NCBI GenBank assembly: GCA_030620115.1
Contig: JAUXFG010000028.1
Coordinates: forward strand, 1-34,890
Reading direction: 5' to 3'
From: Candidatus Fermentibacterota bacterium
Lineage (GTDB): Bacteria; JAFGKV01
Length of the DNA stretch: 34,890 nucleotides
Positions 1 through 34,890 of the stretch are shown piece after piece (position 1 is the first letter of the stretch; each line of letters opens with the position of its first letter). Under the pieces are notes generated by a model that saw only the letters and a list, made by a program, of their open reading frames with translations, was not told the origin of the DNA and ran no database searches. The position numbers were made by a program, and so were the translations under genes.

Positions 1-54
1 CCCTTGCGGCGCAAGGCATTCACGAAAGCCCGCGAAATAAAAGTGAAACTGGAG

Positions 55-271
55 CCCGGACTTCTCACCAGTTTTCGGCTGCAACCACCGATATGGCATC
101 GCCTGCTTTCCGCCAGCTGGCGGACTTCGTCGGCCTCCTCGATCCGCCGGCTGGCGGAAAGAGGATACGCCTGCGGGGTCCTCGGTCATCCCGCACCCAA
201 AGCGTTGGGTGCGGGACAGCCACAGCCAACTACGCCGCTTCGCGACGAAAGCCGGTGAGAAGTCCGGGTTA
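55..271. repeat. Composite palindromic repeat, copy 1
   Basis: A 15-base perfect inverted repeat bounds this stretch: CCCGGACTTCTCACC at 55-69 and its reverse complement at 252-266, with the match continuing imperfectly inward (TTTTCG against CGAAAG). Inside are a near-perfect inverted pair (about 109-126 and 140-157, each half itself palindromic around CCGCCAGCTGGCGG) and a 26-base hairpin at about 190-215 with 11-base arms and an AGCG loop. The part from about 186 to 270 recurs almost unchanged, inverted, at 20697-20797. The right end carries TTAA and the left end does not. No transposase is encoded. Long open frames run through it on the plus strand, but they follow the repeat and look spurious. 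It is best read as a non-autonomous, MITE-like or REP-like element. Confidence 0.75.
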
Positions 272-356
272 ACTCCCTCTTGATTTTCCCACGGACTGGC
301 TCGTAATATGTTTCAATAGGAACCGTGCCGCATTGCTCTGCGGACCTTTCATTCAT
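186..356 (-). CDS. Short ORF, possibly a gene start cut by the repeat
   Basis: This 56-codon leftward frame starts at an ATG preceded by a strong ribosome binding site (AGGAGGA, about 361-367, a few bases upstream). The first 28 or so residues (starting MNERSAEQCG and including ETYYEPVRGK) come from sequence unique in this window. The remainder is translated from the palindromic repeat and ends at a TGA inside it. The good ribosome site and protein-like N-terminus suggest a real gene whose downstream part was displaced or replaced by the repeat. It diverges from the glycosyltransferase gene at 399 with only 42 bases between the starts. No family is recognised. It could equally be a chance frame. 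Confidence 0.25.
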   Translation of the reverse strand: MNERSAEQCGTVPIETYYEPVRGKIKRELTRTSHRLSSRSGVVGCGCPAPNALGAG

Positions 357-385
357 ATCATCCTCCTCACTCTACAGGTGCTTTG

Positions 386-392
386 AAGGAGG
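386..392 (+). promoter_or_regulatory. Shine-Dalgarno site for the gene at 399
   Basis: AAGGAGG lies six bases before the ATG at 399 and fixes that start. No convincing promoter could be picked out in the short stretch upstream. Confidence 0.8.
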
Positions 393-398
393 CTGGCA

Positions 399-3300
399 AT
401 GACCGTCGTTGAAATGCTCGAATACCTCAGAGTTCAAGAAATCGAGACTTGGTTCGACTTGGGACTCTTCATAGACAGATTCAGAGAGAAACGGAAAACA
501 CCTACAGCAGAGTTCGCGGACTTCTTCGAGGACTTCCGTGAGGCTATCCGCAAGGGTGGCATCGGCTTTATTACCTACAATTACGGAATTGATGGCGTAA
601 CAATCGAGATCACAAAGTACTCCAGATGCTTTCGTCAGCTCCTGCCGAATGTTCCTATCCATTTCATAGGTGGAGGATTCCTGCCGGAGGGGAAACACCT
701 TATCGATCCTTCATACAAGACATTCACAATGGAAACAGTTTCATCATTTCATGATTGGCCGCTCTTCCAGGACTTTTTTCTCACCAAACTAGAGAGAGGC
801 AGCCCCGAATACAACGCATTGATACATCGCTATTGGTCGGAGGTATTGAAGATAACGGAGGAATTGGGAGAATACGTAGAAAAGCAGAAGCTCAATCTCC
901 TCTATCTTGTCAATGTTTGTTCAAATCCCGGCAATGTGTCATTGAGTCTGGCCGTTGTACTGATATCTGAGTGCCTGGGCATCCCTGTCATCAGCAACAA
1001 TCATGACTTCTATTGGGAGGGAGGCAATCGATCCGTTGATATCGTAACCAAACACCTGCCGAAAGGCCCTCGAGATCTCTTCTTCACCAATTCAGACATT
1101 GGAGAGTTCTTTTCTCTTATCGAGGTCCTGTTTCCTTGGGAGTCACGTTCCTGGATCTCCGTCAACATTAACAAGAACCAAAGCAGACATATCATCGAAA
1201 TGAATGGGCACAATCCAGCAAACGTCTGCGAAGTGAATACCGCTGTCGACATCAATTCATATCGAACAACCTCCAACACGGAGAAGATTAGAGCGTTCGT
1301 GCAGGTTTCGGACATCTTGGCAAGATATGGCCCGGATCTCAGGGTGTGCACTACGGATGAAGTTCTCAAACACAAGCTCGTGACGGAGGAGGAACCCAAA
1401 CCGGTTTTGATCGGAGCAAGAGGACTCGGATCTTTCGATTTCTGCAACAATAACATCGTTTTTCTACAACCCACCCGAGTAATGGCCAGAAAGCGCATAG
1501 AGGTCGCGTTTGATCTTCTATCTAGGCTTTTTACAATTGAGGAAATTGATCTACGGTTCCGTCAGAATCCTTTTCTACACATAACAATCCTAGTAACTGG
1601 GCCAATAGCAGCAGGTCACTTTGAGTATTTCGAGAGACTCATACTACGTTATTCCGAGTTTATCTCAGGTCTGGCCGATGATTACAAAGATCGTGTTTTA
1701 ATGGGATTCCTCTTCAGCGAATTCGACAGGAAGAGGTTCATTGAGAAATACAGTGTTCCTCTTACCATTCCGGAGATCTACAATATCGCTTCACTCGTTC
1801 TTCTTCCAAGTGAAACTGAAGGACGCGGTCTTCCGATCATAGAAGCAGCGGCGTCAGGTATCCCTATCTTTGTTCATAGATACCATCCCAGGACAGTGTA
1901 CGATGAAGTTATCGGTAAGCATCTCCCGGAGTCCGACCGGCTCAAAGTACTAGAGTTTGAAGAGAACTCAATTGACGAGAGGTTGCTCCAGCGAATCTCT
2001 CAGTGGGTATTTTCCCCTCAGAGATTCGCTGGAGACATTGAGGATAATCATCGGGTGTTGGCAAAGCGCTACAGTATCAAGACCCTCGAGCACAACATAG
2101 ATGATGTCCTCCATCGGCTCTATCGCCAACTAAAACCAAATCAGTTCAGTATTCAGCGAGTAACCCATGCGATGGCTGAGTATCAAGAAGCGATTTGCCT
2201 AAAGGATGAGGATACTCGAGGTCTGCTCAATACAGCATGCCGCCACTACTTGCCTGGCTACGGCCGTTTGTCCTTTATGCTTCACCTGAAGTCACTCATA
2301 GACCCGAGCTATTTCAGAGTTGAAGAGCAGCAGATACGCGGAATGGCGATGCGATTTGCGAGAACACTAGTGGATGACACTCCCGGGATAGACCGAACAA
2401 ATACGGAGAGGCTTCACCTATTTTACAATAGCATCGATAATATCTTCCGTTATAAGAAAGGCGAGATAGCCGTTCGACACGATCATTCTTTTGCCTATAG
2501 ACATCGCAACAAGGATCACTACCCGTACCAGGATTTGACATATCAACAGCTGACTGGGCTGATCAATATGCTTTTCAACAAGATATTCGCTCCCACCTCT
2601 CCTCTTGTCTTTGGACGGATACCCCATCTTTTCGCCGATGTTCGTCTTGCTCTGTCGCAGCTGACAGACAGTTCAAACCTTGCCATTGATGATAGAGATC
2701 GTTTGATCAGCAAACTGGCGGAACGGATTCCACTCGGCCTTTTTCCATGCGAGTACATCAAGCACACCGTTGATTTTTTCGCCCTCCAACATATACGCGC
2801 ACAGTTCAACCTCGGGTTCTCCGAGGAGCTCACGGAGACGCACTTCGCCGCTGGCTCTTCTTCAATTACTCCTGCTTACGTGTTTTGCCCTGAGAAACCG
2901 CTTGGAAAGAGGGCAACAGCAGGTGCACTTGAGTCCCACATCAAAACAAGCGGGGATCCCGAGCTGAACCTGCTTCTCAAAGCTGGGCTGCTGAAGATCG
3001 TGAGGACCAACCACTGGGGCCTTGGAATCGACTTGGCGCAGCTTGGTGAACACGCCTTGAGTGTACTGCAGAAGATTCGTGTAGAGAACGGGTGTGTGAT
3101 TACATGTGACCCCCATGCAGCGCTCATGACCGACATCATTGACATCGACAGATTCCACATCGGTCGTGTGGAAAATGAATTGACAGCCAGGATCATGGGA
3201 ATCCCCTTGGGCAGCGGCTATGTACAGTTCGTACCCGCCGGTATCCGCACAACCCTTGCATTTCCCACCCCCATCCAGACATCGAAGGACTTCAGTGAGG

Positions 3301-4580
3301 CACTGAAGAGCCCGCTGTACACTCAGCTATCAGAGCTGCTTGGGGAGGGCAAGCTCTTGGGGCTGATAAAGAAGGACGCAGAAACAAGAGGCTCTCCAAT
3401 CGAAGCGGTGCTGTCGAAGCTTTCTGCCCGGTATCTCGGGGAACAAGAAAAGGAGGAAGAGACTTCGGTCTCATATGAGTACGTCAGCGGTGTGTATGAT
3501 GATAAGCTACCTTGGCACGGAGTGATGGCTCGGATGGACACGCGGGTACCGGAAGGCAAGTGGCGATTTGCCGCCATCTGTAGCAAGAGCCGGAGAAAGG
3601 TTACTGAATTCATTGAGGAATTTCAGAGAGAGACAGGCAAGCGAATCCAAGTGGCGTGGAACGGCGGATACATGCTCAATGCGGAACTTGTGGGGAAACT
3701 CGGACTGCCGGAGACCTATATCGGATCCCCTTTGGGGCTGATTGTTTCGAACGGCGAAGTGCTCTGTCCTCCTCTATTCAACAAACCTGCCTTTATCTCA
3801 TATCCAGATGGGAGATTGGAGGTAAGAAGGGTGAACTCGCGTGATGGTTTCACCGTCTCAGGCAGCGGAACTAGCATAGTCTTCACACGAGAACACTACA
3901 ATGTGAAAAACCCCATGGAAAACCTCTCCTTTTATGATTTACTCTATGACGAGAAGGAGATCCCGGGGGACGGTCGCGTCATTGTTCGCCTGGCTGGCAA
4001 CATGATCAAAGAGGTCATCGAGACAGAAAGAGGTCAGACTATCCCTGTAGTCCCAGTGGGTGTTGTACTCTCGTTCCCTCCTTTCCTGTTTCCCAACCAG
4101 TGGAAGACTTACCCCAAACCCCTACACATTCATATGACAGGGTGGGAGGGAATCCAGAACGCGATAGAGGCAGGGCCACTTTTGGTAGGTGATGGAGGCA
4201 ATGCCGATATTGATATGGAAATCGAGGGTTGGAAGACGGAGAATTCCATACGGACCCAAGCTGCACGCCTTGACTTCACGGATATGCGGGGACCGAAGAT
4301 AGCGGTTGGACTTGAGGATTCAGGTGGGGTATGCGTTCTGGCCATAAATGGCAGGATCAGGGAATCTGTGGGGGCCACCCATCAGAATATGGCCGAAATC
4401 CTCATTTCGAATGGGGTGGTGAAGGCTATGGGACTAGATCCCGGAGGAAGCAGCACCTTGTTTGCGTGCGGAAGAGTACTGAACATATCTCCTTTCAACT
4501 CAGAGTACGAGAAAGATGTTCTCTCTCTGCCTCCTGAACCCCGCCCCGTGGGCAATGCAGTCGTGGGTTGGATAGACTAG
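399..4580 (+). CDS. Giant GT4-like glycosyltransferase fused to a phosphodiester glycosidase (NAGPA) domain
   Basis: A 1393-residue protein without an obvious signal peptide. After about 50 helical residues, a GT-B glycosyltransferase of the family 4 type spans about 50-580. It has an N-terminal IDGVTIE segment, HDFYWE at 202-207, an ARKR segment near 364 and the E-x7-E donor-site motif (Glu474 and Glu482, in SETEGRGLP). Residues of about 600-1030 match nothing I recognise. About 1030-1393 resembles the phosphodiester glycosidase family (NAGPA, DUF2233 type): WNGGYMLN near 1087, an EAGPLLV segment, a NGR...SVGAT segment and GLDPGGSS near 1345. NAGPA relatives remove sugars linked through a phosphodiester, so one chain may both build and trim a glycan or sugar-phosphate polymer. 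The next gene encodes a smaller relative of the N-terminal half. By eye the gene is more AT-rich than the rest of the window, which hints at transfer. Domain identities are fairly firm; substrate is unknown. Confidence 0.85.
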   Translation: MTVVEMLEYLRVQEIETWFDLGLFIDRFREKRKTPTAEFADFFEDFREAIRKGGIGFITYNYGIDGVTIEITKYSRCFRQLLPNVPIHFIGGGFLPEGKHLIDPSYKTFTMETVSSFHDWPLFQDFFLTKLERGSPEYNALIHRYWSEVLKITEELGEYVEKQKLNLLYLVNVCSNPGNVSLSLAVVLISECLGIPVISNNHDFYWEGGNRSVDIVTKHLPKGPRDLFFTNSDIGEFFSLIEVLFPWESRSWISVNINKNQSRHIIEMNGHNPANVCEVNTAVDINSYRTTSNTEKIRAFVQVSDILARYGPDLRVCTTDEVLKHKLVTEEEPKPVLIGARGLGSFDFCNNNIVFLQPTRVMARKRIEVAFDLLSRLFTIEEIDLRFRQNPFLHITILVTGPIAAGHFEYFERLILRYSEFISGLADDYKDRVLMGFLFSEFDRKRFIEKYSVPLTIPEIYNIASLVLLPSETEGRGLPIIEAAASGIPIFVHRYHPRTVYDEVIGKHLPESDRLKVLEFEENSIDERLLQRISQWVFSPQRFAGDIEDNHRVLAKRYSIKTLEHNIDDVLHRLYRQLKPNQFSIQRVTHAMAEYQEAICLKDEDTRGLLNTACRHYLPGYGRLSFMLHLKSLIDPSYFRVEEQQIRGMAMRFARTLVDDTPGIDRTNTERLHLFYNSIDNIFRYKKGEIAVRHDHSFAYRHRNKDHYPYQDLTYQQLTGLINMLFNKIFAPTSPLVFGRIPHLFADVRLALSQLTDSSNLAIDDRDRLISKLAERIPLGLFPCEYIKHTVDFFALQHIRAQFNLGFSEELTETHFAAGSSSITPAYVFCPEKPLGKRATAGALESHIKTSGDPELNLLLKAGLLKIVRTNHWGLGIDLAQLGEHALSVLQKIRVENGCVITCDPHAALMTDIIDIDRFHIGRVENELTARIMGIPLGSGYVQFVPAGIRTTLAFPTPIQTSKDFSEALKSPLYTQLSELLGEGKLLGLIKKDAETRGSPIEAVLSKLSARYLGEQEKEEETSVSYEYVSGVYDDKLPWHGVMARMDTRVPEGKWRFAAICSKSRRKVTEFIEEFQRETGKRIQVAWNGGYMLNAELVGKLGLPETYIGSPLGLIVSNGEVLCPPLFNKPAFISYPDGRLEVRRVNSRDGFTVSGSGTSIVFTREHYNVKNPMENLSFYDLLYDEKEIPGDGRVIVRLAGNMIKEVIETERGQTIPVVPVGVVLSFPPFLFPNQWKTYPKPLHIHMTGWEGIQNAIEAGPLLVGDGGNADIDMEIEGWKTENSIRTQAARLDFTDMRGPKIAVGLEDSGGVCVLAINGRIRESVGATHQNMAEILISNGVVKAMGLDPGGSSTLFACGRVLNISPFNSEYEKDVLSLPPEPRPVGNAVVGWID

Positions 4581-4679
4581 GCTTCCCTCGTTCGGACGGC
4601 GATCGCTTGCCTTACATCGCCGGCGCTGTATACTTTCTCAGCGTATCGTAGCCTTTGCGGAATGGATATGGGTGTCGAT

Positions 4680-5954
4680 ATGCGTATTGGTGTTATCATC
4701 GGCAGAATTGGAGACATCGACGGCGTTTCGTTGGAGACCGAGAAATGGATCCATGTGCTGGAAAAAATGGGACATGAGATCTATGTCATTTCGGGTAGGT
4801 TTACGGATCACCACGCTGACAGTGAAAAGAATACCCTTCTTCCTATGTTATCATTCTACTCACCTGAGTGCGAGTGGGAGCAGAAGAGAGCCTTCTACTT
4901 TCCAGATGAGGACCCAGGTGAGCTTTTGCGCCATCTTGACCACGCCTCGGAAGTTATTGCAATTCAGCTATTCAAGTGGATCATAAGAAATGACATTGAG
5001 GTGATCTTGGTGGAAAACGCGGGCGCCTTGCCGTGCCATCTGTCGATGGGTATGGGCATCAAGCAATTGGTTGAACATACGAGGATACCAACGATCTGTC
5101 ATGACCATGACTTCTACTGGGAACGCGGTGATAGATATCGCACACCACATCCGGAGGTAGAAGAGATCGTCGAGAGCACTTTCCCGATTCAAATCCCCCA
5201 CGTGCGTCATGCTGTTATCAACTCGTTTGATCATGAAGGTCTAATGAACAGATTCAACATAGACTCGGCGATTGTTCCGAATGTGATGGACTTCAGCAAG
5301 CCGTACGCATTGAGCGATAGCTACAATAGTGACATGCCATCCAACCTCGGTCTCGACAGTGACGATATTCCTCTCTTCCAAGTGACGCGTATTGTGAAGC
5401 GCAAAGGGATCAAAACCGCCATCGATCTGATAGAGAGACTTGACGACAAGAGAGTGAAGTTGGTTGTCACAGGAAGCAAAGCGGACGATGAGAGGTTCGG
5501 ATACTTCAGACAGCTCATGGATATCATTCAGACGAAGAGACTAGAAGACAGAGTCTTCTTCGGCAGCCATCGAATCCTTCCCAGAAGAGGAAAAACCTAT
5601 GGGGGGCTGAAGATCTACTCCATCGCCGACGCGTACGCAAATGCGAGAGCTTGCACCTATTTCAGCACGTACGAAGGCTTTGGCAATGCTTTCCTTGAAT
5701 GTGTGGCAGCGAAGAAGCCCATCTTTGTGAACAACTATAAGCCAGTCTATTGGACTGAAATCGGCAGTAAAGGATTTAAGACTGTTATGATCGAAGACAG
5801 TGTTTTGACAGACGAAGCAGTTAACGAGATCAATAACATCATCCATGATAATAGTCTCTGCAAGGAGATAGGTGAGTATAATTTTGACATAGGCAGTAGG
5901 TACTTTAGCTATGATGTGCTTGAATATCAGCTGGAAAGGCTCTTCTCTTTTTGA
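4680..5954 (+). CDS. GT4 glycosyltransferase, HDFYWE subfamily
   Basis: A 424-residue GT-B fold glycosyltransferase. The N-terminus has the nucleotide-sugar transferase pattern IGRIGDIDGVSLETEKW. HDFYWERGDRY follows at 143-153, the phosphate-binding VKRKG segment near 239, and the E-x7-E motif at Glu332/Glu340 (YEGFGNAFLE). The DGVSLE start and HDFYWE motif resemble proteins annotated as mannosylglucosyl-3-phosphoglycerate synthases and related family 4 enzymes. I cannot assign donor or acceptor from sequence alone. It shares both motifs with the N-terminal half of the preceding 1393-residue protein, so the two are paralogues, about 100 bases apart on one strand and probably co-transcribed. 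ATGs at 4662 and 4668 are in frame, but the one at 4680 starts right at the fold; none has a strong ribosome site. Confidence 0.85.
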   Translation: MRIGVIIGRIGDIDGVSLETEKWIHVLEKMGHEIYVISGRFTDHHADSEKNTLLPMLSFYSPECEWEQKRAFYFPDEDPGELLRHLDHASEVIAIQLFKWIIRNDIEVILVENAGALPCHLSMGMGIKQLVEHTRIPTICHDHDFYWERGDRYRTPHPEVEEIVESTFPIQIPHVRHAVINSFDHEGLMNRFNIDSAIVPNVMDFSKPYALSDSYNSDMPSNLGLDSDDIPLFQVTRIVKRKGIKTAIDLIERLDDKRVKLVVTGSKADDERFGYFRQLMDIIQTKRLEDRVFFGSHRILPRRGKTYGGLKIYSIADAYANARACTYFSTYEGFGNAFLECVAAKKPIFVNNYKPVYWTEIGSKGFKTVMIEDSVLTDEAVNEINNIIHDNSLCKEIGEYNFDIGSRYFSYDVLEYQLERLFSF

Positions 5955-6027
5955 CACCTGCACCTTGTGATGGTAGCTCTGTTGGGACATAGCAATCCCG
6001 TGCCAGTTGCACTGAGGGTTCGCAGTC

Positions 6028-8106
6028 CTAGCCCGCCTCAAGAACCCCGAGGAGGTCGGTGGCCACAAGAGCCTCTAGATCGGTTGCTCTTGTGGGGTCG
6101 TCCCTGCAATCCTCCATGATCTGGTCTGCACAACGCCTTGCCACCACTACGAGACGCGGGTCAGTGAGCAGGAGCCCCGGGATCCGGCCATGCTGCCGGG
6201 GACCAAGAAGCTCGCCGGGGCCTCGAAGCTCGAGATCACGATCTGCGAGTATGAAGCCATCGTTCGTGCCCAGCAAAGCTTCCATCCGCCTCTCGGCGTC
6301 TTCTGTCGGGTTCTTGCCGGTGACAAGGATGCAGAGTGCCTCCTGGCCGGCACGCCCGACTCGTCCCCGCAGTTGATGGAGTTGGGCGAGACCGAAGCGT
6401 TCCGCACCATCGATCAAGACCACGCCGGCGCCGAGGGCATCCACGCCCACTTCGATGACTGTGGTGCAGACCAATGCCTTGATTTTGCCGGCGGTAAAAT
6501 CATAGAGTATCCGCTCCTTATCCACGCCATTCATCCGGCCATGGAGAAGGCCCACATCAACGTGGGAGAGCACACCTGCGGAAAGCTCCTGACAGAGCTC
6601 AGTAGCCCCCGTGGCTTCCAATTGGTCTGACTCGGACACCAGTGGAGCCACCACATACCCCTGATGGCCCTCATCAATTGCCCGACACAACATGGAAAGC
6701 GCTCTCTTCCGGTCTTCAGCCTCGAGCCAGATAGTATGCACTGGCTTCCTGCCGGGAGGCATCTCATCGAGAACCGACAGATCCAAGTGGCCGTACGCGG
6801 TCAGCGCCAGGCTTCGGGGTATCGGTGTGGCAGTCATGATGAGCACATGAGGAGCCAGACCTTTGCCCGCAAGCTGCGCACGCTGTGCCAGCCCGAATCG
6901 ATGCTGTTCATCAACCACTACCAGAGCGAGATCACCAAACGCAACCCCCTCTTGTATGAGTGCCTGTGTACCGATCACCAGGTTGGGTTCCCCGGAGGCT
7001 GCCGCAGAGAGAATCTCCTTACGCTCCGACTTCCGTGTCGAGCCTGTCAGCAGTCGAGCTTCATGCCCCACGGCGCGCATCCACGGGGCGATTACCCTGT
7101 AGTGCTGCTCCGCCAGAACTTCCGTGGGCGCCATGAGGGCAGCTTGATGCCCATGGCCCAGGCTGACCATCATCGCACCGGCCGCTACCACCGTTTTCCC
7201 GGATCCCACATCACCCTGCAAGAGCCTGTGCATGGGGTATGGGTTCGCCATATCGCCGCGTATCTCGCCCAGCGCATGCGATTGCGCTGCGGTCAGAGAA
7301 AAGGGCAATGCATGCAAGAATGACCTCAGTGCGGGTACACCGCCCCTCATGGGTTGCGATGAAGACTCACGCAGCTCTTCTCGTCGCTTGAGTACGAGAA
7401 GTTGGTAGGGAATCAGGGCCTCCACGCGGATACGATCCGCCGACAGGCGTGCGCTCCCATACGTGGATGGGTAGTGCACCCCGTGCAGGGCCTTTCGCAG
7501 GTCGGGCCAGCGATGTTTTGCGGCAATATCATCTGGTACCGCTCCGCGCACATCTCCTGGCAAAACAGATAAAGCAGCCCTGATCCACGCACGGATCCTG
7601 CCTTGGCTCAGACCCGCAGTGAGATGATATACCGGAAGCAACGGTTCGATCTCTCCCCGAATACGCTCAACCTGCGGGTGCATGATGGTTGGAGCTCCCT
7701 TGGTAGCGACCTTGCCCCAGACCAGGACCTCTTCGTCGTCCAGCCAGTTTTTCCCCCATACGAATCCGCCGAACCATAGGCATCGGATGGAGCCGGTATC
7801 GTCGGTCAACAGAGATCCCCGCATCCTCCTCCGTCCTCTGCCAAGATGGATCGTTGCGGAGGAAAGCCGCCCCTTGAACAGACCTTCCACTCCTGGGCGG
7901 GCTGAGGCCACTGGAATGATGGTGGACCTGTCAAGGTATCGCATGGGAAGATGGAAAAGGAGCTGCCCCACGGTGGCGATGCCCAGGCTACTCAGGAGCT
8001 CTTCGCCTTTGGGTCCTACGCCCTTGATAGCTGTTACAGATTGGGCAAGATAGCTCCGTCCCTCGCTCCCCAGGCCCCGGGAGCCGGGGAGGCAGCCATC
8101 GTCCAC
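6028..8106 (-). CDS. recG: ATP-dependent DNA helicase RecG
   Basis: RecG remodels stalled replication forks and branch-migrates Holliday junctions. The 692 residues match the usual length of the family (E. coli RecG is 693). A helix-hairpin-helix-like start (IKGVGPKGEELLSSLGI, about 27-43) leads into the OB-fold wedge domain. Next come Walker A GDVGSGKT (298-305), a DEQH box (399-402, continuing RFG), the TATPIPRSLA segment, and the late motifs QLRGRVGRAG and PGELLGPRQHG. The start is a GTG three bases after the stop of the upstream envelope gene (TGA-GAA-GTG, same frame), so it is translated as the last gene of a three-gene leftward operon. The preceding ribosome site (GGAG about ten bases off) is modest. 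A DNA repair helicase behind an outer membrane protein is an odd partnership and probably simple co-transcription. Confidence 0.97.
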   Translation of the reverse strand: MDDGCLPGSRGLGSEGRSYLAQSVTAIKGVGPKGEELLSSLGIATVGQLLFHLPMRYLDRSTIIPVASARPGVEGLFKGRLSSATIHLGRGRRRMRGSLLTDDTGSIRCLWFGGFVWGKNWLDDEEVLVWGKVATKGAPTIMHPQVERIRGEIEPLLPVYHLTAGLSQGRIRAWIRAALSVLPGDVRGAVPDDIAAKHRWPDLRKALHGVHYPSTYGSARLSADRIRVEALIPYQLLVLKRREELRESSSQPMRGGVPALRSFLHALPFSLTAAQSHALGEIRGDMANPYPMHRLLQGDVGSGKTVVAAGAMMVSLGHGHQAALMAPTEVLAEQHYRVIAPWMRAVGHEARLLTGSTRKSERKEILSAAASGEPNLVIGTQALIQEGVAFGDLALVVVDEQHRFGLAQRAQLAGKGLAPHVLIMTATPIPRSLALTAYGHLDLSVLDEMPPGRKPVHTIWLEAEDRKRALSMLCRAIDEGHQGYVVAPLVSESDQLEATGATELCQELSAGVLSHVDVGLLHGRMNGVDKERILYDFTAGKIKALVCTTVIEVGVDALGAGVVLIDGAERFGLAQLHQLRGRVGRAGQEALCILVTGKNPTEDAERRMEALLGTNDGFILADRDLELRGPGELLGPRQHGRIPGLLLTDPRLVVVARRCADQIMEDCRDDPTRATDLEALVATDLLGVLEAG

Positions 8107-8109
8107 TTC

Positions 8110-10863
8110 TCAGTAGCTCCAGCCGAAGAAGAACTGCGTGTTCCTGCGCCCCCAATATGACTTGAAATCAGTAGGCGAGGCCATGTCGAGTCTCAGTACG
8201 AGTACGCCGCCCATCGAAAGACGCAGCCCGAGACCCGTGCTCCCCACAAAACCTGGAAATGCGGCGTCCCATGCCCTGCCCGCATCAACAAACGCGGCGC
8301 CGCGAAGGGGGCCAAACCCGATTTCCCCCGCAGGTGTGAAAAAGACGATGGCATCCAACAACGGATATCTGAGCTCGGCGTTGAAGAGCATCCGATGTTT
8401 TCCCACCATACGATTGTTTCCCCACCCCCGCAAACTCAATGGCCCCCCGAGGCCGAACCGTTTTGGCCGTGTGCCTTCACTGGTCCAGAGCTGCCCGCGA
8501 AGGGCCAGCGTCGAACGAAGAGTGATCCGCAGATATCGCCTGAGATCGACAAAAAGCTCCCTCCTGGTGGTGCCACTGCTTCCACCCTCCAACCCCAGTG
8601 TGCCTTGTACGCTCAGCCGAGAGCCATCCCAAGGACCCTCTGATCCCCAAAGCGCGGTATCACGAACATACCCCATGCGCGCACGCAATTCGACCCAGTT
8701 TGTATTGTCATAGAGCCCTTCCGCCCACCGGATACTGCTTCCACCCTCGATTCTATGAAATCTGCTCAACGGATAGCTCAATGAGAGTGCCGTACCGCTA
8801 TGTCGTTCTGCTGCTCTGAACCCATCTTCGAGTGTTTCGCTCACCACGGGCAATCGGAACACACCCACTCCATAGTTGAGCCGTCGATGGAGATTCACGT
8901 ACGAGACGGCGAGATTGAAGCTTCCGAGGAAGTTATCCATACTCTCAGAACTGTTGCTCACGTGAAAGTAGAAACGGCGGTCACCAAGTACATCCGTCAG
9001 CAAAACGTCAGCTCCCCCGCCCACGGCAATAGATGGATCGTATGCCATGACACCACGCGAGAGGTCTAAGCTATACTTCGGTCTATAGGGCCTCGAACAT
9101 AGGTCGGCACGCGGGGCGGGCTCCTCCCAAAACCCCGCACAATCTCCTTGCACCACATCTTCAACGCGCATCTGATCCATGGGATAGCGTGCCGCAAAGA
9201 CCGAGAACATGCCATGTCGATATACGGAGAAATAGAGTGTGGAACCATCCCTGCTCCAGGCTGGATCCGAAGATCCTCCCTTTGGCGCCACCACACATGC
9301 CATGTCCTTGCCATCGGTGACCCAGATCTCGCTCCCGCGCCCCCTGTCGGTGACAAAGGCGATCTCATCACCCGTGGGGCGCCACGCGGGATAGCTGTCG
9401 AGCGTGTGCCCATACGTCAGCTGCGTGATTCGACCATCCTCCAAGTCGTAGATAAAGAGATTCCGACATCTATCAAGGCCGCAGGAGATTCGGTCCGAAC
9501 TGAAAACCAGACGACGGCCATCAGGATCGAAGCATGGAGACGCATCGTAGAACACATCATTGGTGAGGCGCTGGAGTTCCCCCGAACCACGCTCAAGCAT
9601 ATAGAGATCAACAACACCTACCGAATCCGAAGCACTGAATGCCACACGCGTACCGTCGAGTGAGATGCTCGGGCTGCTGAGCCCTATGAGCGCATCGAAT
9701 GTCCACGAGGACAAGAAATCTCCGGATGTCACATCCATCAGATAGAGGGCATCCCGCTCCCCTGCTTTTGCCACAAAAGCCACGGTGTTGTTTGGCCCGG
9801 CGCCAAGCCTTGAGCGGAAAAGATGCAGTGACTCCAACCCCTCGGTGCCCCCAGCCTTGAGCAGCTTCCTGACTCTCCTCGCTCCGGTCCCGGGATCCAG
9901 CGCGCAGATGGAGGTGTAGCCGTCGCCATATGAGATGGCCAACACGGTGTCTGCAGAGCCGCCGGTGACTGCCGGCGAAAGATATGATCCGCCGTTGCGA
10001 GAGATTCTGGTGAATTGAAGCTCCGCCTCGTCCCGGGAAAACTGATAAGTAAACCGCCGCCCGAGCCAATCTCGCCACGCAGACGTGAGCTCATCAAATG
10101 AATGACCAGTTACGGTGAGAAAAACCTCTTCGAAATCGCGGGCCTGCCAGAGAGACCGGAGTATCTCTTCGATGCATCCAACGCCCCATGTCTCCGTCAT
10201 GAATAGAAGCAGGGAATGGCCGGCACAGTACACAAGATAGCTCCTGTTGACCTTCCATAGATTCGCCACCCCGGGAAGCCTTCCGTCAAGAAAGGCGTCG
10301 GCAAGCACCATCTCCTCTCGGGCGGTCCAAGTCGTGCTCGTATACTCCGCCAGCCCCTCCGAAAACCAAAGCGGCACACTGGTGGAGCGGTGTCTTCGAT
10401 GCAGGTTCATTTCTCGGACAAGTTTGTCGCCCATCACCGCATGGGTCATTTCGTGCACAAGCACGTGCCGCAGATCGCTATATGATCCGGTGTTCGGTAT
10501 TGCGACTCTCCCCTTGACGAATTCGGTAAAACCGCCAACCCCCTCTGGCAATATGAACGGCAGTATGTTCGTTTCCAGGAACTCCGGGTGACTATTGTAG
10601 ATCACCACGGGGACCTGATAACGAGGAATGTGCCCCAGGAGATCCTCCACCTGCGCAACATCAGTGGTGATCACGTGCGCAGCATAGCTCGCGACCTTGT
10701 GAAGCCCGGATGGATAGTACAGCCTGCAAGCCCCCACATCGAGTTCCTGCCATTCACGCCTGAAGTACTGAACTTTATTCTTGCCGAAACCGTAGTAGCC
10801 ATAGGTCTGCGAAGGTAGGATCAGCGCAAACAACAGAACAAGGCTACCACGCAATAACATCAC
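8110..10863 (-). CDS. Peptidase MA / TolB-like propeller / Omp85-like barrel fusion protein
   Basis: A 917-residue exported protein with three parts. After a signal peptide (hydrophobic run to about residue 22) comes a peptidase-MA-like zinc metalloprotease domain with HEMTH at 137-141 and a downstream WFSEGLAEY (Glu169 or Glu173 as the third ligand). A TolB/PD40-type beta propeller covers about 280-600, with repeated S.DG..ifS and DP..S.DG patterns such as SPSISLDGTRVAFSASD and FDPDGRRLVFSSDR. The C-terminal third has the features of an Omp85/BamA-type barrel: alternating strands, FGLGGPLSLRGW near 800, and a final aromatic (FGWSY). This would put a protease and a propeller in the periplasm, anchored by a barrel. 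GTG (10863) is followed at once by ATG (10860). The 5' end overlaps the upstream lipoprotein gene by 20 bases, so the two are coupled. Confidence 0.9.
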   Translation of the reverse strand: MMLLRGSLVLLFALILPSQTYGYYGFGKNKVQYFRREWQELDVGACRLYYPSGLHKVASYAAHVITTDVAQVEDLLGHIPRYQVPVVIYNSHPEFLETNILPFILPEGVGGFTEFVKGRVAIPNTGSYSDLRHVLVHEMTHAVMGDKLVREMNLHRRHRSTSVPLWFSEGLAEYTSTTWTAREEMVLADAFLDGRLPGVANLWKVNRSYLVYCAGHSLLLFMTETWGVGCIEEILRSLWQARDFEEVFLTVTGHSFDELTSAWRDWLGRRFTYQFSRDEAELQFTRISRNGGSYLSPAVTGGSADTVLAISYGDGYTSICALDPGTGARRVRKLLKAGGTEGLESLHLFRSRLGAGPNNTVAFVAKAGERDALYLMDVTSGDFLSSWTFDALIGLSSPSISLDGTRVAFSASDSVGVVDLYMLERGSGELQRLTNDVFYDASPCFDPDGRRLVFSSDRISCGLDRCRNLFIYDLEDGRITQLTYGHTLDSYPAWRPTGDEIAFVTDRGRGSEIWVTDGKDMACVVAPKGGSSDPAWSRDGSTLYFSVYRHGMFSVFAARYPMDQMRVEDVVQGDCAGFWEEPAPRADLCSRPYRPKYSLDLSRGVMAYDPSIAVGGGADVLLTDVLGDRRFYFHVSNSSESMDNFLGSFNLAVSYVNLHRRLNYGVGVFRLPVVSETLEDGFRAAERHSGTALSLSYPLSRFHRIEGGSSIRWAEGLYDNTNWVELRARMGYVRDTALWGSEGPWDGSRLSVQGTLGLEGGSSGTTRRELFVDLRRYLRITLRSTLALRGQLWTSEGTRPKRFGLGGPLSLRGWGNNRMVGKHRMLFNAELRYPLLDAIVFFTPAGEIGFGPLRGAAFVDAGRAWDAAFPGFVGSTGLGLRLSMGGVLVLRLDMASPTDFKSYWGRRNTQFFFGWSY

Positions 10864-11650
10864 TCATCTCTTTGCATGGGACACAAAAAACATCCTCGGC
10901 GATATCGCCTATCTTTCTTGTATTGATATCGAGCCACATACGGGAGTCCTTTCCCGGCCAATGAAAGACCACGCGCGAGGGAAAGAAGATCCCATGGATC
11001 TCCCTGTATGATTCGATCTGGGCAGTCACGCGATCCCGCGCTTCGCCGAGGCAAAGGTACTTGGGCGCCTTCTTCTTTTCATCAACAGCAAGAAAGACCC
11101 GACATTGCGGCTCAAACCAGCCTTTCCTGCCACCAAGCCGCCCTGGCATCCATTGATATGAACTGTCCAGATTTGGCCACAGGAGCGTGTTGAGACCGAT
11201 CAGTGCTTCGCCCCAATCGATCTCCAAACCAAGGAGTGCGCCCAGAGGTACCGCGGACACAGACCCACAATGGCATTCCCGTTCCTGTGCCAAGACTACG
11301 CAAAGACTGTCGCCTTGAATGGCCATATCCGCCAACATCGTTCCTTCGGTGGCAAAGACTTGGATCCTCATACGCCCAGTATTCGCTGCAAAGGCCCATC
11401 GGGCCAGATAGCGCACCTCCCCTTTCATAGCAAGAACCTTGCCCGAAGCTCTGAACGATGTGGGGGTACGGAGACTATCCATGGGCATCAATCGGATTTT
11501 GGGCTCTTCAAACGGGATGAACTTCGCAGGCCCGGCACACGATCCGATCAGCGCTCCAATCACTAGTAAACCAAGCATGTAAAATAGCTGTCTCTCGCTC
11601 CCGATGTGAGCGAGGAAACACAGGCCACTCCCCTTCCACGCGTGGCTCAC
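10844..11650 (-). CDS. Outer membrane lipoprotein, LolB/DUF4292-like
   Basis: The first gene of the operon lipoprotein, protease/barrel protein, recG. The GTG at 11650 has GGAG seven bases upstream (11658-11661). An in-frame ATG at 11578 gives a textbook lipoprotein signal, MLGLLVIGAL followed by the lipobox IGSC (Cys at residue 14 from that ATG), but lacks an equally good ribosome site. With the upstream start the n-region would be unusually long. The mature part is beta-rich, with a SFRASGKVLAM strand and a RVVFHWPGKDSRMWLDI segment near the end, as in LolB/DUF4292-type lipid-binding lipoproteins. It probably acts at the inner face of the outer membrane together with its barrel-bearing neighbour. 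The family assignment rests on general pattern only; being a lipoprotein is much surer. Confidence 0.75.
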   Translation of the reverse strand: MSHAWKGSGLCFLAHIGSERQLFYMLGLLVIGALIGSCAGPAKFIPFEEPKIRLMPMDSLRTPTSFRASGKVLAMKGEVRYLARWAFAANTGRMRIQVFATEGTMLADMAIQGDSLCVVLAQERECHCGSVSAVPLGALLGLEIDWGEALIGLNTLLWPNLDSSYQWMPGRLGGRKGWFEPQCRVFLAVDEKKKAPKYLCLGEARDRVTAQIESYREIHGIFFPSRVVFHWPGKDSRMWLDINTRKIGDIAEDVFCVPCKEMSDVIAW

Positions 11651-11755
11651 TCAGCAACTCCAAACAAATACATCTTTGGACCTCATCATCCTCTGGTGTG
11701 TTCTGGCAAGTCCATGCTCACCCAGGTCTACGATTGATCAAACACAACGAATCGC

Positions 11756-11914
11756 ATGTTGGTTCGATTCACACGGGAGCAGATTCTTGTCTACATGCAA
11801 CCGGGGGCGCTTCCTGCCAACGCCTTGGCAGATGTCATCAAACAGGTTGAGGAACTGGATATGGATGATGTCCGAGCCAAGATCGCAGAGCAGGAGCTTC
11901 GCGAGGCCATATAG
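11756..11914 (+). CDS. Possible 52-residue acidic protein
   Basis: A plus-strand frame in the otherwise empty 11651-11951 gap. It starts at an ATG (MLVRFTREQI) and ends in a run of acidic helical sequence (VEELDMDDVRAKIAEQEL) at a TAG, with an in-frame stop shortly upstream of the start. Composition and codon pattern look coding, but no clear Shine-Dalgarno site precedes the ATG. The hairpin at 11919-11944 follows within five bases of the stop and could end its transcript. It may be a real small protein or the remnant of a larger gene. No family is recognised. Confidence 0.35.
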   Translation: MLVRFTREQILVYMQPGALPANALADVIKQVEELDMDDVRAKIAEQELREAI

Positions 11915-11918
11915 TAAG

Positions 11919-11944
11919 GTCGGGTTAGCCCAGCGCAACCCGAC
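11919..11944. repeat. GTCGGGTT/AACCCGAC hairpin
   Basis: Perfect 8-base arms around a 10-base loop (AGCCCAGCGC). The form matches a palindromic REP-like repeat seen scattered in many bacterial genomes. It sits between the possible rightward ORF ending at 11914 and the leftward hydrolase gene ending at 11952. Neither side has a clear T-run, so it could end transcription only weakly. Confidence 0.55.
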
Positions 11945-11951
11945 ATCTCCA

Positions 11952-12896
11952 CTACGCGACGTAGGCGGATAACCAGGTGAAAAACTTCCGATACACATCC
12001 TCCCTTACCTCTTGGCAGGACAGGACGAGATCATGCATCGCGCCGGGAATGCGTATCTCAGTGAGATGGTCCCCCAGGGCATCCGCATACCGGCCGATAT
12101 CCGCCACATCAAGCACCGTATCGGTCCTCAATGCGAGATCACTCCACTTCTTCAGTTTGCTGCTCTGGGCCGAATACATGATAAGCACCGGACAAGCAAT
12201 CTGGAGTCCACCCTGAATCTTCTTGTGTGCATTATGGATTGCTCTTAGCCACCCGGTCCGGAGCGGAAAACCATTGATGGGCTTCCACTCAAGGTTATAA
12301 TCCCACTCCCCATGATGATCTCGATGCAGGCTCTCGCCTGCGATGGGGGAAAGGCCTCCAGGCACGTACAGGTCTGGATGGAACCTCGCCACGGATCCTA
12401 TGAGATCCATGAGGACCGTTCTCTTGATCCAATTCTCGTTGAACTCAAAAAACGGGCTATCGAGGAAGAGGGCATTGATGGTTCCCTCATGGCGGAACTG
12501 ATGAGCGTAGATCGCAATCACAAGACATCCGGTGGAGTGCCCATGCAAGAGAAGTTTCTCATTGCCATCACGGTTCTTGATGATGTCGATTCCTTGTGCG
12601 AGCTCTTCGAAGTACTCGCTGATATCGTTGCAGAAGTTTGGGGTCTGGTGCGGCAATAGAGATCGACCATACTTTCGCAGGTCAAGCGCATAGAAATTGA
12701 ACCCATGTTCGCAATACTTCTCCGCCATCTCCGCTTTGAAGAAGTAGTCAACGTATCCGTGGATATAGAGCACCGCCTTGGTGGATTCCTTTGGCGCTCT
12801 CTTGCGAATGAGCGTGGCGATACTCTCTCCCTCATAATCATCCTGGAGCGCGAGTGTCTCTCTCTCGAATCCGCCTCCCAGTATGTCAGCTTCCAT
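11952..12896 (-). CDS. Alpha/beta hydrolase (serine hydrolase, S33/lysophospholipase-like)
   Basis: A 314-residue cytoplasmic hydrolase. The nucleophile elbow is GHSTG with Ser121, the oxyanion strand is VLYIHGYVDY (about 42-51), and a late GAMHDLVLS carries the catalytic His. The acid is probably the Asp in DTVLDVADI. It resembles the monoglyceride lipase/lysophospholipase branch that carries HGHSTG. The large insertion rich in His and Trp (LHRDHHGEWDYNLEW) between the elbow and the acid would be the lid. No signal peptide is seen. The gene stands alone, 74 bases downstream of the acetyltransferase gene on the same strand. The substrate is unknown: a lipid ester or small ester is the usual guess. 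Confidence 0.85.
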   Translation of the reverse strand: MEADILGGGFERETLALQDDYEGESIATLIRKRAPKESTKAVLYIHGYVDYFFKAEMAEKYCEHGFNFYALDLRKYGRSLLPHQTPNFCNDISEYFEELAQGIDIIKNRDGNEKLLLHGHSTGCLVIAIYAHQFRHEGTINALFLDSPFFEFNENWIKRTVLMDLIGSVARFHPDLYVPGGLSPIAGESLHRDHHGEWDYNLEWKPINGFPLRTGWLRAIHNAHKKIQGGLQIACPVLIMYSAQSSKLKKWSDLALRTDTVLDVADIGRYADALGDHLTEIRIPGAMHDLVLSCQEVREDVYRKFFTWLSAYVA

Positions 12897-12970
12897 TATT
12901 TCGCATTCCTATTCCCCAGATTATAGATTCCAGATTGACAGATTGTTGATTCCTCCCCAATTCCTCAATC

Positions 12971-13720
12971 CTAATCTCTCAGCAAACCCATCCTCAGCAC
13001 ATCGTGATGAGCTCGGTCGAAAAAAACCTCATTTCGCAAGATGCCCTCGATCCGAAAGCCCAGCTCCTCATTCAACCTGATATTCATGATATTGGTCTCC
13101 AGTGTATTGAGATAGATCTTCTCCAGGCCAAGGGTGGCTTGTCCGTATGCGATCCACAGCTTTGTAGCCTCTTTCCCAAATCCTCTGCCCCGCGCCTTTG
13201 ACTCCCCCACTATCTTCCTCAGCTCAGCCTTTGCTTGGATCCTGTCATGGTTGATATATGCAACCAGCCCGATGGGAGTCGTATCGTGCAGTGTCACCGT
13301 GCCGAGGATGCACCGATCGTTCTTGATGAAGTCATCGACACAGAGGAATCTTGATGACGTGATGGAGAGCAGGAAGTACCGTCCATGCTGGTCGTCGATC
13401 CATTTCTGGAAAAAGACCCGGTCGGTCTCACGCTGGAAGGATCTTATCGTCAACCGTTCACTCCGTAAGGGCAGGATAAGAGACGCCCCCACATCCTGCA
13501 TAGGGTTCGAAGTGCGTCGAATGTCACGAGATGGGGCGGGCGAATCCGTCGATAGGTGATTGTTGCTCATTGCGGAATCAAGAAGAATGTTCACGAATCG
13601 AACATAGTCCATCTTCTTGAATCCATAGGCGGACGCCTCCTTGAAGAACCCTCTTGCCAAAGTCTCAATCGTGGTATCCGGTAGTTCACTCTCTGGCTGA
13701 TCCACGGCAATCCTCTCCAT
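12971..13720 (-). CDS. GNAT-family N-acetyltransferase (RimJ/RimL-like)
   Basis: The recommended start is the ATG at 13720 (MERIAVDQPES), preceded closely by AGGAA. Longer versions up to 13864 would only add sequence lying over the GH13 gene in another frame. The 249-residue protein has about 80 N-terminal residues with a helical segment (LARGFFKEASAYGFKKMDYVRF) that I cannot place, then a RimJ/RimL-type GNAT fold. That part has LRSERLTIRSF, the acetyl-CoA loop ESKARGRGFGKEA, LNTLETNIMNIRLNEELGF and a FFDRAHHDVLRMGLL ending. It transfers an acetyl group to an amine, but the substrate is unknown. The start overlaps the last 35 bases of the upstream GH13 gene, so translation is probably coupled. 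Confidence 0.85.
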   Translation of the reverse strand: MERIAVDQPESELPDTTIETLARGFFKEASAYGFKKMDYVRFVNILLDSAMSNNHLSTDSPAPSRDIRRTSNPMQDVGASLILPLRSERLTIRSFQRETDRVFFQKWIDDQHGRYFLLSITSSRFLCVDDFIKNDRCILGTVTLHDTTPIGLVAYINHDRIQAKAELRKIVGESKARGRGFGKEATKLWIAYGQATLGLEKIYLNTLETNIMNIRLNEELGFRIEGILRNEVFFDRAHHDVLRMGLLRD

Positions 13721-16700
13721 GTTTTCCTGTTGTTGCGTCGGTTCTTCCCCCTGTATTGAACGGGAATCTCCCCTGCGTATCCGACTGCAGACCACGGTTG
13801 GCGGATTCATCCCAAGCCACCACGCGGTAGTAGACATCTCCGTCAGGTGGGGCACTGTCAACATAAGAGGTATCGATGACTGAGGATAGGAAGTAAACGT
13901 TCTCTGTCTCGAAATACGGGATCATCGCCCGGTAGACCTCGTAGAAAGAGACCTGTTCGGGCCCACCAATACTGTCAGATGTTACTGCGGACCACGTGAC
14001 GGTGATGTGCCCTTCCGACGGAATCAGAGTCACTTCATCTGGAGCGGCGGGTGGGATGGTATCCTCAGTAGTCCATCGTTTGTTTCGGCAGTACATCCTT
14101 GCCTCGGAGCCTGGAATCGTGAGAACACGCTGCAGGTCGGAGACATTGACAGTAGAATCACCAAGGAACTCATACCATATTCCAGTTATGGGAAAGTCTA
14201 TGCTCACCGTCTTGGCAAGACGATCGAAATTGACCACCACCACCACGGAGTCAGTATTGGAGTCAGTGGCCCTCCAGTACGAAATCACATGATTATCACT
14301 GTCCTGGAGCGTGGTAAAGAGGTTTCCACTTCGAAGAGATGCATAGTTCTTTCGAAGCCAGATCAAACGGCGGTAATGCTTGAGAAGTCCTGATCCCGCA
14401 TCTTCCTCCACATACTCCCAATGGAGCGGATTCGGATCAATGGTACGTTCAGTATCTTCGCCGAATTCCTGCCCATGGTAAAGCATAGGCGTGCCTGTGC
14501 AGGTCAGAAGAACCACGGCCCCCAGCTTCGACTTCTTGACTGCCAGGTCATAGTCGATGCCCGGATTGGTCTGCGCTTCGTAGACAATCCTCTGTTCATC
14601 GTGGCTCTCGGTATAGTTCACCACCTGGCTCTCGTCGGTGAACCCATCGCCGGCATAGTGGATGGCTTGGGCGGTTACATCCATGTTCCCATAGCTCGAT
14701 CCTTCGAACTGATCCTCGCGCAGGTTCGCCTTCATCTGGTCGTGAAAGGTATCGTGCCAGAGTGACGTCGCCTTGGTCTCAGTCACCACATCCGTTTCCT
14801 GGGGCAGGTGTTCGAGCACCTGGTACACATCGTGATCATGATCCCAGGCAACATAGGTGAAGTATCCGATACCATTCCCGGCGCCGTCGCCCACACCATC
14901 CCAGCCAATGAACGCAGTGGCATCATATCGGAAGCCGTCCACGTGATATTCGTCCATCCAGAACTCCAGTACATCCTTGGTGAGCTGTTTCGTCCCATCA
15001 CTCCAATGATCAAGATCCGGGAAACCCCAAGGATTCGTGAGCGCATGAAACCACGGGCTGGCATCATAGTCGTCGCCGTACAACCGGTACAAGGAGGCCG
15101 ATGCATCCAGATGATTGAACACCATATCGATCAGGATGGCGATACCGTAGGAGTGGGCTGCATCTACGAGGTTCTTCAGATCATCCGGGCTCCCGTACGT
15201 GGCCTCGGGCGCGAAGTAGTAGGCCGGGTTATATCCCCAGCTTATGCCACCGGGGAACTCATAGCAGGGCATGAGCTCAAGAGCATTGATCCCTAGCGAG
15301 GCGAGATAGGGAAGACGTGCCTGCAGACCGGCAAAGTCGCCGCTTTCAGAAAAATCACCCACGTGCGCTTCATAGATGATCATATCTTCCGGCGCAAGGG
15401 GAAGCCAAGAAACATCAGTCCACGGGAAGGCTGTTTCGCCTACTTCGATTACGGCTTCAGCGAGACGCCAATTGCCGGATTGTGCGCCATTCTCAGTCCA
15501 ATCGACTTCCCGTGCATACGGGTCGGCAATGGGGAGATTCCCGTCCACAAGAAAACGATAGTGGTACGTTCCATCGGCGAGCGTCAGGCTAGTCCACCAG
15601 ATGCTATCCTGGTACGACATGAGAAGGTCGGAACTGCCGCTCCATCCGTTGAAGTCACCGGACAAGGCCACAAAGTGCTTCTCCGGCGCCCAGAGGGCGA
15701 AGGTTGCCGTACCATCACCATTGTCGTTCGCTCCTGGTGACGTACCGCCGGGAGGCTGCGAATCAATGACTGTGGGCACGATCCAGGTATGGGTGAAGTC
15801 AAACGAGACCAGGCCTGCATTCTCCGCCTCTGCCACCAGGAGGTGTGATCCCAAGGAGTCCGCACTGGTATCCCATGAAAAGGGCGAGCTAGTGGCCACG
15901 TCAGTGCCGTCGAGCCAAAGCGTGGTTTGAGTCGCACCGCTGCTGGTCCAGGTCACGTTCACCACCACACCCTGAACGAACGATGTATCCGCGGGGGGAT
16001 GCGTCAGATCGACCTCAGGTTCACCGGCTCGAGGCTCGAACCAGAGCTTGATCTGATAGTCATTCCCGCTGTTGTTGTCCCAGGAGTCATCCAACCAGTG
16101 GATGACGAAATCCGCGGTATGCACCAGTTGCGCTCCCGTGTTGAAGGGACCCAGGCTGATGGTACATTCGCCGTTGGGATCGGGGCCCAGAAGAGGGCTT
16201 TCAATAGCAGTGTTGCCCGACGGGCTGCTTCCGGCCGGCCAGTACTGCGAAATCGGAGCAGTCCACGAACCATCGCCCGCGTTCACCCCCCAATGAAGCC
16301 AGCCCGACTGAGTACAATCTCTCACTGCAATGTCAATGGAATCGTTGGGCCCGGGTGGATCAGGCGTCCATACCAGATGACCCTGCGTCGCGTCGTAGAA
16401 GATCCCATCATTGGGGCGGATATCCGGACCGAGCCGGAAACCGTAGTGATGCACAAAGGTCTTCTCGCCGATTCCGTCCGATACGCCATTATCGGGGACC
16501 GCACTGTACAACCAGCCCCATCCGGGAGCCGAGGGAGATGCCAGGTCTTTCGCATAGATCACCATATGAACATGAGATGTAAAATGGAGATGGCTTCTGG
16601 GAATGGCCATCTCACACGAGCTATCGTTCCACACCACCGTGAACTCGGCCCTCAGATCATCGGTGGAGTTGGCGCCATCCCGCTGCCAGGACGATCCGTC

Positions 16701-17111
16701 ATGGAGCCATACGTGTTTTTCCGCCAAACCGTCAACCGCTTTCACTGAATAGAGGAGGTCTGCATTGAACGGCAGATTGACGATTGATCCCGCATACCAT
16801 TCCTCAGAAGGGAGCGATGAATCACCGGCTCCTTCTGACAGCCCAGGCATTGGATCGAAATCCATGGCGGCGAAGAGCGCCTGGTTGTACCCCCCGTTGT
16901 CGTTGATATTCACGCCGTCGAAGCCCACATACAACGAGTCAGCATCCCATGTCATGTAGCCGTTCTTGTTTGATGTCGAAGTCCACCATCGCTCACCACT
17001 GGTGTCCCATTCGGAAAGATCACCATCAACGGTTATTGAATGGTAGGTGTTCGCATATGTCGCACCTATGTGCATCAGCAGAAGAAGCGCAGTCACTGTT
17101 CTGATAGGCAA
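13686..17111 (-). CDS. Secreted multidomain GH13 alpha-glucan enzyme (amylase/branching type)
   Basis: An 1141-residue exported protein. Signal peptide is 1-21 (cut near YANTYH). A CBM9/DOMON-like domain (ITVDGDLSEWD, about 25-225) is followed by a beta-rich segment (about 230-365), an Ig-like stretch (about 366-450), a CBM48-type domain with LSGDFNGWSG (about 465-555) and the GH13 barrel (about 575-1000). GH13 motifs are region I DMVFNH (662-667), nucleophile Asp730 in VDGFRYDAT, acid/base Glu778 in VVTETKAT and region IV ESHDEQ (His837, Asp838). A fibronectin-III-like domain closes it (about 1020-1115). CBM48 and the SHDE motif point toward glycogen-branching or related enzymes; export and carbohydrate modules point toward starch or glycogen breakdown outside the cell. 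The start is a TTG with GAGGAGG at 17117-17123. Confidence 0.92.
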   Translation of the reverse strand: MPIRTVTALLLLMHIGATYANTYHSITVDGDLSEWDTSGERWWTSTSNKNGYMTWDADSLYVGFDGVNINDNGGYNQALFAAMDFDPMPGLSEGAGDSSLPSEEWYAGSIVNLPFNADLLYSVKAVDGLAEKHVWLHDGSSWQRDGANSTDDLRAEFTVVWNDSSCEMAIPRSHLHFTSHVHMVIYAKDLASPSAPGWGWLYSAVPDNGVSDGIGEKTFVHHYGFRLGPDIRPNDGIFYDATQGHLVWTPDPPGPNDSIDIAVRDCTQSGWLHWGVNAGDGSWTAPISQYWPAGSSPSGNTAIESPLLGPDPNGECTISLGPFNTGAQLVHTADFVIHWLDDSWDNNSGNDYQIKLWFEPRAGEPEVDLTHPPADTSFVQGVVVNVTWTSSGATQTTLWLDGTDVATSSPFSWDTSADSLGSHLLVAEAENAGLVSFDFTHTWIVPTVIDSQPPGGTSPGANDNGDGTATFALWAPEKHFVALSGDFNGWSGSSDLLMSYQDSIWWTSLTLADGTYHYRFLVDGNLPIADPYAREVDWTENGAQSGNWRLAEAVIEVGETAFPWTDVSWLPLAPEDMIIYEAHVGDFSESGDFAGLQARLPYLASLGINALELMPCYEFPGGISWGYNPAYYFAPEATYGSPDDLKNLVDAAHSYGIAILIDMVFNHLDASASLYRLYGDDYDASPWFHALTNPWGFPDLDHWSDGTKQLTKDVLEFWMDEYHVDGFRYDATAFIGWDGVGDGAGNGIGYFTYVAWDHDHDVYQVLEHLPQETDVVTETKATSLWHDTFHDQMKANLREDQFEGSSYGNMDVTAQAIHYAGDGFTDESQVVNYTESHDEQRIVYEAQTNPGIDYDLAVKKSKLGAVVLLTCTGTPMLYHGQEFGEDTERTIDPNPLHWEYVEEDAGSGLLKHYRRLIWLRKNYASLRSGNLFTTLQDSDNHVISYWRATDSNTDSVVVVVNFDRLAKTVSIDFPITGIWYEFLGDSTVNVSDLQRVLTIPGSEARMYCRNKRWTTEDTIPPAAPDEVTLIPSEGHITVTWSAVTSDSIGGPEQVSFYEVYRAMIPYFETENVYFLSSVIDTSYVDSAPPDGDVYYRVVAWDESANRGLQSDTQGRFPFNTGGRTDATTGKHGEDCRGSARE

Positions 17112-17116
17112 AACGA

Positions 17117-17123
17117 CCTCCTC
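17117..17123 (-). promoter_or_regulatory. Shine-Dalgarno site for the GH13 gene
   Basis: On the minus strand this reads GAGGAGG, five bases before the TTG at 17111. It decides a non-ATG start that places the signal peptide correctly at the N-terminus. Confidence 0.75.
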
Positions 17124-17341
17124 GATTCCGGTCTCGCGTCACCCCCGTACTTCATGAGTATCGAAAGGAATATAGTAAGAATTCATAGGTTTGAGGGAAT
17201 TCGATGTGTTGTTGCCATGGCTCTCCCTGGGAGTGATTGTCTGGTCGCGTCACATAAGAATGCCCTCAGATGGCGACGGGATGTTCAATCCATGAATCCC
17301 TCAATCAAGCACTTCGCTTCTCTCCCCAATTCCCCCCTCCC

Positions 17342-17425
17342 AGATTCTTCGGTCGCTCCGCTCCCTCAGAATGACAGGCATTGACACATCCGCATTGGCA
17401 CTCCCACTGTCATTCTGAGCGACCA
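17342..17425. repeat. Interspersed CTGTCATTCTGAG repeat, inverted pair
   Basis: A 36-base unit at 17342-17377 (AGATTCTTCGG...AGAATGACAG) and an opposed partial unit at 17407-17425 (CTGTCATTCTGAGCGACC) form an inverted pair around 29 bases. A third copy is at 34733-34768. The same kind of repeat, reading from TGTCATTCTGAG to GAAGAATCT, is common between genes in many bacterial genomes. Confidence 0.7.
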
Positions 17426-17456
17426 CGGATTTGGGGTGTGAGCCAATCCCCCCTTG

Positions 17457-17493
17457 TTTGAGAGTACATTTCATAATCTGCTGTACTCTCAAA
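17457..17493. repeat. 11-base perfect inverted repeat
   Basis: TTTGAGAGTAC at 17457-17467 and its exact reverse complement at 17483-17493 enclose a 15-base AT-rich loop. It lies just beyond the T-tract of the pcm terminator. It could be a second hairpin of a tandem terminator or a protein-binding palindrome. Confidence 0.5.
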
Positions 17494-17496
17494 CCG

Positions 17497-17525
17497 GAAA
17501 AATCTGATGGCACCGCGCCATCAGA
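17497..17525 (-). terminator. Rho-independent terminator of the STAS-pcm transcript
   Basis: Read on the minus strand, a perfect 9-base stem (TCTGATGGC/GCCATCAGA) with a 5-base loop is followed at once by TTTTT. It lies about 85 bases past the pcm stop codon and is correctly oriented to end the leftward transcript from the STAS and pcm genes. Confidence 0.8.
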
Positions 17526-17608
17526 GGCCGCACTCAACACTGAAACCTGCATGCCAAGGCGTAGCGCAGCGAAGACTGGAAACCCTTGAACGGCTCCGAG
17601 ACATCAAG

Positions 17609-18298
17609 TCACCGATCTTCGCGTTCCACCTCCCCCACCATGGGCACGAAACGCACAGGGATGTTCTTCTGGACTTGATACCCAGTATCCACTCTGGTGA
17701 TCACCTGCAGCTCTTGAAACGCGTCTCCCACCGGGATTACCATCTTCCCGCCCACTGAAAGCTGTTCGAGGAGAGGCGCAGGAACGCGGGGCGGCGCCGC
17801 CGTGACAATGATTCCATCAAAATCCGCGTGTTCCGGCCAGCCCCGGTAGCCATCACCAATCCGGACCGTTACATTGTCAAAGCCCAGTTCATGGAGACGA
17901 CTCTGTGCCTGCAAGCCAAGGGGCTCAACGATCTCGATGGAGTATACGTGAGCCACGATCTGTGCCAATACGGCCGCCTGATACCCCGAACCGGTTCCAA
18001 TCTCGAGCACCGTATCGCCTGGCTCCACCGAAAGAAGCTCGGTCATGAGCGCCACGATATACGGTTGACTGATGGTCTGCCCTTCTCCTATGGGAAGAGG
18101 CTGATCGGAGTATGCATAGCGCACCATGTCGGGGGGGACAAAACGGTGTCGCTCCACATCGAGCATCGCCTCGAGAACCGCAGGGTCGGCTACGCCCCTT
18201 GTTGCAATCTGTTCCTCTACCATGCGTTTTCTGACCCGCTCCAGAATCTCACTACTCAACTCCGCATCTCCGCCGCAGGCAATACCAAGCATGCACAA
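17609..18298 (-). CDS. pcm: Protein-L-isoaspartate O-methyltransferase
   Basis: Repairs isoaspartyl residues in aged proteins by S-adenosylmethionine-dependent methylation. The body is a standard Pcm: MVEEQIATRGV near 26-36, the RHRFVP segment, GEGQTISQPYIVALMTEL, SAM motif I VLEIGTGSGYQA (97-108), a GWPEHADFDGIIVTAAPPRVP loop, and VGGKMVIPVG. The start is uncertain: TTG at 18298, or ATG at 18292. The frame stays open upstream to a TAG at about 18361 with no ATG, GTG or TTG. That upstream reading gives a hydrophobic run ending in LGIAC-GGD, which looks like a lipobox. If an unusual start codon were used, the enzyme would be an exported lipoprotein. It lies about 47 bases after the STAS gene and shares its transcript. 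Confidence 0.93.
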   Translation of the reverse strand: MCMLGIACGGDAELSSEILERVRKRMVEEQIATRGVADPAVLEAMLDVERHRFVPPDMVRYAYSDQPLPIGEGQTISQPYIVALMTELLSVEPGDTVLEIGTGSGYQAAVLAQIVAHVYSIEIVEPLGLQAQSRLHELGFDNVTVRIGDGYRGWPEHADFDGIIVTAAPPRVPAPLLEQLSVGGKMVIPVGDAFQELQVITRVDTGYQVQKNIPVRFVPMVGEVEREDR

Positions 18299-18344
18299 GA
18301 GGCAGATGCCCCTGAGAGAATACCAATTCCCTCCGATAACGGCA

Positions 18345-18719
18345 TCACTTCCCTTCGGCTACATCCACGCCCTCAGCCTTGAGTGCGTCGAGAGCTTCTC
18401 CTTCATCCGCAAAAACCCGAAAGAACTGATCGATGGTCAGCATCTCCAGCAAGGAGATAAGGCTCCTCTGTGGTTGCAAAAGGATCACCTCTCCTCCGCT
18501 CTCTTCGCATAGTCTGAATGCCATGATCAAGACGCCCACTGCCATGGAATCCACGGACAGTGCCTTGCCAAAGTCCAGAATCATCCATTTCACGCCCTGA
18601 CTGACCAGATGTCTGACCACATGCCGAAATTCTTCGGAGGAGCCGCCTCTGAGTTCATTGCCCACATCCACCACCACCGCTTCGCCGGAGCCAAGCGGTC
18701 GATAAACCACCGATTCCAT
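18345..18719 (-). CDS. STAS-domain protein (anti-sigma factor antagonist type)
   Basis: A 124-residue single-domain STAS protein. It has the GEAVVVDVGNELRGGSSEEF start, a VKWMILDFGKALSVDSMAVGVL core whose Ser after Asp corresponds to the phosphorylated serine of SpoIIAA/RsbV-type proteins, and a helical end. Such proteins bind anti-sigma kinases or act as switch modules in stress and signalling pathways. No partner anti-sigma kinase, phosphatase or sigma factor is encoded nearby. The ATG at 18719 is chosen because AAGGAG (18729-18734) sits nine bases upstream; a TTG at 18740 would add seven residues and bury that site. Confidence 0.88.
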   Translation of the reverse strand: MESVVYRPLGSGEAVVVDVGNELRGGSSEEFRHVVRHLVSQGVKWMILDFGKALSVDSMAVGVLIMAFRLCEESGGEVILLQPQRSLISLLEMLTIDQFFRVFADEGEALDALKAEGVDVAEGK

Positions 18720-18728
18720 GTAATCTCT

Positions 18729-18734
18729 CTCCTT
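18729..18734 (-). promoter_or_regulatory. Shine-Dalgarno site for the STAS gene
   Basis: AAGGAG on the minus strand, nine bases before the ATG at 18719. It favours that ATG over the in-frame TTG at 18740. Confidence 0.6.
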
Positions 18735-18776
18735 CGTCAATTCCGGTCATCCATCAAACCATGCACTTGCCTAACA

Positions 18777-18805
18777 CGTATGCACGATTGATTGCCGCTT
18801 GTCAA
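18777..18805 (-). promoter_or_regulatory. Weak promoter candidate for STAS-pcm
   Basis: On the minus strand a perfect TTGACA (18800-18805) is followed after 17 bases by CATACG (18777-18782), a poor -10. Position is right for a leader of about 50 bases before the STAS start. The -10 mismatch keeps confidence low. Confidence 0.2.
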
Positions 18806-18814
18806 GGCATCATC

Positions 18815-20707
18815 CTACTTCTCATGGAGGTGAGCAAGGATCCTACCCGCAAGCTCCCGTCCGCCCTTTTCCCGGCGCAACTCCTGCGCCATGGCACGAG
18901 CTTCTTCCGGTCTCCCCAGTTGCAGGAGAGAGAGAGCCAGAAGATAGCGGGCTCGTGATCGCTCAATGTCGCTCAAGCCATTTTCCGGTCTGAGTGCGTG
19001 GTGAAGGATACGGTTGGCATTCATGGGTTGATCAGCCGCAAGGCATGCGGCGCCTTTCTTCGCCAAGGCTAAACCTGGCGGGGCACCCACCTGCTCTGCC
19101 CAATGGCCGGCAGCTTCATAGGCCTCTATGGCCTTGAGTGCCTTCCCCTCACTGAGATAGCTATCACCAACCTTCAGCCATGCGGGCCAAAAAGCCGCAG
19201 CCTGCTTGAGTATGGCCTTCGCCTCTCTCCGGGCTGCCCGAGCCTTCCCATGCCTGAGATAATAGTCGCAGGCAGAAAGATGCGCGCCAGTCCAAGACCG
19301 ATCTTCGTCGTGATATTGCATGGCCAGCGCGAGGATGCTATCCTCAAAGCTATAGACGGGTCGACGCTGCGAAAGGGAGAATGGCCAATGGGACATCAGT
19401 CTAGATATTTTATCATATGCCATGGCATGTTCAAGATGAGTCACCAACGCCATGTCCCTGTTTATCCCTTCTGTCTCCTCTTGTTCACGGGGCCAAGAAT
19501 CCCGGGGGGCAAGCACGGATGAGTGGCGAAGTGTCTCTACAATCGATCGGGCCATCAGCATGTAGCCCTCGAGATTCGGATGGAGATGGTCGATGAACAA
19601 GTCGTACCCAGGAGCAGAGAAGAGACTGGCATTCTGGAAAATCCGCCCCAGGGGCGCCACAAGAGCGCCTTCACGCATGCCAACGGCCCGGAGAGTATCG
19701 TTGAACTCGCTGCTGGCCCTGAAACGGAGCCCATCCCGATCCTTGGCCATGATAAAGAGGCACCGCGCCTTTTCCTTCGCGCCTTCCCGCTCAGTCTGAA
19801 TAGCCAGCCGGTAGAGCTCGTCGGCTGATTCCTCCGTTGAACCACTTCCGCGGTGATCAGGTCCTCCCGCGGAGCCATCCTCCGCCGGCGAACACGGTGC
19901 GAAAGGTGGCTGGTCTTTGAGATTGGAGACCAACTCGCACACCATCAACGGCACCTCTTTGTCGCTGCAGAGAGAACAAATCCCCCTGAGGTTCCTGGAG
20001 AACACCTCCAAAGCCCTCTGGTAGGTCTCGCTCCCCAGGTCGATGTTTGTGTGTTCCACCATCCGGGCCATGAGAGTCGGGCCGTGGGGATCAACGGTGT
20101 GTCCTCCTCGCAGAAAACCGCCGGCCAGCCACAGCAATCGGTACAGCGCGAAATCCTGCATCCGCAAATGCAGCAGCACCATCTCTCTCGGTGCGGTCAT
20201 CGCCTGGGTAGACCCGGCGCCAAGTGCACCGTAGAACTCATTGTGTCCGGAATAGACAATAAAGAGGTCGGGTTGGTACCGCATGGCATGGCGGCACATA
20301 TCAAATACGGTGTAGCTGCCAACAGCCGGGACCGCGAGGTTGAGCACCTCAATTCGCTTCTGTGGAAAGAAGTGGATGAGTCGATCACGGATCAGGGATG
20401 GAAGCGCCCCGTTATGCGTATACGGGTATCCTGCCATGGTAGAGCCGCCCAAACAGATAATCCTCCACGTATCTGGAGGCTTCGGTGAGCGAAATATCTC
20501 TGGATGCGCTTCGGGAACGTACTCCGCCGAGGCTGAGAAGTATCTCGTTGCGGCGCCTTGCGAGAACTGCACTGAGCCATCCGACTGAAAAAAGAGCGCG
20601 CCCCGTTTAGGAACTCCCGCCATGCGGAGAGCGCCTTCTATGGCGAGGAACACACAGAGAGCGCCGATCAGGGCTGCAATCCTGAAGACCACACGTTTAA
20701 CCCGCAC
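18815..20707 (-). CDS. Membrane-anchored SGNH hydrolase with TPR-like C-terminus
   Basis: A 630-residue protein. One N-terminal transmembrane or signal segment (about 8-26) is followed by an SGNH/GDSL esterase domain with Ser89 in LGGSTMAG, GHNE at 154-157, and Asp373 and His376 in FIDHLHPN. The second half (about 430-630) is helical with TPR-like repeats (LKVGDSYLSEGKALKAIEAYEAAGHWAE). Similar SGNH-TPR proteins are common in uncultured bacteria, and their work on acylated cell-surface glycans is only presumed. The GTG at 20707 is the first possible start and lies inside the terminal repeat of the element at 20697-20797; a second GTG is at 20692. There is no good ribosome site for either. So the repeat either supplies the start or has replaced the original 5' end. 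Confidence 0.85.
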   Translation of the reverse strand: MRVKRVVFRIAALIGALCVFLAIEGALRMAGVPKRGALFFQSDGSVQFSQGAATRYFSASAEYVPEAHPEIFRSPKPPDTWRIICLGGSTMAGYPYTHNGALPSLIRDRLIHFFPQKRIEVLNLAVPAVGSYTVFDMCRHAMRYQPDLFIVYSGHNEFYGALGAGSTQAMTAPREMVLLHLRMQDFALYRLLWLAGGFLRGGHTVDPHGPTLMARMVEHTNIDLGSETYQRALEVFSRNLRGICSLCSDKEVPLMVCELVSNLKDQPPFAPCSPAEDGSAGGPDHRGSGSTEESADELYRLAIQTEREGAKEKARCLFIMAKDRDGLRFRASSEFNDTLRAVGMREGALVAPLGRIFQNASLFSAPGYDLFIDHLHPNLEGYMLMARSIVETLRHSSVLAPRDSWPREQEETEGINRDMALVTHLEHAMAYDKISRLMSHWPFSLSQRRPVYSFEDSILALAMQYHDEDRSWTGAHLSACDYYLRHGKARAARREAKAILKQAAAFWPAWLKVGDSYLSEGKALKAIEAYEAAGHWAEQVGAPPGLALAKKGAACLAADQPMNANRILHHALRPENGLSDIERSRARYLLALSLLQLGRPEEARAMAQELRREKGGRELAGRILAHLHEK

Positions 20708-20797
20708 TTCTCACCGGCTTTCGTCGCGAAGCGGTGTAGTTGGCTGTGGCTGTCCCGCCCCCAACGCTTTGGGTGCGGGATGAGAAGTACGGGTTAA
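20697..20797. repeat. Palindromic repeat, copy 2, with TTAA ends
   Basis: A 101-base element with near-perfect 17-base inverted ends: TTAACCCGCACTTCTCA at the left and TGAGAAGTACGGGTTAA at the right. It holds an 11-base-arm hairpin with one mismatch (CCCGCCCCCAA...TTGGGTGCGGG). In reverse orientation it matches about 186-270 of copy 1 nearly base for base. It lacks the roughly 115-base insert of copy 1, so ACTTCTCA runs straight into TCCCGC. TTAA at both ends may be part of the element or a target duplication. It fills the gap between mpl and the SGNH gene and runs into the latter. Confidence 0.8.
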
Positions 20798-20821
20798 GCA
20801 CAGAACGCTTGTTCTCGATCT

Positions 20822-22246
20822 TCATGTATCGCGATGATGCGCTCGACTGCTGATTGCAGAATAGAGCTGTTCAACTGCCCCGCCAAAACTGCCCGCACTC
20901 ATCACCACGATCAGCTCGTCCCTGTTTCCCAACTCTTCCAGCATGTATTGCACGAGCTCGGGGACATCGTGGAAGTGACTCACTAGCCTGCCGTTTTCAG
21001 CAATCTCGGTGACGAGCCCATGCATGTCGAGCCGCTCTTGCTGCGGGATCGAATCCAGATCGTGGGGGTGGAGAAGGACAACATTATCCGCCTGCGCCAG
21101 AGCGGAAGCCGTTCGTTCTTGAAACACCGATCGCCTGCTCGTCTGCGTCTTGGGTTCGTAGAGCGCCCAGAGTCGTCTTCCTGGCCAATGTGCTCTGGCG
21201 GCGCAAAGCGTGGCCGCGATCTCGGTGGGGTGATGTGCAAAGTCATCGATGAGTACGATGGGCCCATCGATCATGACCTGCATCCTCCGGGCCGCCCCCA
21301 TAAAAGAAGGCAGGAATGATCCCGCAGAGTCCAAAGGGAGCCCCATGGCGTTCAGAAGAGCCAACACGCCCGTGGCATTGAGCACATTGTGCCTGCCATG
21401 AACGGAGAGGCCGAACTCTCCCATGTCTTTCCCGCCCTTGTGGAGCATGAACCGTGTGAGACCTGGGCCTTCGATTATATCAGTGATGGTCCAGGACACG
21501 CCGTCATCGCCTTCGGCGGCATAGCTCTCGCTGGTACAGGGGGCATGGCGAGCCAGTTCTCTTAAGAGTGGTGATTCATGACAGTAGACGAGATGCCCGT
21601 CCGGCGGCAAGGATTCGATCAGCTGCGCAAACAAGGTCCTGATCTCGTCGATTGATCCGTAGATATCCGCATGGTCGAATTCGATATTGGTGATGAGCAG
21701 ATACTTCGGTTTGTAATGAAGGAACTTCGGCTGCTTATCAAACCAGGCGCAGTCATACTCATCGCCTTCCACCACAAAATATCTCCCTGCGCCATAGGCG
21801 TAGTTCCGCCCCAGATCCCGTACCGTACCTCCCACAAGAAAGCCGGGATCTTCTCCCATGCTGGTGAGCAGGAATACGAGCATGGACGTACATGTGGTCT
21901 TGCCATGGGTCCCGGCCACCACCACACTTGTTTTTTGCTTGATAAAGTGCGTGTGGAGCGCATCGGCCATGTGGATGCGGGCAATCCCGCGGGCTCGTGC
22001 CTCTCTGTCTTCCGCATTCGTCTCCCGCACGATGTTTCCCACCACCAGAAGATCGGGAGCAGGATCAAGATGCGAGGGTGAGAATCCCACAAGGGATCGG
22101 ATACCCAGCTCCTCCAGTATGACCGATGCAGGAGGATAAACCGCCGATCCATCACATCCAGTGACATCCCAACCCGATTTGGAGAACAACCCCGCCAGAC
22201 CGCTCATTCCGCTGCCGCCGATGCCCATCATATGGACCCGTTTCAC
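20822..22246 (-). CDS. mpl: UDP-N-acetylmuramate:L-Ala-gamma-D-Glu-meso-DAP ligase
   Basis: Mpl joins the recycled tripeptide L-Ala-D-Glu-meso-DAP to UDP-MurNAc in murein recycling, which implies DAP-type peptidoglycan and a Gram-negative recycling route. The 474 residues have HMMGIGGSGMSGLAGLF at the start, the ATP loop GTHGKTT (about 112-118), and the Mpl signature EGDEYDCAWFDK...KFLHY with EFDHADIY. GRHNVLNA, DDFAHHPTEIAATL and EPKTQTSRR follow. The EGDEYD and HY.P pattern separates it from MurC. The start is a GTG at 22246 with GAGGG seven bases upstream. It is followed by the palindromic repeat and lies 24 bases past the end of the degenerate HD-GYP gene, so it may be the last gene of that transcript. 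Confidence 0.95.
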   Translation of the reverse strand: MKRVHMMGIGGSGMSGLAGLFSKSGWDVTGCDGSAVYPPASVILEELGIRSLVGFSPSHLDPAPDLLVVGNIVRETNAEDREARARGIARIHMADALHTHFIKQKTSVVVAGTHGKTTCTSMLVFLLTSMGEDPGFLVGGTVRDLGRNYAYGAGRYFVVEGDEYDCAWFDKQPKFLHYKPKYLLITNIEFDHADIYGSIDEIRTLFAQLIESLPPDGHLVYCHESPLLRELARHAPCTSESYAAEGDDGVSWTITDIIEGPGLTRFMLHKGGKDMGEFGLSVHGRHNVLNATGVLALLNAMGLPLDSAGSFLPSFMGAARRMQVMIDGPIVLIDDFAHHPTEIAATLCAARAHWPGRRLWALYEPKTQTSRRSVFQERTASALAQADNVVLLHPHDLDSIPQQERLDMHGLVTEIAENGRLVSHFHDVPELVQYMLEELGNRDELIVVMSAGSFGGAVEQLYSAISSRAHHRDT

Positions 22247-22270
22247 CGCATTGCCCTCTCTCTCCTGTGC

Positions 22271-23488
22271 CTATTCCGAAAGAACCGCAGCCAAGGTCAC
22301 CCGCTCATCCTGATCCGCGAGGTCGATGAGTCTCTTCTCAGTTCCCTCTTCCTCAATTGCAATCCGAGGCTTCAGAGGATCCGCTTTGTTTGTTTCGATG
22401 ATCACTCCCTTTTTCCGGTTGGAAAGGCGAATCCTGGCGCCTTCCTTGAGAAGACCGCTCATGGTGAGCGCACTGCGCAGGAGCGCGGGGGGATAATGTC
22501 TTGCCTCCTTGGCGAGATCGATCAAAGCCAAATCAAGTCTTCGTTCCGGGCGGCCGAAACCGCCCATGATTCGCCCACCCAGATCGTCCGAGAACCCGAC
22601 GAGCACGGCCGCAGGGTGCCGAGAAGGCGAAGCCAATCTTAATCCCCAATGGTGTTCGGCCGCAACGACGATGGACAGGGCCGGCGCCCCCATTCGTGCG
22701 AGGAGTGTTGCTCCTCGAATGGGATGATCAACCCATGCATCACACTCCTCCATGCTTCCATGGTGTGCCCTCAGCAGCTCTTCATTCACGCCGAGAAGAC
22801 CCGCATCGCAAGTCATTGCAGCGAGACCAAGCGGGGCGACCACTCCGGTATCCAAACCCATATTATATCCCAAAGCCATGGCCATCACCGCAACAAGAAG
22901 GCCACGCTCCAGGAGGTATTCCTCTTGCTCGAGAGAGAACTCCAAGGCGGCCAGCGGCGGATTACCTTGCTCGATGTCGGATGCATGTGACTCCAGGAGA
23001 TGAAGGAGTTCGGAAAAATCAAAACCAACGCCTGATTTCATGGCCTGTACAAGGGTCTGCAGCACTGCAGTGTGAGGATCATGCTTGGTGGCCTCTTCCT
23101 CTACTGTTTCACTTCCGAAATGTATCGCCTCTCCCTCCCAGCGAGGGGCTTGATCTCGCCCGCGAGCCTTGAGAAACAGAAGCCATCTGACCAGCTCATC
23201 GCGGGTGAGGGCTCGGTTCATGCGGAGCCAATGGGCATCCTGTTGAGAAAGTGCCGCGAGAAGTGTGGCCGCCCTATTGGACAGCTCCAGCACAGGCCCG
23301 CCCGCGTAGACTACTTGCTCCTCCAGGAGACTGACCGTGAGATCCCCGTGATCGGCAAGGAAGTCAGAAACAAGCTTGAATGTCTTGTCCATCGCCAAAA
23401 CGGTCACCGAATGCTCAAGCGGGTAGAGCTTGAGGCTTCTAAGGGCAGAATCAAGCGCGCTTAGAACCGCAGCCACCGATTCACTCAT
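22271..23488 (-). CDS. Degenerate HD-GYP-like protein with shared N-terminal module
   Basis: The start is the ATG at 23488, which overlaps the stop of the HEAT gene (ATGAGTGA); longer frames up to 23674 read through that gene in another frame. The 405-residue protein has an N-terminal module of about 105 residues (LRSLKLYPLEHSVTV near 17-31, then strands and LTRDELVRWLLFL). A helical domain of about 180-345 follows with the layout of an HD-GYP phosphodiesterase but broken catalysis. The HD site reads TCDAGLLGV (Cys227-Asp228 instead of His-Asp). HP (255-256) and EHH (278-280) survive, and no GYP is found. A small basic tail closes it. It is probably a non-catalytic cyclic-di-GMP sensor or a scaffold. 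The identity of the HD-GYP fold is a pattern match, not proof. Confidence 0.75.
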   Translation of the reverse strand: MSESVAAVLSALDSALRSLKLYPLEHSVTVLAMDKTFKLVSDFLADHGDLTVSLLEEQVVYAGGPVLELSNRAATLLAALSQQDAHWLRMNRALTRDELVRWLLFLKARGRDQAPRWEGEAIHFGSETVEEEATKHDPHTAVLQTLVQAMKSGVGFDFSELLHLLESHASDIEQGNPPLAALEFSLEQEEYLLERGLLVAVMAMALGYNMGLDTGVVAPLGLAAMTCDAGLLGVNEELLRAHHGSMEECDAWVDHPIRGATLLARMGAPALSIVVAAEHHWGLRLASPSRHPAAVLVGFSDDLGGRIMGGFGRPERRLDLALIDLAKEARHYPPALLRSALTMSGLLKEGARIRLSNRKKGVIIETNKADPLKPRIAIEEEGTEKRLIDLADQDERVTLAAVLSE

Positions 23489-25532
23489 CCGCCGCCTCGC
23501 TTTCGTTCTGCTCCCCTTCTGATTCAATGAAACCAAGCTCGCCGTGGCTCTCCTCCTCCAGGAACTGCTGGGTAGCCTGACGAACCGCTGAAGGAACCCC
23601 CCGGCCCATGAAAGAGGATGAAAGCGCAGCCGCGGCAAACTCGGCTCTTTGCTCCAATGATCCATGCTGGGCAATGATCTGCACCACCCCTAGCCCAATC
23701 TCTTCTGGGACGGATCGCAGCCATCCCTTTGTCGCATGTTCCACCAACACATCAACGATCTCAGGAAGACTTGGGGCCACCGACAGCGCTGCCCTGGCCA
23801 CCAGCGGGTTGGGATCTTTCAGCGAATCTGGAATCAAACGAGCCAACTCTCGAGGTGCAATCTCAGACAGTACATGGATCACTTCTTTGCGGAGCGCTGC
23901 ATCGCCATGCTGCAGAAAAGGGAGAAGGACTTCAACATCCTCGGGGTGACCGAGTCTCGCCAGAAGCCGGATCCCTCGTACCAGCTCGTCGGTCTTCTCC
24001 TGATCGAGTAGCTCGAGAATGAGCTCCCGCACCTCAATTCGCCCCTCCTCGAGATATCGGACCAAATCATTGAATTCCTGGGCAGGAGATTCGTCGAGAA
24101 GACTCCCCACTATGTGACGCCATCGCGGTTCGAGACCAGCGAGAGCGGCCAAGAACCGCCGCCGCATCTCACCATCCAACCCACGCAGGAACTCGGGCAA
24201 AGAGATCAGTGCCTTTGCAGAGATAAGGTATTCTCCGTAATCTGAAGATGGTGGCAACCCCCGGTCCCGCGCGCCTTCAAGAAGCTCGATGACACCGTAG
24301 ATATCTCGTGCCGCCAGAAGACGGTCCAGCTCCGCGGAGATCCACTCCCGTCGTGTTTCGCCGGAGATCTGAAGGCGCTCGAGAAGACCCATGGCGCGTC
24401 TCACGATCTGGGGCGACTGCCATCGCCCAGCCCAGGCCGACTGGGCACGCTCCTTTCCTTGCGTACCTTGAAACAAGGAGAGAAAAGCTCGCTCTCGTTT
24501 GCCGCTTTCACCGAGCTCATTTTCGAGAGTTTCTAGGGCATCCAAGGAGCTGTCGCTCGTCTTCAGATTCTCTGCTGCGCTGTAGAAGATCCTCTTGCGA
24601 TCTGATGTGCGCCTAACAAGCTGATTGATCAGGTCGATCCACGTGGCCGTTGCCTCTGGGTGCTCTCGGAGCTGATCTGCTATCAGCATCCCGGCGGTGG
24701 CTGGTTCGATGTGGGCCAACAGGCTGAGCGGTCCTTGTGACTTCACGCCGTTTTCCTTGGTGAACATGTCGAGAATCACTTGAGGGTCGAAGATGAATAC
24801 ATCCTTGTTCAGGGCCTCCTCGGCCAAAGGAAGATTCAAAGAGGCATCACCCAGCGCCGAGCGCAACGCACAGAGGATGCGCAAGACGCCCACATCATCC
24901 ATGGCCTCCTCGACCTCCTTGATTGATTCAACGAGCTCTCTGACGCTCCCCGCACGCCGGTGGAGCGCCATCACTCTCGCCAGGTCTTTCTTTCCGGGTG
25001 CTTCACCAGCCTCCATGAGCCAAGAAATCATGATATGTCGAGTGGTCTCGCTTTCCTCTTCGCTCATGGCTTCGAAGCTTCTCACGAGAACTTCATCCTC
25101 AGCCAAGCTGAAGTCGTGCATCTCTAGCCTGATGTGCGCCCACTTCTTTTTTCTGACAAGCTTCTGCATGCCGCCCATCTTCTCAAGTTCTCGGGCAGTT
25201 GTCGTGAGGAGTTCGAGCAATGCGAAGAGCTCGGATGTGTCGATTCCCGGTTTGAGAACGATTGCAGTGATCCCGAATTCGAGCAGATTTCTTCCGAACG
25301 GTCCCTCCGCAGGCAGCTCCGGGAGCACCAGCAGGTCATCGTGACGAAGCCCGTCAGGCATGACCTTCAGAACAAGGGCAGTTCCCTTGTTCACCAAAGA
25401 GGTGAGCTCTTCCAATCGGGGACCCAACGTGTTGGTGACTTGGGGATGATCAGATGGATAGTACTGCAGTACACGACTGGCTCGGACGAGTCTACCCAAC
25501 ATATGCTGCAATCCCGAGATTCCTTGACTCAT
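23481..25532 (-). CDS. HEAT-repeat protein with shared N-terminal module
   Basis: A 683-residue soluble protein. The N-terminus (RASRVLQYYPSDHPQV near 17-32, then LVLKVMPDGLRHDDLLV, a LLEFGITAIVLKPGIDTSELFALLELL segment) parallels the start of the downstream gene product. The rest is alpha-helical, with clear HEAT-like repeats toward the end (GIRLLARLGHPEDVEVLLPFL, DAALRKEVIHVLSEIAPREL, NPLVARAALSVAPSLPEIVDVL). An acidic tail (ESEGEQNESEAADE) closes it. No catalytic motif or membrane segment is visible, so it is likely a binding or scaffold protein. The ATG at 25532 has GGGAG about nine bases upstream. Its stop overlaps the start of the HD-GYP-like gene by eight bases, so the two are co-translated. 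Confidence 0.8.
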   Translation of the reverse strand: MSQGISGLQHMLGRLVRASRVLQYYPSDHPQVTNTLGPRLEELTSLVNKGTALVLKVMPDGLRHDDLLVLPELPAEGPFGRNLLEFGITAIVLKPGIDTSELFALLELLTTTARELEKMGGMQKLVRKKKWAHIRLEMHDFSLAEDEVLVRSFEAMSEEESETTRHIMISWLMEAGEAPGKKDLARVMALHRRAGSVRELVESIKEVEEAMDDVGVLRILCALRSALGDASLNLPLAEEALNKDVFIFDPQVILDMFTKENGVKSQGPLSLLAHIEPATAGMLIADQLREHPEATATWIDLINQLVRRTSDRKRIFYSAAENLKTSDSSLDALETLENELGESGKRERAFLSLFQGTQGKERAQSAWAGRWQSPQIVRRAMGLLERLQISGETRREWISAELDRLLAARDIYGVIELLEGARDRGLPPSSDYGEYLISAKALISLPEFLRGLDGEMRRRFLAALAGLEPRWRHIVGSLLDESPAQEFNDLVRYLEEGRIEVRELILELLDQEKTDELVRGIRLLARLGHPEDVEVLLPFLQHGDAALRKEVIHVLSEIAPRELARLIPDSLKDPNPLVARAALSVAPSLPEIVDVLVEHATKGWLRSVPEEIGLGVVQIIAQHGSLEQRAEFAAAALSSSFMGRGVPSAVRQATQQFLEEESHGELGFIESEGEQNESEAADE

Positions 25533-25719
25533 CGCGCTCTTCTCCCTCCCTCATCAAGGCGCACTGCGCTGAGGCTCACTCTACTGCGCGGATACCCTCG
25601 CCTTCGGCATGGACGCTCGTTGTCCATGGCTCGCCGGGAACAACATACTCGTTGCGCACGCTCCAAAGATGAACATCTTGCTTCCCCTGTCATCCCAAAA
25701 CTGTCATGCATTTCAGAAA

Positions 25720-25760
25720 GGTTCAGGGTTCAAGGTTCGGGGTTCATAGGTTCGAGGTTG
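25720..25760. repeat. Tandem GGTTCxx heptamer array
   Basis: Five consecutive units, GGTTCAG, GGTTCAA, GGTTCGG, GGTTCATA and GGTTCGA, followed by a partial GGTTG. The period is seven bases except for one eight-base unit. Confidence 0.75.
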
Positions 25761-25842
25761 CCTTTTCTTGTTGACCTTCACTGACCCGGAATCTCGATTG
25801 TGAAGCTTCCCATCCAGTGTCGAGGGGTGTCCCAAGAAAGAC

Positions 25843-25962
25843 AAACGTTCAACGTTCAACATCGAACATCCAACGCCGAAGTGGAAGAGATCAGAAGTCA
25901 GATGCACATTCTTCGTTCCCATGGTTCGATGTTCGATGTTGAATGTTCGATGTTGAACGTTT
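25843..25962. repeat. Large inverted repeat of GTTCGATGTTGAA words
   Basis: The left arm (25843-25872, AACGTTCAACGTTCAACATCGAACATCC) and right arm (25925-25962, GTTCGATGTTGAATGTTCGATGTTGAACGTTT) are reverse complements apart from register slips, around a spacer of about 50 bases. Translated, such sequence yields the LNVQ/LNVE-type peptides that litter some genomes as false genes. It is non-coding here. Confidence 0.75.
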
Positions 25963-26174
25963 CCGAAGGCCTACCACCCACATCATGGGAGGGCGAACAA
26001 TCGGAACTGCACCCCAATAAGGGGGTACTGAGGAACAACTCCGGCACAAGTAGAGAATCTCCGACCAGAGGACGGGACATTTGAAGATAATAGCAGAATG
26101 AGGGACGTTTCAGGACAGGCCGGGAAGTGCTTTACAATTACGGAACCCTCCCTGCAATAACTGAGGCCCCGGGG

Positions 26175-26393
26175 GTCATCGCGAGCGACAGCGCGGCGAT
26201 CTCAGTTGAACGGATGAGATTGCTTCGTCGCTATCCTCCTCGCAATGACAGGTGGAGGAGCTGGTCATCGCAAGCGATAGCGCGGCGATCTCAGTTGAGC
26301 GGATGAGATTGCTTCGTCGCGGACTCTATCCTGCCTCCGGCCTGTAGGGCCTACGCCCCGGAGGGAGCTTGCCGAAGGGCTCCTCGCAATGAC
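26175..26393. repeat. Two direct copies of a GTCATCGC...GCAATGAC repeat
   Basis: Unit one spans 26175-26249 and unit two 26264-26393. Both begin GTCATCGC(A/G)AGCGA(C/T)AGCGCGGCGATCT, continue CGGATGAGATTGCTTCGTCGC and end CTCGCAATGAC, so the ends of each unit are inverted repeats. Unit two is longer because it holds a nested hairpin (26334-26364, CCTCCGG...CCGGAGG around a GTAGGGCCTAC core). Repeats with GTCATTGCGAG/CTCGCAATGAC ends occur between genes in many bacteria. Confidence 0.75.
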
Positions 26394-26530
26394 TGAAGGT
26401 GGCGCGGCGGTTCCGGGATTTCTCTACGGGATATTATATTCCTATCGTGAGCCTTAGCGTTAGGCGGAGACCGTAAAACGAGAGAATGAAACATCCCCAG
26501 AATGGCACCCGATCTCAACGAACACACTGA

Positions 26531-26538
26531 AAGGGGGG
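26531..26538 (+). promoter_or_regulatory. Shine-Dalgarno site for the BNR/FlgD gene
   Basis: AAGGGGGG ends five bases before the GTG at 26544. It supports that start over the ATG at 26502, which would add 14 polar residues in front of the signal peptide. Confidence 0.6.
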
Positions 26539-26543
26539 CGAAT

Positions 26544-27953
26544 GTGCCCATATTGTGTCTTGTCTTGATATTGCTGCTTGGCGGCACCGCCGAACCACAC
26601 TCGGCGTTGTCTCTGCTGGCGCCTATGTCACAGCGCGGCATGTCATCCAACTCAATGTCAACCTTGGTGTGGGATGGGGAGAACCTCTGGGCCGCAAGTG
26701 GGAGCGGCATAAGTCGCTCGCTGGGACTCCCCTCAACCGCACTTGACTGGATTTTCTTTACCACTGAGGACGGGCTACCCTCGGATATCATTCCCGGATT
26801 AGCACTTTCGGCTGGGCGCGTGTACGCGAGTACTGCCTCCTACCTCGATGACGCGACCAGCTATACGTTGGACTACGGCACCGGAATCGTAGTCTCCGAA
26901 GACGCAGGCGCATCGTGGCGTCCACTCCCCTTGGACAGGGCCGAGGGCTTGGCCAATATCTGTTGGCAGTTGGCGGCCAATGGTGACACGTTGTGGGCTG
27001 CATGCTGGAATGGGCTTGTCGCGCATACATTCCCCAGCGGCCTTGCGGTCAGCCCGGATGGCGGCGCCACCTGGGAATTTCCGGATGTATCTGAGCTTCT
27101 GGGCCCCTCTGCATTTGCCGTGGCGGTGCGCGGCGCTCAATGCTGGGTGGGCACGGGTCATGGCGTGGGCAAGACCATCGATCTCGGACACACATGGGCC
27201 GCCAGCACATATGAAAGCAGCGATCTCGGTGGGGACTGGATCGTGGCTCTTGGCCTTCCGCCGGGAGACACGCTTTCTGCGTGGGCGGCCACAAGGCGCA
27301 TACCGGCTTCGGATGGTTCCGGGGCCTACGGCACTGATGGGGTAAGCTTCACACGAGACGGCGGCGTCACGTGGGACAACCCCGAAGCACTAGAAGGCGT
27401 TAGTGCATGGGACTTCGCATTCTCCGGGGACACCGTCTGGGTAGCCACGGAAGAGGGGCTTGGTTTCTCAGACGACAACGGCACGACATGGGCACTCATG
27501 GACATCGATTCCGGCCTTCCGCGGGAGATCTTCTATTCGGTGGTCATGGTGGGGAGTCGTGTGTACGCTGGTTCAAGCGATGGTCTGGTATGGAGCCTCG
27601 ATGGCGGCGCCACATGGGAGGTGATGTTGGCCAGCCAACCCCAAGGCACTCTCGACACTCCCACCACCTACTGTTACCCCAATCCGTTCAGCCCTGGTCG
27701 AGACCAGGAGGCGCGAATCCGCTACAGTCTTGGCAATGCGTGCAGGGTCTTCCTGTCGATATTCGACTTTGCCGAGAATGAAATTCGCATGGTAGTAGAC
27801 GGCGAATCAAGGGACATAGGCTCACTCCTCTACGAGGTGTGGGATGGGCGGGATGATCATGGGAGAATCGTGCCGAATGGTACATACTTCTACAAACTCC
27901 GGACTGATCGTTCTTCGTTACCTACATTCGGAAAGATCATGGTGCTTGACTGA
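26544..27953 (+). CDS. Secreted BNR/sortilin-like repeat protein with FlgD-like C-terminus
   Basis: A 469-residue exported protein starting at GTG 26544, which gives a clean signal peptide (PILCLVLILLLGGTAEPHS). The body is a beta propeller of repeated blocks with Asp-box (BNR) motifs: SEDAGASWRPL, SPDGGATWEF, TRDGGVTWDNP, SDDNGTTWALM, SLDGGATWEVM. The last 90 or so residues form an Ig-like FlgD-type domain: YCYPNPFSPG, RIRYSLGNACRVFLSIFDFA, WDGRDDHGRIVPNGTYFYKL. That kind of tail is typical of extracellular proteins in FCB bacteria and sits where a type IX sorting domain would be, though I cannot say it is one. Its stop shares a base with the start of the PorV-like gene (TGATG), so the two are made together. 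Confidence 0.88.
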   Translation: MPILCLVLILLLGGTAEPHSALSLLAPMSQRGMSSNSMSTLVWDGENLWAASGSGISRSLGLPSTALDWIFFTTEDGLPSDIIPGLALSAGRVYASTASYLDDATSYTLDYGTGIVVSEDAGASWRPLPLDRAEGLANICWQLAANGDTLWAACWNGLVAHTFPSGLAVSPDGGATWEFPDVSELLGPSAFAVAVRGAQCWVGTGHGVGKTIDLGHTWAASTYESSDLGGDWIVALGLPPGDTLSAWAATRRIPASDGSGAYGTDGVSFTRDGGVTWDNPEALEGVSAWDFAFSGDTVWVATEEGLGFSDDNGTTWALMDIDSGLPREIFYSVVMVGSRVYAGSSDGLVWSLDGGATWEVMLASQPQGTLDTPTTYCYPNPFSPGRDQEARIRYSLGNACRVFLSIFDFAENEIRMVVDGESRDIGSLLYEVWDGRDDHGRIVPNGTYFYKLRTDRSSLPTFGKIMVLD

Positions 27954-28897
27954 TGCGTTGTTCTCCTTTCTTACTGGTCGTTCTTCTCAGCCTGGTCCTT
28001 GCCTCAACGGGCTGGGCTCAAGGCTCTTCAGACTTCCTCTACTTCACGCCTGATCCGTGCGCCGCCACCCTGGGAGAGGGTGCAGCCGCTCTCCGCAGTG
28101 GGGCTGTCGCCGCCTTGATGAACCCCGCTGGAGTGGCCTATGGTCCAGGCAAGGAGCTCTATCTTTCACATGTCTTCCTCACCTTGGACAGGCGCTTGAG
28201 TGCCATGGCCTTCTCCATCCCCATGGGGGAGAGAGCCGCTCTGGGTCTCGGAGTCATGCAGGCAGCCATCACCGATATCGATGGGAGAGACTTGAATGGG
28301 AGGCATACGGAGTACTTGTCTGACACCCGAAACGTCGCCTCATTCATCTTCTCCTTCAAGCCCACGGAACAATTCTCCCTGGGGCTCTCCTTCAGGGCAC
28401 TGTTTCGCAACACCGCTGAAGAAGATGCCAGCGGTGTCGCCTTTGATATAGGTTCGCGAGCTCTTGTAGGAAAAGGCATCGTCGTTGCCATGGTGGGTCA
28501 TAATCTTGGGCTCACCCATCCATTGGGCAGGCCTTATGGCGCCTACTGGTCATGGAACACTAAGTACTGGGGAGACTCCTTGCAGCAACAAAAGGATGAT
28601 CGGATCCCTCCCTCCCTCGGTCTCTCCGTGGCTTTCACCAGGCTCCCCGCGCGGCTGAGAGCCGTCATGGGACTACTGAAAATCGAGGGTGAAACCGCTC
28701 GTGTTTCCGGAGGATTGGAGTTCCCTGTAGATGAGAGGTTGCTCCTGCGTCTCGGTGGAGAGCCGGATAGCCCGGGAATCGGCTTCCGCTTTGTCACACC
28801 ACTCCCCTACGCAGTGTTCTTCTTTGACTATGCATACGGGAAGGGTGACATTACGGAGGATCCCATCCATAGGGTATCAGTTTCCACTCGATTCTGA
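27953..28897 (+). CDS. PorV/PorQ-like outer membrane beta-barrel protein
   Basis: A 314-residue exported protein. The signal peptide ends at WAQG, near residue 23. The mature N-terminus carries the PorV/UPF0164 pattern: a Leu-Gly-Glu-Gly-Ala block (DPCAATLGEGAAALRSGAVAALMNPAG) and then alternating beta strands to a C-terminal Phe (RVSVSTRF). PorV is the shuttle and anchoring partner of type IX secretion in Bacteroidota, and relatives are widespread in the FCB group without complete T9SS. Being co-translated with the upstream BNR/FlgD protein (one-base overlap) suggests it handles or anchors that protein at the surface. No other secretion component is in the window. Confidence 0.85.
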   Translation: MRCSPFLLVVLLSLVLASTGWAQGSSDFLYFTPDPCAATLGEGAAALRSGAVAALMNPAGVAYGPGKELYLSHVFLTLDRRLSAMAFSIPMGERAALGLGVMQAAITDIDGRDLNGRHTEYLSDTRNVASFIFSFKPTEQFSLGLSFRALFRNTAEEDASGVAFDIGSRALVGKGIVVAMVGHNLGLTHPLGRPYGAYWSWNTKYWGDSLQQQKDDRIPPSLGLSVAFTRLPARLRAVMGLLKIEGETARVSGGLEFPVDERLLLRLGGEPDSPGIGFRFVTPLPYAVFFFDYAYGKGDITEDPIHRVSVSTRF

Positions 28898-28941
28898 TCC
28901 GGGCCAAGGTGCGAACCCTAGCCCCGCACATGATTTCCTGC

Positions 28942-28949
28942 AAAGGAGG
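28942..28949 (+). promoter_or_regulatory. Shine-Dalgarno site for the corrinoid protein gene
   Basis: AAAGGAGG, five bases before the ATG at 28955. It rules out the GTG at 28949, which overlaps it. No cobalamin riboswitch fits in the 57-base gap after the PorV-like gene. Confidence 0.8.
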
Positions 28950-28954
28950 TGCTG

Positions 28955-29590
28955 ATGCGCGAACAGCTTGCGAACGCACTCTTGAGCGGTGATGACATCG
29001 CCACGAGAGACCTCACTGCCACGCTTCTGGAGCAGGGCGAGAGCCCGGTCGGAATCCTCGAAGACATACTACTGCCTACCATCAGGAAGGCCGGCGACCT
29101 ATGGGAAGAAGGGGAGCTGTTCATCCCCGAGCTTCTGCAAGCCAGTGCTGCACTCAAGGCAGGCCTTGAAGTCATCAAACCCCTGCTGCCGGCCTCCTCG
29201 GAATCTATGCGGGGAACCATCATTGTCGGCACAATTCAGGGTGATATCCACGATATTGGAAAAACCCTGGTGGCGGGCATGCTCGAGTCAGCAGGACACC
29301 GGGTAGTCGACCTAGGTGCGGATGTGTCCCCTCAGAGCTTTGTGGGCGCTGCTCAGCGAGAAGCCGCACAGCTGATCTGTATATCCGCCTTACTGACCAC
29401 TACCATGCTCAACCAGGAATCTGTGGTTACCGAGCGCAACAATGCGGCGCTCCAAGGGCGAGTGGGCATCCTGGTAGGCGGTGCACCCGTGACACGAGAA
29501 TGGGCTGACAGAATCGGTGCAGAGGGCTATGCACCCGACGCCTTTCGGGCCGTGCAGGAGGCGGCTCGTCTTCTGGCCATCGTGCAATGA
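28955..29590 (+). CDS. Corrinoid (B12-binding) methyltransferase protein, MtxC type
   Basis: A 211-residue cognate corrinoid protein that shuttles a methyl group on a cobalt cofactor. About 1-80 is the four-helix cap (LLPTIRKAGDLWEEGELFIPELLQAS). The rest is the Rossmann-like B12 domain with GDIHDIG (His99, lower cobalt ligand), the SALLTTTM segment and GGAPVT. Its size and make-up match MtgC/MttC-type proteins and the central modules of methionine synthase. It is the first gene of a five-gene run and its stop overlaps the next start (ATGA). It should be methylated by the MttB-like protein and demethylated by the homocysteine methyltransferase encoded immediately downstream. Confidence 0.93.
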   Translation: MREQLANALLSGDDIATRDLTATLLEQGESPVGILEDILLPTIRKAGDLWEEGELFIPELLQASAALKAGLEVIKPLLPASSESMRGTIIVGTIQGDIHDIGKTLVAGMLESAGHRVVDLGADVSPQSFVGAAQREAAQLICISALLTTTMLNQESVVTERNNAALQGRVGILVGGAPVTREWADRIGAEGYAPDAFRAVQEAARLLAIVQ

Positions 29591-30447
29591 GCTCAATCCT
29601 TCTCCTGGATGGCGCCATGGGTTCCATGCTGCTCTCAGCCGGACTCGAGACCGGCGGCATGCCGGACCTCTGGAACATCACCCAACCGGGAATCGTACAA
29701 TCCGTGCATCAGGCGTACCGGGATGCCGGCGCGGATATCATCACCACCAATACCTTTGGCGCCAATCCGGCCCGCCTCAAGGCGAATGGTCTTGATCCTT
29801 CCATCACCACCAAGATTAATCAGGAGGCCGTTCGTTTGGCTCGGGAGGCAGCCGGGCATAGCCAGGTGGCAGGTGACATCGGCCCCACAGGCATGCTTCT
29901 CGAACCAGTTGGCCCCCTGCGCAAGGAGGATGCGCTAGTCTCCTTCCGTGTGCAGGCCGAGGCCCTCGCCGCCGGCGACGTAGACCTCTTGTTGTTGGAA
30001 ACCTTCTTCAGCCTGGATGAGGCATTGCTGGCTCTGCAGGCGGTCAAAGAGGTGTGTGCCATACCCGTCTGGGTGAGCCTCACTTTCAGGAAGACCCGCC
30101 GCGGCTTTTTCACCATCCATGGAGACAAACCCCTCGAATCGCTTCGCGTCCTCCTCGGGCATGGCGTGCAAAAGGCAGGAGCGAATTGTACGCTATCCAG
30201 CGCTGACATGAAAATTCTGGCCAAGGAACTCTGTCAGCAACTTGGAGACAGGGTGTTTCTCCAGCCGAATGCAGGTGAGCCACGAGTCGTGGACCGCACT
30301 ATCATCTATCCTGAATCCCCCGCGGAGTTTGCCGGGAATATGCTCGATATGGTGGCTTCCGGCGCAGAAGCCGTAGGTGGATGCTGCGGCACGACCCCAG
30401 ATCACATCCGAGAGTTGCATGATGCTCTGCAAGGGAGGCATACGTGA
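29587..30447 (+). CDS. Homocysteine S-methyltransferase (BHMT/MetH N-terminal type)
   Basis: A 286-residue TIM-barrel enzyme. It has LLDGAMGSMLL at the start, TTNTFGAN near 53-60, AGDIGPTG, LLLLETFFSLDEA, and the zinc ligands Cys201 (in GANC) and Cys266-Cys267 (in VGGCCGTTP). These are the zinc cysteines of betaine-homocysteine methyltransferase and of the homocysteine-binding domain of MetH, which activate homocysteine as thiolate. It overlaps its neighbours by four bases on each side (ATGA upstream, GTGA downstream). With a corrinoid protein beside it, the donor is more likely methyl-cobalt than betaine or S-methylmethionine. No folate-binding or reactivation domain of MetH is attached. Confidence 0.9.
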   Translation: MSSILLLDGAMGSMLLSAGLETGGMPDLWNITQPGIVQSVHQAYRDAGADIITTNTFGANPARLKANGLDPSITTKINQEAVRLAREAAGHSQVAGDIGPTGMLLEPVGPLRKEDALVSFRVQAEALAAGDVDLLLLETFFSLDEALLALQAVKEVCAIPVWVSLTFRKTRRGFFTIHGDKPLESLRVLLGHGVQKAGANCTLSSADMKILAKELCQQLGDRVFLQPNAGEPRVVDRTIIYPESPAEFAGNMLDMVASGAEAVGGCCGTTPDHIRELHDALQGRHT

Positions 30448-31895
30448 CGCCGTCGCTGAGACTTCTCTCCCCCACTACCGTGGGGGATGTCATAGACGAG
30501 GCCCAAACCATACTGGAGACATGGGGCGTATGGATTGAGCATGAACAGGCTCGGGCCATGCTTTTGGAGAAGGGCGCCAAGCTGAAAGAGAATCGCGTGT
30601 TGATACCCCGAACTCTCGTTGATGCGGCCCTGGAAAGCGCTCCTTCGGAGTTCTCGCTCTGGGACGTGACCGGAGCGCAGGAGTACGTGGTGGGGGGAGA
30701 TCAATTCCGGTTCGTCCCCGGCTCGGCTGCGCTGGAGATTTGGGATGATCAGAAAGGGAAATCCCGGCGGGCGATTACTCGAGATTTGGTAGATTTGGCG
30801 CGACTCGTCGAGAAGCTCGAGTACCTCTCCTTCCAAAGCACTTCTCTCATTTCCTCTGATGTGCCCGAGGAACTTGCAGACCGGTATCGGCTCTACCTTG
30901 CCCTCCAGTTCTGCCGCAAGCCCGTGGTCACGGGCACATTTCAAGAGGATGCATTTCCATGCATGCAGATGCTCCTGGAAATCGTCCGAGGGGGTGTAAG
31001 GGAGCTGAAGGATAAGCCTCTGGCAATCTTCGATTGCTGCCCCTCTGCCCCCCTCAACTGGAGCCGCTTGACTACCGATGCTCTGATCCGATCCTCCGCA
31101 GCCGGCATACCGGCTGAGCTCATTTCCATGCCTCTTGCCGGCGCCACAGGGCCGGTGACGCTCCTGGGATCCATAACGCAACATTGCGCAGAAAGCCTCG
31201 CAGGCGTGGTCATTCATCAGACCGCGAAATCGGGCGCTCCCATAGTGTATGGAGGCAGCCCTTCAATCATGGATATGCGTCACGGCACCACCCCCATGGG
31301 CGCAGTGGAGACCCAGATGATCGACATGGCCAATGCCCAGATAGGAAAGGTGCTTGGCCTTCCGACACATGCATATATGGGCTTGTCCGATGCACCCTGG
31401 CCTGACTATCAGGCCGGAGCTGAATCAACGATGGGAGCTGCGTTAGCCGCGCTCAGCGGTATCAACGTCATTTCAGGGCCCGGCATGCTGAAATTCGAGA
31501 GCAGGCAAAGTCTTGCGAAGCTTGTCCTTGATAACGATTCTGTTGGCACGGTACACCGTCTTCTCCGCGGAATAGAGACACGCGAACAACCCATGGCTCT
31601 GGATCTCATGGAACCCTTGCTGTCAAAGGGGCATCTGCTGAACAGCGGGCATACACGGAAGTGGTTTCGCGAGGAATTCTACTTCCCTGGGCCATCCGTG
31701 GAGCGAAGAACAGATCCCGGCGAGGAGTCTGATGCACGGGGTGCGCATGCTCGTGCGTCCGATAGAGTGAAGAAGCTTCTTGCGGAGCCCCGACACCCCA
31801 TCCTGGAGCCCCGGATGCAGGCGGAGTTCAGAAAGATAATGGAACGTGAGTTCTCTCGCCATGGAGCTTCTCTCCCGCCCATTAAGGAGAGTTGA
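30444..31895 (+). CDS. MttB-family methyltransferase, pyrrolysine-free
   Basis: A 483-residue member of the trimethylamine methyltransferase (MttB) superfamily, which demethylates tertiary or quaternary amines and passes the methyl to a corrinoid protein. Recognisable stretches are WGVWIEHEQARAMLLEKGA, ALEIWDDQKGKSRRAI, ATGPVTLLGSITQHCAE, GGSPSIMDMRHGTTPMGAVE and GLPTHAYMGLSDAPWPDYQAG. The frame is uninterrupted, with no in-frame TAG, so it lacks pyrrolysine, like MtgB (glycine betaine) and its relatives. The substrate cannot be read from sequence; glycine betaine, proline betaine, carnitine or choline-type compounds are known for the family. The GTG start has AAGGGAGG five bases upstream. 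Confidence 0.9.
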   Translation: MTPSLRLLSPTTVGDVIDEAQTILETWGVWIEHEQARAMLLEKGAKLKENRVLIPRTLVDAALESAPSEFSLWDVTGAQEYVVGGDQFRFVPGSAALEIWDDQKGKSRRAITRDLVDLARLVEKLEYLSFQSTSLISSDVPEELADRYRLYLALQFCRKPVVTGTFQEDAFPCMQMLLEIVRGGVRELKDKPLAIFDCCPSAPLNWSRLTTDALIRSSAAGIPAELISMPLAGATGPVTLLGSITQHCAESLAGVVIHQTAKSGAPIVYGGSPSIMDMRHGTTPMGAVETQMIDMANAQIGKVLGLPTHAYMGLSDAPWPDYQAGAESTMGAALAALSGINVISGPGMLKFESRQSLAKLVLDNDSVGTVHRLLRGIETREQPMALDLMEPLLSKGHLLNSGHTRKWFREEFYFPGPSVERRTDPGEESDARGAHARASDRVKKLLAEPRHPILEPRMQAEFRKIMEREFSRHGASLPPIKES

Positions 31896-32689
31896 TGCAC
31901 CTCATCGCACTGCAGTGGGATTTGCTCCCTCTGGACCCCCAATCCAATATGCAGAAACTCAAGGATCTCGTGGCTACGGCTGTTCCCGAGCCCGGAGACC
32001 TGCTGGTTTTGCCGGAACTCTGGCCAACAGGTTACGGAAACCGCGCAGCTCTTCTTGGATTGACCAAAAAGATGGCGCCGGTCTGGCAAATCCTGCTGGC
32101 TGAACTCGCTAGCGAGCACCAGATGTATGTGATCGGCGGCTCAGTCCCTGCGCTTGAGAAGGATCGGCTCTATAACAGACTCTGCGTCTATGGCCCCACG
32201 GGTGACCAGATAGGGCAGTATGACAAAATCCACCTCTTCCCACCTATGAATGAGCAACAGCTTTTTTCACCAGGCGAAACCCCTGAGCCCATTCCATTGG
32301 GCAAGGGGCTGCCGGTAGTGGGACCAACGATCTGCTATGATCTGCGCTTTCCGGAGCTCTTCAGGCATCTGGCGCGGCGTGGCGCGACTCTCTTCGTGCT
32401 CCCCGCCGAATTCCCTGATCCAAAGGAAGATCTCTGGCAGATCTTCCTCGCTGCCCGGGCCGCTGAGAACCAGGCCTATCTGGTGGCCTGTAATAGGACG
32501 GGGAAGGCGGGTTCGTTCACCTTCTTCGGCTCCAGTGCGGTCTATGATCCTGAGGGGCAATGCCTTGGCCGACTAGGAAGAGATGAAGGCTTCCTGAAGG
32601 TCGAGATCGACCTCTCGCTTGTGCAGGAAGCCAGGAGAAGGCTGCCTGTGCTGTCACACTGCCGCCTTCACCTTGCTATGGATAGATGA
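31895..32689 (+). CDS. Nitrilase-superfamily carbon-nitrogen hydrolase (amidase)
   Basis: A 264-residue amidase with the catalytic Glu-Lys-Cys triad: Glu41 in LVLPELWPTGY, Lys111 in YDKIHLF and Cys147 in TICYDLRFPE. The pattern, including a second Glu in AARAAENQAYLVACNRTG, is that of the omega-amidase and deaminated-glutathione-amidase group rather than true nitrilases. The ATG at 31895 follows AAGGAG by five bases and overlaps the preceding stop by one (TGATG). In a methyltransferase operon it might process an amide in the same metabolite route, or handle 2-oxo amides that come with transamination of sulphur amino acids, as omega-amidase does in methionine salvage. Both roles are inference. 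Confidence 0.92.
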   Translation: MHLIALQWDLLPLDPQSNMQKLKDLVATAVPEPGDLLVLPELWPTGYGNRAALLGLTKKMAPVWQILLAELASEHQMYVIGGSVPALEKDRLYNRLCVYGPTGDQIGQYDKIHLFPPMNEQQLFSPGETPEPIPLGKGLPVVGPTICYDLRFPELFRHLARRGATLFVLPAEFPDPKEDLWQIFLAARAAENQAYLVACNRTGKAGSFTFFGSSAVYDPEGQCLGRLGRDEGFLKVEIDLSLVQEARRRLPVLSHCRLHLAMDR

Positions 32690-32940
32690 ATCTCATCAAC
32701 CTGACGACACGGAAACGGAAGCAGAAACTCCCGAAGCGGAAGCGACTGAAAATTCCGCGGAAAAAGGAGAAGCGCCCACCTGCCTGGATGAAGAGTAGGA
32801 TGTACTGGTTGGGCTGGCTCTTGTTCCTTGTCTCGCTCCCCTTCATGGCGCTGTCTGTATCGCAAAGCATCTGGTTCCTGGCCCCTGGGGCCATCCTGTT
32901 GGCTGCCGCAATCTATGCCCACCTCGTGCATCGGAGGTAG
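32686..32940 (+). CDS. Small basic membrane protein
   Basis: An 84-residue protein whose start overlaps the amidase stop (ATGA), which supports it being real. Residues 8-34 are strongly basic (RKRKQKLPKRKRLKIPRKK), followed by two probable transmembrane helices (YWLGWLLFLVSLPFMAL and IWFLAPGAILLAAAIYA) and a short basic end. The charge pattern suggests a cytoplasmic N-terminus. No family is recognised. It may sit at the membrane with the operon's enzymes or be an unrelated passenger. Confidence 0.7.
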   Translation: MNLINLTTRKRKQKLPKRKRLKIPRKKEKRPPAWMKSRMYWLGWLLFLVSLPFMALSVSQSIWFLAPGAILLAAAIYAHLVHRR

Positions 32941-32960
32941 CTGCTCACGGGCGTCAGGCG

Positions 32961-33716
32961 TCAGGATGGAGAGCGTTTAGGTTGTTCCCTGACAAGCCCC
33001 AAAAGAGGGAGATCTTTGATGTGCCGGAAGGTGCGACAGAAAACGACTTTTCCTCCCTTGGAATAGATCCCGTCCATCATATCCGTGAACGCCTGCAGCG
33101 TTTCGACCTCAAGGAGCGCCGCAGTCAGCGTTCTCCTCTCCCCCTGACGCTTCTGTTGGGCCAGGCTCAAAACACGTGCTCCTTGAAGAACCCCCTCATC
33201 CTGCAAAGCCGATGCTGGATCACTCTCAAGCAAGCGGAGACAGATGATCCAGTGACCCTGCTTGAACTCATCTATTCGTTGAAGCATCGTTTCATGTTGA
33301 TTCTCAGAAATCGGAAATACAGGTGGGCTCGAACCCGGGTCAAGCATTCGCGCGATGGATTCCACAAGGCTCCGGTTATCAAAGGGCTTTGCCATGAAGC
33401 CGTCCGCCCCCTCGTTTATGCAGCGCGCGATGTCTTCAACACAGTCAATCGCAGTGAGCACCAGCACGGGGATATCGGCAGTTCGTGGGTTGCTCTTGAG
33501 TCTTCTGCACACCTCGTGTCCGTCAATCTCAGCCATTCTGATGTCAAGAAGAATCACCCCGAACTCTTCTGCCTCCACCAGGGCCAACCCTTGGGAACCG
33601 GTGAGTGCGCCGATGACCTCGAAACCCCTGATACCCAGCAACGTCTGCAAGAACTCAATGATATCTTGATCATCATCAATGACTAGTATTCTCCGGTTCC
33701 GTGGTTCCGCAGTCAT
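32961..33716 (-). CDS. Response regulator with unrecognised C-terminal domain
   Basis: A 251-residue protein. Residues 8-127 form a CheY-like receiver with the acidic cluster Asp14-Asp16, phosphorylated Asp58 in ILLDIRM, Thr88 in VLVLTA and Lys110 in FMAKPF. About 140-251 is a mostly helical region (MLQRIDEFKQGHWIICLRLLESDP...) followed by basic LVREQPKRS. It contains no helix-turn-helix, GGDEF, EAL or HD motif that I recognise, so it is probably a protein-interaction output. The start overlaps the histidine kinase stop by four bases (ATGA), so the two are a cognate pair. Confidence 0.9.
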   Translation of the reverse strand: MTAEPRNRRILVIDDDQDIIEFLQTLLGIRGFEVIGALTGSQGLALVEAEEFGVILLDIRMAEIDGHEVCRRLKSNPRTADIPVLVLTAIDCVEDIARCINEGADGFMAKPFDNRSLVESIARMLDPGSSPPVFPISENQHETMLQRIDEFKQGHWIICLRLLESDPASALQDEGVLQGARVLSLAQQKRQGERRTLTAALLEVETLQAFTDMMDGIYSKGGKVVFCRTFRHIKDLPLLGLVREQPKRSPS

Positions 33717-34573
33717 GTGCCCCCACCCCCGCCGGTGCTCCGGCCATAATCCACGTCGGGGTTTTCCTCGCCCGGCTCCGATGTGGGCAGCTCGAAGCAG
33801 AAAGCTGAACCCTTGCCGGCTTCGCTACGCACCTCGATGTCCACACCATGTGCCCGCAGTATCCTCTTCACAATGGCGAGGCCCAGACCAGTCCCACCGA
33901 ATTTCCGTCGCACGGAGCCATCCGTCTGCCGGTATCTGTCAAAGATGAATCGCTGAGCTTCCTGTGGAATACCACAACCGGTGTCTTCCACCCTGACACA
34001 GACCTTCCCATCCTTCGGCTCAGAGACCGCGATATGGATTCTCCCGCCTGAGTTCGTGAACTTCATGGCGTTTGACAGGAGATTGGCAAAGACCCGTTCG
34101 ATTCTGGTCCTGTCGCCTGCCACCAAGATGGGCCGATCCGGTAGGGTAATGGAGAATTGAAAACCCTTTTCTCTGATGGATGGTTTGAAGTTTCGCCCGA
34201 GATCCTCCAAAAGCTTCTTCAGAGGAAACGGTCTCAGACGATTCGGCGCCAGGGCCCATCCCATCCTATGGAATTGGAGGATCTGGTTGATGAGATCGAC
34301 GATCCCGGCCGCATTTCTTTGAATGATCTCCAGCGACTTGCGTTGCCGCGCGCCGATTTTCCCCAGATCACCATTCAAAAGCATTTCCGTATAACCGATG
34401 ATCGTCACCAATGGTGTCCTCAGCTCATGAGAGACATTGCCGCTGCATTCGTCCATCAGCGCCTCTAATCCGTGCAATTCCTCATTCTCTGCTGAAAGCC
34501 GTGCCACCTCGGCTTCGAGTCTTTCGATGAGCGCGTCCTTTGATTCGATCTTCTGTTCAGTCACGTGCGTCAT
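33713..34573 (-). CDS. Soluble sensor histidine kinase
   Basis: A protein of 286 residues from the ATG at 34573; a TTG at 34636 would add 21 residues, and neither start has a good ribosome site. A coiled coil (ESKDALIERLEAEVARLSAENEEL) leads to the dimerisation helix with the phosphorylated His in VSHELRTPLVT. Then come N box NLLSNAMKF, G1 DTGCGIP, F box FDRYRQTD and G2 GGTGLGLAIVKRI. The end is a Gly-rich tail. There is no transmembrane or PAS domain, so it probably receives its signal from a partner protein in the cytoplasm. It overlaps the response regulator gene by four bases and is the first gene of the pair. Confidence 0.92.
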   Translation of the reverse strand: MTHVTEQKIESKDALIERLEAEVARLSAENEELHGLEALMDECSGNVSHELRTPLVTIIGYTEMLLNGDLGKIGARQRKSLEIIQRNAAGIVDLINQILQFHRMGWALAPNRLRPFPLKKLLEDLGRNFKPSIREKGFQFSITLPDRPILVAGDRTRIERVFANLLSNAMKFTNSGGRIHIAVSEPKDGKVCVRVEDTGCGIPQEAQRFIFDRYRQTDGSVRRKFGGTGLGLAIVKRILRAHGVDIEVRSEAGKGSAFCFELPTSEPGEENPDVDYGRSTGGGGGT

Positions 34574-34732
34574 GGCTCCGAAGTGAGAGAGCGGATCAAT
34601 AGAACGTATGACGACAAAAGGCGTCAACGTCTGCAATGTGATCGAAACACAGATTCACGTCAACCATTGCCGGGAATGGGGGCTTGCCAACGAACCGCCT
34701 TGAATATAAGACTACAGCGAAAAAAGCAACAT

Positions 34733-34768
34733 CTGTCATTCTGAGCGCCTCAAAGGAGCGAAGAATCT
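34733..34768. repeat. Interspersed CTGTCATTCTGAG repeat, third copy
   Basis: This 36-base sequence (CTGTCATTCTGAGCG...GAAGAATCT) matches the reverse complement of 17342-17377 with a few changes. It is the only feature noted in the non-coding tail 34637-34890. Confidence 0.7.
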
Positions 34769-34890
34769 CTCTTCATCTCCACGACCTCTCCTTCCTCTGT
34801 GGCAATCCTCATTCTTCCACCATTCCTATCCTATACTACATGAGACATGTTCCAGCTGGAGGGCCATCCGCCGGTTGTCGGATCTTCGAC

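Follow-up and report, generated by a model that had tools for sequence, protein, structure and literature searches.

Here, we describe an operon of five genes that is likely to encode a split corrinoid-dependent methionine synthase in which an enzyme of the MttB superfamily replaces the folate module. The methyl groups of methionine and SAM normally come from methyl-folate. In this reading the direct methyl transfer, the amine donor, the reactivation of the corrinoid and both enzyme activities are inferred and without biochemistry. The gene content and gene order, the MttB clade, the co-occurrence of its members with the partner genes and the lack of alternatives in several genomes are shown. 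The operon occupies positions 28955-32940 of the window, by which is meant the whole stretch of 34,890 nucleotides that was analysed, and which is contig 169 in a draft genome (G000) of 4.1 Mb with a completeness of 98%.

The five open reading frames are all on the + strand and overlap successively by exactly 4 bases (29587-29590, 30444-30447, 31892-31895 and 32686-32689). They encode, in this order, a corrinoid protein, a zinc homocysteine methyltransferase (HcyMT), a non-pyrrolysine MttB, a carbon-nitrogen (CN) hydrolase and a small membrane protein. The first gene starts at the ATG at 28955, with the Shine-Dalgarno sequence AAAGGAGG ahead of it, and encodes an MtgC/MttC-like corrinoid (B12-binding) protein (28955-29590, +; PF02607 and PF02310) with the DxHxxG motif GDIHDIG, the predicted methyl carrier. 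Its top NCBIfam match, MtgC/pyl_corrinoid, was under the cut-off, and the PDB matches were 1y80 and 7xcn. The second gene (29587-30447, +; PF02574, 230 bits) encodes a stand-alone zinc HcyMT homologous to the homocysteine module of MetH and predicted to be the methyl-acceptor side. The zinc ligands in GANC (C201) and GGCC (C266 and C267) are all kept in its relatives, its nearest PDB structure is the N-terminal half of Thermotoga maritima MetH and not BHMT, and it clusters with the HcyMTs of other such operons, apart from both the MetH and the HcyMT-MTHFR fusion of the same genome. The third gene (30444-31895, +; PF06253, 266 bits) encodes the MttB-superfamily methyltransferase, the predicted methyl-donor module, which matches the MtgB structures 9yce/2qne at 200 bits. 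An in-frame TAG was sought in this mttB and none was found; the frame is open throughout, and the protein is therefore without pyrrolysine.

The two remaining genes appear to be lineage-specific accessories. The CN-hydrolase of the omega-amidase/nitrilase superfamily (31892-32689, +; PF00795, 162 bits) meets its Pfam model although every equivalog match in NCBIfam was under cut-off, and it is part of the cluster solely in the phylum of the window. The small basic membrane protein of 84 aa (32686-32940, +) has no Pfam or NCBIfam match, and an orthologue follows the hydrolase in both relatives from the phylum (G001 and G002). The initial annotation, made from the sequence alone, had claimed five touching or overlapping genes at this location, and this held with correct coordinates and gene identities, the overlaps being 4 bases in every case. 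The motifs GDIHDIG, GANC and GGCC and the pyrrolysine-free nature of MttB also held. Furthermore, it had stated that no MtxA, pterin-binding domain or corrinoid reactivase is present in the window; no further corrinoid-methyltransferase genes were found among the large open reading frames scanned there, and the likely reactivase is on another contig. No SAM or cobalamin riboswitch was found upstream of the operon, and a role in methionine or B12 metabolism thus receives no such support. Elsewhere in the window, a large protein with CBM48 and alpha-amylase domains is encoded at 13686-17111 (-), and a histidine kinase/response-regulator pair at 32961-34636 (-) is convergent with the operon.

The proposed mechanism follows the chemistry known for the families. 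MttB would transfer a methyl group from an N-methylated compound, the identity of which is undetermined, to the Co(I) of the corrinoid protein, and HcyMT would pass it from the methyl-Co(III) corrinoid to zinc-bound homocysteine to form methionine. Oxidised cobalt would be rescued with SAM by a separate MetH activation-domain protein in most relatives, and in the lineage of the window a RamA/AcsV-like ATP-dependent reactivase encoded elsewhere in the genome would probably reactivate the corrinoid. It must be noted that no biochemistry, expression or structure stands behind the split-synthase reading.

The phylum of the window was represented by three genomes only (G000, G001 and G002). G001 has all five genes in the same order, with an MttB 63% identical to that of the window, and G002 has them in the same order spread over two contigs; orthologues of the three core proteins are 51-65% identical within the phylum. 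The conservation of operon order in both relatives indicates that the arrangement is not due to chance. All three genomes have MetH plus an HcyMT-MTHFR fusion, so that the expected absence of metH from the window's genome was rejected, and the operon is therefore an additional route in that genome and not its sole methionine synthase. The PF00809 proteins of the window's genome are MetH and two dihydropteroate synthases (DHPS), and those of the two relatives are likewise only MetH or DHPS. These matches were rejected as MtxA candidates, being MetH in addition to DHPS located beside ftsH and/or a cdaA-like gene, and the genomes of the phylum consequently lack an MtxA, MtgA or MtgD for methyl acceptance. 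The two separate DHPS genes of the window's genome (L017 and L020, on contigs C100 and C1) each adjoin a cdaA-like membrane diadenylate cyclase gene. A RACo-type protein is found in each of the three genomes, those of G000 and G001 resembling AcsV/RamA reactivases. In G000 this protein is the single RACo-type reactivase and lies on a different contig from the operon; it is likely the corrinoid reactivase serving the operon, although its reactivating function is inferred. A second, distant MttB (L013, G002:C13; 25% identical to that of the window) lies beside genes that resemble those of an extracellular solute-binding protein and of a GntR-type regulator, and may be located on a contaminant contig.

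The distribution of this MttB was explored with a profile built from the three MttBs of the phylum and run over 386 genomes. About twenty further proteins scored 438-585 bits, and the next score, after a gap, was 257. Together with that of the window they form a monophyletic clade of 22 proteins (support 0.978) present in 18 family-level lineages outside the phylum. The members are at least 43% identical to the MttB of the window, and all other MttBs are at most 31% identical. A second wide genome search returned largely the same genomes again, and a contig search with protein P0003 returned a lone relative at 28% identity. Matches to the Rfam model PYLIS_3, the pyrrolysine insertion sequence of mttB, were observed inside the non-pyrrolysine mttB of seven loci (L071, L073, L077, L078, L080, L081 and L082) in the absence of an in-frame stop, and the model probably recognises mttB coding sequence.

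The gene neighbourhoods of the clade were compared by examining about 5-17 kb around twenty loci outside the window's phylum. HcyMT was adjacent to the clade mttB in 12 of the 20 loci and in none of 20 control loci of other MttBs (Fisher p = 4.5e-5). This count ignores shared ancestry; the positive loci span 11 families. In most of the 12 positive loci the corrinoid protein was adjacent as well, and one more complete cluster, beyond the twenty loci, was found in G387. Of the remaining eight loci, three are broken or located at a contig edge, and the other five lack HcyMT next to mttB. In four of these five the genome encodes a split HcyMT at another site, and in three of the four the activation or corrinoid protein is paired with it. 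Such unlinked pairings comprise activation protein and HcyMT in G008 and G295, and corrinoid protein and HcyMT in G137. G355 has all three together elsewhere, its mttB being at a contig edge, and the clade mttB stands alone in G057 and G137. An HcyMT was not found in the G104 genome despite its clade mttB. No further families were seen to recur near the clusters across many lineages. In L085 (8669-9963; G120:C202) an open frame joins the middle of HcyMT to an MttB fragment, which is the scar of a deletion or else an error of assembly.

In eleven clusters with a clade mttB there is, in addition, a gene for a protein of some 230 aa that bears the MetH activation-domain signature SPGY...KSVSGV. 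PF02965 was matched by eight of the nine activation proteins scanned against Pfam (E 2e-4 to 1e-13), two of the eight scoring below the curated cut-off, and the ninth, from L082, has no Pfam match, yet aligns with the other eight. A methyl-THF:corrinoid transferase, on the other hand, was found within one cluster only (L069 in G060), while G322 and G295 have stand-alone relatives of this transferase, as does G104 at the edge of a contig. Since the homocysteine, B12 and activation modules are all present, the typical cluster can be viewed as a MetH taken apart with MttB in the place of the folate module. The same tally applied to the window's system identifies PF02574 with its zinc ligands, together with the B12 cap domain and a B12-binding domain that carries DxHxxG, but no PF00809 donor module. 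A means of cobalamin reactivation is present as well, being RACo-type in G000-G002 and PF02965-type in the clusters of most relatives.

The strongest evidence for MttB as the methyl supplier comes from genomes without another methionine route. Six genomes with a clade member (G101, 100% complete; G212, 97%; G274 and G137, both 96%; G200, 83%; G008, 82%) have no MetH-type or MtxA-type PF00809 protein, no PF01717 (MetE/core-MetE) and no PF02219 (MTHFR). Their only PF00809 proteins are DHPS, of which G200 has none, and the sole PF02574 protein in each is that of the split system. The lack of MetH, MetE, MTHFR and a methyl-folate:corrinoid transferase in these genomes argues for folate-independent methionine synthesis, as the pattern is hard to reconcile with a methyl-folate donor. 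PF01717 was absent from 22 of 23 genomes examined. Several genomes besides that of the window have both MetH and MTHFR. Where MTHFR is present, almost every genome has retained MetH or a different PF00809 transferase, and G139 has MetE instead. These absences are uncertain, because most of the genomes are draft MAGs and MTHFRs outside PF02219 exist. The initial annotation had proposed a search for the core in related genomes, which was run and revealed its recurrence in many lineages. It had also proposed to check whether metH and MtxA-type genes are missing where the core occurs; they are missing in part, in the six genomes but not in the window's genome and its two relatives, which keep MetH. 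A folate methyltransferase of the MtxA type always paired with the set, which would have refuted its proposal, is not observed, as the single cluster in L069 is the exception. Its core inference, that HcyMT takes the place of MtxA and that MttB charges the resulting split methionine synthase, is thus supported by the recurrence, by the single cluster with a folate transferase and by the six genomes without alternatives, while direct methyl transfer remains inferred only.

An N-methylated donor is expected since known MttB-family enzymes demethylate quaternary amines or TMA (PMC8604678). For MtgB, the residues Y94, N199, R309 and F/Y353 have been proposed by docking to contact glycine betaine (PMC6855144). 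In the 22-member clade the corresponding columns hold S, C, H/Q and almost always E, and the column of MtgB H345 aligned poorly. Glycine betaine is therefore not favoured as the donor, with the caveat that the residues in question derive from docking. An L-lysine 6-transaminase gene (TIGR03251 over cut-off) adjoins the clade mttB in two separate lineages (L068:5476-6834, - strand; L073:278-1666, - strand), and one may speculate that this is a weak hint at a donor of the N-methylated lysine type. A permease resembling basic amino acid/polyamine antiporters is divergent from mttB in G008 and G295 (L080:3503-4819, + strand, and its equivalent in L081), possibly another weak hint.

Other explanations must be weighed against the split synthase. 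The operon could be a shared hub like MtgBCDE, in which MttB charges the corrinoid protein for catabolism via a folate transferase and HcyMT uses the same corrinoid protein charged from methyl-folate, as proposed for Ruegeria. The same families and a common corrinoid are indeed found there (PMC12478193), and a folate transferase resides inside the G060 cluster, with stand-alone ones in G322 and G295. However, this is unlikely since the three genomes of the phylum contain neither MtgD nor MtxA, and the six clade genomes lack both such a transferase and MTHFR. Alternatively, homocysteine could be a mere methyl sink, the main role being disposal or catabolism of a methylated amine with methionine as by-product. 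The MetH and MTHFR already present in the window's genome, and the amidase and membrane protein added in its lineage, speak for this. Methionine synthesis itself seems to depend on the set in genomes devoid of MetH, MetE and MTHFR, however, and genes for downstream demethylation are not a recurrent feature around the clusters, so that this possibility is also doubtful.

It is even less probable that the MttB clade now uses another substrate and acts as a methyl-THF:corrinoid methyltransferase, having replaced the folate module of MetH without being homologous to it. Such an enzyme would occupy exactly the place of that module, MttB has TIM-barrel methyltransferases, MetH among them, as structural neighbours (PMC9842639), the clade pocket differs from that of MtgB, and an ever-available donor would suit genomes without other methionine synthases. 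Against this, the genomes seemingly dependent on the clade are those without MTHFR, and genomes with MTHFR nearly all retain a MetH or other PF00809 transferase. The most remote explanation is that HcyMT works by itself, with betaine or S-methylmethionine as the methyl donor for homocysteine, and that MttB and the corrinoid protein do something unrelated. PF02574 does include BHMT and MmuM, and W29 aligns with a Trp also present in rhizobial Bmt. Nevertheless, the enzyme is nearest to those of MetH type, and G58 and T139 are as in MetH-type homologues. These two residues sit at the expected positions of Y77 and Y160, the aromatic betaine-binding residues of human BHMT, a placement made without human BHMT in the alignment. 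The conserved operon and the pairing with corrinoid and MetH activation proteins also speak against a solitary enzyme.

The split synthase favoured here shares parts with several described systems. MtgBCDE (Mausz et al. 2025, PNAS; PMC12478193) is known from Ruegeria pomeroyi and from Sinorhizobium; in Ruegeria, MtgB and the HcyMT subunit MtgE share MtgC, and MtgD is essential for both roles. Both systems combine an MttB-family donor enzyme with a stand-alone corrinoid protein and a stand-alone PF02574 HcyMT tied to methionine synthesis. They differ in that MtgBCDE depends on MtgD, its folate subunit, and frequently has mtgE at a separate locus, whereas the genes described here form one tight operon without MtgD, involve another MttB clade and are accompanied in relatives by a MetH activation-domain protein. 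On a plasmid of Terrarubrum flagellatum (L149:5971-8509), bmt, encoding an HcyMT, adjoins an MtgB-like mttB beside genes for sarcosine oxidase and an FAD-dependent oxidoreductase, a betaine context like that of MtgBCDE; this MttB groups with MtgB outside the clade and is 25% identical to that of the window. The three-part split MetH of Phaeobacter inhibens (Price et al. 2018, PMC5764234) likewise has its homocysteine, B12 and donor modules on separate genes and RamA-like reactivation, but its donor module is a folate (PF00809) protein and not MttB. MtgB, MtcB, MtpB and MtyB of anaerobes (PMC6855144, PMC8604678) are non-pyrrolysine MttBs that methylate a cognate corrinoid protein, from which MtxA-type enzymes serve THF or CoM as acceptor, and the MtgB pocket residues are not kept in the clade. 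MesA-MesD and core-MetE (PMC7857596, PMC7005905) also methylate homocysteine from methyl-corrinoid independently of folate, but have the MetE-type fold (PF01717) in contrast to the MetH-type PF02574 module employed here. An MttB directly replacing the folate module is found in none of the nearest systems, i.e. MtgBCDE, the Phaeobacter split MetH and MesA-D, and the gene set was unreported in the literature searched, which was restricted to open-licence papers.

On balance, we lean cautiously towards a bolder interpretation, in which a widespread folate-independent methionine synthase has arisen as MetH split into homocysteine, B12 and activation proteins, with MttB in the folate position, and in which an N-methylated compound would be the only source of the methionine methyl group in bacteria without MTHFR. 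If true, this would be another folate-independent route, made from MetH parts rather than from MetE-like core synthases. It would explain bacteria without MTHFR, MetH and MetE, require predictions of methionine auxotrophy for such genomes to be revised, and assign a testable anabolic role to a large MttB clade that so far has none assigned. It would furthermore suggest that the donor module of MetH is exchangeable, and a cluster on plasmid 1 of Gemmatirosa kalamazoonensis (L121:14559-20776, - strand) points the same way. It encodes a UroD-family protein, a corrinoid protein, a RACo-type reactivase, an activation-domain protein and HcyMT, is unannotated in the record, and may follow the same split plan with another putative donor module of UroD type.
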